From Stackebrandtia albiflava (GTDB lineage Bacteria > Actinomycetota > Actinomycetes > Mycobacteriales > Micromonosporaceae), in the NCBI RefSeq assembly GCF_007994225.1, contig NZ_VLLL01000006.1, positions 744,001-808,000 on the forward strand: DNA of 64,000 nt. The letters run 5' to 3'. Position numbers and translations under genes: made by a program. The notes below the pieces were generated by a model. It ran no database searches, was not told the DNA's origin, and saw nothing but the letters and a program-made list of their open reading frames with translations. This document shows, in pieces, positions 1-64,000 of the stretch; positions within the stretch are counted from its first letter, which is position 1, and each line of letters starts with the position of its first letter.

Positions 1-2901
1 GACGAGGACGCGATGCCGATGCTGCGGCGCATGGCCGACGCCATGGTGCATCGCGGCCCGGACGGTGAGGGATACGCCGTCGGAAGGGACTTCGGACTGG
101 CCCACCGGCGACTGGCGGTCATCGACCGGGAGACCGGCGACCAGCCGATGTGGAGTCCGGACGGCCGGTACGCCATCGTCTACAACGGCGAGGTGTACAA
201 CTTCCGGGAGCTGCGGTACGAACTGACCACACTCGGATACGAGTTCACCACCAACAGCGACACCGAGGTGGTGCTCATCGCGTGGCGGCACTGGAACGAC
301 CTCGCCTTCGACAAGTTCAACGGCATGTTCGCGCTGGCCATCGCCGACACCGAGTCGGGGAAGGTCGTACTGGCGCGCGACCAGTTCGGCATCAAACCGC
401 TGTACATCGCGCAACCCCGCACCGGCACCGTCGTGTTCGGCAGCGAGTTCCGGCCGATATTCGCCTCCCACCTGGTGCCACGTGAACCCGACGACGTCAC
501 CGTGTACCGGTACCTGCGGTTCCGGGTCCACGACGACACCGAGCGCACCTTCTTCCGGGGCGTCACCCGGCTGCTGCCCGGAGAACGCGCCGTCATCACA
601 CCCGACGGCGTCGTCCAGCGCGACACCTACACGCGGCTCTACTCCGACCTGGCGGCGCTCGCCTCGAAACGGGAACCGTACGAGGCGCGCACCGTCAGCC
701 GGTTCGACGCCGAACTGCGCACCGCGATCCGCCGCCGCCTGGTCGCCGACGTGCCCGTCGGCACCGCCCTGTCCGGCGGCCTCGACTCCTCCACGGTCGT
801 CGCCGTCACCAACCAGTTGTTGACCGACGCCGACCGGGACGCCGCCGCGGTCGGCAGCCGGCAACAGACATTCTCGGCGGTGTTCCCCGGCCAGCTCAAC
901 GACGAGGAACGGTACGTGGACGCGCTGGCGGCGCGCTGCCGCCACAACCTGCGGGTCCACAAGGTCAACCCGCACGCCGACCGGTTCCTCGCCGACATGA
1001 GCGACTTCATCCTCACGCAGGAGGAACCGGTCATCTCCACCGGCCCGTACGCGCAGTACTGCGTCATGCGGGAGGCGTCCCGGCACGTCACCGTCATGAT
1101 CGACGGACAGGGCGCCGACGAGATGATGGCCGGATACGTCCCCTACCACCTGGTGTACCTGCGGCAGTTGTGGCGCCGCGGGCAACGCGGCCGGGCGCTG
1201 CGCGAACTCGCCGGGTCGCTCGACGTGCTGTGGCGGCTCGGCAGGTTCTCCGTAGCCGACCGGCTGCACCGCCGCTCCAGGGTGCCGGTGACCGGCCTGT
1301 TGAACCGGGCGTTCGCGCGGCGACACCACGACGAACGGTTCGACGTCATCGACGACGACCTCAAGGCACGCCTGCAGGACGACATCTTCCGGCACAGCCT
1401 GCAGTCGCTACTGCGCTACGAGGACCGCAACACCATGCGGTTCTCGGTCGAGGGCCGTGTGCCGTTCCTGGATGCCAACCTGCTGCGCCACCTGTGGCGG
1501 CACGACGACTCGATGATCATCAGGCGCGGCTGGAACAAGCGCGCGCTGCGCGACGCGACCCGTGCCCTGCTGCCACCGGTCATCAACCGCCGCCGCAACA
1601 AGATCGGCTTCACCACACCCGAGGAGGCGTGGTTCCTGCGGATGAAGAACTCGCTGCACGAGATCTTCACGTCGGAGTCGTTCGGCAGGCGCCGTTACTT
1701 CGACCAGGCGGCCGTGGTGCGGGCGTTCCGCGCGTACCTGGCGGGCCGGGCCAGCGCCGAGACCATGACGTTCTGGCGGCTGCTCAACGTGGAACTGTGG
1801 ATGCGCACCTTCATCGACCAGGACCCGAACGCGATCCGCCACGACATCGAGAACATCATCACCGACGAGGGCTCCCAACCGGGCATGCACCCTCAGGCGC
1901 CGCCCAAGAGCGACTTCACCCCCAACGAGGGGAAGGACCTGGTCACCGCCGACGGAAGGTGGGTGCGTTACCCGCTGCGCTGCGACCTGGTCGGAAAGGG
2001 AGACAGCGTCACGGGACTCGCCGGGGTCAGGGTGGCGCGGTTCTTCGCGGGCCTGCCCACCGCCGACGCCGCGGCCGTGGCACCCATGACCACGGCGCAA
2101 CGCTGGTACCTGTTCGTCAGCGAGAAGATCGTGGCGATATCGCAGGGCCGGTCCTACTTCACGTGGGAGATCCACCCCGGATGGTGGGCGCGGCGGCTCG
2201 CCCGGCACGTGGTGAAGACGCCGTACGGGATCGGGCTGGGCGACCCGACCACGATGCAACTCGCGATCGACGAGGTCGGGCTCGGCCGGATCCTGGTGGC
2301 GGCGGTGGCGTCGGCGGCCGGGAAGGCGATGGGGCGGCGCGGCCTGTTCTACGACATCGTGGGGCCGTCGGTCCGCGCGATCGACGGACCGACCGAGTAC
2401 TCGGCGTACCCGGCGAACGTCTCGGCCAAGCTCGCGCCCGCCGACCCCTCCGGGGTGGCCCGGCGCATCTCCGCGGCGTTGCGGGCGACACTGCCCGACG
2501 ACGTGATCGCCAGGTTCGGCGGGACCGTCGTCATCGACGCCAACGACATCGGACGGAACATCCTCGGCCACGACACCGGCCTGTCCGAACCGGCGTTGAC
2601 GGCGGCGTTCGCCGACAACCCGCTCGGGCAGGGACGACAGCAGACACCGCTGGCGGTGGTGGCGACCGGGTTCACCTCGGAACAGGTACCCGCCGGGGTC
2701 GGCGCCCCGCTCACGAGCACCGCCGACCGGGACCGACAGGACTCGTCCGGTGTGGACACCAACCGGCGATACCGGGACGCCGGTGTCGCGGAACTGGACG
2801 CCTCGCGGGTGAACCCGCCCGAACGGGTCAACGGCGCGGGCGCGGAGGCCGCGGGATCACCACGCACGTCCGGCGGCGACGGCACCGCCGGGCAGGAATG
2901 A
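1..2901 (+). CDS. Asparagine synthetase (glutamine-hydrolysing) fused to a CofE-like gamma-glutamyl ligase domain, 5' end outside window
   Basis: The frame is open from base 1, so the start and the N-terminal catalytic Cys of the class II glutaminase lie upstream. Visible: the glutaminase domain (HRGPDGEG, then the YNGEVYNF motif) to about residue 200, and the ATP-pyrophosphatase domain with SGGLDSS from residue 258. From about residue 650 to 880 a second domain resembles F420-0:glutamate ligase (CofE/FbiB N-terminal type), with FVSEKIVAISQGR starting at residue 705 matching the family's V-[SA]-[QE]-K-[IV]-V...GR block. The last 80 or so residues are polar and low in complexity. AsnB enzymes are normally 550-650 residues, so this is a true fusion in one uninterrupted frame. 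Inference: glutamine-derived ammonia and an ATP- or GTP-dependent gamma-glutamyl transfer act on one product; the product is unknown. Confidence 0.85.
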   Translation, partial: DEDAMPMLRRMADAMVHRGPDGEGYAVGRDFGLAHRRLAVIDRETGDQPMWSPDGRYAIVYNGEVYNFRELRYELTTLGYEFTTNSDTEVVLIAWRHWNDLAFDKFNGMFALAIADTESGKVVLARDQFGIKPLYIAQPRTGTVVFGSEFRPIFASHLVPREPDDVTVYRYLRFRVHDDTERTFFRGVTRLLPGERAVITPDGVVQRDTYTRLYSDLAALASKREPYEARTVSRFDAELRTAIRRRLVADVPVGTALSGGLDSSTVVAVTNQLLTDADRDAAAVGSRQQTFSAVFPGQLNDEERYVDALAARCRHNLRVHKVNPHADRFLADMSDFILTQEEPVISTGPYAQYCVMREASRHVTVMIDGQGADEMMAGYVPYHLVYLRQLWRRGQRGRALRELAGSLDVLWRLGRFSVADRLHRRSRVPVTGLLNRAFARRHHDERFDVIDDDLKARLQDDIFRHSLQSLLRYEDRNTMRFSVEGRVPFLDANLLRHLWRHDDSMIIRRGWNKRALRDATRALLPPVINRRRNKIGFTTPEEAWFLRMKNSLHEIFTSESFGRRRYFDQAAVVRAFRAYLAGRASAETMTFWRLLNVELWMRTFIDQDPNAIRHDIENIITDEGSQPGMHPQAPPKSDFTPNEGKDLVTADGRWVRYPLRCDLVGKGDSVTGLAGVRVARFFAGLPTADAAAVAPMTTAQRWYLFVSEKIVAISQGRSYFTWEIHPGWWARRLARHVVKTPYGIGLGDPTTMQLAIDEVGLGRILVAAVASAAGKAMGRRGLFYDIVGPSVRAIDGPTEYSAYPANVSAKLAPADPSGVARRISAALRATLPDDVIARFGGTVVIDANDIGRNILGHDTGLSEPALTAAFADNPLGQGRQQTPLAVVATGFTSEQVPAGVGAPLTSTADRDRQDSSGVDTNRRYRDAGVAELDASRVNPPERVNGAGAEAAGSPRTSGGDGTAGQE

Positions 2902-2907
2902 CCACGA

Positions 2908-2938
2908 CGGCGGCCGGCCCCGACGGGGCCGGCCGCCG
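2908..2938. terminator. Bidirectional terminator hairpin
   Basis: A perfect 14-bp G+C stem (2908-2921 with 2925-2938) and a GAC loop lie 6 bp past the asnB fusion stop and 2 bp before the convergent cds1 stop. There is no T run, as is usual in high-GC actinobacteria. Confidence 0.8.
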
Positions 2939-2940
2939 TG

Positions 2941-4050
2941 TCACGTCGTGTGCGGGGCGGGTTCGCGCCAGGTGCCGGTGGCGAAGAACTCCCTGACCGT
3001 CGCGGTGTACGGCGCCAGGTCGAGCCCCTGTGCGGCCACCCACTCGTCACTGAAGTAACTGTTGGTGTACCGCTCACCCGAGTCGCACAGCAGGGTCACG
3101 ATGCTCCCGGTGGCACCGGTCGCCCGCAGCTCCGAGATCAGTGAGAAGGCCGCGTAGAGATTGGTGCCGGTCGATCCGCCGAGGCGGCGTCCCAGGATGT
3201 TCGACGCCTCCCGCAGCACCGCCACCGAGGCGGCGTCGGGGACCTTCATCATCCTGTCGACGACACCGGCGATGAACGACGGCTCCACCCGGGGGCGTCC
3301 GATGCCCTCGATCCGGGAGCCGCCGGTCACGGCCGCGTCGGCGTCGGCGTCGCGCCAACCGGCGAAGAACGCGGAGTTCTCCGGGTCCACGACGCACAAC
3401 CGGGTGCGGTGCCGCTGATACCGCACGTACCTGCCGATGGTGGCGCTGGTGCCGCCGGTTCCGGCTCCCACCACGATCCACGACGGGACGGGGTGCCGTT
3501 CCCGCGACATCTGCTGGAAGATCGACTCGGCGATGTTGTTGTTACCGCGCCAGTCGGTGGCGCGTTCGGCGTAGGTGAACTGGTCCATGTAGTGGCCGTC
3601 GCCGCGTGCGGCGAGTTCCCGCGCGGTACTCACCACCTGGGACGGGTCCTCCACCAGATGACACCGGCCGCCGTGGAACTCGATGAGGGCTATCTTCTCG
3701 GCGCTGGTGGTGGCGGGCATGACGGCCGTGAAAGGCAGGCCCAGCAGGGACGCGAAGTACGCCTCCGAGACGGCGGTCGAGCCGCTCGACGCCTCGACCA
3801 CCGGCGTCCCCTCGGTGATCCACCCGTTGCACAACGCGTACAGGAACAGCGACCTGGCGAGCCGGTGCTTCAGGCTGCCCGTGGGATGTACCGACTCGTC
3901 CTTGAGGTAGAGGTCCACGCCCCAGTCCCCGCACAGCGGGAAGCGCAGCAGGTGCGTGTCCGCGCTGCGGTTGGCGTCGGCCTCGACGATGCCGACGGCC
4001 TCGCTGACCCAGTCACGCGTCGTCTCACAACAGCGGTCGAGTGTGTCCAC
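2941..4050 (-). CDS. cds1: PLP-dependent L-cysteine desulfhydrase, Cds1 type
   Basis: 369 residues of the fold-II cysteine synthase family. [11 protein letters not shown] carries the Schiff-base lysine, and [10 protein letters not shown] is the substrate loop. GAGTGGT is the phosphate-binding glycine loop. The spacing and the [13 protein letters not shown] segment fit the Cds1 group (M. tuberculosis Rv3684) rather than CysK or CysM. That family degrades cysteine to pyruvate, ammonia and sulfide, and in mycobacteria it feeds respiration and redox buffering. The gene converges on the asnB fusion. An Lrp-type regulator lies 80 bp upstream in the same direction and may control it. A generic cysteine synthase activity is the alternative. 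Confidence 0.8.
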
Positions 4051-4130
4051 GCCAGGAGCCTAACCGGGAGGGGCGCCGTGACCTCGCCCTCACCGGACCG
4101 CCGTGTGCGGAAGGGGCCTCGTCGGCCGGT

Positions 4131-4598
4131 TCACACCGGGTCGGGGACGTCGGGGTCGGTGGGTTGCGGGCGGCCCTCCCACTTCGTGGACAGCGCGATG
4201 GTGGTCCGGGTGCCGCCGACGCCCGGTAGCCGACTGAGCCGGGTCACGAGGTGTTCAAGTTGCGCCATGGTGCCCACCCGCACCTTCAACAGGTACGACT
4301 CCTGACCGGCCATGAAATAGCAGGACTCGACCTCGGATATCTCCTGGATCGCGTCGGCCACGTCGGAGTACTCGGCTCCCGCCGTCGTGACGATCCCGAC
4401 GAGCGCCGTGATGCCCAGACCGATCGCCTCGGGGTTGATCTCGGCGCGGTATCCGGTGATGACCTCGTTGCGTTCCAGTTTGGCGACCCGCTCCTGGACC
4501 GAGGGTGACGTCAGCCCCACCCGGCGCGCCAGTTCCGCGTACGACATGCGGGCCTGGGATCGAAGTAGTTGCACGATGCGCCGGTCGATGTCGTCCAT
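4131..4598 (-). CDS. Lrp/AsnC family transcriptional regulator
   Basis: 155 residues, the usual Lrp length. The N-terminal winged HTH starts MDDIDRRIVQLLR and its recognition region is YAELARRVGLTSPSVQERV. The second half is the RAM ligand-binding and oligomerisation domain. Such proteins form dimers to octamers and sense amino acids. It precedes cds1 on the same strand, so a link to cysteine or other amino-acid catabolism is a reasonable inference. It is divergent from bldC with about 125 bp between the starts. Confidence 0.9.
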   Translation of the reverse strand: MDDIDRRIVQLLRSQARMSYAELARRVGLTSPSVQERVAKLERNEVITGYRAEINPEAIGLGITALVGIVTTAGAEYSDVADAIQEISEVESCYFMAGQESYLLKVRVGTMAQLEHLVTRLSRLPGVGGTRTTIALSTKWEGRPQPTDPDVPDPV

Positions 4599-4724
4599 CT
4601 GGCGACTTTAACCTGACCGAAAGATGTTGATGATCACCTGGCAGATTGCCCCGATTGGTGTTGTAATGGGGTCATACGCGCCCGACCAGGGCATTCAGCA
4701 CGGTTTATGAAGGGTGCTCAGGCC

Positions 4725-4922
4725 ATGGACAACGATCGGCTGTTGACCCCCGGTGAGGTCGCCGCGCTGTTCCGAGTCGACCCCAAGACGGTCACCCGTT
4801 GGGCGGCGTCGGGGCGTATCGGCAGCATCCGGACCCCGGGCGGACACCGCCGGTTCCGTGAGTCCGAGGTACGTGCCCTCCTGCAGGGCGAACTGGGTGA
4901 CGCCTCGCCGGTCGAGCAGTGA
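4725..4922 (+). CDS. bldC: BldC, MerR-like developmental regulator
   Basis: 65 residues consisting of a single MerR-like winged HTH: LLTPGEVAALFRVDPKTVTR followed by GGHRRFRE, closely matching Streptomyces BldC. BldC lacks the MerR dimerisation helix, binds cooperatively head-to-tail on direct repeats and delays entry into sporulation. The start at 4725 is preferred because GAAGGG lies 10 bases upstream. An in-frame ATG at 4707 has no ribosome site. Its presence argues for a developmental actinomycete, although BldC homologues also occur in non-sporulating relatives. Confidence 0.93.
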   Translation: MDNDRLLTPGEVAALFRVDPKTVTRWAASGRIGSIRTPGGHRRFRESEVRALLQGELGDASPVEQ

Positions 4923-4943
4923 TCTCGGTCTCCGATTGAGAGG

Positions 4944-5603
4944 CTACCCCGTCGCGGAATCCGCGGCGACACCGCCACCGAGTTCCCCCCGCCATCGCGT
5001 GTAGAGGGTGTGCGGGACGTCGACCGCGTCCAGCACCCGCCCGGCGACGAAGTCCACCAACTGCTGCAACCGCGACGCGCCCGCGTAGAACCCCGGCGAC
5101 GCCGGAAGCACCACCGCGCCCGCGTCGTGCAGTGACAACAGGTGGAGCAGATGGCTCCGCGACACCGGAGTCTCCCGTGGCACCACCACCACCGGCCGGC
5201 GTTCCTTCAGGTTGACGTCGGCGGCCCGTTGCAGCAGGTCCTTGCTCAGGCCCTGGGCGATCCCGGCACAGGCGGCGGTGCTGGCCGGGACGACGAGCAT
5301 CCCCTTCACCCGGTACGAACCGCTCGACGGCCCGGCCGCGAGGTCGCCCGCGGGCCAGTACCGCAGGTCGTCGCCGGTCACGTCCCGTTCCAGCCACGCC
5401 GCCAGGTCCTCACTCCAGTGGCCGTCCCGGAACGACAGGCCGGTCTCGTCGAGGATGGTGAGCCGGGCGGCACGCGACACCACGAGGTCGACGGCGGCGC
5501 CCGCGTCCAACAAGCCGGTCAACACCGCCTTGGCGTACGGCGTCCCCGACGCCCCCGACACCCCGACCACCCACGGTTCCCGCATCCCCCAAGAGTGCCC
5601 CAT
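4944..5603 (-). CDS. ubiX: Flavin prenyltransferase UbiX (MqnM role)
   Basis: About 213-219 residues. The N-terminal GVSGASG loop and the PRETPVS segment are typical of the flavoprotein UbiX/Pad1 family. The enzyme joins dimethylallyl phosphate to FMN to make prenyl-FMN, the cofactor of UbiD decarboxylases. The ubiD gene lies 1.2 kb away, divergent, with a two-gene insertion between them. In the futalosine pathway the UbiX/UbiD pair serves as MqnM/MqnL. Two start codons six codons apart (5603 and 5585) are both weak; 5585 gives the N terminus seen in homologues. The 3' ends of ubiX and bldC face each other across 21 bp. Confidence 0.92.
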   Translation of the reverse strand: MGHSWGMREPWVVGVSGASGTPYAKAVLTGLLDAGAAVDLVVSRAARLTILDETGLSFRDGHWSEDLAAWLERDVTGDDLRYWPAGDLAAGPSSGSYRVKGMLVVPASTAACAGIAQGLSKDLLQRAADVNLKERRPVVVVPRETPVSRSHLLHLLSLHDAGAVVLPASPGFYAGASRLQQLVDFVAGRVLDAVDVPHTLYTRWRGELGGGVAADSATG

Positions 5604-5645
5604 CGTCCGGGCCCCGACGCCATGGGTCGTGGCCCGACGCGATCG

Positions 5646-6158
5646 TCACCCCAGGAGTTCTCGCACCAGGAAGCCGGTGCGGGGCGATATCAGATGCGGC
5701 GGATAGTGGTCCGATATACAGTCCAGCGCCTCTTCCACCGAGGCGAAACCACACAACCGGTACAGCGCCAGCAGGTCGGTGGCGTCGCGTTCCACGCGGG
5801 CCGCCATCGCCTTCATGGCGAACAGATACGGGGGCGAGGCCACGCGGACGGTGATGCCCGGATGGTCGAGAAGCACGACGGCGTTCGGGTCTTCCCCCGG
5901 TAGGAAGCCCTTGACGCCATCGTTGAGCCAATCCTCCGGGAGATTCCGTGCGGCACCGATCCGTGCGGCGGCTCGGTACACGACCGATTTCGGTTCGAAG
6001 ACGGCGGCCAGATCCCGGGTGGAACGACGAGTGTCGTATGCCAATGCCATGGCTGCGCCCCCCACGAGGAACAGTTCGGCGCGTCTTCCCTCCGTCACCA
6101 GTTCCGCGCCCAGCTCCTTCAGCAATCCGGTGATCTCGTCCTTGGTCAGGAGTCTCAT
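5646..6158 (-). CDS. DUF6036-type nucleotidyltransferase-fold protein (putative toxin)
   Basis: 170 residues. The N-terminal half reads FLVGGAAMALAYDTRRSTRD, the GG-[x]-RxTxD signature of DUF6036/AbiEii-like nucleotidyltransferases. Most members have D-x-D in this strand; here it is D49-L-A51, so the second metal ligand appears to be alanine. The rest is a helical domain typical of the family. ATG at 6158 has GGAGAG seven bases upstream and overlaps the stop of the upstream HTH gene as ATGA, so the two are translationally coupled. Inference: toxin half of an AbiE-like or HTH/NTase toxin-antitoxin pair, possibly without catalysis. Confidence 0.75.
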   Translation of the reverse strand: MRLLTKDEITGLLKELGAELVTEGRRAELFLVGGAAMALAYDTRRSTRDLAAVFEPKSVVYRAAARIGAARNLPEDWLNDGVKGFLPGEDPNAVVLLDHPGITVRVASPPYLFAMKAMAARVERDATDLLALYRLCGFASVEEALDCISDHYPPHLISPRTGFLVRELLG

Positions 6159-6751
6159 ACGCTCTCCAGGGAATGCCTGTCGAGGAACACTCCACGTGCG
6201 GCCAGTTCCTGGACCGGCGTGGTGTAGGCCATGGCGGCGAGGCCGGGAACCTCGCGTCCGAGGACGTCCTCGATCACGAACCAGAATCGGCGCAGGAAAC
6301 GGCCGGGAGCACTGGGCCATCCCGGCATCGACATCCCGTGTCTCCGGCAGGCGTACTCGGCGACTCCGGCCAGCAAGGCGTCCCACCGGGGGTCTCCCGT
6401 GGTGACCGGCTCCTCGGAGAGCGCGGCGGGTCGTTGTACGGCCGGAACGTCACGAAGATCGTCCAGGAACTGGATCACGTGACGCAGCCGCTCATCCGCC
6501 GAGTCGGCCGATGCGATGTCATGTGCCACCCCGTCGAGCGTGGTGGGCGGTGCCAGCGTTATCGACATCTCGCTGCCGACCGCGGTGGCGTATCGATGAA
6601 GCGTGCTCCACCGGGGGTCCGTGCCGGCGGCCTCCATGCGGGCGACGGCCGACTGTGTGGTGCCGAGCAGTTCCGCGATCCGAGCCTGTGACATGCCGCG
6701 TGCCACTCGTATGGCGCGTAGTCGATCAATCAGCGACCCATCTTCGCTCAC
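6155..6751 (-). CDS. XRE-family HTH protein (putative antitoxin and autoregulator)
   Basis: 198 residues from a GTG start. Residues 8-60 form an XRE helix-turn-helix: RGMSQARIAELLGTTQSAVARM. The C-terminal 120 residues, which include WDALLAGVAEYACRRHGM, resemble the helical domain that accompanies nucleotidyltransferase toxins. It is the first gene of a two-gene unit coupled by ATGA to the DUF6036 gene. A TATGCT -10-like box and an inverted repeat lie right before its start, which suggests an almost leaderless, self-repressed transcript. The pair separates ubiX from ubiD, consistent with insertion into a menaquinone locus. Confidence 0.75.
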   Translation of the reverse strand: MSEDGSLIDRLRAIRVARGMSQARIAELLGTTQSAVARMEAAGTDPRWSTLHRYATAVGSEMSITLAPPTTLDGVAHDIASADSADERLRHVIQFLDDLRDVPAVQRPAALSEEPVTTGDPRWDALLAGVAEYACRRHGMSMPGWPSAPGRFLRRFWFVIEDVLGREVPGLAAMAYTTPVQELAARGVFLDRHSLESV

Positions 6752-6760
6752 CCGGGAATG

Positions 6761-6776
6761 ATAGCATATTCGCTAT
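6761..6776. promoter_or_regulatory. Inverted repeat over the -10 of the HTH/DUF6036 operon
   Basis: ATAGC-N6-GCTAT is an AT-rich island in a 70% G+C region. On the minus strand it contains TATGCT (6768-6763), placed to start transcription a few bases before the GTG at 6751. Probable autoregulatory operator. Confidence 0.5.
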
Positions 6777-6818
6777 GCGGGTCGGTCGGGTGGTCAGGTC
6801 ACTGCGGTCGGGCCGGGC

Positions 6819-8315
6819 GTGATCACCACGGGCGGCGTCGGGTTCAATGATGTCGTGTCTGCTGCCAAATTCCCGTACGCCGACCTCGGCGAGTTCATCA
6901 CCGCGCTGGAACGCGACGGCGACCTCAAACGGGTCACCGCCCCCGTCGACCCCACCCTGGAGCTCTCCGAGATCACCCAGCGGGTGGTCAGGGCCAAGGG
7001 CCCCGCCCTGCTGTTCGAGAAGCCGACCCGTGGGGACATGCCGGTCGCCATCAACCTGTTCGGGACGCCGGAACGCACCGCGAAGGCGTTCGGGGTCCGA
7101 GACCTCGACGAGATCGGCGCCCGCATCGGGGAGCTGGTGAAGCTGGAACTCCCGGTCGGGTTCGGGGGCATCCGGGAGGGCATCGGGAAACTCCTGCAAC
7201 TGAAGTCGGTGCCGCCGAAGAAGGTCAAGTCCGCGCCGTGCCAGCAGGTGGTCTACAAGGGAGACAAAGTGGACCTCAACCGGCTGCCCGGTCTGCAGAC
7301 CTGGCCCGGTGACGGCGGGATCTTCCACAACTTCGGCCTCACCCACACCAAACACCCCGAGACCGGCAAACGCAACCTCGGCCTGTACCGGTTGCAGCAG
7401 CACGACCACCGCACCCTCGGCATGCACTGGCAGATCCACAAGGACTCCACCGCCCACCACGCCGTCGCCGAACGCCGCGGCGAGCGGCTGCCCGTCGCCG
7501 TCGCCATCGGCCCGGACCCGGTCGTCGCCTACGCCGCCGGTGCCCCGCTGCCCGGCGGCATAGACGAATACCTCTTCGCCGGATACCTGCGCGGCGAACG
7601 CGTCGAGATGGTCGACTGCCTCACCGTGCCGCTCCAGGTCCCCGCCAACGCGCAGGTCATCCTGGAGGGCTACATCGAACCGGGTGAACGCCGCCCGGAG
7701 GGACCGTTCGGCGACCACACCGGCTTCTACACCCCGGTCGAGCCGTTCCCCGTCATGCACGTCGAATGCATGACCACCCGCAAGAACCCGGTGTACCACT
7801 CGATCGTCACCTCCAAGCCGCCGCAGGAGGACTACGGCCTCGGCAAGGCGACCGAACGGATCTTCCTGCCACTGCTGAAACTGCTGATCGGTGACCTGGT
7901 GGACTACAACATGCCGGAGCCCGGCGTGTTCCACAACTGCCTCATCGTGTCCATCCGCAAGCGGTACCCCAAACACGCTCACCAGATCATGAACGCGATC
8001 TGGGGCGCTCACATGATCGGCATGAGCAAGCTGATAGTCGTCGTCGACGAGGACTGCGACGTCCACGACCTCAACGAGGTCGCCTGGCGCGCGTTCGGAA
8101 ACGTCGACTACGGACACGACCTCGTCGTCAACACCGGCCCGGTCGACCACCTCGACCACGCCTCCTACCAGCAGTTCTGGGGAGGCAAGGCGGGCGTGGA
8201 CGCCACCCGCAAACTGCCGGGCGAGGGATACCTGCGCGGCTGGCCGGACGAGGCGGTCATGCCGTCGTCGGTCAAGGCCACCGTGGACGGCCGCTGGCGG
8301 GAGTACGGCCTGTGA
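6819..8315 (+). CDS. ubiD: UbiD-family menaquinone decarboxylase (MqnL role)
   Basis: Up to 498 residues, normal for UbiD. The family decarboxylates aromatic acids using prenylated FMN and Mn2+. Recognisable blocks are FGDHTGFYT and the C-terminal GKATERIF and EDCDVHDLNEVAW segments, which include metal and prFMN ligands. With the next gene it completes late futalosine-pathway menaquinone synthesis. The start is uncertain: GTG 6819 or GTG 6855, which would begin SAAKFPYADL; neither has a strong ribosome site. It ends in a GTGA overlap with mqnP, so the two are one operon. Confidence 0.92.
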   Translation: MITTGGVGFNDVVSAAKFPYADLGEFITALERDGDLKRVTAPVDPTLELSEITQRVVRAKGPALLFEKPTRGDMPVAINLFGTPERTAKAFGVRDLDEIGARIGELVKLELPVGFGGIREGIGKLLQLKSVPPKKVKSAPCQQVVYKGDKVDLNRLPGLQTWPGDGGIFHNFGLTHTKHPETGKRNLGLYRLQQHDHRTLGMHWQIHKDSTAHHAVAERRGERLPVAVAIGPDPVVAYAAGAPLPGGIDEYLFAGYLRGERVEMVDCLTVPLQVPANAQVILEGYIEPGERRPEGPFGDHTGFYTPVEPFPVMHVECMTTRKNPVYHSIVTSKPPQEDYGLGKATERIFLPLLKLLIGDLVDYNMPEPGVFHNCLIVSIRKRYPKHAHQIMNAIWGAHMIGMSKLIVVVDEDCDVHDLNEVAWRAFGNVDYGHDLVVNTGPVDHLDHASYQQFWGGKAGVDATRKLPGEGYLRGWPDEAVMPSSVKATVDGRWREYGL

Positions 8316-9325
8316 GTGGTGTGCTGGGGAGGACGCGGGCGTTCCTGCGCCTCGTCGCCATCGAACACTCGGTGTTCGCGCTCCCGTTCGCGTACCTGGC
8401 CACGCTGGCCGCCATGTACGACCAGGCCGTGAACCGGCGCGACGAGGCGTACCTGGAGTCGAAGCTCGGCCCCGACTTCACATGCCCCGGCGGTGCCGAC
8501 AGCTGCGGCGTGTCGTTCGTCACCGTCGGCGACACCGGTGGGATACCGCCGGTGACCGGGTGGATCCAGTGGGACGTCCTGCTGCTGGTGACCGTGGCGA
8601 TGGTCGCCGGCCGCACCTTCGCGATGGCCGCCAACCGGATCATCGACCGGCACATCGACGCGCGGAACCCCCGCACCGCCAACCGGGAACTCGTCACCGG
8701 CGCGGTCTCACTGCGCACCGCCTACATCGGCAGCGGCGTCTCACTGGTGGTGTTCTTCGCCGCGGCCGCCGCGCTGAACCCGTTGTGCCTGCTGCTCTCG
8801 CCGCTGGCGGTGATCCCGTTGGTCGTGTACCCGTACGGGAAGCGGTTCACCGACTTCCCGCACGCGATACTCGCGCTCGCGCAGCTCGTGGCACCGGTCG
8901 GCGGTTGGCTCGCGGTGACCGGCACCTTCGACGGCTTCCTGCCCTCGCTCGTGCTCGGCCTGGCGGTGGGACTGTGGATCGGCGGCTTCGACCTGATCTA
9001 CGCCTGCCAGGACGTGGCTGCCGACCGCACCAACGGGGTACGGTCCTTCCCCGCCCGGTTCGGTATCAAGGCGGCACTGTGGACGTCCAGCGCGGTCCAC
9101 GTCGTCACCTTCGGACTGTTCGCCTGGTTCGGTGTACTGATGGAGTTCCCGCTGCTGTACTGGATCGGCCTGCTCGTCACCGCGGCCGTGTTCGTGTACG
9201 AGCACCGGATCGTCAGGCCCGACGACCTGTCCCGCGTGAACCGGGCGTTCTTCACCGCCAACGGGGTCATCGGGATCGTGCTGTTCTGTTTCGCGCTGGG
9301 CGACCTGCTGTTCCTCATGGACTGA
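8312..9325 (+). CDS. mqnP: UbiA-family polyprenyltransferase MqnP
   Basis: 337-residue integral membrane protein with about eight to nine membrane segments. The first Asp-rich motif NRIIDRHIDARNPRT is complete and the second is at IYACQDVAADR. The family attaches the isoprenoid tail to the aromatic ring; in futalosine organisms MqnP acts beside the UbiD and UbiX homologues. The GTG start overlaps the ubiD stop. Between the first two membrane helices (about residues 38-75) is an extra polar loop with two Cys, DFTCPGGADSCG, larger than in E. coli UbiA. Confidence 0.92.
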   Translation: MSGVLGRTRAFLRLVAIEHSVFALPFAYLATLAAMYDQAVNRRDEAYLESKLGPDFTCPGGADSCGVSFVTVGDTGGIPPVTGWIQWDVLLLVTVAMVAGRTFAMAANRIIDRHIDARNPRTANRELVTGAVSLRTAYIGSGVSLVVFFAAAAALNPLCLLLSPLAVIPLVVYPYGKRFTDFPHAILALAQLVAPVGGWLAVTGTFDGFLPSLVLGLAVGLWIGGFDLIYACQDVAADRTNGVRSFPARFGIKAALWTSSAVHVVTFGLFAWFGVLMEFPLLYWIGLLVTAAVFVYEHRIVRPDDLSRVNRAFFTANGVIGIVLFCFALGDLLFLMD

Positions 9326-9334
9326 CCCGATGCG

Positions 9335-9365
9335 AACGGGGTCCGCGCATCGCGCGGACCCCGTT
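9335..9365. terminator. Terminator after mqnP
   Basis: A 14-bp perfect stem (9335-9348 with 9352-9365) and ATC loop begin 9 bp past the mqnP stop. A second gene converges from the right, so the hairpin probably works both ways. Confidence 0.85.
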
Positions 9366-9382
9366 TCACTGCGCGCGGGGGG

Positions 9383-9766
9383 TTACAGCACGTCCCCGCA
9401 CTTGGCGTCGATGGTGTCGAACGAGGACGTGTCGGTACCCAGGGCCGCCATGGCCTCCTGGTCGCCGGACTTGAACGCCTCGATCATGGGCGGCAGCATC
9501 TCGCCGGCCGTCGTGACCGCGGTACCCAGTTCCTTGTCCTCGAAGCTGGGGCCGTTGTCGACCATCCACGCGCCGAGGTCCTCGATGTCGGCCTGGTCGA
9601 CCGAACCGAGGTCGGCGTCGGCGGCGTAACCGTAGGAGTCGAACTGCGCCTTGAGGTCCTCACAGGTCAGCGACGCGCCGCCGAACAGCGAGCAGCCGGT
9701 CAGGGCCGCCCCGAGCACACCGGCGGTGGCGGTGGAGGCCAGGACACGGCGAAGAGAGATGGTCAT
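9383..9766 (-). CDS. Small secreted lipoprotein of unknown function
   Basis: 127 residues. A basic start followed by a hydrophobic stretch ends in the lipobox LTGC, so the mature protein is a diacylglyceryl-anchored lipoprotein of about 100 acidic residues. Two further Cys (SLTCED and DAKCGD) flank the mature domain and could form a disulfide. ATG 9766 is chosen because GAGGAA lies four bases before it; an upstream ATG at 9802 would add 12 residues before the signal peptide. It lies 111 bp downstream of resC in the same direction, so it may be a partner exported along with the cytochrome c assembly genes, but no function is recognised. Confidence 0.8.
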   Translation of the reverse strand: MTISLRRVLASTATAGVLGAALTGCSLFGGASLTCEDLKAQFDSYGYAADADLGSVDQADIEDLGAWMVDNGPSFEDKELGTAVTTAGEMLPPMIEAFKSGDQEAMAALGTDTSSFDTIDAKCGDVL

Positions 9767-9877
9767 CGGGTTCCTCGTCTGGTGAGCGATTGAAGAGGGC
9801 ATGACAGTACACCGGTGCCGCCTCCGGCCCGGCGGGCGCCGGGGACTCCGGAACCGGCCGCTCGCCGTGGCCCGTCG

Positions 9878-10897
9878 TCAGACGCCCGCGTAGGAGTGCA
9901 GCCCGTCGATGAACAGGTTCACACCGAACAGGTTGAACAGCATGACCGCCCAGCCGACGACCGCGATCCACGGCGCCCAGCGCCTTCCCGCGCCTCCGGT
10001 CGCCCGGGAGTGCAGGTAGGCCGCGTACACGACCCACGCCACGAACGACCACACCTCCTTGGGATCCCAACCCCAGTAGCGGCCCCAGGACTCGCGCGCC
10101 CAGATGGCACCCGCGATGATCGCGAAGGTCCACAACGGGAACGCCATCACGTGGAGCCGCCACGTGATCCGGTCCAGCTTCTCGGCCAGTGGCAGCCGGG
10201 GACCGAGCGTCATCGGGAACCGGATCACGGCGTCCCGCGCGGACAGCTCGGCGTAGCGGCGGCTGATCAGCTGCAACACCACGGTCACGAAACCGACCAT
10301 GAACACGCCGGTGGCGACGATCGCCGCGAAGACGTGGATGGCGATCCAGTACGAGTCGAGCGCCGGCACCAGCGGGGCGGCCTCGGTGTAGACCCGGGTC
10401 GCCGCGCCCAGCATCAACACGGTCGCCAGCATCGCGAACAGGCTGAGTCGCCTGGCGACCCATCCCTTGGCGACGACGGCGATCCAGGCGATGACGCCGA
10501 CGAGGCTGACCGCCACGATGAACTCGTACATGTTGCCCCACGGCCACCGGCCGACCGCGGCGGCGCGCAGGCCGAGGGAGGCCGCGTGCGCCACCGCCCC
10601 CAGGACCATCGCGACCAGCGCGATCCGGCCCGCCAGCACGGCCTGCCGGAAACTCACCCCGGGTGTCACCGGTGGCGGCGCGTCGTCGTCCTCTTCGGAC
10701 TCGTCGACGTGCTCCGGCGAGGCGGGCCCGGTGCCGCCTCCGGCGGTCACCAGTTCGCGGGCGGGGGCCGCCACCGTCTTCGCCCGCCGGGCGAAGGCGT
10801 ACTCGACGGCGTAACCGAACATCGCCACCGCGTACAGCAGGATCATGGCCACGAACGCGGTGTTAGACGCGTCCGCCAGAGCCGGATCGGTTGTCAT
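9878..10897 (-). CDS. ccsB: Cytochrome c assembly protein ResC/CcsB
   Basis: 339 residues with about eight membrane helices. The WWD-type haem-handling motif is present as RYWGWDPKEVW, and histidines flank it (WIAIHVF and HSRATGG). With ResB it forms the System II complex that carries haem across the membrane and ligates it to apocytochrome c. An N-terminal cytoplasmic insert of about 60 acidic and proline-rich residues (DESEEDDDAPPPV) separates the first helices. Its ATG overlaps the resB stop as ATGA. Confidence 0.93.
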   Translation of the reverse strand: MTTDPALADASNTAFVAMILLYAVAMFGYAVEYAFARRAKTVAAPARELVTAGGGTGPASPEHVDESEEDDDAPPPVTPGVSFRQAVLAGRIALVAMVLGAVAHAASLGLRAAAVGRWPWGNMYEFIVAVSLVGVIAWIAVVAKGWVARRLSLFAMLATVLMLGAATRVYTEAAPLVPALDSYWIAIHVFAAIVATGVFMVGFVTVVLQLISRRYAELSARDAVIRFPMTLGPRLPLAEKLDRITWRLHVMAFPLWTFAIIAGAIWARESWGRYWGWDPKEVWSFVAWVVYAAYLHSRATGGAGRRWAPWIAVVGWAVMLFNLFGVNLFIDGLHSYAGV

Positions 10898-12459
10898 GAC
10901 TCGATTCCAATCTTCGTCTTCGGTCGTTCACCACGTGCGTGCGACAACGCGTCGCCGATCCGGTCGAACTCCTCGGCGAAACCGTCGTACTCGGTGCGGG
11001 CGAGTCCGCCCATCTCGGTGCCCCCGTCGGTGACCCGTACCCACACCCGCCGCCGTTTGACGATCAACGCGGGCAGCAGCCCGGCCAGGATCGCCACCGC
11101 CGAACCCAGCACGAACAGTTCACCGGGATCCTCCCGCACCTGGAGGGTGGCGTAGGGGACGAGGTCCTCGAAGGTCACCGTCGTGCCGTCGTCCAGTTCC
11201 ATCGACTCACCCAGCGACAGCACCTTCGGCTCGATGTCGACGACCTCCAGCGAACCGTCGGCGATCTGTTCGGCGTCCACCGAGTAGACCGACTGGGGCT
11301 GCCCGTCGTCCAGGCCGGTGTCACCCCGATAGGTCACCAGCATCAGGCCCGGGTTGTCGGCCTCGGGGCTGACGGAGGTCGTGAACGGCGGCTGCTCGGG
11401 CGTCGTCGGCATCAGGATCCCCTCGAACGCGACCTCGGCGTCGGGGTCGGCCTCGCCGGTCTCGGGATCGACGTTGGCGTCGGGGAACACGGCCGCGCCG
11501 GTGCTGGTCAACTGGGCGTCCTGAGCGAGGAAGGCCGTCGTGGAGACCTGCGTGACCCCGTAACGGTCGGTGTAGGAGATGACGGGGGCGTAGCCGTGCC
11601 CGAGCAGGAACACCGACGCGCCGTCCAGTTCCAGCGGGTGGTTCACCTCCAGCCGGTACGTGTCCTGCGGCGCCTCGCCGCCCTGGCCGTACCGGACGTC
11701 GGCGATGAAGTCGGTGGGTTGCCCGTTGTCCAGGAACTTCGCGGTGAAGTCGTCCAGTTGCAGGCAGAACGGCGGCAGGTCGGTGGAGTCGACGTTGGGT
11801 CCCAGCCCGTACTCGTCGTACTGCTGCAACGTGTTGCAGAACGCCCCGTCCTCGCCCGCGACCAGGATCCGGTTCCCGTACCAGCCGTACAGTGAGCCGT
11901 ACGCCATGCCCACCAGCAGGCCCAGCAGCGAGAAGTGGAACAGCAGGTTCCCGGCCTCCCGCAGGTAGCCCTTCTCCGCGCTCAACGTGACGCCGGCGTC
12001 CGTCGTCCGGGTCGTGACCCGGAACCGGTTGTGCCGCAGCACCTTCGCGACCCGGTCGGGGTCGAGCCGTTCCGGCAGTTCCCGGTGCTGCGGCAGCAGG
12101 CTCATCCGGGCCGGTGCCTGCGGCGGCGGGGTGCGCAGCGACTTCACGTGGTCGCGGAGCCGGGGTACGAGGCAGCCGATCAGTGAGGTGAACAGCAGCA
12201 GGTACACCGCCGCGAACCACGGCGAGGCGTAGACGTCGAAGCCCCACAACCGGTCCACGACCGGGGCCAGGTCGGGGTTGGCCTCGTAGTAGGCGCGGAC
12301 CTGTTCGATGTTGAGGCTGCGCTGCGGCAACAGGGAACCGGGCACGGCCGCCACGGCGAGGATCAGCAGCAGCACTAGGGCGGTGCGCATGCTGGTGAGC
12401 TGCCGCCACCAGCGGCGGAGGGTGGCGACGATCTTCCGGCGGGGGGCTGAACTGGTCAT
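10894..12459 (-). CDS. resB: Cytochrome c biogenesis protein ResB/Ccs1
   Basis: 521 residues. Three membrane segments at the N terminus (TALVLLLILAVAAVPGSLLP, then one after the FDVYASPW loop, then LLFHFSLLGLLVGMAYG), a large external beta domain and one C-terminal helix (LGSAVAILAGLLPALIV) match the Ccs1 layout. The final cytoplasmic tail is basic. It is the partner of ResC in System II haem delivery. The start at 12459 is fixed by its ATGA overlap with the ccdA stop; the frame stays open far upstream but that part has no Ccs1 character. Confidence 0.93.
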   Translation of the reverse strand: MTSSAPRRKIVATLRRWWRQLTSMRTALVLLLILAVAAVPGSLLPQRSLNIEQVRAYYEANPDLAPVVDRLWGFDVYASPWFAAVYLLLFTSLIGCLVPRLRDHVKSLRTPPPQAPARMSLLPQHRELPERLDPDRVAKVLRHNRFRVTTRTTDAGVTLSAEKGYLREAGNLLFHFSLLGLLVGMAYGSLYGWYGNRILVAGEDGAFCNTLQQYDEYGLGPNVDSTDLPPFCLQLDDFTAKFLDNGQPTDFIADVRYGQGGEAPQDTYRLEVNHPLELDGASVFLLGHGYAPVISYTDRYGVTQVSTTAFLAQDAQLTSTGAAVFPDANVDPETGEADPDAEVAFEGILMPTTPEQPPFTTSVSPEADNPGLMLVTYRGDTGLDDGQPQSVYSVDAEQIADGSLEVVDIEPKVLSLGESMELDDGTTVTFEDLVPYATLQVREDPGELFVLGSAVAILAGLLPALIVKRRRVWVRVTDGGTEMGGLARTEYDGFAEEFDRIGDALSHARGERPKTKIGIES

Positions 12460-13205
12460 ATTCCGATCACTCCGGTGCCTACGGTGGCGCGCAGCCAGTT
12501 CATCAGAACGGTCCAGTAGCCGGTGACCAGGGTCAGTCCGACCAGGATCAGCGCCACACCCCCGATGCGGGTGATGAGCCGGGAGTGACGCTTGAGGAAG
12601 CCGAACGCGGTCATGGACTTGCGGAAGCCCAGCCCGAACAGCAGGAACGGCAGCCCCAGCCCCAGGCAGTAGGCGACGCCGAGGGTGATGCCCCGCCCGG
12701 TGCCGTCCTGCACCATCGACAGGCCGAGGACCGCGGTCAGCGTCGGCGACAGGCACGGCGTCCAGGACAGCGCGAACACGATGCCCAGGATCGGCGCCGC
12801 CAGCAGCCCGGCGCGCGGCAGGTGCTGCACCCGTACGAGACGGTCGAAGCCGGGGATCACGCCGAGGAAGGCCAGGCCCATGACGATGATGAGGGCGCCG
12901 ACTCCCCGCTCCAGCCACTCCTGGTGGGTGGCCAGCACCCTTCCCAGCGAGCTGAGGGCGAAGTTCAGCAGCACGAACACGAGGGTGAAACCGGCGATGA
13001 ACAGGCTGCACCCGGCGAGGACCCTGCCGCGGCGGCCGGGGGACTGGAGGTCCGCTCCGGCGAGGCCCGTGACGTAGGAGAGGTAACCGGGGACCAGCGG
13101 GAGGATGCACGGCGACAGGAAGCTCACCAGCCCGGCCAGCGCCGCGACTCCGACGGCGACCAGCAGCGGGCCGTCGAACGCGATCGCGGCGAACGGGGTG
13201 TCCAT
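12456..13205 (-). CDS. ccdA: Thiol-disulfide interchange membrane protein CcdA
   Basis: 249 residues with six membrane helices. The two redox cysteines are in FLSPCILPLVPGYLS and SWTPCLSPT, the pseudo-symmetric pair of the CcdA/DsbD-beta family. The protein passes electrons from cytoplasmic thioredoxin to the outside and keeps ResA and apocytochrome CXXCH thiols reduced. It is coupled by ATGA to resB. A 157-bp gap with a dyad separates it from resA. Confidence 0.93.
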   Translation of the reverse strand: MDTPFAAIAFDGPLLVAVGVAALAGLVSFLSPCILPLVPGYLSYVTGLAGADLQSPGRRGRVLAGCSLFIAGFTLVFVLLNFALSSLGRVLATHQEWLERGVGALIIVMGLAFLGVIPGFDRLVRVQHLPRAGLLAAPILGIVFALSWTPCLSPTLTAVLGLSMVQDGTGRGITLGVAYCLGLGLPFLLFGLGFRKSMTAFGFLKRHSRLITRIGGVALILVGLTLVTGYWTVLMNWLRATVGTGVIGI

Positions 13206-13234
13206 AAGGCGGCCTTCACATCATCCATAGTGGG

Positions 13235-13261
13235 TTTTCCACAGTCGTCCGGTCATCCACA
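13235..13261. promoter_or_regulatory. Pair of DnaA-box-like 9-mers before ccdA
   Basis: TTTTCCACA (13235-13243, fits TTWTNCACA) and TCATCCACA (13253-13261, one mismatch to TTATCCACA) sit in the same orientation 18 bp apart. A similar pair with the same 18-bp period lies at 26318-26353. Confidence 0.3.
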
Positions 13262-13288
13262 GGGGGGCGGTATCGAAACTGACAGCAG

Positions 13289-13309
13289 GATTCTACGGGG
13301 TGTAGAATC
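13289..13309. promoter_or_regulatory. Perfect 8-bp dyad upstream of ccdA
   Basis: GATTCTAC-N5-GTAGAATC lies in the resA-ccdA gap, 84 bp before the ccdA start. The CTAC...GTAG half-sites resemble BlaI/CopY-type operators. A weak intrinsic hairpin in the resA-ccdA message is the alternative. Confidence 0.45.
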
Positions 13310-13362
13310 ACAGGTATGGGGCGGAGGTTGGAGGCCCCCGCGACATGTCGGCGGGACCGGCC

Positions 13363-13911
13363 CTACCGCGGCTCGCCCGCCACGTCCTCCACCGCGTCGA
13401 CCAGCACGTCCGCCGTCAACTCCTGACGGAACACCGCCGCGATCCGCTGCTCCCGGTCGATGATGATCGTCGCCGGGATCGTGTTCGGCGGCACGTCCTC
13501 GAACTGCAGCGCCAACCGCCCCGACGGGTCGAACAACGACGGATACGGCACCGCCAGGCCCGTCTCGAACGCCACCGCCTTGTCCCGGTCGTCACGGATG
13601 TTGATCCCCAGGAACGTCACACCCCTGTCGGCGGTCCGTTCCGCAGCCGTCACCAGCTCCGGGCCCTCCCGGCGGCACGGCGCGCACCACGACGCCCAGA
13701 AGTTCACCACCACGACCTGCCCGGCCAGCTCACCGCCGTCGAACGCCTCACCCGTCAGGTCCTCACCCGACAGGTCCGGCGCGGCGGGCCGGTCCGCCGG
13801 GTCCGTGTACAGCACCGTGCGACCGTCCCCGCCGGCGGCCGCCGAGTCGTCACCGCAGGCGGCCAGCAACAGGGCCGCCGGAACCAGCCCGAGTACCGCG
13901 CGTCGCCGCAT
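13363..13911 (-). CDS. resA: ResA/TlpA-like lipoprotein thiol-disulfide oxidoreductase
   Basis: 182 residues. A signal peptide with lipobox LLAAC anchors a thioredoxin-fold domain; the active site is WASWCAPCR, preceded by the VVVVNFW strand. The family reduces the CXXCH disulfide of apocytochrome c before haem ligation and is recharged by CcdA. The start at 13911 overlaps the upstream phosphatase stop (TGATG), so the upstream extension of this frame is not used. It sits between hemL/phosphatase and ccdA in one transcriptional direction. Confidence 0.92.
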   Translation of the reverse strand: MRRRAVLGLVPAALLLAACGDDSAAAGGDGRTVLYTDPADRPAAPDLSGEDLTGEAFDGGELAGQVVVVNFWASWCAPCRREGPELVTAAERTADRGVTFLGINIRDDRDKAVAFETGLAVPYPSLFDPSGRLALQFEDVPPNTIPATIIIDREQRIAAVFRQELTADVLVDAVEDVAGEPR

Positions 13912-14564
13912 CACGCCCCCTTGGCGCGCGCGGCCGTCGCCGACGTCGCGATCAGTGCGGCCGCGGGCTCGGTGTAACTGACGTTGACGACCCGGTGCCC
14001 GACGAAGTGGAACGACGTGAGACTCGCCAACGCGCACTGCCGGCGGCGCGGATCGTGCCACAGGCGCTTCCCCGTCATGAAGCAGCGCAGGATCCAGATC
14101 GGCAGTTGGTGTGACACGCACACGGCCTCGTGACCCTCGGCGGCCTCCCGCGCGGCCAGCAACGCGGCGGTCATGCGTCGCGCGATCTGGATGTACGGCT
14201 CGCCCCAGGAGGGCGTGAACGGGTCCCGCAGCACCCACCAGTGCCGGGGATTACGCAACGCGCCGTCACCGACGGAGACGCGCCGACCCTCGAAGTAGTT
14301 GAGCGACTCCAACAGCCGGTCGTCGGTGTGCACACCGGCCCCGGCCAGTTCCGCGAACGGTTCGGCGGTCTGCACCGCCCGCTCCAACGGGGACGACACG
14401 ACGTGGGTGATGTCGTGACCGTCGAGGGACTTGGCGGCCATCTCCGCCATCTGCACTCCCAGCGAGGACAGCCGGAACCCGGGAATCCGGCCGTACAGGA
14501 TCTTGCCGGGGTTGTGCACCTCACCATGCCGGAGCACGTGCACGACGGTCTGTGGTTCGCTCAC
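13911..14564 (-). CDS. Histidine phosphatase superfamily protein (phosphoglycerate-mutase-like)
   Basis: 217 residues. [15 protein letters not shown] is the catalytic RHG loop; [13 protein letters not shown] and [10 protein letters not shown] contribute the second Arg and second His of the active site. The family includes phosphatases and cofactor-dependent mutases. This orthologue always accompanies hemL and resA in actinomycetes, but its substrate is unsettled. The GTG start overlaps the hemL stop (GTGA). Confidence 0.9.
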
Positions 14565-15859
14565 GACTCGACCCTAGCCGCCGCCTCCGCGGCCGCGGGC
14601 AATGCGGCCGCGATCCGCGCGAACGCGTCGTCGTCGAGCACCGTGGAGACGAACCACGCCTCGAACGCGCTGGGTGGCAGATACACGCCCCGGGCGAGCA
14701 TCGCCTGGAAGAAGGCCGCGTACGCGGCGGTGTCCTGTCGCGACGCGGTCGCGTAGTCGTACACGTCCTCGTCGGTGAAGAACACGCTGAACATGTTGCC
14801 CGCCGACGACACGCGGTGCGGGACACCCGCGGCGGTCAGCGCCTCGCCCGCCAGCTTCCGCAACCGGTCCGCGGCGGCGTCGAGCCGCCGGTACGCGTCG
14901 TCGTCCAGCCGCCGCAGTGTCGCCAGGCCGGCCGCGCACGCCAACGGGTTCCCCGACAGGGTCCCCGCCTGGTACACCGGTCCCGCCGGGGCGAGCCGTT
15001 CCATGACGTCGGCGCGCCCGCCGAACGCGGCGGCGGGCAGCCCGCCGCCCATCACCTTGCCGTACGTGTAGAGGTCGGCCCGGTCCGCGACACCCGCCGG
15101 GCCCACCCGGAAACCGGTCATGACCTCGTCGAGGATCAGTAGGGCGCCCGCCTCGCGGCATTCGCGGTACAGGGCGGCGTTGAAGTCGTCGCGGGGTGCG
15201 ACCACGCCCATGTTCCCGGCGGCGGCTTCGGTGATGACGCACGCGATCCGGCCCGGGTGCGCCGCGAACGCGGCCCGGACCGCGTCGATGTCGTTGTACG
15301 GCAGGACGAGCGTGTCGGCGGTCGTCGCGGCCGGGACGCCGGGCGAGTCGGGCAGGCCCAGGGTCGCCACGCCGGAACCCGCCGAGGCGAGCAGTCCGTC
15401 GACGTGCCCGTGGTAGCAGCCGGCGAACTTCACGACCATGTCGCGCCCGGTGAAGCCGCGCGCGAGGCGCAGCGCGCTCATGGTGGCCTCGGTACCGGAG
15501 TTGACCAGCCGCACCGACTCCACGGGGGTGCGGCCGGTGATCTCCTCCGCCAACGCGACCTCACCAGGGGTGGGCGCGCCGAAACTGGTGCCCAGTGCCG
15601 CCGCCTCGGTCACGGCCGCCACGACGGTCGGGTCGGCGTGGCCGAGGATCAGCGGACCCCACGAACCGACCAGGTCCACGTACTCGCGGCCGTCGGCGTC
15701 GAAGACCCGACATCCTTTGCCGCGCACCATGAATCGCGGCACGCCGCCGACGCTTCGGAACGCCCGCACCGGCGAGTTGACTCCGCCGGGCACGACCTTG
15801 CGCGCCCGGTCGAACAGTTTTTCGGAGGCGGGAGCCGCCAGGTCGTACTGGTCCGTCAC
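14561..15859 (-). CDS. hemL: Glutamate-1-semialdehyde 2,1-aminomutase
   Basis: 432 residues, typical of HemL. It makes 5-aminolevulinate from glutamate-1-semialdehyde in the C5 haem pathway. The N terminus ([16 protein letters not shown]) and [16 protein letters not shown] with the PLP lysine are diagnostic, and [16 protein letters not shown] is the cofactor phosphate site. It heads the hemL-phosphatase-resA-ccdA-resB-resC run, which joins haem supply to cytochrome c assembly. A 144-bp divergent promoter region separates it from the metalloprotease gene. Confidence 0.96.
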
Positions 15860-16003
15860 GACGACCAGACTGGCACATCGTCCGCACCGGGGGCTGCGAC
15901 CCCGCCGTCACGACGCGGTCGGTCACTCCCGGCCCGGACTCCGGAGGGGTGCGTGGCACGCCGAAGCCGTTCACGGTCCGGCCGTATCGCATACCGTTGA
16001 GCC

Positions 16004-17038
16004 ATGACGCAGTTCGTGGACTGGGAACTGGCCACCGCCACCGCCAGACGACTCGGCACCACCGGGCCGAGCATGGGCCTGGAGGAGGCCGTCGAAGAGG
16101 TACGCCGGCTGCGGGACGACGCCGAACGCGCCACCGTCCATGTGGCGGAATTCACCTCGTTGACGCCCCGGACGCCGCCGGTGGTGCGGGTCGTCGACCG
16201 CGCCGACTGGTCGGCGGCGAACGTGGTCGGGTTGCGCACCGTACTGGACCCGTTGGCGCACCGGGTGTCGGGTGAACCCGGACCGTTGGCGCGCAGTGTG
16301 GGCTCCCGGGTCGCGGGTGCCCAGATCGGCGCCGTGTTGGGTTACCTGTCGGGCAAGATCCTCGGCCAGTTCGAGATCTTCGGCGACTCCGGCGGCCAAC
16401 TCCTGCTGGTGGTGCCGAACATCGTCACCACGCAGCGCGAACTCGACGCCGACCCGGCGGAGTTCCGGATGTGGGTGTGCCTCCACGAGGCCGCCCACGC
16501 CGCGCAGTTCGGCGCCGTGCCGTGGCTGCGGGACCACTTCCTCGCCGAGGTCGACAGGTTCGCCGCCGCCGAGTCCCAGGACGGACCGGACCTGCGCGAG
16601 CGGGTGCGCCGGGGGGCGGCACTGCTCGCGGAGTCCGTCAAGGACCCCGACTCCACCGCCAGCGTCATCGACCTGGTCGGTTCGCCGGTGCAACGCGAGG
16701 TCATGGAACGGTTGACGGCGTTCATGACGCTCCTGGAGGGACACGCCGACTACGTCATGGACTCGGTGGGGCCGCAGGTCATCCCGAACGCCGTGGCGTT
16801 GCGCCGCCGTATGGACCACCGGCGCCGGGAGGCCGGCGTGGCGCAGCGGCTCATCCGGCGCCTGCTGGGCATGGACGTGAAGCTGCGGCAGTACACCCAG
16901 GGCCGGGCGTTCGTGGACGCCGTCGTCGGGAGCGTCGGCATGGAGCGGTTCAACCGGGTGTGGGAGGCGTCGGAGCGGCTGCCGACGATGGCCGAGATCC
17001 TGTCACCGGACGACTGGGTGCGCAGGGTCGCCGACTGA
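16004..17038 (+). CDS. Zinc-dependent metalloprotease-like protein (DUF2342)
   Basis: 344 residues. HEAAH at residues 161-165 is a metal-binding HExxH helix, and an acidic LTAFMTLLEGHADYVMD helix after it fits the third ligand. It is preceded by a hydrophobic VGSRVAGAQIGAVLGYLSG segment. This is the actinobacterial family that genome pipelines label 'coenzyme F420 biosynthesis associated' or zinc-dependent metalloprotease; M. tuberculosis Rv3626c is the homologue and also precedes tilS and hpt. No proteolysis is established. TGATG couples it to tilS. Confidence 0.85.
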   Translation: MTQFVDWELATATARRLGTTGPSMGLEEAVEEVRRLRDDAERATVHVAEFTSLTPRTPPVVRVVDRADWSAANVVGLRTVLDPLAHRVSGEPGPLARSVGSRVAGAQIGAVLGYLSGKILGQFEIFGDSGGQLLLVVPNIVTTQRELDADPAEFRMWVCLHEAAHAAQFGAVPWLRDHFLAEVDRFAAAESQDGPDLRERVRRGAALLAESVKDPDSTASVIDLVGSPVQREVMERLTAFMTLLEGHADYVMDSVGPQVIPNAVALRRRMDHRRREAGVAQRLIRRLLGMDVKLRQYTQGRAFVDAVVGSVGMERFNRVWEASERLPTMAEILSPDDWVRRVAD

Positions 17039-18018
17039 TGCCCCGACTGCATCCCGCCGTGGCCGCCGTCCGGTCGGCGGTGCGGACGGCACTGGCCGGC
17101 CTTCCCCCCGGTTCCCTCGTCCTGGTCGCCTGCTCCGGCGGCGCCGACTCGCTCGCACTGGCCGACGGCTGCGCCTGGGAGGCACCCCGGGCGGGGCTGC
17201 GGGCGGGACTGGTCACGGTCGACCACGGACTCCAGGCCGGATCCGACCGGCAGGCCGCCCGGGTCGCCGACTGGGCACGCGACACCGGTCTCACCCCGGT
17301 CGAGGTGTCGCGCGTCGAGGTGGACGTGCGCCGCGGCGGCCCCGAGGCGGCCGCCCGTACCGCCAGGTACGCCGCCCTGGAGGACGCCCGCAAGCGGCAC
17401 GCGGCCGCGGCCGTACTGCTGGCGCACACCCTGGACGACCAGGCCGAGACGGTGCTGCTGGCGCTCGCGCGCGGCGGCGGCCCGCACGGCCTGGCGGGCA
17501 TGCCGGCCCGGCGGGGCCGGCTGGTCAGGCCGCTGCTCGCGGTGTCCCGGTCGGAGACCGAGGCCGCGTGCGCGGCCCGGGAGCTGCCGGTGTGGCGGGA
17601 TCCGCACAACGACGACACCGGGTACACGCGGGTGCGGGCGCGGCGGGCGATGCCGCTGCTCACCGAGGCGCTGGGGGAGCGGGTGGTGGCGAACCTGGCG
17701 AGGACGGCGTCGCTGGTCGCCGACGACAACGCGGTGCTGCAGGAACTCGCCGACGACCTCCTGGAACGCGCGATCGACGCCGGCGCACCGGGGGAACCCG
17801 CCGCCGTGGTCCTCGCCGACGCGCCCAAGGCGTTGCGGTCCCGGGCGATCCGGTTGTGGTTGCGTCGCGCCGGCGTCACCGGTGAACTGAACCACCGCCA
17901 CCTGGCCGCCGTGGCCGCGTTGGTGACCGACTGGCGCGGGCAGCGCCCCGGCCGGGTGCCCGGCGGTCGCCGGGTGGGCCGCACGGCGGGGCGACTGTGG
18001 ATCGACCCGCCGTCCTGA
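17038..18018 (+). CDS. tilS: tRNA(Ile)-lysidine synthase TilS
   Basis: 326 residues. The PP-loop CSGGADS is at residues 32-38 and the tRNA/lysine region HTLDDQAETVLLALARG follows. The enzyme adds lysine to C34 of tRNA-Ile(CAU) so that it reads AUA. The shorter C-terminal domain compared with E. coli is normal in actinobacteria. The ATG at 17038 overlaps the metalloprotease stop by one base; the frame remains open far upstream without TilS similarity. Normally co-transcribed with hpt, but here hpt is on the other strand. Confidence 0.93.
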   Translation: MPRLHPAVAAVRSAVRTALAGLPPGSLVLVACSGGADSLALADGCAWEAPRAGLRAGLVTVDHGLQAGSDRQAARVADWARDTGLTPVEVSRVEVDVRRGGPEAAARTARYAALEDARKRHAAAAVLLAHTLDDQAETVLLALARGGGPHGLAGMPARRGRLVRPLLAVSRSETEAACAARELPVWRDPHNDDTGYTRVRARRAMPLLTEALGERVVANLARTASLVADDNAVLQELADDLLERAIDAGAPGEPAAVVLADAPKALRSRAIRLWLRRAGVTGELNHRHLAAVAALVTDWRGQRPGRVPGGRRVGRTAGRLWIDPPS

Positions 18019-18046
18019 GGGCTCACCACACCGTTCCCCGTCGTCT

Positions 18047-18152
18047 CGCCTTGGGTGGGCGCAGGCCCATCGATATGCCTCGAATCGCACTGTTCGTCCG
18101 ATTTCACGGGTGCCTCAGACCACCCAAGGCGGGCCTCAGACCACCCAAGGCG
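18047..18152. repeat. 106-bp palindromic intergenic repeat, copy 1
   Basis: Bounded by CGCCTTGGGTGG and its complement CCACCCAAGGCG. It contains two adjacent 20-bp direct units (18112-18131 and 18133-18152) of the form GCCTCAGACCACCCAAGGCG, plus an inverted version at the left end, around a core of about 45 bp. The reverse complement aligns end to end with the equally long copy at 31479-31584. It lies between the convergent 3' ends of tilS and hpt. It could fold into a long hairpin and may act as terminator or mobile palindrome. Confidence 0.85.
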
Positions 18153-18216
18153 AACGGGGTGAGGTGGGGAAGGGGGCGGCGGGCGGTGTCGGGTCACACG
18201 CCGCCGGGCACGGAGG

Positions 18217-18795
18217 TCAGGCGCCGCCGTACACCGACGCCTTGAGCACGCCGACGAACGGCAGTTCCCGGTAGCGTTCGGCGTAGTCGAGTCCGTATCC
18301 GACGACGAACTCGTCGGGCACGTCGAATCCGACGTACTTGACCGGCAGGTTCGCCTCCAGGGCCTTGGGCTTGCGGAGCATCGACACCACCTCCACCGAG
18401 GCCGGGTACCGGCTGGGCAGGTACTTCAGCAGCCAGCTCAGCGTGAGGCCGGAGTCCACCACGTCCTCCACGACCAGCACGTGGCGGTCGCGGATGTCGG
18501 TGTCGAGGTCCTTCAGCACCCGCACCACGCCGGAGGAGGTGGCCCGCGCGCCGTACGAGGACAGGTCCATGAACTCCAGCTCGACGGGGATCGTCAACGC
18601 CCGCGCCAGATCGGCCATGAACATGACCGCGCCCTTGAACAGGCCCACCAGTAGGAGCCCGTCGGTCTCGGCGTAATCGGCGTCGATCCGCTCGGCCAGT
18701 TCGGCCGTCTTGGCGGCGATGTCGTCGGCGGACAGGATGACCCGTTCGATGTCGGCGTCGTACCACGGGGCTGAAGGCTCAGCGGAAGGCGTCAT
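18217..18795 (-). CDS. hpt: Hypoxanthine phosphoribosyltransferase
   Basis: 192 residues from ATG 18795. The PRPP-binding motif is VLVVEDVVDSGLTL, and LLVGLFKGAVMFMADLAR is the N-terminal substrate loop. It salvages hypoxanthine and guanine to IMP and GMP. The upstream in-frame extension to 18906 lacks family similarity, so the start was set at 18795, where homologues begin. Unlike the usual tilS-hpt-ftsH run, this copy is inverted: convergent with tilS, divergent from ftsH. The 106-bp repeat lies just past its stop. Confidence 0.93.
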   Translation of the reverse strand: MTPSAEPSAPWYDADIERVILSADDIAAKTAELAERIDADYAETDGLLLVGLFKGAVMFMADLARALTIPVELEFMDLSSYGARATSSGVVRVLKDLDTDIRDRHVLVVEDVVDSGLTLSWLLKYLPSRYPASVEVVSMLRKPKALEANLPVKYVGFDVPDEFVVGYGLDYAERYRELPFVGVLKASVYGGA

Positions 18796-19060
18796 GGGGG
18801 TCAGCCTGCCAGTCCGTTCCCCGCAATCGGCGGCGACCCCGGCCGATGTGGCGTGACGATCCCGGTGACATGATGCTGAGATTCCGCTGAGAGTGCAGCC
18901 CACCACAACAACGGTTGGTGGGCCGGTACGGTGTACCTTCGAATACCACCAACGAACATCACCAAACTAATGGTCGTGCGGTCCGCCCTAGGTCGCACAC
19001 TCACGGCCACACACGTCGAGTGCAGGAGGGGACGGGCGCGAAGGCCGCGCCTGCAACAGT

Positions 19061-21040
19061 ATGGAGCGTACGCGATTGTTCCGCAGGCCACTGGTCTGGA
19101 TCATCCTCATCATTCTCGGCGCCATCATCGCGGGGAGCCTGTTCACCGGCGGCAGTGACTACGCGGAGGTCGACACCGTCGTCTCCGATCAGCAGATCGC
19201 CGACGGCAACGTGGACAAGGCGCTGCTGAAGAACAAAGAGCAGATCGTCGAACTCGACCTCGCCGAGCCGATCCGGGTCAACGGCGAGGGCCAGGTCACC
19301 GACGACGGCGAGGCCACCGACAAGATCCAGGCGTACATCCCCGCCGAGGCCACCGACGAGGTGTGGCAGGCCATCAGGGAGAACGTCGACGACTACAACA
19401 CCGAGGTGACCCAGGAGAACGTCCTGGTCGCCCTCCTGATCAACCTGCTGCCGATCGCGATCATCGTGATCCTGCTGCTGCTGTTCATGTCGCAGATGCA
19501 GGGCGGCGGCTCCCGGGTGCTCAACTTCGGCAAGTCCAAGGCCAAGCAGATCACCAAGGACACTCCCAAGACCACCTTCGACGACGTCGCCGGCGCCAAC
19601 GAGGCCATCGAGGAACTGAAGGAGATCAAGGACTTCCTCCAGAACCCGGCCAAGTACCAGGCACTGGGCGCCAAGATCCCCAAGGGCGTTCTGCTGTTCG
19701 GGCCGCCCGGTACCGGTAAGACCCTGCTGGCGCGCGCCGTGGCGGGTGAGGCCGGTGTGCCGTTCTACTCCATCAGCGGCTCGGACTTCGTCGAGATGTT
19801 CGTCGGTGTGGGTGCCAGCCGGGTCCGGGACCTGTTCCAGCAGGCCAAGGAGAACGCTCCGGCCATCGTGTTCGTCGACGAGATCGACGCCGTCGGCCGT
19901 CACCGCGGTGCCGGCCTGGGCGGCGGCCACGACGAGCGCGAGCAGACCCTCAACCAGTTGCTCGTCGAGATGGACGGCTTCGACAACAAGGGCGGTGTGA
20001 TCCTGATCGCCGCCACGAACCGGCCGGACATCCTCGACCCGGCGCTGCTGCGGCCGGGCCGTTTCGACCGGCAGATCCCGGTGGACGCCCCCGACATGGA
20101 GGGCCGGAAGGCGATCCTGCAGGTCCACGCCCGCGGTAAGCCGTTCGCGCCCAACGTCGACCTGGAGACGATCGCGCGCCGTACCCCCGGTTTCTCCGGT
20201 GCGGACCTGGCCAACGTCATCAACGAGGCGGCGCTGCTCACCGCGCGCAGCGACGGCAAGGCGATCGGCAACGAGTCGCTGGAGGAGTCCATCGACCGGG
20301 TCATCGCCGGGCCGGAACGCAAGTCCCGCCTGATGGGTGACAAAGAGAAGAAGATGACCGCCTACCACGAGGGCGGCCACGCCCTGGTGGCGTTGGCGTT
20401 GCCGCACGCGGCGCCGGTGCACAAGCTGACGATCCTGCCGCGCGGCCGGTCGCTGGGTCACACGCTGGTCCTCCCCACGGAGGACAAGTACTCCCAGACC
20501 CGCTCGGAGATGATCGACACGCTCGCGTACGCGCTGGGTGGCCGGGCCGCCGAGGAACTGGTCTACCACGACCCGGGAACCGGCGCCTCGGACGACATCA
20601 ACAAGGCCACCGCGCTGGCGAGGGCCATGGTCACCGAGTACGGCATGAGCGCCAAGCTGGGCGCGGTGAAGTACGGGACGTCCAACTCGGAGCCGTTCCT
20701 GGGCCGCGACATGGGCCACCAGCGCGACTACTCCGACGAGGTCGCCGCGACCATCGACGAGGAGATCCGCGCGCTCATCGAGCTGGCGCACGACGAGGCG
20801 TACGAGATCCTGGACCAGTACCGTGACGTGCTGGACCAGATGGTCGTGGAGCTGCTCGACAAGGAGACCCTGACCCAGGAGGACCTGGAGCGGATCGCCA
20901 AGGACGTCGTGAAGCGCCCGCCGATGTCGCCGTTCAACGGCACCGGCAAGCGCCGCCCGTCCAGCCGCCCGCCGATCGAGCTGCCCGTACCGTCGCCCGA
21001 CGCGATCGACCCGGAACCGCCGGTGCTCGACGAGTCCTGA
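19061..21040 (+). CDS. ftsH: ATP-dependent membrane zinc protease FtsH
   Basis: 659 residues. Two membrane helices (about residues 9-28 and 126-146) flank a periplasmic domain. The AAA module has Walker A GPPGTGKT near residue 213, Walker [12 protein letters not shown] and the second region of homology. The M41 protease has HEGGH at 436-440. The C-terminal 30 residues are proline-rich. FtsH extracts and degrades membrane and some soluble proteins. AGGAGGGG lies 31 bases before the ATG, unusually far; a downstream start is excluded because the first helix begins immediately. A strong terminator follows. Confidence 0.97.
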
Positions 21041-21047
21041 GCGGATC

Positions 21048-21091
21048 ACGCCGAACGGCCGCCCCGGAGCTCCGGGGCGGCCGTTCGGCGT
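21048..21091. terminator. Perfect 44-nt palindromic terminator after ftsH
   Basis: Arms 21048-21069 and 21070-21091 are fully complementary with no spacer, beginning 7 bp after the ftsH stop and ending 72 bp before folE. It separates ftsH from folE transcription unless read-through occurs. Confidence 0.85.
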
Positions 21092-21162
21092 ATAAGTGGT
21101 ACGTGATACGTCTCGCACCGTTCGGGTCGCTGCGGACCCGCCCGTCCGCATAGGCTGGTCCG

Positions 21163-21816
21163 GTGACAGAACTCGACATGGATCACGAGGCGGCACGGAT
21201 CGTCAACGGGCGGCTCGGTGGCGGTCCCGTGGAGGACCGCGTCGACATCCCGCGCATCGAGGCGGCCGTCAGGGAGATCCTGATCGGTGTCGGCGAGGAC
21301 CCCGACCGCGAGGGGCTGCGCCGCACTCCCGCCCGGGTGGCGCGCGCCTACGCGGAACTGTTCGCGGGTCTGCGCGTGGACCCTTCGGAGATCCTCACGA
21401 CCAGCTTCGCCGAGGAGCACGAGGAGATGGTCGTGGTCCGGGACATCGAGGTCGCGAGCTTCTGCGAACACCACCTGCTGCCGTTCGTGGGTTACGCGCA
21501 CATCGGATACATCCCCGGTGAGCACGGCCGGATCACCGGCCTGTCGAAGTTGGCGAGGCTCGTCGAGGCGTACGCGCGGCGGCCCCAGGTGCAGGAGCGG
21601 CTCACCTCGCAGATCGCCGACCGGCTGCTGGAGACGCTGGAGGCGCGGGGCGTCATCGTCGTCGTGGAGTGCGAGCACATGTGCATGTCGATGCGGGGCA
21701 TCCGTAAGCCGGGCGCCAAGACGCTCACCTCCGCGGTCCGCGGAACGTTGCGGGACAACGCGAAGTCGCGCGCCGAGGCGATGAGCCTCATCCAGATGTC
21801 ACGCGGCGACCGCTGA
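21163..21816 (+). CDS. folE: GTP cyclohydrolase I
   Basis: 217 residues. [18 protein letters not shown] supplies the zinc Cys and catalytic His, [21 protein letters not shown] and the C-terminal [12 protein letters not shown] the second zinc Cys and the tetramer interface. It converts GTP to dihydroneopterin triphosphate, the first folate step. The GTG at 21163 follows an unremarkable leader. The usual downstream folP/folB/folK genes are absent: the next gene is convergent and overlaps its 3' end by 18 bp. Confidence 0.96.
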
Positions 21817-22185
21817 CCCCGCTAAGCCGACCGGATCCCGTTGCGCGGCCAGGTCGAGCAGTCCGGGGGACGTGGTCATCCGGTGCGAGTCGCGCAGCAG
21901 CTCGGTGAGTTCCGTCCAATCGCACCCGTCGTCGAGCCAGGCTCCGAGCCAACCGTGTCTGCCCACATAGCGCGGTGCGAAGAACCCGGGCGCGGAGGTC
22001 AGGAGGCGTTCGCGGGTCTGGGGGGTGGCCTTGAACCACACGGCGTATCCGTCTCCCATGTGGTGGCCGGTGGCGAAGGTCTTCCCTTTGACACTGAAAA
22101 TCGGATCGTCGGCGGCACCGGCCTCAGTGGTCTCGGGGAGCGCCAGGCAGATGTCGCGAAGGTGATCGAGGGGAGACGCATACAT
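21799..22185 (-). CDS. MmcQ/YjbR-family DNA-binding-like protein
   Basis: 128 residues matching the YjbR/MmcQ fold: [23 protein letters not shown], a [24 protein letters not shown] middle and [18 protein letters not shown] near the end. The family has a CyaY-like fold and is annotated as DNA binding on thin evidence; real function unknown. It is alone on its strand, and its last 18 bp overlap the end of folE on the other strand. Confidence 0.85.
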
Positions 22186-22331
22186 AAGGCGTCAAGTGTA
22201 CCGCTTTCCCCGTATGGGCGCGACCACAGTTCGCAGTCGTCGCAGGCAGAACTGTTAGAAAGCCTTACCGAGGCCGGGCCGGAATCCCGCGCGTCCCCGA
22301 CGTCCCGATGAGGACCGTCGAAAGGGGCCGG

Positions 22332-22919
22332 CTAGTGCTCCACCCACGCCAGGTGGATCAACGCCTCGTCGATCCGCGGCGCCTTACCGGTTCGCGCCCA
22401 CCGGTACCAGTCCCGTTCCGCGCAGACGTTTATCGCGATGTCCCCTTCGGAGTTCTCGAACGCCTCGCACACACAACGCAGATCCGCCAGGAACTCGCCC
22501 GAACGCCACACCCAGACCCGGCGGCCGGTCAGGCCGTGAACGTCACTGGCGGGCACCGGATACCGGGTCGGCGGGGACTCGTTGTCCACCAGTCTCTCGA
22601 ACAGGTGCGGCGGCGCGGTCCTGCGGTCCATGGCCGGATCCGCCTGCTCCACCCACACGGTCTCCACCGGATGGAGTGCCGCGATCGCCTCGTCGCCGTC
22701 GTCCTCGGACCGGTAGAACTCGCTCTCCGGCAGCACCGGGACCCACAGCTCGCCACCGCGCATGATCGGGTCGTCCGCGCGCAGATCCCCGCGCCAGCCC
22801 CGACCCGCCGCACCGACGATCACCCGCGCACCGCGCATGTCGAAGCACTGCACGGCGGGGACCGCCTTGGTGGGCGGGGGCGGATCCGGGAACTCGTAAC
22901 GCGATCCGTCTGCGGCCAA
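22332..22919 (-). CDS. Hypothetical protein
   Basis: 195 residues, acidic, no signal peptide or membrane segment. The N-terminal YEFPDPPPPTKAVPAVQCFDM is proline-rich, followed by an alternating hydrophobic pattern with many Trp (VWVEQADP, VWVWRSGE, DWYRWAR), suggestive of a beta-rich domain duplicated about 90 residues apart (GARVIVGAAGRGWRGDLRAD versus GRRVWVWRSGEFLADLR). Third codon positions are strongly G/C, so it is coding. No family recognised. Upstream of it, 30 bp away, prfC ends on the same strand, so it may be the distal gene of that unit. Confidence 0.65.
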   Translation of the reverse strand: MAADGSRYEFPDPPPPTKAVPAVQCFDMRGARVIVGAAGRGWRGDLRADDPIMRGGELWVPVLPESEFYRSEDDGDEAIAALHPVETVWVEQADPAMDRRTAPPHLFERLVDNESPPTRYPVPASDVHGLTGRRVWVWRSGEFLADLRCVCEAFENSEGDIAINVCAERDWYRWARTGKAPRIDEALIHLAWVEH

Positions 22920-22949
22920 AGGTCCCTCCTGCGAAGAATCGCGATCAGA

Positions 22950-24557
22950 CTACCCGGCCGGTGTGGCCGCCTGATCGGTGTCGGCGAGCAACGGCTCCAA
23001 CGGCACGTCCGGGTGGTCGTTGGCGACGGTCTGCAGGCGCCAACGGTTCGGGAAGGCCGCAAGGACCGCGCCGTCCCGCGCCCGGGTGAACGTCTCCACC
23101 CCGGGCGCCCCCCGCAGTGCCAGCGCGCCGTTCGCGTCGGTGCGCCGGGCCATCGAGAACGGTAGACTGTCGACGGTCACCGGAACCGAGAACTCCTGCT
23201 GCAGCCGGTGTGCGGCGACCTCGAACTGCATGGGACCGACCGCCGCCAGCACCGGCGCCTGTTCGCCGCGCAGATCCGAGTAGAGGACCTGGACGACGCC
23301 TTCGGCGTCGAGTTGCGCGATCCCCTTGCGGAACCGCTTGGCCTTGGAGGTGTCGGTGGTCCGGATCGCCGCGAAGTGTTCCGGCGCGTACGAGGGGAGC
23401 GGCGGGAACGTCACCTTGCGATCGACGTAGAGGGCGTCGCCGATCGACAGGTTGGTGGCGTTGACGAGCCCGATGACGTCACCCGGGTACGCCTCGTCGA
23501 TGGTGTCGCGGGACGACCCGAACATCGCCTGGGCGTACTTGGTGGTGAACGGCCGCCCGGACGGGCCGTGCGTGACGACCATCCCCCGTTCGAACCGGCC
23601 CGAGCAGACCCGCAGGAACGCGACCTGGTCGCGGTGGGCGGGGTTCATGTTGGCCTGCATCTTGAACACGAAACCCGAGAACGGCGCCTCGATCGGCCGC
23701 GGCTCACCCGACACGTCGGGGGTCGGCGAAGGCGGCGGACCGAGTTCGATGAGGACGTCGAGGAGTTGCCGGACACCGAAGTTGGCGACCGCCGCACCGA
23801 ACAGGACCGGTGTGGTGACCGCCTCCAGGAACAGCTTCTGATCGTGCGCCTGATCGGAGGCGGCGAGCAGTTCGATCTCCTCGACCGCCGTGCCGTAGTC
23901 GTCCCCGTAGCGTGCGGCGGCCTCCGGGGCGGCCACCACCTCCTCGATCGCGGCGCGGCTGCCGCCCGGCGTCCGTTCGAAGTGGACCATGTGGTCGGCG
24001 CGCAGGTCGATCACACCGTGGAAGTCCCCGGCGATGCCGACCGGCCAGGTGAGCGGCGTGGGACGCACCCCGATGCGGGTCTCTATCTCGTCGAGCAGTT
24101 CCAGCGCGGCCATGCCGGGACGGTCCCACTTGTTGATGAACGTGATCACCGGGATCCGGCGGTGGCGGCACACCTCGAACAGCTTGAGCGTCTGCGGTTC
24201 CAGGCCCTTGGCGGCGTCGAGCAGCATGACGGCGCAGTCGACGGCGGTCAGGACCCGGTAGGTGTCCTCGGAGAAGTCGGCGTGACCGGGGGTGTCGAGC
24301 AGGTTCACCACGCAGTCGCGGTAGGCGAACTGCAGTACCGCCGAGGTGATCGAGATGCCCCGCTGCTGCTCCATGGCCATCCAGTCGCTGACCACGCCCT
24401 TGCGGCCGCCCTTGCCGTGGACGGCGCCGGCCTCCCCGATCACCTGCGCGTGCAGCGCCAGCGCCTCGGTGATCGTGGACTTGCCGGCGTCCGGATGCGA
24501 GATCACCGCGAACGTACGCCGCCGCCGCGCCTCGGTCACCACCGCGTTATCGGACAT
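22950..24557 (-). CDS. prfC: Peptide chain release factor 3
   Basis: 535 residues. G1 is SHPDAGKST (residues 20-28), switch II DTPGHADFSEDTYR and G4 NKWDR. GRKGVVSDWMAMEQQRGISI is the RF3-specific block that separates it from EF-G and LepA. RF3-GTP removes RF1/RF2 from the ribosome after hydrolysis. ATG 24557 has GAGGGTGG nearby, and the longer upstream frame has no homology. It is divergent from fumC across 221 bp. Confidence 0.95.
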   Translation of the reverse strand: MSDNAVVTEARRRRTFAVISHPDAGKSTITEALALHAQVIGEAGAVHGKGGRKGVVSDWMAMEQQRGISITSAVLQFAYRDCVVNLLDTPGHADFSEDTYRVLTAVDCAVMLLDAAKGLEPQTLKLFEVCRHRRIPVITFINKWDRPGMAALELLDEIETRIGVRPTPLTWPVGIAGDFHGVIDLRADHMVHFERTPGGSRAAIEEVVAAPEAAARYGDDYGTAVEEIELLAASDQAHDQKLFLEAVTTPVLFGAAVANFGVRQLLDVLIELGPPPSPTPDVSGEPRPIEAPFSGFVFKMQANMNPAHRDQVAFLRVCSGRFERGMVVTHGPSGRPFTTKYAQAMFGSSRDTIDEAYPGDVIGLVNATNLSIGDALYVDRKVTFPPLPSYAPEHFAAIRTTDTSKAKRFRKGIAQLDAEGVVQVLYSDLRGEQAPVLAAVGPMQFEVAAHRLQQEFSVPVTVDSLPFSMARRTDANGALALRGAPGVETFTRARDGAVLAAFPNRWRLQTVANDHPDVPLEPLLADTDQAATPAG

Positions 24558-24778
24558 GTCCACCCTCTCTGCGTGAAACCCGGCACACCGCCCCTGCGCC
24601 CGCCGGACCGGTACCGGGCTCCGGTCTCCGGGCACGCCGTACCCGGCACCGTGGGCAGGCGGCACAGCGACCCTAACGCAGCGCGTCGCGTGCCCCGTCC
24701 TCGGACGAGCCGGGGCGCGGTGACCGCCGCCACCGCCGAATGCCGGTGACCGTGCCGCACGTGAGAGAGGATGGCGAC

Positions 24779-26170
24779 ATGACTGAATCGGGTGATGTGC
24801 GAATCGAACACGACACCATGGGCGAGGTCCGGGTGCCCGCCTGGGCGGCCTGGCGGGCCCAGACCCAACGCGCGGTGGAGAACTTCCCCATCTCGGGCGT
24901 GCGGCTGGAACGCGGCCACATCCGGGCGCTGGCGTTGATCAAGGCCGCCGCCGCCGAGGTCAACGGCGAACTGGGGGTGATCGACGCGGAGTTGGCCGGG
25001 GCCATCGCCTCCGCCGCGCGGGAGGTGGCCGAGGGCACCTACGACGAGCACTTCCCGGTGGACGTGTTCCAGACCGGTTCGGGCACGTCCTCGAACATGA
25101 ACGCCAACGAGGTGATAGCGACGCTGGCCGGGGCCGGTGGGCTCGCCGTGCATCCGAACGACCACGTCAACGCGTCGCAGTCGTCGAACGACGTGTTCCC
25201 CTCCTCGGTGCACATCGCCGCCACCGAGGCGGTCGTGTCGTCGCTGGCGCCCGCACTGGAGACGCTGGCCGGGACCCTCGGTGAGAAGAGCCGCGAGTTC
25301 ACCGACGTGGTCAAGGCCGGCCGGACGCACCTGATGGACGCGACACCGGTGACCCTCGGGCAGGAGTTCTCCGGATACTCCGCCCAGATGCGGTACGGCC
25401 TGGAACGGCTGCAGTCGGTGTTGCCGCGGCTCGCGGAGCTGCCGCTGGGCGGCACCGCGGTCGGGACCGGCGTCAACACGCCGCCCGGGTTCGCGGCGGC
25501 GGTGATCAGCCGGCTCGCCGAATGGACCGGCCTGCCGCTGTCGGAGGCCCGCGACCACTTCGAGGCACAGGGCTCCCGGGATTCCCTTGTGGAGCTCTCC
25601 GGGCAGTTGCGCACCGTCGCCGTCGGGATGTCGAAGATCGCCAACGACATCCGCTGGATGGGTTCGGGGCCCCGCGCCGGACTCGCCGAACTGCGGTTGC
25701 CGGACCTGCAACCGGGATCGTCCATCATGCCCGGAAAGGTGAACCCGGTGCTGTGCGAGGCGGTACGGATGGTGGCGGCACAGGTGATCGGCAACGACGC
25801 CGCGATCGCCCACGCCGGCGCGAGCGGCGACTTCGAGCTGAACGTCATGATGCCGGTCATGGCGCGCAACCTGCTGGAGTCGATCCGGCTGCTCGCCAAC
25901 GTCGCGGAGGTCTTCGCGGAGCGTTGCGTGGCGGGCCTGACGGCCGACGTCGACCGGTGCCGCGAGTACGCGGAGGGCTCACCCTCCATCGTCACGCCGC
26001 TCAACCGGTACATCGGGTACGAGGAGGCGGCGGCGGTCGCCAAGCAGGCGTTGGCGGAGCGCAGGTCGATCCGGGAGGTCGTGGTGGAACGCGGCCACCT
26101 CGACAACGGCAACCTCACGGAGGAGCAACTGGACCGGGCACTGGACGTGCGCCGCATGACCGGCGGCTGA
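24779..26170 (+). CDS. fumC: Class II fumarate hydratase
   Basis: 463 residues. The superfamily signature [11 protein letters not shown] is intact, as are the early [14 protein letters not shown] and [16 protein letters not shown] blocks. It interconverts fumarate and malate in the TCA cycle. ATG 24779 has GAGAGAGG eight bases upstream; an in-frame ATG at 24740 lacks one. A 349-bp non-coding stretch follows. Confidence 0.95.
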
Positions 26171-26519
26171 GCCCACCCCCGAGCCCCCCCGGACGGGTCG
26201 TAGACCCGCTCTGCCCGTGGCATTCCGCGTTCCGGAGTCGCCGGGGGCCTCCAACCTCCGCCCCATATCTCGAGCGTAGACCGTGAACGGGGCCGCTGTA
26301 CAGCGCGAACGACGGGGCCTGTGGATAACCGGTTGCCTGTGGATGACCGGTGGGTCCGGGCGGCGGGTGCTTGCGTGAACGGCGCCCGCCGCCCTGTGCC
26401 GCCGTGCCGGCGTGGCCACCCGCCGAGCGGTACCCGTCGGGTCGCGCCACCCGCCCGCAGTCCCCGATCCGGGTGCGTCGCAACCCGGTACGGTGGGCGG
26501 AATGTGGGAGGAACCCGAG
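26171..26519. other. 349-bp intergenic region with tandem DnaA-like 18-mers
   Basis: No ORF with coding character was found. The region contains short G+C palindromes and, at 26318-26353, two 18-bp direct units carrying DnaA-like boxes. The last 60 bp must hold the ubiB promoter, but no clear -35/-10 pair is seen. Confidence 0.6.
26318..26353. repeat. Tandem 18-bp repeat with a perfect DnaA box
   Basis: Unit 1 at 26318-26335 and unit 2 at 26336-26353 differ at 2 of 18 bases. Each starts CCTGTGGAT; unit 1 includes TGTGGATAA (26320-26328), the exact complement of the E. coli box TTATCCACA, and unit 2 the one-mismatch TGTGGATGA. Confidence 0.5.
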
Positions 26520-28580
26520 GTGCTGCAGTCCGATGTCGAATGGCTGCTGGGCATGATCATGTTCTTCGGAATGATGCTGGTCGTCGTGCTCCTGATCAAG
26601 GCGATGGCGCGGGTGATGGGGCTCCGGGTCGGGCTGGTCCGGGCCGGTATCGCCGGTTTCGTGGGCGTCGCGATCGGCGGCATGACGGTGGGGCCGCGAC
26701 TGGTCGACCCGGATACGCGCGGCTCCTACTTCGCGATCTTCCTCGGCGTCATCTTCGTGTCGATCCTGGTGGTGTTGGCGATCGGCGAGGTCGTCACCCC
26801 GGGCGCGGGCGGCGTGGTGGGCCGGGCGCGTTCGCTGTACCGGCGGGGCAGGCGCGGTTGGCGGTACTGGCAGATCAGTTCGATCCTGGTCCGGCACGGG
26901 CTCGGCGGTTATCTCGCCGGACGGGCCGGCAGCGCGGGGCCGGCGGCGCTCGCCAGGTCGGCCCGGCTGGCGATGGAGCAGGCCGGGGCGACCTTCGTGA
27001 AGCTCGGCCAGGTGTTGTCCACCCGGCGGGACCTGTTCGGGCCGGAGGTGATCGCGGAGCTCTCCCGGTTGCAGGACCAGGTCGCCCCCGCCACCTGGGA
27101 GGCGATCGAGCCCCAGTTGACCGCCCACTACGGTCGGCCGGTGTCGGAGGTGTTCGCGGAGTTCGACACCGTGCCGTTGGCGGCGGCCTCCATCGCGCAG
27201 GTGTACCGGGCGCGGTTGCGCGACGGCCGCGACGTGGTCGTGAAGGTCCGCCGGCCGGGCGTCACCGGACAGGTCGAACGCGACCTGGACATAGTCGACA
27301 GGTTGGCGCGCACCCTGCACCGGCGGGCGGAGTGGGCGCGCCGCATCGGTGTGCGAGACCTCGCGGAGGGTTTCGCCATCGCCCTGCGGGAGGAACTCGA
27401 CTTCCGGGTGGAGGCGCGCAACATCGCCACCGTCGCCTCGGCCGCGCCCGCCGACGCGGAGTCCGAGAGCGCGGTGGTGCTTCCCACCGTGCACCACCGG
27501 TACAGCGGCGAGCAGGTGCTCGTGATGCAGTTCCTCGAAGGCCGGACGCTCTCGGAAGGCGTGCCGAAGGGGCCGCGCGCCGACCGGCTGGCGGGTGCGC
27601 TGCTCGACTGCCTGCTGCGGCAGATCCTCATCGAGGGCGTCTTCCACGCCGATCCGCACCCGGGCAACATCATGCTGCTGCCGGGGGATCGCCTGGCACT
27701 CATCGACTACGGCTCGGTGGGGCGCATCGACACCGGGCTGCAGGGCTCCCTGCGGCAGGTGTTGCTCGCCGTCGACCAGCGGGATCCGGCCGCGTTGCAC
27801 GACGGTCTCATGGAGATCATGGAACGGACCGACGAGGTCGACACCGATCGGCTGGAGCGGGCCCTCGGCCGGTTCATGGCCCGGCATCTCACCGCCGGGC
27901 AGGCGCCGGACGCCGAGATGTTCACCGACCTGTTCAAGTTGGTGTCCACGCACGGTGTGGCGCTGCCGAGGGAGATCGCCGCGGTCTTCCGCGCATTGGC
28001 TACCGTGGAGGGTACGTTGAGCGCGCTCGCTCCGGGCTTCCACATCGTGGAGGAGGCGCGGGCGTTCGCGCAACGCGAGTTCGCGGCGATGCTGGCGCCG
28101 ACGTCGTTGCGGGACGCCGCGGTGGAGGAACTGCACCGCATGTTGCCGACGCTGCGCCGGATCCCCCGCCGCATCGAGCGGATCGGCGCCGCCCTCGAAC
28201 ACGGCAGGTTGTCGGCCAACATCAGGTTGTTCGCCGACTCCCGGGATCGCGCGGTCATGGCGGGTTTCCTCGGTCAGGCGGTGTTGACGGTCCTGGCCGC
28301 CACCACTGGCATCATGGCGGTGCTGCTGTTGGACAGTCAGGCGGGACCGCTGGTGACCAGTGAGATCCGGTTGTACCAGGTGTTCGGTTACCTGCTGCTG
28401 GTGGTGTCGACGATCCTCATGGTCCGGGTCGTGGTGTCGGTGTTCCCCTCGTCCCGATTACCCGCGCCGCTGCCGAGCGTGACCGGTGGACGCCGTTTCG
28501 AACACCGGAATTCGCCCGGATGTCGTATTCGCCGGATACCTTCGGCCGCAATGGTTACCCCCTCGCCATTGTGGAGGTGA
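26520..28580 (+). CDS. ubiB: ABC1/UbiB-family atypical kinase-like membrane protein
   Basis: About 686 residues. Two N-terminal membrane helices (GMIMFFGMMLVVVLLIKAM and FAIFLGVIFVSILVVLAIG) precede the ABC1 kinase-like domain. ATFVKLGQVLSTRRD is the KxGQ motif; HADPHPGNI and LIDYGSVG are the catalytic and metal loops. Two more helices follow near the C terminus. The family supports quinone biosynthesis, here presumably menaquinone, as an ATPase rather than a protein kinase. GTG 26520 is preferred because GGGAGGA lies seven bases upstream; ATG 26502 would add six residues. Its stop lies inside the ribosome site of the next gene. Confidence 0.88.
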   Translation: MLQSDVEWLLGMIMFFGMMLVVVLLIKAMARVMGLRVGLVRAGIAGFVGVAIGGMTVGPRLVDPDTRGSYFAIFLGVIFVSILVVLAIGEVVTPGAGGVVGRARSLYRRGRRGWRYWQISSILVRHGLGGYLAGRAGSAGPAALARSARLAMEQAGATFVKLGQVLSTRRDLFGPEVIAELSRLQDQVAPATWEAIEPQLTAHYGRPVSEVFAEFDTVPLAAASIAQVYRARLRDGRDVVVKVRRPGVTGQVERDLDIVDRLARTLHRRAEWARRIGVRDLAEGFAIALREELDFRVEARNIATVASAAPADAESESAVVLPTVHHRYSGEQVLVMQFLEGRTLSEGVPKGPRADRLAGALLDCLLRQILIEGVFHADPHPGNIMLLPGDRLALIDYGSVGRIDTGLQGSLRQVLLAVDQRDPAALHDGLMEIMERTDEVDTDRLERALGRFMARHLTAGQAPDAEMFTDLFKLVSTHGVALPREIAAVFRALATVEGTLSALAPGFHIVEEARAFAQREFAAMLAPTSLRDAAVEELHRMLPTLRRIPRRIERIGAALEHGRLSANIRLFADSRDRAVMAGFLGQAVLTVLAATTGIMAVLLLDSQAGPLVTSEIRLYQVFGYLLLVVSTILMVRVVVSVFPSSRLPAPLPSVTGGRRFEHRNSPGCRIRRIPSAAMVTPSPLWR

Positions 28581-28587
28581 AGTCGGC

Positions 28588-29289
28588 GTGTTGCTCAGAC
28601 GCGTGTTCCTGTCGGCATACGGGCATTCACGGTCGGACGCGTTGTGGCCGTTGCGGCCCGAGAGCCTGTGGTGGTTGCGCACCCGTGGTGTGACGTTGAC
28701 CGGTCCCCTGACGTTCCTCACCGCCGCCCGGCAGTCGTCGGGATCGGCGCTGCTGTCGGCGATCGGCCGCGCCCACGGGCTGCCGGTCCGCGACGCCCGG
28801 TTCGCCGCCGAGCCCCGGTTGGCGGAGGCGGTGCGACTGGAGTACACCGGTCACCGCTCGGCACGGCAACGGTTGACACCGCAGGGTTTCCTGCTGTCCG
28901 GTTCCTCGGTGGCGGGACTGCTGGCGAGACCGCCCCGCACCGCCCGCCGCACCGGACACGGTGACTTCCTGACCGTGTTCGAGGAACTGTTCCAGGAGCC
29001 GGAGCTGTACCTGATCGACACGCCGGAACGTGGGCTGCCCGAGCCCGAACTCGTCCGGTTGGCCGCGCGGCTGCGCGAGTTGGCGGACTCCGGCGCACAG
29101 GTGGTGTGCGCGACGGCGTCCCCGGTGTTGTCGGCGACGCCGGGTGCGCGGCTGATCGACCTGGACCGCTGCGAACCGCCCGCCGGTGTGGGCGCCGAAT
29201 CGGCCCGGGTCACGGTGTCCCGGGTGTCCGACCGGTGGCACCGCACTACCCGTCGTTCCGTGCCACTCGTCCACCCGCAGGCCGCCTGA
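28588..29289 (+). CDS. Degenerate AAA/ABC-type ATPase-like protein
   Basis: 233 residues. It aligns without gaps to the predicted ATPases of the RecF/COG3910 type: LRRV...LTGPLTFL, then the P-loop position, then ALLSAIGRAHGLP, LYLID and VVCATASPV. Every catalytic position is altered. Where the family has GENGSGKST this has AARQSSGSA (46-54, Lys replaced by Gly52); the Walker B Glu is Thr145 after D144; the signature is GHGDF; and the switch His is Ala177. So ATP hydrolysis is very unlikely. GTG 28588 has GGAGGTGA eight bases upstream, overlapping the ubiB stop; the two genes are co-transcribed. Confidence 0.7.
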   Translation: MLLRRVFLSAYGHSRSDALWPLRPESLWWLRTRGVTLTGPLTFLTAARQSSGSALLSAIGRAHGLPVRDARFAAEPRLAEAVRLEYTGHRSARQRLTPQGFLLSGSSVAGLLARPPRTARRTGHGDFLTVFEELFQEPELYLIDTPERGLPEPELVRLAARLRELADSGAQVVCATASPVLSATPGARLIDLDRCEPPAGVGAESARVTVSRVSDRWHRTTRRSVPLVHPQAA

Positions 29290-29306
29290 AAGCCCGAGAA
29301 GCCCGG

Positions 29307-29915
29307 TCACGGCCGCCGGTACAGACCGGCCTGGGTGAGCAGCCGGCGCAGGTAGTCCTCGATCTCGGCGGCGTCCGGTTCGGTCGGTTCCATGAGCAGG
29401 TACTGGATCACCGCGCCGGAGATCATGTCCACCAGCATCTCGACGTCGGTGTCCTCCGGCAACAGCCCGGCGGCCACCGCCCCGGCCAGCATGGCCGTGG
29501 AGCGCCGGCGGCGGGGCAGCACGTGGTGCTCCCGGTAGGCGGCCAACAGCTCGGGGTGTTCCGGTCCGGCGCCGACCAGGCGCGCGGTCAACAACCGGTA
29601 GCGGGGATCGGTGAGCAGCGCGCCCCAACGTGGTAGCAGTTCGTCGATGGTGACCGGAAGCTCCCCGGCGGGTCGCCCGGTGCTCTCCACATCCGGGATC
29701 TCCTCACGCAGGCTCTCCACGGCGTGGGCGAGGAGCGCGCTCTTCGACTTCCACCGCCGGTACACCGACACCTTCGCCACCCCGGCGCGTTGGGCGATCT
29801 GTTCGATCCCGGCACCGGGTACGCCGCGTTCGATGAGGAGTTCCACGGCGGCCCGGAGGATCGCCGCGTCGACGGCGGGGTCGCGGGGCCTGCCGGGTCC
29901 GTTGGGCGTGGTCAT
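29307..29915 (-). CDS. TetR-family repressor
   Basis: 203 residues. The HTH is AGIEQIAQRAGVAKVSVYRRW, near residue 45, followed by a helical ligand domain. ATG 29915 overlaps the stop of the upstream FAD monooxygenase (ATGA), so the two are coupled and probably self-regulated through the dyad at 31418-31439. It converges on the pseudo-ATPase gene 17 bp away. Confidence 0.9.
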   Translation of the reverse strand: MTTPNGPGRPRDPAVDAAILRAAVELLIERGVPGAGIEQIAQRAGVAKVSVYRRWKSKSALLAHAVESLREEIPDVESTGRPAGELPVTIDELLPRWGALLTDPRYRLLTARLVGAGPEHPELLAAYREHHVLPRRRRSTAMLAGAVAAGLLPEDTDVEMLVDMISGAVIQYLLMEPTEPDAAEIEDYLRRLLTQAGLYRRP

Positions 29916-31402
29916 GAGCCTCCCGTCACGTGCAGCGCCTCGTCGAGCCACTGTGCCATCCCGGCGGCACGGTCACCGCGCCAGGCCAGGTGTCCGTCGG
30001 GCCGGATCAGCATCGCAGGTTCCGGGGTGACGGGTCGCCGTATCCGGACCCGGTCTCCCAGCCGCGCGACGGCGACGGGTGACAACTCGTCGGCCGCCTG
30101 CGGGGTCGCCGACAACACCCACGCGTCGCCGAGGGCGTCGTGGAGCCGTACCCGTTCGCCGTCGTGGAGGCAGTCGCGGTCGGGGACCCGGTCACCCGGG
30201 CGGATTCCGGCGCCGGATGCCCGGCCGCCGAGTGGCCCGCCCCGGTACGTCGTCCACAACTGGGAGGCGACCTTGGTGCCCTGCCGCTGTACGGCGGGCA
30301 GGTTCATCAGCGGAACGATGACACGGTCGCGGAGCAGCCGGCCCGCCGCCGACTCACCGACCAGGAGACGGGTGTTCCCGGTGGTGCGGCGCAGGACCTC
30401 CTCCGCGATCGGGCGGCGTTCGGCCTGGTAGGTGTCGAGCAGTCCCGGGCCGGCGGTGCCGTCCAGGACGAGTGCCAGTTTCCACGCGAGGTTCTCGGCG
30501 TCGCCGATTCCGGTGAGCATTCCCTGGCCGCCCATCGGGCTGTGGATGTGGGCGGCGTCGCCCGCCAACAGGACCCGCCCCCGCCGGTAGGTCTCGGCGA
30601 GCCGCCGATGGATCTGGAACACCGACGTCCACACCGGATCGTGCAGCCGGAAGTCGGTGTGCCCGGCGCGTTCCCGCATCATCGCGTCGAATCCGGCGAT
30701 GATGTCGGCGTCGCTCCACCGCCGGTCGTCGGCGGGGACGTCGCCCATCAGCCGCCACAGCCGTCCAGTCTCGTCGGGCATCGGCATGGCCAGCAGGATG
30801 CCGTCGCGGTGGAACCAGCCCGCGGAGTTCTCGCGGGTCTGCGCCCAGTCGGCGTGCACGTCGGCCAGCAGGAAGCGTTCCACGACGGAGGTGCCGGGGA
30901 AGTCGATGCCGGCCTTCGCCCGGACCGTGCTGTGGGATCCGTCGGCGCCGATCAGGTACCGGGCGCGGAGGTGTTCGCCGTCTGCGGTGGTGATCGCGAC
31001 CTCGTCGGAGCCGGGTGTCAGGGACACCAGTTCGCGTCCCCATTCGACGGTGCCGCCGAGCGCGGCGAACCGGTCGCGGAGGGCGGTCTCCACGTCGGCC
31101 TGGGAGACGAACAACGCCTGTACCGATTCGCCCTCGATGGGGTTGAACCGCATGGTCGATATCGGCCGTTCCTTGACGTACATGGTCATGCCCATGGGCG
31201 CGACGGACCGTCGCGGGAGGTCGCCCAGCGCGCCGAGCCGACGCAGCACCTCGGTGCCCCGGGCGTGGAGGATGTTGGCACGCGAGGTCGCGGCCGGACC
31301 GTCCGCGCGGTCGATGAGCCGCACGGCGACGCCCTGGGCGGCCAGCGATACCGCGGCGGTCAGGCCGACCGGACCGGCTCCGACGACGAGTACAGCCGTC
31401 AT
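29912..31402 (-). CDS. FAD-dependent aromatic-ring monooxygenase (PHBH/RdmE-like)
   Basis: 496 residues. The Rossmann loop is VVGAGPVGLTAAVSLAAQG; the second FAD motif is GRVLLAGDAAHIHSPMGGQGM and the DG motif is YLIGADGSHSTVR. A thioredoxin-like C-terminal domain follows. Such class A flavoproteins hydroxylate phenols, polyketides or antibiotics such as rifampicin and tetracyclines. ATG 31402 has GGAG six bases upstream. Together with TetR it forms a substrate-inducible pair; no other polyketide genes are near, so detoxification is more likely than biosynthesis. Confidence 0.88.
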   Translation of the reverse strand: MTAVLVVGAGPVGLTAAVSLAAQGVAVRLIDRADGPAATSRANILHARGTEVLRRLGALGDLPRRSVAPMGMTMYVKERPISTMRFNPIEGESVQALFVSQADVETALRDRFAALGGTVEWGRELVSLTPGSDEVAITTADGEHLRARYLIGADGSHSTVRAKAGIDFPGTSVVERFLLADVHADWAQTRENSAGWFHRDGILLAMPMPDETGRLWRLMGDVPADDRRWSDADIIAGFDAMMRERAGHTDFRLHDPVWTSVFQIHRRLAETYRRGRVLLAGDAAHIHSPMGGQGMLTGIGDAENLAWKLALVLDGTAGPGLLDTYQAERRPIAEEVLRRTTGNTRLLVGESAAGRLLRDRVIVPLMNLPAVQRQGTKVASQLWTTYRGGPLGGRASGAGIRPGDRVPDRDCLHDGERVRLHDALGDAWVLSATPQAADELSPVAVARLGDRVRIRRPVTPEPAMLIRPDGHLAWRGDRAAGMAQWLDEALHVTGGS

Positions 31403-31417
31403 GTCGCACTCCATTCA

Positions 31418-31439
31418 TATACGCAAACGCCTACGTATA
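31418..31439. promoter_or_regulatory. Candidate operator of the monooxygenase-TetR operon
   Basis: TATACG (31418-31423) and CGTATA (31434-31439) form a 22-bp interrupted dyad immediately before the ribosome site of the monooxygenase. It is AT-rich in a G+C background, length typical of TetR operators. Confidence 0.55.
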
Positions 31440-31478
31440 CAAAATACCCCACCCCGCACCCTCCCGCCACCTCGAAAA

Positions 31479-31584
31479 CGCCTTGGGTGGCGGCAGGCCC
31501 GCCCTGGGTGGGCGTAGGCCCGTGAAAAATCGGACATCAGGGCCTATTCGAGGCACGTCGATGGGCCTCAGACCACCCAAGGCG
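31479..31584. repeat. 106-bp palindromic intergenic repeat, copy 2
   Basis: Exactly as long as copy 1 and in the opposite orientation. Same terminal CGCCTTGGGTGG/CCACCCAAGGCG, two direct units at the left (31479 and 31499), one inverted unit at the right. The shared core reads CCGTGAAA...ATCGGAC...CAG.GC.ATTCGAGGCA..TCGATGGGCCT. It lies between the holB stop and the monooxygenase promoter. Confidence 0.85.
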
Positions 31585-31607
31585 AGAGAAAGGGGAGCCG
31601 GGCGGGG

Positions 31608-32777
31608 TCAGCCCTTCCACAGGGCGAGCATCATCGCCTCCACGGCGATCCGGGGCCGGACGTTCGCGGCGATGGCCTCCCGGCAGGCGAGCACCGCGTC
31701 GATGCGTCGCAGGATGCTTTCCGGAGTCCAGCTCGCCGCCGCCGCCCGCGCGGTCTCCACCGCGTCCAGGTGTACGGCCGGGACGGGCGCGCCCAGCCTC
31801 GTCACCAGCACGTCCCGGTAGAACGCCGCCAGGTCCACCAGCGCCAGGTCCAGGGTGTCCCGCTGAGTCCTGGTCATCCGGCTCTTCTGCCGCCGCTCCA
31901 GGTCCTTGAGTTGACCCGCGCTGCCCCGGGCGGCCTTGGTCGCGCCCTTGCCGGTGCCGCCCTTGCCCAGCGCGGTCTCCAGTTCCGCCTTCTCCCGCTC
32001 GGCGAGCCCCTCGTTGGCGGCCTCCGCCTCGGACTCGGCGGCCGAGATGAGCGCGTCGGCGGCCGCGAAGCACGCCGAGACCCCGGTCAACCGGCGCGGC
32101 ACCGACAGGATCGCGTCCCGGCGCTCCCGTGCCTGCGGGTCGGTCGCGAGCCGCCTCGCCCGGCCGATGTGCCCCTGCGCCGCCGACGCCGAGAGCCGGG
32201 AGAGGCCCACGTCGATCCGGTCCCGCTCCACGAGCAACCGGGTCACCGCGTCGACCGACGGTTGGCGCAACGCCACGTGACGGCACCGCGACTTGATGGT
32301 GACCGATATCTCGGCCGGGTTGGCCGAGGGCGCGCACAGCAGGAAGACGGTGCGTTCGGGGGGTTCCTCGATCGACTTCAACAGGGCGTTGCCGGCCGCC
32401 TCGGTCAACCGGTCGGCGTCCTCGATGACCAGGATCTGCCAGGCCCCGGTGCTGGGCGCCCGGCCTGCCGCCAGCACCAGGTCGCGCATGGTCGCCACGC
32501 CGATGCTCAAACCGTCGGGGACGACGTGGGTGACGTCGCCGTGGCTGCCCGCCAGCGTGGTCCGGCAGGCGGAACAGTCTCCGCAGCCGCCCCGGTCGCA
32601 CTGCAACGCGGCGGCGAACGCACGCGCCGCCACCGACCGGCCGGAACCGGGCGGTCCCGTGAACAGCCACGCGTGGGTCATGCCGCTGCGGCCTTCGGCG
32701 GCGGCGGCCACGGCGGCGGCCAGCACCGCGACGGTGTCGGGCTGCCCGATGAGCCGATCGAAGACTTTGCCGGTCAT
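31608..32777 (-). CDS. holB: DNA polymerase III delta' subunit
   Basis: 389 residues. P-loop GPPGSGRS, a zinc module with CDRGGCGDCSAC, and LIEDADRLTEAAGNALLKSIEEPP typical of clamp-loader delta'. It has a polar insertion rich in Gly/Lys/Ala (about residues 255-300) like other actinobacterial forms. It loads the sliding clamp with gamma/tau and delta. It lies downstream of the MFS-Tmk gene with a 103-bp spacer that contains a 28-bp tandem repeat. Confidence 0.92.
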   Translation of the reverse strand: MTGKVFDRLIGQPDTVAVLAAAVAAAAEGRSGMTHAWLFTGPPGSGRSVAARAFAAALQCDRGGCGDCSACRTTLAGSHGDVTHVVPDGLSIGVATMRDLVLAAGRAPSTGAWQILVIEDADRLTEAAGNALLKSIEEPPERTVFLLCAPSANPAEISVTIKSRCRHVALRQPSVDAVTRLLVERDRIDVGLSRLSASAAQGHIGRARRLATDPQARERRDAILSVPRRLTGVSACFAAADALISAAESEAEAANEGLAEREKAELETALGKGGTGKGATKAARGSAGQLKDLERRQKSRMTRTQRDTLDLALVDLAAFYRDVLVTRLGAPVPAVHLDAVETARAAAASWTPESILRRIDAVLACREAIAANVRPRIAVEAMMLALWKG

Positions 32778-32792
32778 TGCCCGACCCTAACC

Positions 32793-32848
32793 GTCGCCGC
32801 CGACACCCGGTCCCCGCCCCGTCGCCGCCGACACCCGGTCCCCGCCCC
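32793..32848. repeat. Perfect tandem duplication of a 28-bp unit
   Basis: GTCGCCGCCGACACCCGGTC plus 8 more bases occurs at 32793-32820 and again at 32821-32848 with no difference. It lies between tmk and holB; the first unit begins 15 bp before the holB start, so it falls in the holB leader. Confidence 0.8.
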
Positions 32849-32880
32849 GTCGGCGCGGTGACCGCGGTGGTCGGGCGAGG

Positions 32881-35283
32881 TCAGGGCGTGGCCCGGCCGG
32901 TCTTGAACTTGACCGGTGGCGGGCCGGGGTCGTCGTCGGGGCCGCCGGGGTGTTCCCGCTTGCCTCCCGACTTGGGCAGCGGGGTGGTCGGGTCCACGGC
33001 GGGTCGTTCCGGCCGCGCGATCACGGCGGTGGCCTCGGGGTCGATGACCGTGGTGGCGTCGTCGTCCCGGTCGGCCTTCGGTATGACGGTGGTGGCGTCG
33101 TCGTCCCGGTCGGCCTTCGGCATGACCGTGGTCGGTTCGGGCGCGTCGGCCACCGGTCCCGGCTCGGGCGTATCGCCGCCGGGTTCGGGATCGGAGCCCG
33201 GACTCCCGGCGGAACCGCCGCCGAACTCGGGCCAGCCGGATTCGTTGCGGCCGTCGGTGGGGGCGGCCAGTCGTTGCCCGACGTGCGCGTTGATCCGCTC
33301 CGAGATCTCCTCCGGCGTCTGGGAGGCGTCCACGACGAGGTAGCGGTTTGGGTCGGCGGCCGCGATGTCGCGGAACTTGTCGCGGACCTTCTCGTGGAAC
33401 TCCACGGACTCCTGTTCCAGTCGGTCGGCCTTGCCGCCCTCGGTGGCGCGGCGCAGCCCGGTGACGGGGTCGATGTCCAGCAGCACCACGAGGTCGGGTT
33501 TGAGGCCGTCGGTGGCCCAGTTGGACAGCCAGGCGACCTCGTCGTCGGGGAGTTGGCGTCCGCTGCCCTGGTAAGCCCGTGACGAGTCGATGTAGCGGTC
33601 GGAGACGACGACCGCGCCGCGTGACAGGGCGGGCCGCAGCACCTTGTCGACGTGTTGCGCCCGGTCGGCGGCGTACAGCAGCGCCTCGGCGCGTGGACTG
33701 GGGGCGCCGCCGGACTGCGGTTCCAGGACGAGCGACCGGATGCGGTTGCCCAGGTCGGTGGCGCCGGGTTCCCGGGTGAGCACGACCTCGTGCCCGCGCA
33801 CCCGGAGCCACGCGGCCAGTTTCACCGCCTGGGTGGACTTGCCGGAGCCCTCGCCGCCCTCGAACACGACGAACATGCCGCCCGCGGCGGTGCCCGGCAG
33901 CAGCGGCCGTCCCCGGATCGAGCCCCACAGGTCGGCCAGGACCGGGACGCCGGGTTTGTCGTCCATCTGCCGGAACGCCAGGACGCCCGCGAACACGCTC
34001 AACGCCGCCGCGACCAGCAGCAGCAGTCGGCTGAACGACAGGTCGATCGAGAACAGCCACAGATCGACCCGCCGGGCGGAACCGTAACCGGCTACCACGC
34101 CGGCGCCGGCGACGCTTCCCATGAGCACGACCCGCGCACCGGTGTTGATGAACGCGAAGATGCGGCCGCGTACCGCGTCGTCGACCTCCCGGCCGAGGAG
34201 GGTGATGCCGGCCAGGAAGGCCATGCCCGCGCCGGTGCCGACGATGAGGGTGCCCAGCACGGCGATCCACAGCAGCGGGGCGATCGCGTTGAGCAGCAGG
34301 CCGATGCCCGCCAGCACGATGCTCATTCCGAACCACCGGCGGCGGGACAGGTCGCGCACCGCGATCGGGCCGACGACGAGGCCGATGCCGAGGCCGATGA
34401 AGATGGTCGCGAAAAGCACCGTGAACGTCGCGCCGCCGCCGCCCAGCGAGCCGGCGTAGAACGGGCCGGTGCCGATGACGACGCCCGCGCCCCCGAACGC
34501 GCCCATGATGCCGAAGACCAGGCCGCGGATGGTGTGGTTACGTCCGACGTAGCGCCAGCCCTCGGTGAACTGGCGGATCATGCCCTGGCTCTCGCCCTTG
34601 TTGACGGCGTCGGCGCCGCGCCGGATGCTGATCTCGGGGATGAAGAAGAAGACGGTGACCGAGGCGGTGAGCCAGGCGAGGGCGTTGATGTAGAGCCCGA
34701 TCGCGGAGGGTTGCGCCCAGTCGCCGAACCCGGCGAGCCATTCCGACACGGCGACCGATTCGAGGATCGACATGACGCCGGAGGCGACGACGGGCGCTAT
34801 CCCGTAGGTCGTGAGCAGGGAGAGCTGGTTGGCGGATTCGAGCCGGCTCTTCGGGAGCAGGTTGGGGACGGCCGCCTCCTTGGCGGGCATCCACATCATG
34901 CTGACGGCCTCGATCATGAACTGCGCGATGACGATCCAGGTGGCGGCGCGGATGCCGCCGCCCACCCACACCGCGACCAGCGGCATCGACAGGTAGAGCG
35001 CGAACCGCAGGAAGTCGCACACGGCCATGGTGATGCGGCGGTCGAACCGGTCGGCGAAGACGCCCGCGATGGGGCCGAGGACCAGTGAGGGCAGCAGCCG
35101 CATGATGATGACGGAGCTGAACGCGGCGCCCTGCGCGGTGGGGTTGTCGAACTGGGAGGCGGCGAACAGTGTGGCGGCCAGCAGGCCGAGCCAGTCGCCG
35201 GTGGCGGTCAGGCCGAGGACCGTCCATAGTCGCCGGAACGGACGGATCCGCAGAATCGCCTTGAGATCCGCCACGCCTGCCAT
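32881..35283 (-). CDS. tmk: MFS-like membrane domain fused to thymidylate kinase
   Basis: 800 residues from ATG 35283. Residues 1-430 form about twelve membrane helices with MFS loop GVFADRFDRR; residues 470-690 are thymidylate kinase with P-loop GGEGSGKST near 475, LTREPGATDLG and SDRYIDSSRAYQGSGR. dTMP kinase makes dTDP for DNA synthesis. Fusions to a permease are known in Streptomyces and relatives; the membrane part has no known substrate. The last 110 residues are disordered and hold near-repeats of TTVxPKADRDDDA. The upstream extension is not needed. Confidence 0.9.
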   Translation of the reverse strand: MAGVADLKAILRIRPFRRLWTVLGLTATGDWLGLLAATLFAASQFDNPTAQGAAFSSVIIMRLLPSLVLGPIAGVFADRFDRRITMAVCDFLRFALYLSMPLVAVWVGGGIRAATWIVIAQFMIEAVSMMWMPAKEAAVPNLLPKSRLESANQLSLLTTYGIAPVVASGVMSILESVAVSEWLAGFGDWAQPSAIGLYINALAWLTASVTVFFFIPEISIRRGADAVNKGESQGMIRQFTEGWRYVGRNHTIRGLVFGIMGAFGGAGVVIGTGPFYAGSLGGGGATFTVLFATIFIGLGIGLVVGPIAVRDLSRRRWFGMSIVLAGIGLLLNAIAPLLWIAVLGTLIVGTGAGMAFLAGITLLGREVDDAVRGRIFAFINTGARVVLMGSVAGAGVVAGYGSARRVDLWLFSIDLSFSRLLLLVAAALSVFAGVLAFRQMDDKPGVPVLADLWGSIRGRPLLPGTAAGGMFVVFEGGEGSGKSTQAVKLAAWLRVRGHEVVLTREPGATDLGNRIRSLVLEPQSGGAPSPRAEALLYAADRAQHVDKVLRPALSRGAVVVSDRYIDSSRAYQGSGRQLPDDEVAWLSNWATDGLKPDLVVLLDIDPVTGLRRATEGGKADRLEQESVEFHEKVRDKFRDIAAADPNRYLVVDASQTPEEISERINAHVGQRLAAPTDGRNESGWPEFGGGSAGSPGSDPEPGGDTPEPGPVADAPEPTTVMPKADRDDDATTVIPKADRDDDATTVIDPEATAVIARPERPAVDPTTPLPKSGGKREHPGGPDDDPGPPPVKFKTGRATP

Positions 35284-35382
35284 TGGCCGTCCGCCTTTTC
35301 GAAGTGTGAACCGTGTGCAACCTTCGACAGAGTATCGGCGTCGAACGTGGTGACCGGACACCCCTGTCGGTAACGGCGCTGC

Positions 35383-35402
35383 CTCACACGACGTGTTGTG
35401 AG
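35383..35402. promoter_or_regulatory. Dyad in the tmk/deaminase divergent region
   Basis: CTCACA-N8-TGTGAG, extended by ACGGCG/CGCCGT outside with a CTGC bulge. It lies 30 bp before the ATG at 35432. Operator or 5' hairpin for the PLP-enzyme gene. Confidence 0.4.
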
Positions 35403-35431
35403 CGCCGTAACGACGGGGCTATGCTGCGAAC

Positions 35432-36637
35432 ATGAATACCTCTCACGATAGTCGGGGACTGCGGGAGCGATACGACGCCGCCACCGCCCGGATCGCGCCG
35501 CCCCTGGCCATCGTCGACATGGACGCCTTCGATGCCAACGCCGCGGCCATGGCCGCCGCCGCGCGAGGACTGCCGATCCGGGTCGCCAGCAAGTCGGTGC
35601 GCTGCCGCGCCCTGCTGGAGCGCGTCCTGGCGATGCCCGGATACGCCGGCGTCCTCGCGTTCAGCCTCGCCGAGGCCAACTGGCTGGTCGAGAACGGCGT
35701 GACCGGCGACGCGGTCGTGGGCTACCCCACCGCCGACCACACCGCCCTGGCCGCCCTGGTCGCCGACCCCCGCCTCGCCGAGGCGGTCACGCTGATGGTC
35801 GACGACGTCGCCCAACTCGACTGGATCGACCACCACCAGCCCGCCGCCGGACGGCCCGTCCTGCGGGTTTGCATCGACCTCGACGCCTCCTGGCGGCCGT
35901 TCGGCGGGCGCGCCCACGTCGGCGTCCGGCGTTCGCCCGTCCACCGGCCCGTCGACGCCGTCCGGCTCGCCAAGGCGATAGCCGCCCGGCCGGGCTTCCG
36001 GCTCGTCGGAGTCATGAGCTACGAGGCCCAGATCGCGGGGGTGCAGCAGGGTGAGGGGATGCGCGCCGGGGTCATCAGGCTCATGCAGCGCCGGTCGTTC
36101 ACCGAACTGCGCCGTCGCCGGGGCCTGGCGGTCACCGCGATCCGCCGGGTCGCCCCACTGGAGTTCGTCAACGCCGGCGGCACCGGGAGCCTCAGCCTCA
36201 CCGCCACCGACGCCGCCGTCACCGAACTCACCGCCGGAAGCGGCCTGTACGCGCCGACCCTGTTCGACGGATACGACTCGTTCCGGCCCCGCCCGGCCGC
36301 CGCGTTCGCCGTGTCGGTCGTGCGCAGGCCCGGCCCCGGGATCGCCACCGTCCACGGCGGCGGCTGGCCCGCGTCCGGTGAGGCCGGCACCAGCCGGTTG
36401 CCGACCCCCTGGTTGCCCGCCGGACTGCGCCTGACCGGGATGGAGGCCGCCGGAGAGGTGCAGACCCCGCTCACCGGGGACGCCGCCGACTCGCTGCACG
36501 TCGGCGACCGGGTGTGGTTCCGGCACGCCAAGGCCGGTGAACTGTGCGAACGTGTCGACCGGCTCCACCTGGTGCGCGGCGACGTCGTCGAGGCCGAGGC
36601 CGCCACGTACCGGGGCGACGGGAGGGCTTTTTTGTAG
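35432..36637 (+). CDS. Fold-III PLP enzyme, amino acid deaminase/aldolase family
   Basis: 401 residues. An alanine-racemase-like barrel with Schiff-base lysine in VASKSVRC near residue 53, followed by a beta domain like D-threonine aldolase/D-serine dehydratase. FVNAGGTGSL is the phosphate loop. Members cleave or deaminate D-3-hydroxy amino acids. The C-terminal HxxC metal site that D-threonine aldolases use is represented by RHAKAGELCERVDR. Substrate unknown. It ends in a T-rich stretch within its last codons. Confidence 0.82.
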   Translation: MNTSHDSRGLRERYDAATARIAPPLAIVDMDAFDANAAAMAAAARGLPIRVASKSVRCRALLERVLAMPGYAGVLAFSLAEANWLVENGVTGDAVVGYPTADHTALAALVADPRLAEAVTLMVDDVAQLDWIDHHQPAAGRPVLRVCIDLDASWRPFGGRAHVGVRRSPVHRPVDAVRLAKAIAARPGFRLVGVMSYEAQIAGVQQGEGMRAGVIRLMQRRSFTELRRRRGLAVTAIRRVAPLEFVNAGGTGSLSLTATDAAVTELTAGSGLYAPTLFDGYDSFRPRPAAAFAVSVVRRPGPGIATVHGGGWPASGEAGTSRLPTPWLPAGLRLTGMEAAGEVQTPLTGDAADSLHVGDRVWFRHAKAGELCERVDRLHLVRGDVVEAEAATYRGDGRAFL

Positions 36638-36703
36638 GTTTGGGTGCGCACCGCCTCGGTAAGCAGCACGATGTAAACCATCCTCGACGAAGGCGGTGAC
36701 GTG

Positions 36704-37873
36704 ATGAACCTGGACCGCTCCAGCCTGCGGGAACTCGCCGGACTCTCCGACCCACTCGGGGTCCTGTCCATCTACGTGACGGCCGACCCGACCGAGGAGG
36801 CCTCCGACCGGCCCGCCTGGGAGCTGCGGCTGCGGAACGCCCTGGACGAACTGTCGGCGGCGGCGAAGGACTCCGGGGACCGGGAGTTCGACCAGACGAT
36901 GCGCCGGAAGCTCCCCGCCCTGGAACCCGACCTGGACTGGTTGACCGCCGGCTCCACACCGGGACTCGGCCGGGCGCTGTTCGCGCCGCTGAGCGCCGAC
37001 GAGGTCTACCGGATCTCGGTGCAACAGGACCTCGGCGACCGCGTGGTGTGCGACGACACCGGTTACGTCCGGCCGCTGTTGAGCGCCTGGGCGGCCGGCG
37101 CGCCCGCCGGTGTCGCGGTCGCGGCCGGTGAGGGCCTCCGCATCCTGGAGGTCGAGTTCGGCCGTGGCGAGGAACTGGCCACCCTGGAGTACGACGACCC
37201 GTCCGGCGAGTGGCGGGAGATGCGCGGACCCGCCCGCAACAATCCGATGCGTTCGCAGCAGTCGTCGTCGCAGACCGACCTGTTCGACAGCAAACGCGCC
37301 GCCCACCTGAAGCGGTTCCTGGCGACCGGGCACGAGAGTCTGCGCCGGTTCGCGGAGGAACGCGACTGGGGGTTCCTGGTGCTGGCGGGCGAACCGCAGT
37401 TGCGTGACGCCGTGGTCGAACGCCTGGCATCGGGCTTCGGTCCGCAGATCGTCATCAGTACCCAGGTGCTCGGGCAGACGACGCCCGCGCAGGTCGCCGA
37501 CATGGTCGCCGACGACCTCGCCACCGCGCGGCGGGACCGCGACCTCGGCCTGGTGAACCGGATCGAGGAGACCAAGTTGTCGACGCGGGGCCTGGACCAG
37601 ACCCTCGCCGCGGTGCAGGACGGCCGGGCGGAACTCGTCGTGATGGACACCGAGGGGCAGTGGCACGGCCGCCGCACCCCGGACGGGTTGTTCGTCGGCG
37701 GTGACACTCTGCCGCCCGACACCGACCCGGACCGCATGCAGGACGAACCGGACCTGGGGGAACGGCTCATCGAGCTCGCCCTGCGCAACAGCACCGAGGT
37801 GGCCATGGTGCCGCCCGAGGTCGCGGAGCGGCTGAACGGTGCGGACGGGCTGGCGGCCGTCCTGCGTTGGTGA
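36704..37873 (+). CDS. baeRF/eRF1-like protein (putative ribosome-associated factor)
   Basis: 389 residues. The order of domains follows the bacterial archaeo-eukaryotic release factor (baeRF) proteins: an N-terminal LSIYVTADPTEE strand, a middle VLAGEPQLRDAVVERLASG region and a C-terminal L7Ae-like ELVVMDTEGQWHG. A polar linker rich in Gln/Ser (NNPMRSQQSSSQTD) sits about residues 180-195. Some relatives, e.g. Balon and Rv2629, bind hibernating ribosomes; that role here is inference. ATG 36704 follows AAGGCGGTGAC; GTG 36701 is equally possible. It precedes a DUF2795 gene by 49 bp. Confidence 0.75.
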   Translation: MNLDRSSLRELAGLSDPLGVLSIYVTADPTEEASDRPAWELRLRNALDELSAAAKDSGDREFDQTMRRKLPALEPDLDWLTAGSTPGLGRALFAPLSADEVYRISVQQDLGDRVVCDDTGYVRPLLSAWAAGAPAGVAVAAGEGLRILEVEFGRGEELATLEYDDPSGEWREMRGPARNNPMRSQQSSSQTDLFDSKRAAHLKRFLATGHESLRRFAEERDWGFLVLAGEPQLRDAVVERLASGFGPQIVISTQVLGQTTPAQVADMVADDLATARRDRDLGLVNRIEETKLSTRGLDQTLAAVQDGRAELVVMDTEGQWHGRRTPDGLFVGGDTLPPDTDPDRMQDEPDLGERLIELALRNSTEVAMVPPEVAERLNGADGLAAVLRW

Positions 37874-37922
37874 GTTTCCGTCGACCCGGCACCGGGTAGG
37901 CCGACAACAGGAGGTGGTAGTC

Positions 37923-38327
37923 GTGGTTCGACGCGACTCGCAACACGGAAAGGCGGTCGACGACTCGCTGGCCGCCAACGCCAAGGACCTCAGGCCCGGC
38001 GGGTCCTCCCGCAGTGGGCACTGGCGGGACGCCGAATCGCCGACCGAGGACGAGCCCGGTGGCGAGGCGTCACCGGGACGGGGCGGTACGCCGGTGGGCA
38101 TGACCGGCCTCGACGTCGAGGGACGGTTCGAGGTCGCCAGGTTCCTCGACACCGGGCGATTCCCCGCCGACGCCGACGAGATCCGCCGGATGGCGGCGGA
38201 CCACAACGCACCCGACAGCGTGCAGGGCGCGTTGCGTCGCCTGTTGCCGGACGGCCGGTACGAGACCGTCAACGAGGTGTGGGAGGCGATGGGCGGCGGC
38301 ACCGAGGTGCCGCGCACCGACATGTGA
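37923..38327 (+). CDS. DUF2795 domain protein
   Basis: 134 residues. The N-terminal 60 residues are polar and unstructured (GKAVDDSLAANAKDLRPGG); residues 65-125 match DUF2795, a small helical domain of unknown role (ADADEIRRMAADHNAPDSV, then LLPDGRYETVNEVWEA). The GTG at 37923 has AGGAGGT seven bases upstream. It probably shares the baeRF transcript. Its last two codons and stop lie inside the first 85-bp repeat. Confidence 0.82.
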   Translation: MVRRDSQHGKAVDDSLAANAKDLRPGGSSRSGHWRDAESPTEDEPGGEASPGRGGTPVGMTGLDVEGRFEVARFLDTGRFPADADEIRRMAADHNAPDSVQGALRRLLPDGRYETVNEVWEAMGGGTEVPRTDM

Positions 38328-38402
38328 CACGACGACTCGGCCCGGGTTCCGCGTGTGTGCGGGACCCGGGCCGAGTCGTGTCCGACGGTCAGCGCCCCGC
38401 CC
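38318..38402. repeat. 85-bp direct repeat, left copy, with terminator
   Basis: Identical base for base to 39130-39214. It starts in the second-last codon of the DUF2795 gene, contains a 21-bp hairpin (38332-38352 with 38359-38379, loop GTGTGT, one G-T pair) and ends with the 14 bases that, in the right copy, form the carboxylesterase 3' end. It therefore carries a spare piece of the downstream gene. Confidence 0.95.
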
Positions 38403-38573
38403 GGTGGACGCCGCCCCGCCCGGCGTGTCGAAGGGACGTGGATCCCGTGCCCGTGCGGCACCCGAGGCGACCCACGGCCGTGCGACGACGGGACCGGTGG
38501 CCGTTCGTGGAGCCCGCGTGTGTTCGTCGCGACGCCTGCGCGTGCCGTCCCCATTGCGGGCGCCGAAACGGCG

Positions 38574-38600
38574 CCATATGACGGTATGGTGATCGTATGG
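38574..38600 (+). promoter_or_regulatory. Promoter/operator of the RHH-MazF-like pair
   Basis: CCATA (38574-38578) with TATGG (38585-38589) and a third TATGG (38596-38600) repeat every 11 bases, as expected for a ribbon-helix-helix operator. TATGGT (38585-38590) can serve as -10, giving a leaderless or near-leaderless message from ATG 38597. Confidence 0.5.
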
Positions 38601-38836
38601 CGAAAGAGAAGGTCACCATCACACTCACCGAGGGCCTCGCCGCGCTGGTCGACCGCCGCGCCGGTGACAAGGGCATGAACCGGTCCCAGTACATCGAGGA
38701 TCTGATCTCCCGCGACGACGACGCCCGCGTGTGGGCCGAGTACGCCGAGAAGACCGTCCCCGCGCTGGGTCTGGACGAGTACGCCGCGACGCTCGCCGCG
38801 AGCATGAAGAGGAACTACGGTGCTTCGGACCGGTGA
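38597..38836 (+). CDS. Ribbon-helix-helix antitoxin
   Basis: 79 residues. KVTITLTEGLAALVDRRAGD plus the GMNRSQYIEDLI helix is a standard RHH/CopG fold; the C-terminal acidic tail (ARVWAEYAEKTVPALGLDEY) would bind the toxin. It overlaps the next gene by 17 bp. Upstream TATGG repeats suggest autoregulation. Confidence 0.82.
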   Translation: MAKEKVTITLTEGLAALVDRRAGDKGMNRSQYIEDLISRDDDARVWAEYAEKTVPALGLDEYAATLAASMKRNYGASDR

Positions 38837-39116
38837 CGTCTGCACCAATCTCGACAACCCCGCCCTGAGGCTGTGCGTCATCTCCAACCGGATGCACCTG
38901 GACACCGGTACCGGTCGGGTCATGGTCTGTCCGGTCGTTCCCGGCCGACCGCCACTGGACGAACTCGTCGGGATCGTGCCGTGTTCCGGCGACCGGGCGC
39001 TCCTGCCCGAGATGACCCACTGGCTTCCCACCGTGGTCCTGGAACCGACCGGCGAACGGGTCGGCTCCGGTGAGGTCGCCGAAGCGGTCCGGTTGCTGTA
39101 CAGCCTCATCCGGTGA
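38820..39116 (+). CDS. MazF/CcdB-like toxin (putative)
   Basis: 98 residues from GTG. LRTGDVCTNLDNP resembles the N-terminal RGDV strand of MazF/PemK and RLCVISNRMHLDTGTGRV the following hairpin. The overlap with an RHH gene supports a type II toxin. MazF members are mRNA interferases, CcdB members poison gyrase; the residues visible do not decide between them. Stop to right repeat distance is 13 bp. Confidence 0.65.
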   Translation: MLRTGDVCTNLDNPALRLCVISNRMHLDTGTGRVMVCPVVPGRPPLDELVGIVPCSGDRALLPEMTHWLPTVVLEPTGERVGSGEVAEAVRLLYSLIR

Positions 39117-39129
39117 CGGGTGGAACGGG

Positions 39130-39214
39130 CGACATGTGACACGACGACTCGGCCCGGGTTCCGCGTGTGTGCGGGACCCGGGCCGAGTCGTGTCCGACGG
39201 TCAGCGCCCCGCCC
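39130..39214. repeat. 85-bp direct repeat, right copy, with terminator
   Basis: Perfect copy of 38318-38402, 727 bp beyond it. Its right end includes the stop and last codons of the carboxylesterase gene; its left end repeats the CGACATGTGA tail of the DUF2795 gene, which is out of place here. Its hairpin (39144-39191) terminates both the toxin and the convergent esterase. Confidence 0.95.
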
Positions 39215-40775
39215 AGAACTCCAGGTGGTGGTACTCGGCGAAGCCGGACTCGCCGATGCCGTGGGCGTCGGCGGCCAGGCCCTGCGTGTAGGGCGCGGTC
39301 GCGGTGAAGTGGTCCCATCGCGGGGCGCCCCGGTGGTTGGGGTCGCCCGCGGCGGCGAACGCCGTCCAGTAGTCGATCATGTCTCGGGAGAGCCGCCGCT
39401 GTGACGCGTCGAGGTCTTCGAGCTGCGGGTACTCGAACAGGTAGGCCATCTCCGCCATGTGCCCGGTTCCCAGCGGGAAGCTCGGCCGGTCCATGCCGCG
39501 CCACCACGGCGACTCCGACTGGGTGATCTCGAACGCGTACACGGGGGTGTACTCCGACAGGGTCTCGGCGGTCCGCCAGGCGTGGCGCGACCAGTTCGCG
39601 TCGGTGAGGACGGCGGTCAACGCCTCACCGGGCGAGGCGTAGTCGGACGGCGGGTACTCCGCGAGCACGGCCGGGGCGTCGTCGCCGAAGGTGGCGGTGA
39701 CCTGGTCGAGGTAGCCCTGCGCGTCCAGCGGGGTACCGGTGGCGATCTCGATGCCGCCGAGCCGGCCCGACTCCTCGTGCCGGTTCGATCCGTACAGCAC
39801 CGGGACACGGTGGAACTCACCGGTCGAGAACGCCTCGGTCAGGTCGGTGGGCAGCACGTCTCCGTCCACGACGGGCCGGAAGTCGGAGTGCCCGCCACCG
39901 GCCGCCGCGATCAACGCCTCGGTGTCGGCCGCCCGCAGGCAGGTCGCGGGGTCGGCGCCGTCGCACTCGGCGGCGGTGGCGATGGCGACGCCGTTCGCCC
40001 GGGCCGTGTCGAGGTCCATGGTGGCGTCGGCCGAGCCGACACACCCGGCGCTGTGGACGATCGCCCGGTCGAACAGTCCGGCGGAGCCGGGGGAGGCGAG
40101 TTGGGCGCAGACGCTGTAACCGCCGCCGGACTGGCCCATGGCGGTGACGTTGCCCGCGTCGCCGCCGAACGCGGTCGCGTTGGCGCGCACCCATTCGAAG
40201 GCGGCACGCTGGTCGAGTAGGCCGAGGTTCGCGGTGTGGCCGGGCAGGTCGGGGTGTGACAGGAAGCCGAACACGCCGAGCCGGTAGTTGACCGTCACGA
40301 CCACGACGTCGCCCTGTTCGGCCAGGCGGGCGGCTCCGTAACCGGCGCCGTCGCCGTAGGTGAGGCTGCCGCCGTGGATCCACACGATCACCGGCAGGTC
40401 GTCACCGGGACGGGCGTCGGCGGGTGTGGTGACGTTCAGGTAGAGGCAGTCCTCGTCGGTGGGGGACATCGAGATGGGCAGGTCCGCCGGTTGTGGGCAC
40501 GCGGCGCCGGGGGTGGTGGCGTCCCGTTCGCCGTCCCAGTCGGCGGCCGGCGCGGGCGGTTCCCACCGGAGCGCGTCCACCGGTGGCGCGGCGTAGGGGA
40601 TGCCCTGGAAGGTGCGGACCTCGTCGGTCACCGTGCCGCGTAGGTCGCCCGTCGCGGTGTGGGCGACGGCGGGATCGGGCCGGTCGGCGGGTGCGGCGAC
40701 GATGGCGGCTCCGGCGGCGACGGTGAGGGCGACGCCGATTCCGGCGCCGATCAGGCCGCGTGCGAGAGGGGACAC
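39201..40775 (-). CDS. Secreted type-B carboxylesterase
   Basis: 524 residues. An N-terminal hydrophobic signal sequence (ARGLIGAGIGVALTVAAGAA) precedes the alpha/beta-hydrolase. FQGIPYAAPP, the oxyanion loop VWIHGGSLTYG, the nucleophile MGQSGGGYS and the His loop LGTGHMAEM mark a carboxylesterase/lipase type B. Substrate not deducible. It is divergent from a TetR gene with 132 bp between, holding a perfect 7-bp dyad. Confidence 0.9.
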   Translation of the reverse strand: MSPLARGLIGAGIGVALTVAAGAAIVAAPADRPDPAVAHTATGDLRGTVTDEVRTFQGIPYAAPPVDALRWEPPAPAADWDGERDATTPGAACPQPADLPISMSPTDEDCLYLNVTTPADARPGDDLPVIVWIHGGSLTYGDGAGYGAARLAEQGDVVVVTVNYRLGVFGFLSHPDLPGHTANLGLLDQRAAFEWVRANATAFGGDAGNVTAMGQSGGGYSVCAQLASPGSAGLFDRAIVHSAGCVGSADATMDLDTARANGVAIATAAECDGADPATCLRAADTEALIAAAGGGHSDFRPVVDGDVLPTDLTEAFSTGEFHRVPVLYGSNRHEESGRLGGIEIATGTPLDAQGYLDQVTATFGDDAPAVLAEYPPSDYASPGEALTAVLTDANWSRHAWRTAETLSEYTPVYAFEITQSESPWWRGMDRPSFPLGTGHMAEMAYLFEYPQLEDLDASQRRLSRDMIDYWTAFAAAGDPNHRGAPRWDHFTATAPYTQGLAADAHGIGESGFAEYHHLEFWAGR

Positions 40776-40845
40776 GGTTTCTCCTTCGTGTGGGGTGTGC
40801 CGACCACGCTAGACCCGATTTGGGCAAATGCGCAAGGCGCTTGCC

Positions 40846-40874
40846 TGAGACGTATGCCTCACTCGTTCGTCTCA
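40846..40874. promoter_or_regulatory. Operator-like dyad between esterase and TetR
   Basis: TGAGACG (40846-40852) and CGTCTCA (40868-40874), 15 bp apart, lie 34 bp before the TetR start. GCGCAAGGCGCTTGC and ATGCGCATGCGC palindromes lie on either side. Confidence 0.5.
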
Positions 40875-40907
40875 TGCGCATGCGCCAAGGCGGGGTACGA
40901 TGCCGGG

Positions 40908-41477
40908 ATGGGAAACCGTGAAGCGTTGCTCGGCGCCGCGAAGAAGTGCCTGTTCGAGAAGGGTTTCGACCGGACCACGGTCCGGGACCTCGCATCCGCC
41001 GCCGGAGTGTCCATGGCCGCCATCGGCTACCACTTCGGCTCGAAGGAGGCGCTGCTCAACGAGGCGTTGTTCGACATGCTGGGCTCCGGCGACGCCATAG
41101 GCAGGTCCGTGGCGGCCGCCGGCGAGGCCGACGCGGAGGACTCGTTCCGGGCACTGTGGGCGGGACTGATCGAGTCCTTCTCGCACAACCGGACGTTCTG
41201 GCTGGCGAACCTGGAGGCCGTCATGCGCGGCCTACGCGATCCGGAACTGGGAGTCCAGCTCAACGAGGGCCAACGCCAGGGCCGCAGCGGCATGGCGGCG
41301 CTCGTCACCCGCACGCCCGAGGACGACCTACCGGACTCCACCGTGCGCACCGTGGGCGCGGTGCAGATGGCGTTGATCGCCGGGATGATGATCCACGCCC
41401 TGTCGGACCCCGACACCGTCCCCGACGTCGACGAGTTCCTCGCCGGCCTGCGCGAGCTGGGCCGCCACGCGGGCTGA
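40908..41477 (+). CDS. TetR-family repressor
   Basis: 189 residues. HTH TTVRDLASAAGVSMAAIGYHF, then a helical effector domain. ATG 40908 is chosen because the GNREALLGAAKKC helix begins there; the open frame extends 250 bp upstream without homology. It likely controls itself and the divergent secreted esterase. Confidence 0.9.
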   Translation: MGNREALLGAAKKCLFEKGFDRTTVRDLASAAGVSMAAIGYHFGSKEALLNEALFDMLGSGDAIGRSVAAAGEADAEDSFRALWAGLIESFSHNRTFWLANLEAVMRGLRDPELGVQLNEGQRQGRSGMAALVTRTPEDDLPDSTVRTVGAVQMALIAGMMIHALSDPDTVPDVDEFLAGLRELGRHAG

Positions 41478-41505
41478 CCGGCGTCGGCCGGGCTTGAGAC
41501 GTTTC

Positions 41506-41530
41506 GGGGGCGGGCCGACGGCCCACCCCC
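41506..41530. terminator. Convergent terminator
   Basis: Stem GGGGGCGGGCC / GGCCCACCCCC with one mismatch and a GAC loop, between the TetR and NTF2-like genes that face each other. Confidence 0.7.
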
Positions 41531-41537
41531 GTGGCGG

Positions 41538-41903
41538 TCAGGCGGACGGCGCCCGGTCGATGAAGCCCAGCACCCGGTCGATCCGGCCGTCACCGTCGAG
41601 GGTGACGACGTCGAAACCCTGCACGGGAGCGTCCCCGGTCTCGGGGCCGAGAGTCCAGGTGAAGCGGGCCTGGTCGCCGTGTCCGTCCACCGGGCCGGCC
41701 AGTGAGAACACCCAGCCTGGGAACTGCGCGTGAGCTCCGGCGATGAAGGCGTTCACACCGTCGTGGCCGGAGACGGTGGCCAGCGGGTCGCGGTACTCGA
41801 CGTCGGCGGCGAAGAGACCGGCGATCAGTGCCGCGCGGTCGGCCGGGTCGGAGGTGTTGAAGGCGTCGATGTAACGGGAGGCGATGGCGGTGTAGTCGGT
41901 CAT
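41538..41903 (-). CDS. SnoaL/NTF2-like fold protein
   Basis: 121 residues. IASRYIDAFNTSDPADRAAL at the N terminus and ADVEYRDPLATVSGHDGVNAFI are characteristic of SnoaL-like polyketide cyclase/ketosteroid isomerase folds. Small, single-domain; substrate unknown. It is divergent from the MmyB-type regulator with a perfect palindrome between and is probably its target. Confidence 0.82.
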   Translation of the reverse strand: MTDYTAIASRYIDAFNTSDPADRAALIAGLFAADVEYRDPLATVSGHDGVNAFIAGAHAQFPGWVFSLAGPVDGHGDQARFTWTLGPETGDAPVQGFDVVTLDGDGRIDRVLGFIDRAPSA

Positions 41904-41976
41904 GTCGTTTCCCTCGTTCGTCGTCCCGCCGGGTTGCGGGAACGACGCCAGCCTCTCCCGACCGGGCGGCTCCGTC

Positions 41977-41995
41977 GATTACCTCCGAGGTAATC
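41977..41995. promoter_or_regulatory. Perfect 19-bp palindrome in a divergent promoter
   Basis: GATTACCTC-C-GAGGTAATC, midway (74 bp from one start, 34 bp from the other) between the SnoaL-like and XRE genes. Likely operator of the XRE regulator. Confidence 0.65.
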
Positions 41996-42028
41996 CCGCG
42001 CGTTACCCGGCCGGTTAGGCTCGCGACC

Positions 42029-42811
42029 ATGACCACCACCGAGGTGCCGACCGCCCGCCACACCGCCGGAGACCTGATCCGGGACTGGCGCCGGCGCCGC
42101 CACATGACGCAACAGGACCTGTCCGTCCGGTGCAGGGTCTCGGCGCGACACCTGAGCTTCATCGAGACGGGCCGATCCCGTCCCACCCCCTCGATGGTCC
42201 TCAAGGTGTGTGAACAGCTCGACGTTCCACTTCGCCACCGCAACGACATCCTGCTCGCGGCGGGACACGCCCCGGCGTACGGCGAGTCGCCGCTGGAACG
42301 GCCGTCGATGCGGACCGTCAGCGATGCCCTCATCCGGATCCTGGACGGCCACATGCCCTATCCGGCCGTGGTCGTCGATCGACTGTGGAACATGGTGGAC
42401 GCGAACGCCGCCGTCGACACCCTCGTCGCCGGAAGCGCGCCCGAACTGCGCGAACCGCCGGTCAACGTGTTGCGGCTGAGCCTGCATCCGGACGGCGTGG
42501 CGCCCCGCATCCGCAACCTTCCACAGTGGCGTGGGCACGTGCTGAGCCGGCTCGACCACCAGATCCGGGTCACCGGAGACCCCGAGCTCGAACGGTTGCG
42601 CGTGGAGTTGGCCGGTTATCCCGGTGGCGTCGACCGCGCCCCCGACCACAGCCTGGTGGTGCCGCTGCGGATCGACGTCGGGGACACGGTGTTGTCGTTC
42701 TTCAGCACGACCACGGTGTTCGGCACCCCGATGGACGTCACCGTCGCGGAACTGGCCATCGAGTCGTTCTTCCCCGCCGACCCGGAGACAGCCGCCGCCC
42801 TGCACCGGTGA
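42029..42811 (+). CDS. XRE regulator with MmyB-like ligand domain
   Basis: 260 residues. Residues 15-75 form an HTH (MTQQDLSVRCRVSARHLSFI). The C-terminal 180 residues belong to the MmyB-like PAS-type domain that binds fatty acids or related lipids in actinobacterial regulators: YPAVVVDRLWNMVDANAAVD and VLRLSLHPDGVAPRI. Such regulators typically face a gene for a small dehydrogenase or NTF2 protein, as here. Confidence 0.88.
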   Translation: MTTTEVPTARHTAGDLIRDWRRRRHMTQQDLSVRCRVSARHLSFIETGRSRPTPSMVLKVCEQLDVPLRHRNDILLAAGHAPAYGESPLERPSMRTVSDALIRILDGHMPYPAVVVDRLWNMVDANAAVDTLVAGSAPELREPPVNVLRLSLHPDGVAPRIRNLPQWRGHVLSRLDHQIRVTGDPELERLRVELAGYPGGVDRAPDHSLVVPLRIDVGDTVLSFFSTTTVFGTPMDVTVAELAIESFFPADPETAAALHR

Positions 42812-42882
42812 CCGGTGAGGCACCGTGCGTGCGGCCGCACCACGGAACCATGCGAAGGCGGCCGGGCGTGGCGGCGGGGGTC

Positions 42883-43497
42883 TCAGCGCAGGGTGTCGAG
42901 GTAGCCGACCAGGACGTTGCGGAGGTCGGTGACCAGGGCGGGCCTGGCCGCCGGGTCGGCCGCGACGATCAGCGGCATCATCCCCCGCACCAACTGGATG
43001 GCGACCGAGGTGGCGCGTTCGAGGTCTTTCGTGGACAGCTCCGGGAGGAGCACCGCGAGCAGCCCGCCGACCTTCCCGTGGATGACGGCGTGGATCGGTG
43101 CGACCGCCTCGGCCAGTTCGGCGGGCATGTCGGTGCGGGCGAACAGCGCCTTGAACCCGGGGTGCGCGATGTTGAACTCCACGAGCGGCCCGATCACGGC
43201 CGCGACGACGTCCGGCACCGGCAGCCCGGCAAGGTCCTCACGGGTGAACGCGGCGGACTGGGCGGCGTCGAGCTGTTCCCGGTAAAGCCCGGCCAGCGCG
43301 CGGGCGATGTCGGCCTTGCCGGAGAAGAACTGGTAGAGCGAGCCGGGTGAGATGCCGGCGGCCGCGGCGATGCCGTTGGTGGTGGCGGCCTCGTAGCCGA
43401 GCCGGGCGAACTCGTCCGCCGCCGCGTGGAGGATCTGCTCCATGCGGCGTCTGCCCCGTTCCTGGCGGCGGGGCGTTCCGGTGTCGGTCGGTGTCAT
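42883..43497 (-). CDS. TetR-family repressor of the MMPL gene
   Basis: 204 residues. HTH ATTNGIAAAAGISPGSLYQFF. It is divergent from the MMPL transporter with 98 bp between; that spacer holds dyads and two TTACTCG repeats. Repression of the transporter is the natural inference. Confidence 0.9.
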   Translation of the reverse strand: MTPTDTGTPRRQERGRRRMEQILHAAADEFARLGYEAATTNGIAAAAGISPGSLYQFFSGKADIARALAGLYREQLDAAQSAAFTREDLAGLPVPDVVAAVIGPLVEFNIAHPGFKALFARTDMPAELAEAVAPIHAVIHGKVGGLLAVLLPELSTKDLERATSVAIQLVRGMMPLIVAADPAARPALVTDLRNVLVGYLDTLR

Positions 43498-43529
43498 CGT
43501 CTCGGATCCTACTCACCCGGTCAGAGAAT

Positions 43530-43579
43530 ACGAGCGTTTACTCGTGTTATTGTCGGTCGAAAACACGATTCATTACTCG
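43530..43579. promoter_or_regulatory. TetR/MMPL operator region
   Basis: ACGAG-N6-CTCGT (43530-43545) and direct repeats TTACTCG (43538-43544, 43573-43579), 35 bp apart, in an AT-rich strip between the two divergent starts. Confidence 0.45.
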
Positions 43580-43595
43580 CATTCTAAGGCTGGGC

Positions 43596-45791
43596 ATGAT
43601 CGGAAACCTCGTCACCCGCTTCCCCCGCTGGATCATCGGCGTCTCCATCGGACTCTTCGCCGTGCTCGCCGCACTCGCCGCCGGTGCCGTGGACTCATTG
43701 GCGCTCAACCGCTACGAGGCACCCGGCTCGGAGTCACTGGCCGCCCGGGAACTGTTGGCCGAACGGTTCGGCACCGGCAGCCCCAACCTCGCGATCCTAG
43801 TCAGCGCCGAAGAAGGCGTCGACTCCGCCGCCGTCGTCGAGTTCGGCCGCCTGCTCACCGAACGCGTCGCCGACCACCCGGGAGTCGGCGACGCCTGGTC
43901 CTACTGGAACGACTCCGCCCCGGCGACGCTCGCCTCCGAGGACGGACGACACGCCCTCCTACTCGCCTGGCTGCCCGGTGACGCCGACCTGGTCCGCACC
44001 GGGACGCTCCCCGGGATCGAGGCGGACGTCCTCGCGGAGACCGAGCCACCACCCGGCGTCCAGGTGAGCCTCGGCGGCGGCGACCAGATCTTCCGCACCG
44101 TCGCCGGGCAGGCCCGCGCCGACTTCATGACCGCCGAGCTGATCGTCCTGCCGTTGGTGCTGCTGCTGTTGTGGGCGGTGTACCGCAGGATCGCTCCCGC
44201 ACTGATCACGCTGGGGATCGGCTTGTTCTCGGTCGTGGGGACGCTCGCCATCCTCCGGCTGGTCACCTCGTTCACCGAGGTGTCCACCTTCGCCGCCAAC
44301 ATCGCGCTCGTCATGGGCATCGGCCTCGGCGTCGACTACGGACTGTTCGTCACGTACCGGTTCCGGGAGGAACTGGCGCACCGGACACCCCGGGACGCCG
44401 CCCGCCGCGCCGTCGCCACCGCCGGCCGGACCGTCCTGTTCAGTGGCCTGACGGTCGCGGCCTCGCTGGCGGTCCTGTTCGTCTTCCCGTTCCCGTTCCT
44501 GTCCTCGTTCGCGTACGCGGGAATCGCCGTGGTGCTCACCGCCCTGATCGGCGCGGTGGTGATCCTGCCGCCCGTCCTGATGCTGCTGGGGGACCGGGTC
44601 ACCCGCCGCCGCCCGGCCGACGCCTCGGTGAACCGATGGCACCGGTTCACCAGTGCGGTCACCCGCCGCCCGGTGGCCGCGGCACTGGCCGGACTCGTCG
44701 CACTGTTGGCCCTCGGCGCCCCCGCCGTCGGCGTGAACTTCGGGTCGCCCGACGACCGGGTGCTTCCGGCCGGCGAGACCGTCCGGGACATGTACGACGT
44801 CATCCGTGACGAGTTCCGCACCGAGGACGCCGACGCGCTGTACGTGGTCGGCACCGGCTGGGACGCCACGGCCACCGCCGACTACGCCGCCCGGCTGTCG
44901 CGCATCGACGGCGTCGAACGTGTCGACTCCTCGCACGGAAGCCACGTCGCGGGCGAGCCCGCCGGGGACGCGCCCGGCCGGTTCCTGGCGGCCGACACCG
45001 GGCGGATCGTCGTGGTGCCCACCGGGGAACGGCTCGCCGACGACCCGCTCGGCCTGGTCGCCGACGTCCGTGCGGAACCCGCGCCCTTCGCCGTGTCGGT
45101 CGGCGGATACCCGGCCGAACTCGCCGACTACCGGGACGGCGTGGTGGAGCGGCTGCCGCTGGTGGCGGGACTGATCCTGCTGGTCACGTTCCTCGTCCTG
45201 TTCCTCATGACCGGAAGCCTGGTCGCGCCGTTGAAGGCGTCGATCCTCAACATGCTGTCGCTGACCGTGATGTTCGGCGTGCTGGTGTGGGGCTTCCAGG
45301 ACGGCGGGCTCGCCTGGCTGCTCGGATTCACACCCACCGGCAGCATCGAACCGAGCATCCCCTTGCTGATGTTCTGCATCGCCTACGGCCTGTCGATGGA
45401 CTACGAGGTGTTCCTACTCGCCAGGATCAAGGAGGACTACGACCGCACCGGTGACCCGGTCGGCTCGGTCCCACGCGGCATCGCCCGGTCGGCGCCGCTG
45501 GTCACCGCCGCCGCACTGATCCTCGCGGTCTCGTTCGCGGTCTACGCGACCAGCCGGGTGTCGTTCCTGCAGCAGCTCGGCATCGGCATGGCCCTGGCCG
45601 TCCTCGTGGACGCCACGATCATCCGCGCGGTCATGGTGCCCGCGCTCATGCGGCTCGCCGGACGCGCCAACTGGTGGGCACCCGCGCCACTGCGGAGACT
45701 CCACGCCCGTATCGGGTTCAGCGAATCGGAACCGGCGCCCCTCCCCGACCCGGAGGTCCGTGAACCGGTCGGCTCCCGGGCCGGGGTGTGA
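43596..45791 (+). CDS. MMPL/RND-type lipid or drug exporter
   Basis: 731 residues with two repeats of one plus five membrane helices, separated by external loops (SLALNRYEAPGSES and NFGSPDDRVLP). Helix pairs TFAANIALVMGIGLGVDYGLF and FCIAYGLSMDYEVFLLA contain the Asp-Tyr proton-relay dyads of MMPL proteins. Exports lipids, siderophores or drugs by proton antiport. ATG 43596 is chosen for the MIGNLVTRFPRWI start; upstream open frame overlaps the TetR gene. A strong hairpin follows the stop. Confidence 0.92.
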   Translation: MIGNLVTRFPRWIIGVSIGLFAVLAALAAGAVDSLALNRYEAPGSESLAARELLAERFGTGSPNLAILVSAEEGVDSAAVVEFGRLLTERVADHPGVGDAWSYWNDSAPATLASEDGRHALLLAWLPGDADLVRTGTLPGIEADVLAETEPPPGVQVSLGGGDQIFRTVAGQARADFMTAELIVLPLVLLLLWAVYRRIAPALITLGIGLFSVVGTLAILRLVTSFTEVSTFAANIALVMGIGLGVDYGLFVTYRFREELAHRTPRDAARRAVATAGRTVLFSGLTVAASLAVLFVFPFPFLSSFAYAGIAVVLTALIGAVVILPPVLMLLGDRVTRRRPADASVNRWHRFTSAVTRRPVAAALAGLVALLALGAPAVGVNFGSPDDRVLPAGETVRDMYDVIRDEFRTEDADALYVVGTGWDATATADYAARLSRIDGVERVDSSHGSHVAGEPAGDAPGRFLAADTGRIVVVPTGERLADDPLGLVADVRAEPAPFAVSVGGYPAELADYRDGVVERLPLVAGLILLVTFLVLFLMTGSLVAPLKASILNMLSLTVMFGVLVWGFQDGGLAWLLGFTPTGSIEPSIPLLMFCIAYGLSMDYEVFLLARIKEDYDRTGDPVGSVPRGIARSAPLVTAAALILAVSFAVYATSRVSFLQQLGIGMALAVLVDATIIRAVMVPALMRLAGRANWWAPAPLRRLHARIGFSESEPAPLPDPEVREPVGSRAGV

Positions 45792-45793
45792 CG

Positions 45794-45839
45794 GTGAACG
45801 CGCCGGAGGCGGATACCCCCTCGCCTCCGGCGCGTTCAC
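45794..45839. terminator. Terminator after the MMPL gene
   Basis: 18-bp perfect stem (45794-45811 with 45822-45839), 10-nt loop GATACCCCCT, three bases past the stop. It rules out the GTG at 45788 as start of the following gene. Confidence 0.85.
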
Positions 45840-45856
45840 CGGTCAGAATCTCCGTC

Positions 45857-46405
45857 ATGACCGAACGCAGATACCCCGACATGTGGGTCGACCCCGAAGA
45901 CGACCCGCGTGAAGGCGGCTCCGAACCCACCGACGAGAAGAGCAACTACCAGGAGTACCTGCGGATCTACCGCCTCACGCTCCGGATGAAGTGCGACGGA
46001 CTCGACCCCGAACAGATGGCCCGGCGATCCGTCGAACCGTCCACCATGTCGCTGCTGGGCCTGATCAGGCACATGGCCGAGGTGGAACGCGGCTGGTTCC
46101 GGCGGGTGCTGGCGGGCCTGGACGCGCCCAAGCTGTACTGCACGCCCGAGGATCCCGACGCCGACTGGGACGGTGCCGTCGCCGACGCCGACGTGATCGC
46201 CCGGGCGTGGCGGGACTGGGAGGCGGAGGTCCGGTTCGCGGAGGAGTTCCTGGCGGCGCAGACCGACATGGGCATGCGGGTCCAGAACCGCGGCAAGGAC
46301 GTCACCCTGCGGGACGTCGTCGTCCACATGATCGAGGAGTACGCCAGGCACTGCGGCCACGCCGACCTGTTGCGGGAACGCATCGACGGCCGCACCGGCC
46401 AGTGA
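45857..46405 (+). CDS. DinB/DUF664 superfamily protein
   Basis: 182 residues. Four-helix DinB fold: SLLGLIRHMAEVERGWFRRV carries the first His and VVVHMIEEYARHCGHADLL the last two, the usual metal triad. Relatives include mycothiol-dependent transferases and metal-dependent hydrolases; actual reaction unknown. ATG 45857 is chosen since the upstream segment is the MMPL terminator. It has no clear ribosome site. Confidence 0.82.
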   Translation: MTERRYPDMWVDPEDDPREGGSEPTDEKSNYQEYLRIYRLTLRMKCDGLDPEQMARRSVEPSTMSLLGLIRHMAEVERGWFRRVLAGLDAPKLYCTPEDPDADWDGAVADADVIARAWRDWEAEVRFAEEFLAAQTDMGMRVQNRGKDVTLRDVVVHMIEEYARHCGHADLLRERIDGRTGQ

Positions 46406-46451
46406 CCCCGCTCATCCTTTGACCCGATCCACCGCCGAGCGCGGCTCGGTG

Positions 46452-46516
46452 GGCCGTATGACGGCCGAAATCCGGACATTCGGCATGATTCGAGGCATGC
46501 CGATCGTCGTACGGCC
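46452..46516. repeat. Diverged copy of the palindromic intergenic repeat
   Basis: Arms GGCCGTATGACG (46452-46463) and CGTCGTACGGCC (46505-46516), one mismatch. The core (46467-46504) shares GAAATC.GGACAT...GC..ATTCGAGGCA..CGAT with the 106-bp copies, but the CGCCTTGGGTGG ends are absent. It lies between the DinB-like stop and the CNNM start. Confidence 0.6.
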
Positions 46517-46584
46517 GACCAAGCCGATATCCGGGGCCTTACCATGTGAGCTCACCATCCTCGGATCGAAAGGGTCGCCCCGCC

Positions 46585-47871
46585 ATGAGCGGCTATACCG
46601 GCCAGCTGCTGCTGGTCCTCGTACTCGTCCTCGTCAACGCGCTGTTCGCCGGAAGTGAGATGGCGCTGGTGACACTCAGGGACAGTCAACTGCAGCGGCT
46701 GGAGCGCACCTCGCGCGGCGGGAGGGTGCTGGCCCGGCTCGCCCGCGACCCCAACCGGTTCCTCGCCACCATCCAGATCGGCATCACGATGGCGGGTTTC
46801 CTGGCCTCCGCGACGGCGGCCGTGTCACTCGCGCAACCGCTCGTCGAACCGCTCGGCTTCTTCGGTACCGCCGCCGAACCACTGTCGATCGTGTTGGTCA
46901 CCATCGTCCTGACCTTCTTCACCCTCGTGCTGGGGGAACTGGCGCCCAAGCGGATCGCGATGCAGCGGGCCGAGGGCTGGGCGGTCATGGTGGCGCGCCC
47001 CCTCGACATGCTCGCCACCCTTTCCAGGCCCGTGGTGTGGCTGCTCGGCAAGTCCACCGACCTCGTCGTCCGGTTGACCGGGAACGACCCGGCGCTGGGT
47101 CGTGAGGAGGTCAGCCCGGAGGAGATCCGGGAACTCGTCACCGCGCAGCAGGGGTTCACCGCCCAGCAGCGCACCATCATCTCCGGGGCCTTCGAGATCG
47201 CCGACCGGCTGGTGCGGGAGATCCTGGTGCCGCGCCGTGACGTGGTCTCCATCCCCGCCAACAGCGACGTCGCGGCGGGTCTGCGGATACTCGTCGACTC
47301 GGGACACTCCCGCGCGCCCGTGGTCGGCGCCAACGGCCTGGACGACGTCGTGGGTGTCGTCCACCTGCGCGACCTCATCGGGGCGTCCGGCCAGGTGGCC
47401 GTGCTGGCGCGTACCTGCATGGTCGTCCCCGAGAGCCTGAAGGTCTCCGACGCGCTGCGCCAGATGCGCGACCAGCGCGAGCAGTTCGCCACCGTGGTGG
47501 ACGAGTACGGCTCGATCGACGGGATCATCACCATGGAGGACCTGGTCGAGGAGATCGTCGGGGAGATCTACGACGAGACCGACCGCGACCTCGCCTCGGT
47601 GGTGTCCGAACCGGACGGTGCGTTCCTCACCCCGGGGAGTTTCCCGCTGCACGACCTGCCGGACCTGGGAATCGACCTGTCCGATGTGTCCGGTGACTAC
47701 ACGACCGTGGCCGGTCTGGTGCTGGACCACCTCGGGCACATCCCCACCACACCCGGCGAGACCGTGCGGGTGGACGGCATCACCGCGCAGGTCGTGGAGA
47801 TCCACGAACGCGCCATCACCAAGGTCCGGTTGCGGATCGAACCACGTCCGACGGCGAACTCCGACGACTGA
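46585..47871 (+). CDS. CNNM/CorC-type membrane protein with CBS pair
   Basis: 428 residues. An N-terminal DUF21 transmembrane domain of about four helices (LVLVLVLVNALFAGSEMALV and the GITMAGFLASATAAVSLAQP segment), two CBS motifs (DVVSIPANSDVAAGLRILVD and FATVVDEYGSIDGIITMEDL), and a C-terminal CorC_HlyC domain. The family exports Mg2+ or regulates its uptake; older databases call it hemolysin-like TlyC, a misleading name. ATG 46585 follows GAAAGGG. Confidence 0.9.
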   Translation: MSGYTGQLLLVLVLVLVNALFAGSEMALVTLRDSQLQRLERTSRGGRVLARLARDPNRFLATIQIGITMAGFLASATAAVSLAQPLVEPLGFFGTAAEPLSIVLVTIVLTFFTLVLGELAPKRIAMQRAEGWAVMVARPLDMLATLSRPVVWLLGKSTDLVVRLTGNDPALGREEVSPEEIRELVTAQQGFTAQQRTIISGAFEIADRLVREILVPRRDVVSIPANSDVAAGLRILVDSGHSRAPVVGANGLDDVVGVVHLRDLIGASGQVAVLARTCMVVPESLKVSDALRQMRDQREQFATVVDEYGSIDGIITMEDLVEEIVGEIYDETDRDLASVVSEPDGAFLTPGSFPLHDLPDLGIDLSDVSGDYTTVAGLVLDHLGHIPTTPGETVRVDGITAQVVEIHERAITKVRLRIEPRPTANSDD

Positions 47872-48038
47872 GGCACCGCCCCGCCCGATACACGTCCCGG
47901 CCACCACCGCCGGGACGACTCCCGGTTCGCCTTCAGGATAACGGAGCGACCGCGCCGGACCGCACACACCGGGTCGTCGCCCGGCCCTGCGGCGTGTGCG
48001 AGCATTCCGCGTGCGGTGCCGTTGCGCCGTAACGCTTA

Positions 48039-48219
48039 GAGGTTGTCTTTTGGTCCTCGTTCGTCGCGAGCGGTGTCCGGTCGAGTGCGTTCGCAAGGCG
48101 GAGGAGGTCCTGCGTACCGGTGTTGTACGCACCGGTTCTTCAGCGGCGCTGCCTCCGACAACGCCGCGAGGCGCCGACCGGGCGACACGCAGCAGAACAG
48201 CAGGGTCAAAGACGACCTC
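48039..48219. mobile_element. 181-bp MITE-like element of IS5 (IS1031/IS427-like) type
   Basis: 12-bp terminal inverted repeats GAGGTTGTCTTT and AAAGACGACCTC, one mismatch, flanked on both sides by TTA (48036-48038, 48220-48222), which fits the TNA target duplication of the IS1031 group. No transposase. An internal GCGTAC-N7-GTACGC hairpin (48112-48130) is present. It ends 22 bp before the MFS GTG, so it replaces that gene's leader. Confidence 0.65.
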
Positions 48220-48243
48220 TTACAGGGAATCGGGGCGGCCGTC

Positions 48244-49479
48244 GTGTCGGAGCGGATCAGTGTGCGCGGCGACCGGGACTTCCGGATCCTGTGGGCGGGG
48301 CGGGCCGCCGGGCAGCTCGCCGCCGCCATGTCCGGTGTGGTGGTGCAGGTGTTGGCGGTCACCGCGCTGGGCGCCGACCTGTCCGACGTCGCCCTGCTGG
48401 CGGCCGTGACCGCCGCCGTCACGGCGGTGCTCGCCCTACCGACCGGCCTGTTCGTCGAGTACCGCCGGAAGCGCCCGGTCATGCTGGCCGCCGAGCTCAT
48501 CAGGGCGGCCGGATTCGGCGGGGTGCTGCTCGCCGGGTGGCTGGGTGGGCTGCGTTTCGAGCTGCTGGTTCTGGCGGCGGCCGTGGTCGCGGTCGGTCAG
48601 GTCGGCTACCTGGCCGCCTCCTCACCGCACCTGGCGGCCCTGGTCTCCCGCCGCCGCCTCGTGGACGCGACCGGGCGACTCGAATCGACCGTATGGCTGA
48701 GTGTCACGATCGGCCCGGCGGTCGCGGGCGCCCTCGTGGCCTGGACCGGTCCGGTGGCGGCGGTGGCCGCGCTCGTCGTCGGGTTCGCGGTGTCGGCGGG
48801 CACCGTGATGTTGCTTCGCACACCCGAACCGGAACCCGCGGTGCCCGAACCCGGCGGGTCGCGGAGCTCCGAACTGCTCGCCGGACTGCGATACGTGCGT
48901 CACCACCCGGAACTGCGGCGGATCCTTGCCGGGTGGTTGCTGTTTGCGGGCGCGAGCGGTATGGCCGCACCGCTGACGACGGTCTTCTACCTGCGGGAAC
49001 TCCAGTTCAGCAGCGTCGAGTACGGGCTCCTGATGGGTGTGCCGTCACTGGGTGGCCTGCTGGGGGCGCGCCTGGCCGGTCCGCTGGCGTCCCGATGGGG
49101 AGCCGTACGGGTGGCACGGTGGGCGGGCCTGGCCAGGTCACCGTGGTGGCTGCTGACCGCCTCGGTGGTTCCCGGTCCGGCCGCGGCGTGGCTGACCGGC
49201 GGTGCCTTCGCGCTGCTGTTGGTGTTCGCGGCACTGACCAACTCGGTGCTGGCCGCCTACCGGCAGATCGTGACACCGGACCACCTGTTGTCACGGGTGG
49301 CGACACTGTGGAGTTTCACCACGACGGCGAGCCAGCCGGTGTTCATCGTGGTCGGCGGGGTCCTGGCGGAGCTGGTGGGCGTACGTGCTTCGCTGTGCGT
49401 CGTCGCGGGCCTGGTGCTGCTGTCGGGCATGCTGCTGCCGTCCGGATCCCCGCCGGCTTCGAGGCCGGCGGCCGGGTGA
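48244..49479 (+). CDS. MFS transporter
   Basis: 411 residues and twelve predicted helices; starts SERISVRGDRDFRILWAGRA, typical of MFS_3-type macrolide/siderophore exporters. The helix 2-3 loop reads FVEYRRKRPVM. A central cytoplasmic loop has EPEPAVPEP. Substrate unknown. GTG 48244 is placed just after the MITE end; the open frame reads through the MITE but that part is not protein-like. Its promoter may now come from the element or from beyond it. Confidence 0.88.
   Translation: MSERISVRGDRDFRILWAGRAAGQLAAAMSGVVVQVLAVTALGADLSDVALLAAVTAAVTAVLALPTGLFVEYRRKRPVMLAAELIRAAGFGGVLLAGWLGGLRFELLVLAAAVVAVGQVGYLAASSPHLAALVSRRRLVDATGRLESTVWLSVTIGPAVAGALVAWTGPVAAVAALVVGFAVSAGTVMLLRTPEPEPAVPEPGGSRSSELLAGLRYVRHHPELRRILAGWLLFAGASGMAAPLTTVFYLRELQFSSVEYGLLMGVPSLGGLLGARLAGPLASRWGAVRVARWAGLARSPWWLLTASVVPGPAAAWLTGGAFALLLVFAALTNSVLAAYRQIVTPDHLLSRVATLWSFTTTASQPVFIVVGGVLAELVGVRASLCVVAGLVLLSGMLLPSGSPPASRPAAG
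49450..49471. terminator. Hairpin overlapping the MFS 3' end
   Basis: CCGCCGGC-TTCGAG-GCCGGCGG, 8-bp arms, ending 6 bp before the stop end. Faces the pentapeptide gene that converges 46 bp further on. Confidence 0.5.
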
Positions 49480-49525
49480 GTCCGCGCCCGTATGGCGGCC
49501 GGAGGCAACCGGCGTGGGGCACCGG

Positions 49526-51298
49526 TCAGTGGGCGGCGGAGGTTGCCGGATCCGGCGGAGGCTTGCGGACGAGCCGGAGCTCGCCGTCCGGTCCCGGCGC
49601 GGTCCGCCAACCCGCGGGCCAGCCTCCCGCCTCGACGACGCTCGGCAGGGCCGAGGCGTCCTCGAAGGTGACGGCGGCGGGGAACGCGAAGTGCGCCGCC
49701 GTGAACTCCACGTTCCGGCCGAACACCGCGCCCCTGAACGTGGTCGCGGCGTCGAAGACCGCGTTCCGGAAACCCGCCGTCCAGCCGAACCGGGCCTCGG
49801 TGAAGTTCGCGGGGCCGCCGAACCGCACGCCGTCGAGGTCCACCCCGGCCAGCCGTGCCCGCCGGAATGAGACCTCGTGCGCGAACCGGCTCCCGTCGCC
49901 CTGCAGGGCCGGGCCGTCCTCATAGGCTTCGGTGTCGCCGACTCCCGCGAAACGCGCGTCGTCGAAGTGGGTGGTTCCCTCGAAGCCCACCTGTCGGAAC
50001 CGCGCGATCCGGGTGAACGTGGTGTCGCGGAAGTCGGTCTCGGCGTGGAAACGCGCCTGGTTGAAGTGCGCGTATCCGGCGAACTCGGCGCGCCGGAATC
50101 GTGCGGCGCCGTGGAACTCGGCGCGGCTGAAGTCGGGGTCGGGGATCGATTGCAGCCGGGGCTCCAGGTATCCGGTGGGCTCGACGACCGGCCCGCCCTC
50201 GAACTTCGCCACCTCGAAACCGGTGTCGCCCTCGAACCGGGCACCGGTGAACGCAGTCCTGCCGGTGAACCGGGACGACCCGAACGTGGTCCCGCCACGG
50301 AACCGGGTGTCGGTGAAGGAGACCGGGGCGAACCGCACGTGGTCGCACCAGGCGTCCCCTTCGAAGCCGGCGTCGCGGAAATCGGCGTCGCTCTCGAAGT
50401 GCGACCGGGTGAAGAGCACGTCGCCGTCGAACCGAGCGCCCTCGAAGGTCACCGGACCCTCGAACCGGACGGCGAGGAACCAGGTGTCGGAGTCACACCG
50501 GACGTTACGGAATCCGGTCTCGCCGACGAAGTGCGCCTGGACGAAACGGGTGTCGCCGTGGAAGCGGGCGTCACCGAACTCCGCGTCGGTGAACCGGCAG
50601 TCGGTGAAGTCCGCACCGACCAGGGTCGCACCGGTGAGGTCGATCCCGGACAGGTCCCAGTACCCGTCGGCCCGCTCCGGCGGTGGTCTGCGCAGCCGAT
50701 CGCCCGCCGGCCGGGGGTCGCGCAGGTGCCTGGCCAGCAACCGTTGCACGGTCGCCCGCACCTCGTACTCCTCCGCGCCGGCGTCGGGCTCCGGCCCGGT
50801 CAGGTACCGGTCGAGCGTGGCGTCCGGTGTGGCGTGCGTGGTGCGGAACCTCGCGGGGGGCGTGAAGGGCTGCCGCAGGTAGGCGCACCAGATGTCGACG
50901 ACCTCCCGGCGATGCCTGGGATGGTTGCGCCCCAACCGGTCCAGTGAGTACAGCGCGGCGAGCCGGACCGGTACCTTCTCGTGCCCCAGTTGTTCGGCGG
51001 CCGCCACGTAGAGGTCGGTGATGCGACGTTCCTCCGCGTCGTGGCGGGTATCGGCCGCCGTCGTCTCCTGCAACCACTGCCGCCGCATCACGACCAGCAG
51101 CGTCACGAGGCCGCCGGCGCCGACCATGGCGGTCAACGCGGTGCGGATCGCCTCCACCCGGCCGGGATTCGCCGTGTCGCCGGTGGCGGCTCCGGTCAGC
51201 AGCCACGTGCCCCAACCGGACGCGGCGATGAACGCCAACCCGAGCACAGCCGCGGGCAGCCACAGAATCCGGCGGGAGCGACCGGGAACCCGTTCCAT
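49526..51298 (-). CDS. Membrane-anchored pentapeptide-repeat protein
   Basis: 590 residues from ATG 51298. Two membrane helices (ILWLPAAVLGLAFIAASGWG, and TALTAMVGAGGLVTLLVVM after a short loop) anchor a cytoplasmic region beginning RQWLQETTAADTRHDAEERRI and AAEQLGHEKVPVRLAALYSL. From about residue 220 to 560 there are some 55-65 degenerate pentapeptides with Phe at the central position every five residues, e.g. FHGDTRFVQAHFVGETGF: a right-handed quadrilateral beta-helix. The N-terminal HEAT-like section is common in these actinobacterial proteins. Function unknown; gyrase protection is known only for other members. Confidence 0.85.
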   Translation of the reverse strand: MERVPGRSRRILWLPAAVLGLAFIAASGWGTWLLTGAATGDTANPGRVEAIRTALTAMVGAGGLVTLLVVMRRQWLQETTAADTRHDAEERRITDLYVAAAEQLGHEKVPVRLAALYSLDRLGRNHPRHRREVVDIWCAYLRQPFTPPARFRTTHATPDATLDRYLTGPEPDAGAEEYEVRATVQRLLARHLRDPRPAGDRLRRPPPERADGYWDLSGIDLTGATLVGADFTDCRFTDAEFGDARFHGDTRFVQAHFVGETGFRNVRCDSDTWFLAVRFEGPVTFEGARFDGDVLFTRSHFESDADFRDAGFEGDAWCDHVRFAPVSFTDTRFRGGTTFGSSRFTGRTAFTGARFEGDTGFEVAKFEGGPVVEPTGYLEPRLQSIPDPDFSRAEFHGAARFRRAEFAGYAHFNQARFHAETDFRDTTFTRIARFRQVGFEGTTHFDDARFAGVGDTEAYEDGPALQGDGSRFAHEVSFRRARLAGVDLDGVRFGGPANFTEARFGWTAGFRNAVFDAATTFRGAVFGRNVEFTAAHFAFPAAVTFEDASALPSVVEAGGWPAGWRTAPGPDGELRLVRKPPPDPATSAAH

Positions 51299-51349
51299 GA
51301 ATGGATTCTCGCCCCACCACGGCGGTACCGCAACCGACCGACCGGCCAC

Positions 51350-51728
51350 AGTGAACCGGGGCCGGTTCTCCGGGCGTCCGTGTCGTCAGCGGACGCGGTA
51401 GTTGAGGTGGACGACGCCGTTGTGGATTCGGTGTTCGTGGATGAGCCCGAGGTCGGCGTGTGCGTCCGGCGCCAGTGCGCCGCGTATGTCGACTTCGCCA
51501 TGACCGCTTTCTCGCCACCGTCGACATTCGGCGTCGGCCTCCCACTGTAGATCCGTCTCGATCGGGGTGGCGATCCGCCGTCCTCGGGGGCGGTGCGCTC
51601 CGAGACGAGTGACGCGGCACGACCACGTTCCACTACGCGGCGCTCCCCACGACGCGACCCCCACCGCTCTCGATTACCGCCCCTCCAGGTGGGTATCCGT
51701 TGGGGAGACGACCGGGGAGGTGTCGGGA
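51350..51728. other. 379-bp region between pentapeptide gene and small ORF
   Basis: Beyond the fragment described next, no complete gene is convincing. The last 20 bp hold the GGGGAGG ribosome site of the following gene. Confidence 0.5.
51386..51574 (-). pseudogene. Possible 3' remnant of a lost gene
   Basis: This minus-strand frame shows strong G/C third positions and a protein-like end (VDIRGALAPDAHADLGLI, then HEHRIHNGVVHLNYRVR). No start with ribosome site precedes it; the upstream part of the frame (to GTG 51664) has no coding character. It may be a short gene with a rare start, or a truncated remnant. Family not recognised. Confidence 0.35.
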
Positions 51729-51953
51729 ATGTCGGGGCCCGAGTACGACAGGGTCACCACGGATCCCGTGGTGGAGGCGGAGTTGATCGCGCGGCTGCGG
51801 GCGGGCGCGCCACCGGAGGAGGTGGTCGCGCACGCCTTCGGGCACGGCCTGCGGCCGCGCGACTGGACGGAGGGCGACCCGATGCCGGGCCTGGACCTCG
51901 TGTGGCCGCACGACTCGGAGGACGAGATCCTGATGTGGCACCCGCCGGTGTGA
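51729..51953 (+). CDS. Small acidic hypothetical protein
   Basis: 74 residues. ATG 51729 with GGGGAGGTG eight to nine bases upstream. Helical start (VVEAELIARLRAGAPPEEVV) then an acidic Trp-rich tail (DEILMWHPP). No family recognised. It precedes a TetR gene by 56 bp on the same strand, but that gene has its own operator. Confidence 0.65.
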   Translation: MSGPEYDRVTTDPVVEAELIARLRAGAPPEEVVAHAFGHGLRPRDWTEGDPMPGLDLVWPHDSEDEILMWHPPV

Positions 51954-51967
51954 CGCGGGCGACGCCG

Positions 51968-51991
51968 GTTTTGTATTGCCCGATACAAAAC
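51968..51991. promoter_or_regulatory. TetR operator 1
   Basis: GTTTTGTAT-N6-ATACAAAAC, perfect 9-bp arms, 19 bp before the TetR start. The AT content contrasts with the surroundings. Confidence 0.7.
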
Positions 51992-52009
51992 CCTTGCTAG
52001 GCTTCCGTC

Positions 52010-52582
52010 ATGGCCAGACCGAGGACCTTCGACGAGACGACCGCCGTGGACGCGGCGATGCGGGTGTTCTGGCGCGCCGGTTACGACGCCTCCACCACCG
52101 AGGAGTTGTGCGACGCCACCGGCCTGCGCCGCAGCAGCATCTACAACACCTTCCGCAGTAAGCGTGACCTGTTCCTGCGGGCGTTGACGCACTACACCGC
52201 CTCGAAGAACCGGACCACCGCCGAGGTGTTGGAACGTGACGCCCCGCTGCGTGACCGGCTGCGCGACCTGCTCGACCGGATCGCCGAACCGGACGCCGCC
52301 GATCCGGTCGGTTGCCTGGTGGTGCGCGCGTCGGTGGAACTGGCTCCCCGGGACGCCGAGGTCGCGGCCGTTCTGGAGCGCGACAGGCGGGAACGCTTCG
52401 CCATGCTGCGGGACGCCTTCCTGGCCGCCCGCGGCGCCGGGGAGCTGCCCGGCGACCTCGATCCGTCCGACGCCGCCCACTTCGTGATCGCGACGATCTC
52501 GGGGATGCAGGTCGCCGCGGCGGCCGGGGCCGGTCCGGAGGTGTTGCGCGGGATCGCCGGCTCCGCATCGCGGGTCTTCTGA
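52010..52582 (+). CDS. TetR-family repressor
   Basis: 190 residues. HTH STTEELCDATGLRRSSIYNTF and a C-terminal TetR_C domain. ATG at 52010. A related operator-like sequence precedes the next gene, so it likely represses both itself and the drug efflux pump. Confidence 0.92.
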   Translation: MARPRTFDETTAVDAAMRVFWRAGYDASTTEELCDATGLRRSSIYNTFRSKRDLFLRALTHYTASKNRTTAEVLERDAPLRDRLRDLLDRIAEPDAADPVGCLVVRASVELAPRDAEVAAVLERDRRERFAMLRDAFLAARGAGELPGDLDPSDAAHFVIATISGMQVAAAAGAGPEVLRGIAGSASRVF

Positions 52583-52620
52583 ACCACCGTCCACAAGGCT
52601 CGTGGCCGGGTCACGGGCGA

Positions 52621-52644
52621 ATTCTGTACTGTTCATTCCAAAAC
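52621..52644. promoter_or_regulatory. Degenerate copy of the TetR operator before the MFS gene
   Basis: Aligned without gaps it matches 16 of 24 positions of 51968-51991, including the TTCCAAAAC half. It ends 14 bp before the GTG at 52659. Confidence 0.4.
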
Positions 52645-52658
52645 ATGGAAGGCTACTC

Positions 52659-53849
52659 GTGCCTCTCGCGGTATACCTCCTGGGCGCGGCGATCTTCGCC
52701 CAGGGCACCTCCGAACTCATGCTGACCGGACTGCTCCCCGACATCGCTGCCGAATTCCGGATATCCGTTCCGGTCGCGGCGCTGCAGATCTCGGCCTTCG
52801 CCTTCGGGATGATCGTCGGAGCTCCACTGTTGACGATCGTGACACTGCGCTGGTCCCGCCGCAACACGATGATCGGGCTGCTACTGGTCTTCATCGCCGG
52901 CCACGTCGCGGGCGCGCTCGCGACCGGCCCCGAACTGCTCATGGCGACCAGGGTGCTCACCGCCTTCGTGTACGCCGGATTCTGGGCCGTCTCCGGCGCG
53001 ACCGCCATCGCGTTGGCCGGACCCGGACGGTCCGGCCGCGCGATGAGCGTCGTGACCGGCGGCCTCACCGTCGCCATGGTCGCCGGCCTCCCGTTGGGAA
53101 CCCTGCTGGGCCAACACCTCGGGTGGCGCGGCGCCTTCTGGGCGGTCGCCGTCGCGTCGGCGGTCGCTCTCGCCGGAGTCTGGTGGGCCGTCCCCGCCGA
53201 CCGGCCCGCCACGGCCGCGCTTCCCGATCCCCGCCGCGAACTGCGCGCCGTGGCCGACGGCCGCCTGTGGCTGTCGCTGACCCTCACCGCCTCCTTCACC
53301 GCCGCGCTGTTGGCACTGTTCGCGTTCCTCAGTCCGATGCTGACCGAGGTGTACGGGCTGGCGCCCGGCTGGGTCCCCGCCGTACTCGCGCTGTACGGGG
53401 CGGCGACCGTCCTGGGCATCTGGCTCGGTGGCCGGCTGGCCGACACGAGGCCCTACCCGGTGTTGTTCGTCTCGGTGGGCGGCGTCATCGCCGTCGGCCT
53501 GCTGTTGCCGTGGACGACCGGCCTCGCCCTACCGGGCATCGCACTGATCGTCCTGTTCGGAGGGTTCGGGTTCCTGGCGAACCCGGTGCTGAGCGCCCGT
53601 GTGGTGGCGATCGCCCCGGAGGCCCCGGTCATGTCCCTGGCGCTCAACACCTCCGCGTTCAACGTCGGGATCACCGTCGGACCGTGGATCGGCGGACTGG
53701 TGATCTCCGGCGGCTTCGGCTACCCGGCGTTGGCCTGGGCGGTCGTCGGCTTGGGCGCGCTCAGCCTCGCCGCCCTGTGCGCCGCCCGGCTGGCCGGAAT
53801 CGGCGGGCGCGACCGGACCGCGCAACCCGCCCCGGTACCGGTGGCCTGA
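52659..53849 (+). CDS. Cmx/CmlR-type MFS drug efflux transporter
   Basis: 396 residues, twelve helices. The start LAVYLLGAAIFAQGTSELML and the VAALQISAFAFGMIVGAPLL segment are typical of the DHA1 Cmx/CmrA group, whose members export chloramphenicol in Streptomyces and Corynebacterium. GTG 52659 is preferred: GGAAGG upstream and the known N terminus. The substrate cannot be read from sequence. Behind its TetR gene it forms an inducible efflux pair. Confidence 0.88.
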   Translation: MPLAVYLLGAAIFAQGTSELMLTGLLPDIAAEFRISVPVAALQISAFAFGMIVGAPLLTIVTLRWSRRNTMIGLLLVFIAGHVAGALATGPELLMATRVLTAFVYAGFWAVSGATAIALAGPGRSGRAMSVVTGGLTVAMVAGLPLGTLLGQHLGWRGAFWAVAVASAVALAGVWWAVPADRPATAALPDPRRELRAVADGRLWLSLTLTASFTAALLALFAFLSPMLTEVYGLAPGWVPAVLALYGAATVLGIWLGGRLADTRPYPVLFVSVGGVIAVGLLLPWTTGLALPGIALIVLFGGFGFLANPVLSARVVAIAPEAPVMSLALNTSAFNVGITVGPWIGGLVISGGFGYPALAWAVVGLGALSLAALCAARLAGIGGRDRTAQPAPVPVA

Positions 53850-53859
53850 CAGCCTTCCA

Positions 53860-53892
53860 CGACGGTGCGCCCCGCACGGCGGCGCACCGTCG
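53860..53892. terminator. Convergent terminator
   Basis: CGACGGTGCGCC / GGCGCACCGTCG, 12-bp perfect stem, 9-nt loop, between the MFS and NTase genes. Confidence 0.8.
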
Positions 53893-53896
53893 CACG

Positions 53897-54739
53897 TCAC
53901 GGGTCGGTCCGCTCCGCCAGCCGCGTCACCTCGGTGACGAGTTCCCGCAACCGGTCGTGTTGCCGGTTCAGCAGTTCCACGGTCGCCGGACCCGAGGGCA
54001 CCGCCAACTCCTCCACGGTCGCCGCCACCCCGGCGGGCGCCCGATCGAACGCCGCCAGGTGCGCGGCGACGCGCTTGTCCCCGCCGAAGTACTCACCGTT
54101 CACCGCGTACAGCACCTGCACCAGATCGTGCACCGTCTGCATGACGATCGACTGCGTGTACACGACGTCCCGCCGTGCGATCGCGCTCAGGTAGTGCGGG
54201 TTGTCGGGCCAGAACCGGGCGGTCGGGAGATGCCGCGCGACGATCGCCCGGCGTAGCGCCTCCGGGTACCGGTCGAGTCGGGATCGCCAGTCCGCGACCA
54301 CACCGAACGGGTCGGCCAGCGGCCGCAACGTCGCCAGGTCCGCCAGCACCGAGTGGCTGTGGAAGCCGCCGCCGGGCGTCCACACGGTCGGTGTGGTGGT
54401 GATCCGCCCGGCGAGCGCGTCGGTGACGCACCCCTCGACGTGGTCGATGCCGCGTGCCGTCACCTCCACCAGCACACCGCCGTGCCGGAAGTCGATGTTG
54501 CGACCCCACAACCGGTGCGGGTCACCGCCGACCACCGGCACGTCGTCGGCGACCTCGGCCAGGATCGCCTGGATGTCGGCGGGCGCCAACAGGTCCGTGA
54601 CGAACAGGTATATGTCCACGTCCGAGTGCGTATCGGCCTCCCGCTTCGCGAGGGAACCACCCACCCCGGCCGCCCACCGGCCGCGCGGCAGCCGGGTGAG
54701 AGCCGGGAACACCCGATCGATGACCGCTTGAGCAGACAC
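53897..54739 (-). CDS. Nucleotidyltransferase-domain protein (DUF4037-like)
   Basis: 280 residues. GVGGSLAKREADTHSDVDIYL is an intact NTase signature (GS...DxD) near residue 26; a C-terminal helical domain follows (RRAIVARHLPTARFW, VMQTVHDLVQVLYAVNGEYF). This arrangement matches DUF4037/aminoglycoside adenylyltransferase-like proteins of actinomycetes. Substrate unknown; contrast with the DxA protein at 5646. The gene is alone on its strand before the TrkA-C gene ends 76 bp away. Confidence 0.78.
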   Translation of the reverse strand: MSAQAVIDRVFPALTRLPRGRWAAGVGGSLAKREADTHSDVDIYLFVTDLLAPADIQAILAEVADDVPVVGGDPHRLWGRNIDFRHGGVLVEVTARGIDHVEGCVTDALAGRITTTPTVWTPGGGFHSHSVLADLATLRPLADPFGVVADWRSRLDRYPEALRRAIVARHLPTARFWPDNPHYLSAIARRDVVYTQSIVMQTVHDLVQVLYAVNGEYFGGDKRVAAHLAAFDRAPAGVAATVEELAVPSGPATVELLNRQHDRLRELVTEVTRLAERTDP

Positions 54740-54815
54740 GTGGAATCCTTCGCCGGTGGAGTGGACGCGGTGATCGTACGCGGCCGGGACGGGTGACGGC
54801 GGGTTCGCGGCGGAG

Positions 54816-55307
54816 TCACCGCTCCCCGGACGCCAGGAACCGGCTCAACGCCGTGATACCCGGCACCGGACCGGCCGCCACCACCGTGTCACCGACCCTG
54901 ATCCGCAACGGTTCCCGATCCGGCGGGGTGATCACCTCGCCGTCCCGGACCACCGCGATGACCGCCGCGCCCGTCCGGGACCTGATCCGTCGCAGGTCCA
55001 GCACCGCCCCGTCGGACGGCGAACCCGCCGTGATCGGGATCCGGGTGAACGTGACGCCGTCGGAGTCCCGCTCCAACTGCGTGAGGTGGTCCTCGGTGAC
55101 GTCGTGGTGCAGCAGGTCGGAGACGTGCCGGGCCTCCTCCCGGTCGAGGGAGACCGCGTCGAACACCGTCTCCGGGTCGTCGCGTTCGTAGAGGACCAGC
55201 TCCCGCCGGCCCGACAGGTGACCGATCACCCCGACGTGCCTGCCGGTCGCCGTGGTGAACACGTACCGGATGCCCACACCCGGCAGCGCGGTCCGTTCGA
55301 TGCGCAT
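54816..55307 (-). CDS. TrkA-C-domain regulatory subunit of a cation antiporter (KhtT-like)
   Basis: 163 residues. RIERTALPGVGIRYVFTTATG is the typical start of KhtT-like proteins; the C-terminal half (GAVIAVVRDGEVITPPD, RIRVGDTVVAAG) is a TrkA-C/RCK-C ligand domain. In Bacillus the subunit gates a CPA2 K+/H+ antiporter. Here the gene that precedes it on the strand, 55 bp away, is an ArsB/NhaD carrier. ATG 55307 has GAGGAGGGA two bases upstream, a strong signal. Confidence 0.85.
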   Translation of the reverse strand: MRIERTALPGVGIRYVFTTATGRHVGVIGHLSGRRELVLYERDDPETVFDAVSLDREEARHVSDLLHHDVTEDHLTQLERDSDGVTFTRIPITAGSPSDGAVLDLRRIRSRTGAAVIAVVRDGEVITPPDREPLRIRVGDTVVAAGPVPGITALSRFLASGER

Positions 55308-55362
55308 GTTCCCTCCTCTGAGTGCGGCGGTACGGCCGGTCGGCCGCACCGCCATGCGAGCG

Positions 55363-56658
55363 TCACGCCAGCGCGAAGTACCGCAACCAGACGTAGCCCC
55401 ACGCGATGATCGTGGTCACCACGGTCGTGACGATTCCGTACTTGGTGAACTGCCAGAACGAGATCGGCTGGCCGGCCCGTGCGGCGATGCCGAGCATCAC
55501 CACGTTCGCGCTGGCGGCCAGCGCGGTGCCGTTCCCGCCGAGGTCGGCGCCCAGGGCGAACGACCACCACAGCGACTGGCCGGTCGTGGCGTCGGGGGCC
55601 TGCGCCACCATCCCCTCCACGATCGGCGCCATCGTCGCCGCGTAGGGGATGTTGTCGAAGAACGCGCCCAGCACCGCCGAACCGAACACCAGCCCGGTCG
55701 CCGCGACGAAGTAGTCGTCCCCGACCACGTCGACCGCCCACTCACCGATGTGGGCGATGACACCGGTCTCGACGAGACTCCCGACCATCACGAACAGACC
55801 CATGAAGAACACCAGCGTCGACCACTCGACCTCCGCCAGGTAATCCGAGGTCTTCACACCCGACACCGCGACCATCAGGCCCGCGCCCAGCATCGCGACG
55901 ATCGCCGGGTCCATGTGGAAGACGGTGTGCAGTGAGAACGCCGCCATCACCAGGGCGAGCACCACCAGGCAGCGCACCAGGAGGCCACGGTCCTTGATGG
56001 ACGCCGTCGGGTCCATCGCCATGACCGCGTCCATCCGCTCGGGCCGGTACACGAAGGACTTGCGGAACATGAACCGCGCCATCACGACGAACACCGCGAA
56101 CAGGACGATCACGATCGGCGTCATGTGGATGATGAAGTCGTTGAAGCCGAGCCCGGCGCGCATCCCGATGATGATGTTGGGCGGGTCGCCGATGAGGGTG
56201 GCGGCGCCGCCGATGTTGGACGCCAGGACCTCGGCGATCAGGTACGGCGCGGCCGGGATGTCGAGCCGCCGACACACCGACAGCGTGACCGGTGCCACCA
56301 GCATGATGGTGGTGACGTTGTCCAGGAACGGCGACGCTATCGCGGTGATCACCATGAGCAGTACGAGAAGCCGGTAGGGCCGGCCGCCCGACCGTTGCGC
56401 CGCCCAGATTCCCAACGCCTCGAAGACGCCGGTCTGTTTGATGATCCCGACGATGATCATCATGCCCAGCAGCAGGAATATGACACTCCAGTCGACGCCG
56501 GAGTGATGGGAGTAGAAGATCTCCTCGCCGCCGACCAGTCCCATCGCCGCCACCAGACCGGCGGCGACCAGGACGACCGCCACCCGGTTGAACCTCTCGG
56601 TGGCGATGAGCACGAAGGCCACGGCGAATACGGCTATCGCGATGACGGCTGCGCTCAT
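55363..56658 (-). CDS. ArsB/NhaD-family ion transporter
   Basis: 431 residues, about eleven to twelve helices. NVTTIMLVAPVTLS, IGGAATLIGDPPNIIIGMRAG and LGADLGGNGTALAASANVVML are the paired hairpin motifs of the ion transporter superfamily (ArsB, NhaD, P protein). Substrate may be Na+/H+, arsenite or an organic anion. ATG 56658 is chosen because it overlaps the stop of the leader ORF as ATGA; no independent ribosome site is seen. Confidence 0.88.
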   Translation of the reverse strand: MSAAVIAIAVFAVAFVLIATERFNRVAVVLVAAGLVAAMGLVGGEEIFYSHHSGVDWSVIFLLLGMMIIVGIIKQTGVFEALGIWAAQRSGGRPYRLLVLLMVITAIASPFLDNVTTIMLVAPVTLSVCRRLDIPAAPYLIAEVLASNIGGAATLIGDPPNIIIGMRAGLGFNDFIIHMTPIVIVLFAVFVVMARFMFRKSFVYRPERMDAVMAMDPTASIKDRGLLVRCLVVLALVMAAFSLHTVFHMDPAIVAMLGAGLMVAVSGVKTSDYLAEVEWSTLVFFMGLFVMVGSLVETGVIAHIGEWAVDVVGDDYFVAATGLVFGSAVLGAFFDNIPYAATMAPIVEGMVAQAPDATTGQSLWWSFALGADLGGNGTALAASANVVMLGIAARAGQPISFWQFTKYGIVTTVVTTIIAWGYVWLRYFALA

Positions 56659-56747
56659 GCGCGACCGCCCGGCGGGGCGTCCGGTGACGTGGAGGCGGCG
56701 TGCCGGTGCCGGGCCGCCGATGGCTCGCCCGAAAGGTGTCGGTACAT
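56655..56747 (-). CDS. 30-residue leader ORF coupled to the ArsB/NhaD gene
   Basis: MYRHLSGEPSAARHRHAAST followed by 10 residues ending GGRA. ATG 56747 has a strong AGGAGAG six bases upstream; TGA overlaps the carrier ATG (ATGA). It contains three His and four Arg and lacks hydrophobic segments. Without it the carrier would have no ribosome site. Likely translational coupling or attenuation of the carrier; a function for the peptide is not evident. Confidence 0.6.
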   Translation of the reverse strand: MYRHLSGEPSAARHRHAASTSPDAPPGGRA

Positions 56748-57286
56748 CTGTTCTCTCCTGGTGTCGTCCGCGTCGTGGGCCTGATGACGCGGGGATGAAC
56801 GGGGCCGGGGCCGTCGTGGACCCGGGGCGTCCGGCGGGGACGTGCCGCACGTCCCCGGGCGGGGTCGTGCCGCCGTGTACGACGACCCGTTCCCGTCCGC
56901 GACGCACGCGGCATGACACCCACCCGGGCGGCGGACGCCTTCCCGGGCGGTGTGAAGAGGCTCACCGGCTGCGAGGCGCCGGCGGTGAACCGTCAGGCAC
57001 CGGCTCCCACCCGTCGGCAAGCGGTGCACTGGACATTCGCCTGACGCCTGGTCTTCAGCATCACAAGCCACGGGCGAATCGACCATCGGTGGCGACACCC
57101 ATTTTCGGCGGGGGACGCCCGGTCACCGTGGGGCCGGCCGCCGCCGGAATGGGTGTCCACCCGCATGGACGTTCCGCCCGGAGTGGGTCACCCTTGACTC
57201 GGGTGTCGATCGACACGTCGCCGCGCCGACGGTGCCGGCGGTACCGCCGACCGGCGGGGACAGTGGGGGTCGTCGATCGACCGACG
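56748..57286. other. 539-bp divergent regulatory region
   Basis: Between the leader ORF and the sensor kinase. No ORF with coding character. It holds the palindrome at 56835-56857 and several G+C dyads; direction and position of promoters cannot be fixed. Confidence 0.55.
56835..56857. promoter_or_regulatory. Perfect 23-bp palindrome 5' of the leader ORF
   Basis: CGGGGACGTGC-C-GCACGTCCCCG, 88 bp before the leader start. On the transcript it would be a stable hairpin; on DNA it could bind a dimeric regulator such as the divergent response regulator. Confidence 0.5.
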
Positions 57287-58264
57287 ATGAGAGGCCGTGT
57301 CACCTTGTCCCTTTTCTGGCGGATCTTCCTGCTCAACGCCGCGGTGTTGACCTCGGCGACCGCGCTGCTGCTGGTGGGGCCGGTCACGGTGTCGACGCCG
57401 GTGCTGCTGGCGGAGGCGCTGATCCTGACCGGTGGGCTCGCCGCCATGCTGGCGGCCAACGGCGTCCTGCTGCGCGTGGGCCTGGCGCCGCTGGAGCGGC
57501 TCACCAAGGCCATGACGACGACCGACCTGCTCAGGCCGGGGCCGCGCCCGCAGGTGACCGGGCACGCCGGCATCGCAGACCTCATCAGGACGTTCAACAC
57601 CATGCTCGACCGGTTGGAGGCCGAACGGGCGTTGTCGACGGCGAGGGCGCTGTCGGCTCAGGAGGCGGAGCGGCGACGTGTCGCCCAGGAACTGCACGAC
57701 GAGGTGGGACAGACGTTGACGGCGGTACTGCTGGAACTGAAACGGGTCGCCGACCACGCGCCCTCGCCGGTGCGGGAGGAGATCCGCCAGGTGCAGGAGA
57801 CCACCCGCGACAGCCTCGACGAGATCCGGCGGATCGCGCGGCGGCTACGGCCGGGGGTCCTGGAGGAGCTGGGCCTGATCAGCGCGCTCAAGGCGCTGGT
57901 GAACGACTCCGGCGGGCGGGGACGGCTGACGGTGCGGCGACACTTCGACCCGGAGCTGCCGACGTTGGGTGAGGAGGCGGAACTGGTGATATACCGGGTC
58001 GCGCAGGAGAGCGTCACCAACACGGCGCGGCACAGCGGGGCGACCACACTCGACATCCACCTGGGCCGGACCCTCGGGGGCGTGCTGCTGCGGATCCGTG
58101 ACGACGGGCGGGGAATCGGCCACGCCGTCGAGGGCGCCGGCATCCGGGGCATGCGGGAACGGGCGCTGCTCATCGGTGCCGACCTCGACGTCGGCGACCA
58201 TCCGGAGGGCGGCACCGAGGTGAGACTACGGGTACCCGTTCACGAGAGGAGGACAGGACGATGA
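57287..58264 (+). CDS. NarL-type intramembrane-sensing histidine kinase
   Basis: 325 residues. Two membrane helices (about 10-31 and 40-63) are separated by only about eight residues, then a HAMP-like PLERLTKAM linker, HisKA_3 with H137 in QELHDEVGQTL, and a HATPase domain (DDGRGIGHAVEGAGIRGM). The tiny external loop means it senses in or at the membrane or through a partner. ATG 57287 is the best start. The stop overlaps the response regulator ATG. Confidence 0.9.
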   Translation: MRGRVTLSLFWRIFLLNAAVLTSATALLLVGPVTVSTPVLLAEALILTGGLAAMLAANGVLLRVGLAPLERLTKAMTTTDLLRPGPRPQVTGHAGIADLIRTFNTMLDRLEAERALSTARALSAQEAERRRVAQELHDEVGQTLTAVLLELKRVADHAPSPVREEIRQVQETTRDSLDEIRRIARRLRPGVLEELGLISALKALVNDSGGRGRLTVRRHFDPELPTLGEEAELVIYRVAQESVTNTARHSGATTLDIHLGRTLGGVLLRIRDDGRGIGHAVEGAGIRGMRERALLIGADLDVGDHPEGGTEVRLRVPVHERRTGR

Positions 58265-58923
58265 CTACCGAAAGCCCGGCGACGCGGATCCTGCTCGCCG
58301 ACGACCACGCGCTGGTCCGGCGCGGCGTCCGGCTGATCCTCGACGGTGAACCCGACCTGACGGTGGTCGCCGAGGCCAGCGACGGCGCCGAGGCGTTGGA
58401 GAGCGCGAAACTGCACCGCCCCGACCTGGCGATCTTCGACATCGCGATGCCCCGCATGACCGGGCTCCAGGCGGCACGCGAACTCTCCCGGATCCAACCC
58501 GAGGTGCGGATCCTGATCCTCACCATGTACGACAACGAGCAGTACTTCTTCGAGGCGTTGCAGTCGGGTGCGTGCGGGTACGTGTTGAAGTCGGTGGCCG
58601 ACCGCGACCTGGTGGAGGCGTGCCGGGCCGCGATGCGGGACGAGCCGTTCCTCTACCCGGGCGCCGTCACCGCGCTCATCCGCAACTACCTGGAACGCGC
58701 CAGGCAGGGTGAGGACATCCCGGACCGCGCGATCACGCACCGGGAGGAGGAGATCCTGAAACTGGTCGCGGAGGGGCACACCTCGAAGGAGATCGGCGAC
58801 ATCCTCTACATCAGCGTCAAGACCGTGGAACGGCACCGCGCCAACCTCCTGCAGAAACTCGGGTTGCGGGACCGCCTGGAACTGACCCGGTACGCCATCC
58901 GCGCCGGACTCATCGAGCCCTGA
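58261..58923 (+). CDS. NarL/LuxR-family response regulator
   Basis: 220 residues. Receiver with D14-D15, phosphoacceptor D60 (LAIFDIAMP) and conserved Lys in GYVLKSV; C-terminal LuxR HTH (HTSKEIGDILYISVKTVERHRA). Coupled by ATGA to the kinase. Possible targets include the divergent ArsB/NhaD unit. Confidence 0.93.
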   Translation: MTTESPATRILLADDHALVRRGVRLILDGEPDLTVVAEASDGAEALESAKLHRPDLAIFDIAMPRMTGLQAARELSRIQPEVRILILTMYDNEQYFFEALQSGACGYVLKSVADRDLVEACRAAMRDEPFLYPGAVTALIRNYLERARQGEDIPDRAITHREEEILKLVAEGHTSKEIGDILYISVKTVERHRANLLQKLGLRDRLELTRYAIRAGLIEP

Positions 58924-59015
58924 CGGCGCCGGCCCGGCCCGGTCAACCTCGGCGGGCACCGTCCGGCCAGATCACGGTCATCGGTATCCCTTGCGCGGGT
59001 AGCGGTGGTCTAGCA

Positions 59016-60230
59016 TCACCGCGTGACGCCGACCCGCTCACACAGGCCGCGGATCTTGGAATCGATGGCCGACCGTTTCGCACGCTTCACGATCTGCCGC
59101 AACGTCTCCCGCGCGAACGGGTGCGCGCGGATCCGTTGTGGAGTGAGGCGTTCGGCGGTCAGCATCATGCGGACCGCGGCGGCGTCCGAATCCGGGGTGC
59201 CGATCCGCGCCAGGGCGCGGGCGGTGTCGAGGTAGAACATGCCCTGGCGGTCTACCGACCCGATCGCGGCGGCGTTCGTCGACCGCGCGATCCGGACCGC
59301 CTCGCGGGCATCGCCGGAGTCCACAGTGATCGCCAGGCGCCAGAACGCCAGGTTCGTCGGTCCGAAGTACATGCGGAACGTGTCGGTGTCCCCGGTGCTG
59401 GAGGCCAGGGCCTCCGCCTCGGCGAGATGGGTGTCACCGGTGCCGTGGTCGGTCATGCCGTAGCTGGACATGGCCGTCACCAGGTGCAGGTGTCCCGCGA
59501 CCTCCTTCGCGCCGTGAAGGTCCATGTGCCCTTCCAGCTCCGCCAGACCGGCGATGGCGAGTTTGCGGGCACGGGCCATGGAGCCGCAACCCATGGCGGC
59601 CGCCGCCCGGCTGCGGGCGGCGGCGGCGAGCATCACCGGATCTCCCAACGCCGTCGCGGCGTCGTGGGCGCGTTCACCCGCCAGGTACGCCTCAGCGCGG
59701 TGCCCGACCTCGCGGAGGATCCCGCCCGCGAGGACCGATCCGAGAACGGTGAGTCGTAGACCGGTCTCGCGGTCCGGGCCGGAGACGGCGGAAACGGTGG
59801 CGGCGTGGAGTTGCCGTGCGTACATGGGCATTCGCGCGGCGACGGCCGCGTAGTCACCGGATACGCGCAACTCGTCCATGGTCGACGCGTCGTGCGCCAG
59901 CCGGTCGAGAGGCACGGCGTCCACAGTGGCTTCATCGTTGAGGTCGGTCTCGACGAGCGCCGACAGGAGCGCCGTGATGTGCCCGGCCAGGCGGGCCTCG
60001 TCCGGCGTCGCGGGCATGCCGGGGGCGGACCCGGTGAGGTCCGGTACGGAACAGCGCAACGCGGTCGCCATATGCGCCAGCACGATCCGGTTGTCGGCAC
60101 CGCGTTCGCCACGTTCGATGCGGGACCAGGTGGTGTGGGCGATTCCGGCGAGGTCGGCGGCGCGGCGCACCGACAATCCGGCCAGGACCCGCCTCGTCTT
60201 GATGCGCTCGCCGATGGTCATCTCAGCCAT
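59016..60230 (-). CDS. XRE regulator with TPR-like domain
   Basis: 404 residues. HTH at residues 4-60 (GLSVRRAADLAGIAHTTWSRI), then about 320 residues of helical repeats typical of Streptomyces XRE-TPR regulators, here AGDYA-like Ala-rich hairpins. Such proteins often sense peptides or small proteins encoded beside them. ATG 60230 has GGAG six bases before. It is divergent from a three-gene micro-operon. Confidence 0.88.
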   Translation of the reverse strand: MAEMTIGERIKTRRVLAGLSVRRAADLAGIAHTTWSRIERGERGADNRIVLAHMATALRCSVPDLTGSAPGMPATPDEARLAGHITALLSALVETDLNDEATVDAVPLDRLAHDASTMDELRVSGDYAAVAARMPMYARQLHAATVSAVSGPDRETGLRLTVLGSVLAGGILREVGHRAEAYLAGERAHDAATALGDPVMLAAAARSRAAAAMGCGSMARARKLAIAGLAELEGHMDLHGAKEVAGHLHLVTAMSSYGMTDHGTGDTHLAEAEALASSTGDTDTFRMYFGPTNLAFWRLAITVDSGDAREAVRIARSTNAAAIGSVDRQGMFYLDTARALARIGTPDSDAAAVRMMLTAERLTPQRIRAHPFARETLRQIVKRAKRSAIDSKIRGLCERVGVTR

Positions 60231-60353
60231 GTTCGGCTCCATGAGTCTAGGTTCCGTCCCACCGTACTCGTAGTGGTGCCAATTGGCACCGAACGGAGAG
60301 TGAACGGCCTTAGCGTCATCGGTGACCGACGCGATGGCACCAGGGGTGAGCAG

Positions 60354-60617
60354 ATGACCGAGATGGATTTCGGACGGTTCGTTGTGGATGGCGGGGTGTT
60401 CGCGGTCGCGCCCAGCGCGGCTCCCCACACCGTGCGCCTGTACTCGGTGCAGGGTGACCACCGGGTCCTGGCGTGCACGATCAGCATCGTGGACGGCGTG
60501 GCCTCCGCCAGTTGGGGTGCGGCGTGGCTTGGGCAGCCCGCCGGTTGGTATGTGCGGGTGGAGGGCGCCGCCGTGGCCGTTCACCGGGAGGCGTCACGCC
60601 ACCGGGAGCTGTCGTGA
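60354..60617 (+). CDS. Micro-operon gene 1, hypothetical 87-residue protein
   Basis: ATG 60354 with AGGGGTGAG upstream. Beta-rich pattern (RFVVDGGVFAVAP, VRLYSVQGDHRVLACTISIV, WYVRVEGAAVAVH); no membrane or signal sequence. The stop overlaps the GTG of the next gene. No family recognised. Confidence 0.72.
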   Translation: MTEMDFGRFVVDGGVFAVAPSAAPHTVRLYSVQGDHRVLACTISIVDGVASASWGAAWLGQPAGWYVRVEGAAVAVHREASRHRELS

Positions 60618-60787
60618 CCGCTTACACGCGTTGCCCGGACTGTCATGCCGCCGGCGCCGGCGCGACCGCCGACGACAGTGCCGATCCGGTCGACGTCGAG
60701 GTGCCGGTGCCGTGTGGGACATGCGGCGGCAGCGGTTGTGTCCCGTTCCAGGGGTATGTCCTGGCCGAGCCGGAGGAAAGCCGATGA
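60614..60787 (+). CDS. Micro-operon gene 2, 57-residue CxxC protein
   Basis: Cys at 7, 10, 34, 37 and 42: CPDC and CGTCGGSGC. The second resembles a DnaJ zinc-finger repeat (CxxCxGxG), so a small zinc ribbon or redox protein is likely. GTGA overlap before, ATGA overlap after. Confidence 0.7.
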   Translation: MTAYTRCPDCHAAGAGATADDSADPVDVEVPVPCGTCGGSGCVPFQGYVLAEPEESR

Positions 60788-60990
60788 GGGCACCGGTGCG
60801 TGTCGACGACCTCGGTGGCCGGGTCTGCACGGTCCACGACGAGTACATGGAGACCAGGGGCGACGCCATCCGTATTCGCAACGCCTGGCCGTTGCTTCAC
60901 ACCGGTCCCGTGCCGCGTATCGGATTCTGCGATGCCACGAACAGTTGGCACGTCAGCCCGGCTCCGTCGAAACCACGCCGTACCCGGTGA
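60784..60990 (+). CDS. Micro-operon gene 3, hypothetical 68-residue protein
   Basis: RVDDLGGRVCTVHDEYMETR then IRIRNAWPLL and a basic tail KPRRTR. Two Cys. Coupled to gene 2 by ATGA. No family recognised. Confidence 0.68.
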   Translation: MRAPVRVDDLGGRVCTVHDEYMETRGDAIRIRNAWPLLHTGPVPRIGFCDATNSWHVSPAPSKPRRTR

Positions 60991-61111
60991 CCGCCCGCGA
61001 GGGCACCCCGGCCGGCCGTCGGCGGCCCCCGCTCCGACGGCCGGCCCACCCCCCCCACCACGTCTCACACGGCGGCCCGAGCCGGGGCCGGACAGCGGTG
61101 TGCCGGAGCTG

Positions 61112-62731
61112 TCACGGCGTGGGGGCGGTGCCCAGCCGGACGACCGTGTCGGCGTGGCGCAACGCCATCGGGTGGTGAGTCACCGCCAACACGGTGACGT
61201 CCGGAAGCGCGAGCAGCCGTTCCCACAGGGCACGTGCCGTCACCGCGTCGAGCGCCGAGTCGACGTCGTCCAGGACCAGCAGGTCCGGGCGTCGCCACAG
61301 TGCCCGCGCCAACGCGACCCGCTGCGCCTGGCCGCCGGACAACCGCCGCCCGCCGACCCCCACGACCGTGTCCAGGCCGTCGGGCAGTACCGCCAGGTCC
61401 GGACCCAGGCCGGCCAGTTCCACCACATCGGACGGATCGCCCTCGCCGGACACCCGGACGTTGTCGGCGATGGTGCCGGTGAACAGTTGCGGCGCCTGCG
61501 GCACGTAACCGACGCGGGGTGCGGTCAGCGACGCCCCCGGACACGTCACCGCCTCACCGTTCCAGCGGAGCCCGCCCGTCGCCGGGATCAATCCCAGCGC
61601 CGCCCGCAGCAGTGTCGTCTTCCCGGTGGCCACGCCCCCGGTCACCACGGTGAGCGAACCGGCCGGCAACCGGAACGACACGTCGCGCACCACGGCCCGG
61701 CCGCCGTACGAGGCCGACAGCGACTCCACCGAGAACTCCCGCAGCGGCGGCAGCGCGGCCGGCGTCGCCGCCCGCCCGTTCTTGTCCGGAGCGGCCAGCG
61801 TGCGGAGCCGGTCGAGCGACACCCGGGTCACCCGGATCCGCTGCACCACCTGACCCGTGAACAGCACCATGTCGCCGACCATGGTCGCGAAGTAAACCAG
61901 CAACGCCAGATCCCCGACCGACAGCGTCCCGGCGTGCAGATCCCCGGCCGCCGTCAACATGACCAGGCCCGCCGACGCCGTGGAGGCCAGGAACGAGAAA
62001 CTGTCCTGAGTCTCCCGGAACGTCTGGTCCGCCACCGCGGAGGACTCCCGGCGCCGGTTGAGCCGCCGCATCCGCTCCAGGACCGCGCCGTGCGTGCCCG
62101 CCGTGACGACGGTGGCCGCCGCCCGCACCGTCTCGGCGATCAGGGACGCGACCTCGGCGGCGTCCCGGGAGGCGGCCTCCCGCAACCGGCCCAGCCGCCG
62201 GTCCATCAGCCGGGACCCCACGAGCACCGTCGCGAACGGCAGCAACACGCCCAGCCCCACCGCGGGGCTCAACCACAGCATGACGCCCCACATGGCGGCA
62301 CCCCCGACGAACCGGGAGGCGATCGACAGGCTCCAGATCGGCAGCCGCCGTAGCTGCTCGACGTCGCGCCCGAACCGGCTCACGGCGTCACCCACCGGCA
62401 CCCGGAGCGCGTCGGCGGCGGGCAGTCTCAGCAGGCTCGACATCCGGTCCTCGCGGAGCCGGGCGGTCAGGCCCATGGCGAACGGCATCTCCCATCTGCC
62501 GAGCAGGACGTCCATCCACAGGACGGTCTGCGCGGTGAACACCCCGGCCACCGCCGCCAGCAGCCACCAGATCCGGGGCGCGTCGGGGTCGGTGGTGAGC
62601 TGGTCGAAGACCGCCTGCAGCAGGAGCCCGCCGCCGACGACCATGACCCTGACCAGCAGCCAGAGCACCGTCAGGACGGTCATCGTCCTCGGCCGGAATG
62701 TGAACAGGTCACGCAGGCGGGTGTGCCTCAC
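61112..62731 (-). CDS. ABC exporter half-transporter, degenerate NBD
   Basis: 539 residues: six-helix exporter domain, then NBD with Walker A GGVATGKT, signature LSGGQAQ, Walker B LLVLDDVDSALD (Asp for the catalytic Glu) and switch His THH. The Asp substitution marks the non-catalytic site of heterodimeric exporters. GTG start overlaps the stop of its partner gene. Substrate unknown. Confidence 0.9.
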   Translation of the reverse strand: MRHTRLRDLFTFRPRTMTVLTVLWLLVRVMVVGGGLLLQAVFDQLTTDPDAPRIWWLLAAVAGVFTAQTVLWMDVLLGRWEMPFAMGLTARLREDRMSSLLRLPAADALRVPVGDAVSRFGRDVEQLRRLPIWSLSIASRFVGGAAMWGVMLWLSPAVGLGVLLPFATVLVGSRLMDRRLGRLREAASRDAAEVASLIAETVRAAATVVTAGTHGAVLERMRRLNRRRESSAVADQTFRETQDSFSFLASTASAGLVMLTAAGDLHAGTLSVGDLALLVYFATMVGDMVLFTGQVVQRIRVTRVSLDRLRTLAAPDKNGRAATPAALPPLREFSVESLSASYGGRAVVRDVSFRLPAGSLTVVTGGVATGKTTLLRAALGLIPATGGLRWNGEAVTCPGASLTAPRVGYVPQAPQLFTGTIADNVRVSGEGDPSDVVELAGLGPDLAVLPDGLDTVVGVGGRRLSGGQAQRVALARALWRRPDLLVLDDVDSALDAVTARALWERLLALPDVTVLAVTHHPMALRHADTVVRLGTAPTP

Positions 62732-64000
62732 AATGCCTCCCCGGCGGCGATGAGCGCGGCGAGCCGGGAGTCTCCGTCGGCGAGCCGCCGGTATTCGCCC
62801 CGTTCGGTGATCCGGCCGGACTCGACGACCGCGACCGAGTCGCAGTCGGCGACGGTGTCGAGCCGGTGGGCGATGACCACGACGGTGCGGCCCCGTGACA
62901 GGGTCTCGACGGCCGAGGCGACGGCGGCGCGGTCCTCGGGACCGAGACGGGCGGTGGCCTCGTCGAGGATGACCAGTCCCGGGTCCCGCAGCAGGAGTCG
63001 CGCGATCGACAGGAGCTGTTCCTGTCCGGCGGACAGCCCGGCGTCCACACCCAGCCGGGTGTCGAGGCCGTGGGGGAGGGAGTCGAGCCAGCCGGTCAGG
63101 CCCACGGCCTCCAACGCGGTCAGGACCGCCTGGTCGGGCGCGGCGGCGTACAGGGTGACGTTGTCGCGGACCGAGGCGGCGAGCACCCGGACGTCCTGGG
63201 TGACGTATCCGACGGCGCGGCGCAGTGACTCCCGGTCGACGGAACGCGCGTCCACTCCACCGATGCGCACCGTCCCGGCGTCGGGGTCGAGGACGCGGGC
63301 GACCAGCCGGGCGAGCGTGGTCTTCCCGCCGCCGGTGGACCCGACCAGCGCCAACCGGTGCCCGGCGGGCACGGCCAGCGAGACGTCACGCAGCACCGGA
63401 CGACCGGTATATCCGAAGTGGACGTCTTCGAGGTCCACGGTCAGCGCCCCCGCAGGCAGGGTCGTCGTGCCGTAGGACATGCGGGGCCGTATCGCCAGCA
63501 GTTCGCGGCTGCGGCGGGTCGCGGCCATCGCGGCGTCGAACTCGTTGAGCTGACCGGCGATCACCATGAGCGGCACCCGCATGAGCATCAGGTACGCCAT
63601 GACGGCGTAGGCGTCGCCGACACCGATGGCCCCCCGGGAGTAGAGCCAGACCGCCGCGGCCAGGCCGCCGACGAGCGCGACGGTGTTGACGTGCTGGATG
63701 AGGGCGGGCCACTTGATCTGGTGGCGGGCGGCTCTGCTCGCGGCTCGCGTCAACGCATCGGACCGGTCGTTCAGGCCGGTCATGACTCCGGGGACTCCGC
63801 CGTTGGGTACCAGGTCCTCCAGGGCCCGCAGCCGTTCCTCGACGAAGCCGCTGACCTCCGCCGACCGCGCCGACACCTCCGCCAGCGCGGTGACCGCGAC
63901 CCCGACGAGCCGGCGCACCAGGAACAGCGCCACCACGAGCAGTAGCGCGAACCCGGCGCCGATGCGCCAGTCGACCGTGGTGAGCATGACGCCGATACCG
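62728..64000 (-). CDS. ABC exporter half-transporter, catalytic NBD, 5' end outside window
   Basis: 423 codons visible, open to the window edge. Part of the transmembrane domain, then Walker A GSTGGGKT, signature LSAGQEQ (canonical LSGGQ altered), Walker B LVILDEATARLG with catalytic Glu, switch His VIAHR. With the downstream gene it forms an asymmetric heterodimer like TM287/288: each NBD lends one imperfect element. The missing N terminus would hold helices 1-3. Confidence 0.9.
   Translation of the reverse strand, partial: GIGVMLTTVDWRIGAGFALLLVVALFLVRRLVGVAVTALAEVSARSAEVSGFVEERLRALEDLVPNGGVPGVMTGLNDRSDALTRAASRAARHQIKWPALIQHVNTVALVGGLAAAVWLYSRGAIGVGDAYAVMAYLMLMRVPLMVIAGQLNEFDAAMAATRRSRELLAIRPRMSYGTTTLPAGALTVDLEDVHFGYTGRPVLRDVSLAVPAGHRLALVGSTGGGKTTLARLVARVLDPDAGTVRIGGVDARSVDRESLRRAVGYVTQDVRVLAASVRDNVTLYAAAPDQAVLTALEAVGLTGWLDSLPHGLDTRLGVDAGLSAGQEQLLSIARLLLRDPGLVILDEATARLGPEDRAAVASAVETLSRGRTVVVIAHRLDTVADCDSVAVVESGRITERGEYRRLADGDSRLAALIAAGEAL

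Follow-up and report, generated by a model that had tools for sequence, protein, structure and literature searches.

How a toxin-antitoxin (TA) pair came to lie between two identical copies of a sequence that contains the ends of both neighbouring genes is the question raised by this locus. The locus is located in a 64,000-nucleotide stretch of the Stackebrandtia albiflava genome, which is termed the window, and is surrounded by unique sequence on both sides within a 1.69-Mb contig (C2). The features of the locus are summarized in Table 1.

Table 1. Features of the TA locus and its two neighbours (window coordinates)
Feature	Position	Strand	Remarks
DUF2795 gene, left neighbour	37839..38327	+	PF11387, 46.3 bits; last two codons and stop within left repeat
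Left 85-bp repeat copy	38318..38402		native DUF2795 end, hairpin, fossil of esterase end
Left-copy hairpin	38332..38379		arms and fold computed; putative shared bidirectional terminator
727-bp core between repeats	38403..39129		without terminal inverted repeats or recombinase frame
Candidate operator	38574..38589		CCATA-N6-TATGG, read by eye; precedes antitoxin gene; one change in G001; putative function
Ribbon-helix-helix (RHH) antitoxin, 79 aa	38597..38836	+	RHH_1
Toxin, 98 aa	38820..39116	+	family distantly MazF-like; overlaps antitoxin gene
Right 85-bp repeat copy	39130..39214		fossil of DUF2795 end, hairpin, native esterase end; starts 13 bp past toxin stop
Right-copy hairpin	39144..39191		putative terminator, also for the toxin transcript
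Carboxylesterase gene, convergent right neighbour	39201..40775	-	PF00135, 366 bits; last three codons and stop within right repeat

The two repeat copies are 100% identical across 85 bp, with a start-to-start distance of 812 bp; by chance, a window of this base composition would contain about 7e-37 exact 85-bp pairs. Each copy carries the last two codons and the stop codon of the DUF2795 gene (stop at 38325-38327 in the left copy), the stop codon and last three codons of the esterase gene (stop at 39201-39203 in the right copy) and, between them, a hairpin whose 21-base arms are 95% complementary and enclose a 6-base loop. The folding of the 85-bp block far exceeds that of shuffled sequences (z -5.4). 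These results confirm both the identity of the repeats and the make-up of each copy as given in a preliminary description of this DNA. The pair is the sole non-tandem direct repeat of at least 30 bp listed in the window, besides a 67% match elsewhere in the window to a tandem unit at 33044-33121, which represents the other repeat family of at least 30 bp. In the 5.55-Mb draft genome, the whole block is found at these two sites alone, apart from self-complementary matches of its hairpin. The tandem unit consists of two 39-bp copies in the tail of an 826-aa frame (32881-35361, minus strand), in which a membrane transporter and, behind it, a thymidylate-kinase-like part are recognized by eye; similar frames are present in three congeners (G001, G002 and G003).

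The body of the DUF2795 gene continues into the left copy, and its end, ATGTGAC, is also present in G001, so that the DUF2795 end is a fossil in the right copy and the esterase end is one in the left copy. The DUF2795 ends of G002, G003 and G004 differ from that of the window. When the flanks are joined by script, with one copy and the core removed, both proteins are unchanged and one hairpin is left between them. The gene order to the left of the DUF2795 gene is matched well in G001 and G002 and partially in G003 and G004, and the order to its right is matched in none of these four congeners. The convergent neighbour of the DUF2795 gene is ybjN, followed by mshA (names assigned by eye), in G001, G002 and G003, and is different in G004. 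In this genome ybjN is located on another contig (C4:59925-60392, L031), adjoining an ectoine hydroxylase gene read by eye. The DUF2795/ybjN-mshA order of the three congeners is interrupted in this genome at the repeat-bearing site (38318). The DUF2795-esterase neighbourhood is itself specific to the lineage, because the congeners do not have it and ybjN lies elsewhere here, and therefore none of the four congeners could show an empty site. A single-copy DUF2795-hairpin-esterase site is indeed not found in them, all four being without this neighbourhood. In two scans of the genome_contigs collection, relatives are found neither for the toxin nor for the DUF2795 gene; this collection seems to be without even G001, because G001 carries one query pattern unchanged and yet is absent from the results. 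Esterase homologues stop at varied points past a conserved FW, so that the last three codons are compatible both with an esterase present first and with an esterase tail taken from the repeat. The preliminary description had proposed that the two genes were convergent neighbours sharing one terminator and that their whole spacer was duplicated on insertion of the TA module. The two fossils and the intact joined flanks speak for this proposal, and the lack of an empty-site relative against it.

The core has the layout of a type II TA module, in which an RHH antitoxin gene overlaps a downstream toxin gene. The antitoxin matches RHH_1 (Pfam) with 21.5 bits, just over the cut-off of 20.5 bits, and stays below the cut-off of the NCBIfam MazE family (26.7 of 65 bits). 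The toxin of the window matches no Pfam family, so that it is not assigned to PemK_toxin (PF02452), a family that is touched by one of 11 aligned members of the toxin family with an E value of 0.03. No solved structure is matched in a toxin profile search, the structure model of the toxin is poor (mean pLDDT 43) and unusable for fold comparison, and no PADLOC family is found. No recombinase frame is present among the open reading frames of the core, and the best inverted match between its outer 60 bases at each end is 5 bp. The RHH antitoxin and the lack of a recombinase frame stand as first described, whereas the label "MazF/CcdB-like" for the toxin is weakly supported, by the E value of 0.03 in the one member. 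Without terminal inverted repeats, and with a duplication of 85 bp rather than a short one, the module is rejected as a transposon or MITE. The ends of attC sites carry the motifs RYYYAAC and GTTRRRY. Both strands of the 85-bp block are free of these motifs, and an integron cassette is rejected for this reason.

The toxin is encoded in six of 200 family genomes and, according to a six-member toxin profile, in 13 genomes out of 397 from the order. As this genome (G000) and G001 belong to each set, the total is 17 genomes. The TA family is also present on four mycobacterial plasmid records, one of them a partial match (L067 toxin query), indicating that donors exist; the analysis covered two of the four records more closely. 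No member of the toxin family is found in the phage collection or in viral_contigs, no DNA relative of the 727-bp core is found on plasmids, and plasmid searches with the toxins of G116 and G094 give no match. The preliminary description had suggested a search for the core at other terminators. The whole core is found nowhere else, but a counterpart of 542 bp, covering the operator and the TA genes (38571-39112), is present in G001 with 81% identity, where it is located at a tRNA gene rather than at the terminator of a protein gene. The first 168 bp of the core of the window are without counterpart in G001. The modules of the window and G001 are mutual nearest relatives, yet their sites and repeats differ. 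Distant TA homologues in two species, G085 and G098 (L104 and L105), have neighbourhoods that are about 80% alike over most of 11 kb and are without a bracketing repeat; these loci are apparently old and vertically inherited.

Members of the toxin family were compared for bracketing, scored as an ungapped direct repeat whose two copies flank the toxin gene. Nineteen loci were scored (17 genomic and two plasmid loci), with the flanks of L019, L021 and L067 shortened by contig ends. The score is at least 25 in four of the 19 loci (window, 85; G001, 56; G116, 37; G511, 25) and at least 37 in three, and the remaining 15 loci score 14 or less. When 1500 random intervals are scored in the same way, 15 reach 25 and none reaches 31, as against three of the 19 family loci. 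These intervals overlap, come from 227 kb mainly of the genus of the window, and leave out the TA neighbourhoods and a CRISPR array with repeats scoring 33-35, but include two non-TA repeats scoring 28 and 27 (L104 and L051). The excess of bracketing over this background is therefore a strong indication rather than an exact probability. The bracketing repeats differ by locus. In the window the repeat is the shared terminator and in G001 the 3' part of tRNA-Pro, whereas G116 has the end of a MerR-TipAS gene and G511 a weak 37-bp pair. The start-to-start distance is 1413-1513 bp in G001, and the other three loci have the small distances of 755, 812 (window) and 851 bp. It is this recurrence of bracketing within the family of the toxin, around unrelated repeats, that is new.

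The layout in G116 is like that of the window. The 43-bp repeat of G116 (41/43 identical) is the end of a MerR regulator gene, in which the TipAS domain extends almost to the C-terminus. This gene now ends with RI-stop, and the copy past the toxin gene, located just before a gene identified by eye as uppS, continues as RLGGQ-stop; a clean gene end is obtained when the body of the gene is joined to this downstream copy. L104 and L105 were considered as a sister empty site of G116 and were rejected, as they represent a different locus. Among the matches listed (five of nine), relatives of the MerR-TipAS gene on plasmids share less than 60% identity with it. The pair of G511 (33/37 identical) lies near a contig end and is without a clear gene.

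In G001, the left repeat consists of tRNA-Pro(tgg) and the sequence downstream of it, and the right repeat is a partial copy of its 3' part, with 31 bp identical and homology beyond. The insert contains about 0.7 kb besides the TA genes. A second partial copy of tRNA-Pro, followed by the same kind of sequence, is located about 69 kb from the intact tRNA-Pro in G004, suggesting that tRNA-Pro is probably an attachment site of an integrase. The two sites in G004 are L059 (G004:C1:5705009-5705098) and G004:C1:5774464-5774539, and the partial copy may mark the distal end of an integrated element. For G001, the reading as the remnant of an element is favoured over a long target duplication. A solitary CRISPR-type repeat is located about 200 bp upstream of the TA genes of G001 (L023:5701-5731), with one or two changes from 17 repeats at about G001:C1:927394-928489. 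The sequence that follows it has 9 nt in common with the TA promoter region, a length that is also reached in 40 of 300 shuffles. Its position before a TA pair recalls CRISPR-regulated TA modules. In the genome of the window, two adjacent partial Cas1 matches lie within one 570-aa open frame (G000:C4:95947-96564; L098, L099).

The arrangement in the window is best explained by a long target duplication that accompanied the insertion of a non-autonomous TA unit at gene 3' ends, a reading that is given an even chance of being correct. A TA unit of less than 0.8 kb would have inserted between two convergent genes separated by a short spacer. On either side of it this spacer would have been duplicated in full, as 85 bp that comprise the shared terminator and both gene ends. 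The likeliest step would be a break with staggered ends, or a pair of nicks, around the hairpin, with the terminator hairpin itself as a possible break site, followed by single-strand fill-in and by capture of a TA-bearing fragment through end joining. A Ku gene is present in the genome, so that capture at a break by end joining would be possible. After entry, the toxin would select against loss of the unit, although the empty site could be regained if the two repeats recombined. Both neighbours retain their own end and a terminator, and transcription of the toxin gene probably stops at the right copy as well. Under target duplication, insertions at gene ends are also those that selection would tolerate. 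It is the like pattern at other gene 3' ends in some members of the family that leads to this reading. Against it, an empty site is seen in none of the genomes examined, 15 of the 19 loci are without such a repeat, the repeat of G001 looks like an integrase attachment site, and the pair of G511 is weak with an unclear gene context.

The mechanism is unproven, and two readings remain, target duplication and a decayed or trans-mobilised integrative element, the latter being a serious rival although it is considered somewhat unlikely for the window. The repeats would then be attL and attR of an element of the tyrosine-recombinase type, with a gene 3' end and terminator as attB, and the TA pair would be the cargo left behind, the integrase being lost or supplied in trans. 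Gene 3' ends and the 3' halves of tRNA genes are the classical targets of tyrosine recombinases. The repeat regenerates a gene 3' end, that of DUF2795 in the window and that of tRNA-Pro in G001, where the TA genes lie between tRNA-Pro and its partial copy, and the second partial copy in G004 is consistent with the same reading. Five tyrosine-recombinase matches in the genome of the window (four on C1 and one on C6) could act in trans. However, none of the five is located on contig C2, no integrase frame is present between the repeats, and three of the four inserts are near TA size. In addition, the 85-bp block extends into both neighbouring genes, and the whole block is not found in the other 199 family genomes searched. 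The small inserts, the reach of the block into both neighbours and the contig free of tyrosine-recombinase matches argue for target duplication.

Alternatively, one homologous crossover may have brought in a donor molecule in which the TA pair and the same terminator block were already joined, so that their junction would first have formed elsewhere. The perfect identity of the copies would agree with this, and an 812-bp circular unit, or a larger circle that was later trimmed, would yield the layout. Nevertheless, this route is judged improbable, as the whole block is found nowhere else in this genome or in the other 199, and it merely shifts the first duplication to another strain. Spread of the terminator as a mobile sequence is rejected, as among the family genomes searched no match to the whole block is found outside this genome and the other matches are short or GC-rich, the longest being 86 bp at 74% (G158). 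A search with the block plus 198 bp of right flank, in which three candidates are scored per genome, matches somewhere in 50 of the 200 family genomes, that of the window included. That the assembler made the second copy is hardly credible: the genome is a 13-contig draft known here from its assembly alone, but the repeat lies inside a long contig between unique sequences, and two related TA loci have imperfect repeats (41/43 and 33/37), which are not expected from an assembler.

By size and gene order, the TA family presumably resembles Rv0298-Rv0299 of Mycobacterium tuberculosis. In an excerpt of PMC2781298, this pair is listed among functional TA systems and in an inferred genomic island, with Rv0299 distantly related to MazF; an excerpt of PMC5175181 gives Rv0299 as without effect on E. 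coli colony formation. An antitoxin gene followed by a gene for a toxin distantly related to MazF is common to both. Insertion with long target duplication is described for restriction-modification genes in Helicobacter (Nobusato et al. 2000, as cited in excerpts of PMC1643837, PMC3031569 and PMC3874152), with duplications of the order of 100 bp (excerpt of PMC3874152). In the excerpts of PMC1643837, PMC3031569, PMC2654758 and PMC3874152, the term is tied to restriction-modification genes alone, and among the titles and abstract openings listed in a literature search none reports a TA pair with a long target duplication. As far as those excerpts go, the locus of the window shares with these cases an addiction-type gene set and a long direct duplication of about 100 bp (85 bp at 100% here). 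It differs from them in its insert of RHH antitoxin and toxin, its actinobacterial host, its target, a shared terminator, and the lack of an empty site among the genomes examined. TA pairs are regarded as highly mobile, and the ccdO157-type chromosomal islets likewise consist of a TA pair alone, but the excerpt of PMC2654758 in which both points appear describes no long target duplication around the TA pair. Integrative elements at tRNA sites are similar in that the 3' end of a gene is rebuilt by their direct repeats, as at the tRNA-Pro of G001, whereas the modules described here are small, are without an integrase between the repeats and are located at the ends of protein genes in the window and G116.

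Many TA pairs are located in chromosomes without a visible mobile element, and their arrival is rarely traceable. It is a tentative and rather doubtful generalization that the whole TA family represents a minimal mobile unit, that is, modules of less than 1 kb that repeatedly enter at gene 3' ends or terminators, duplicate tens of base pairs, have no recombinase of their own and are kept by addiction. A family in which three to four of 19 loci still show the duplicated target would provide footprints that are testable across close strains. TA pairs would then join restriction-modification genes among the addiction units whose entry is accompanied by long target duplications. These results suggest that such TA pairs may enter genomes at the ends of genes, duplicating the spot at which they land.
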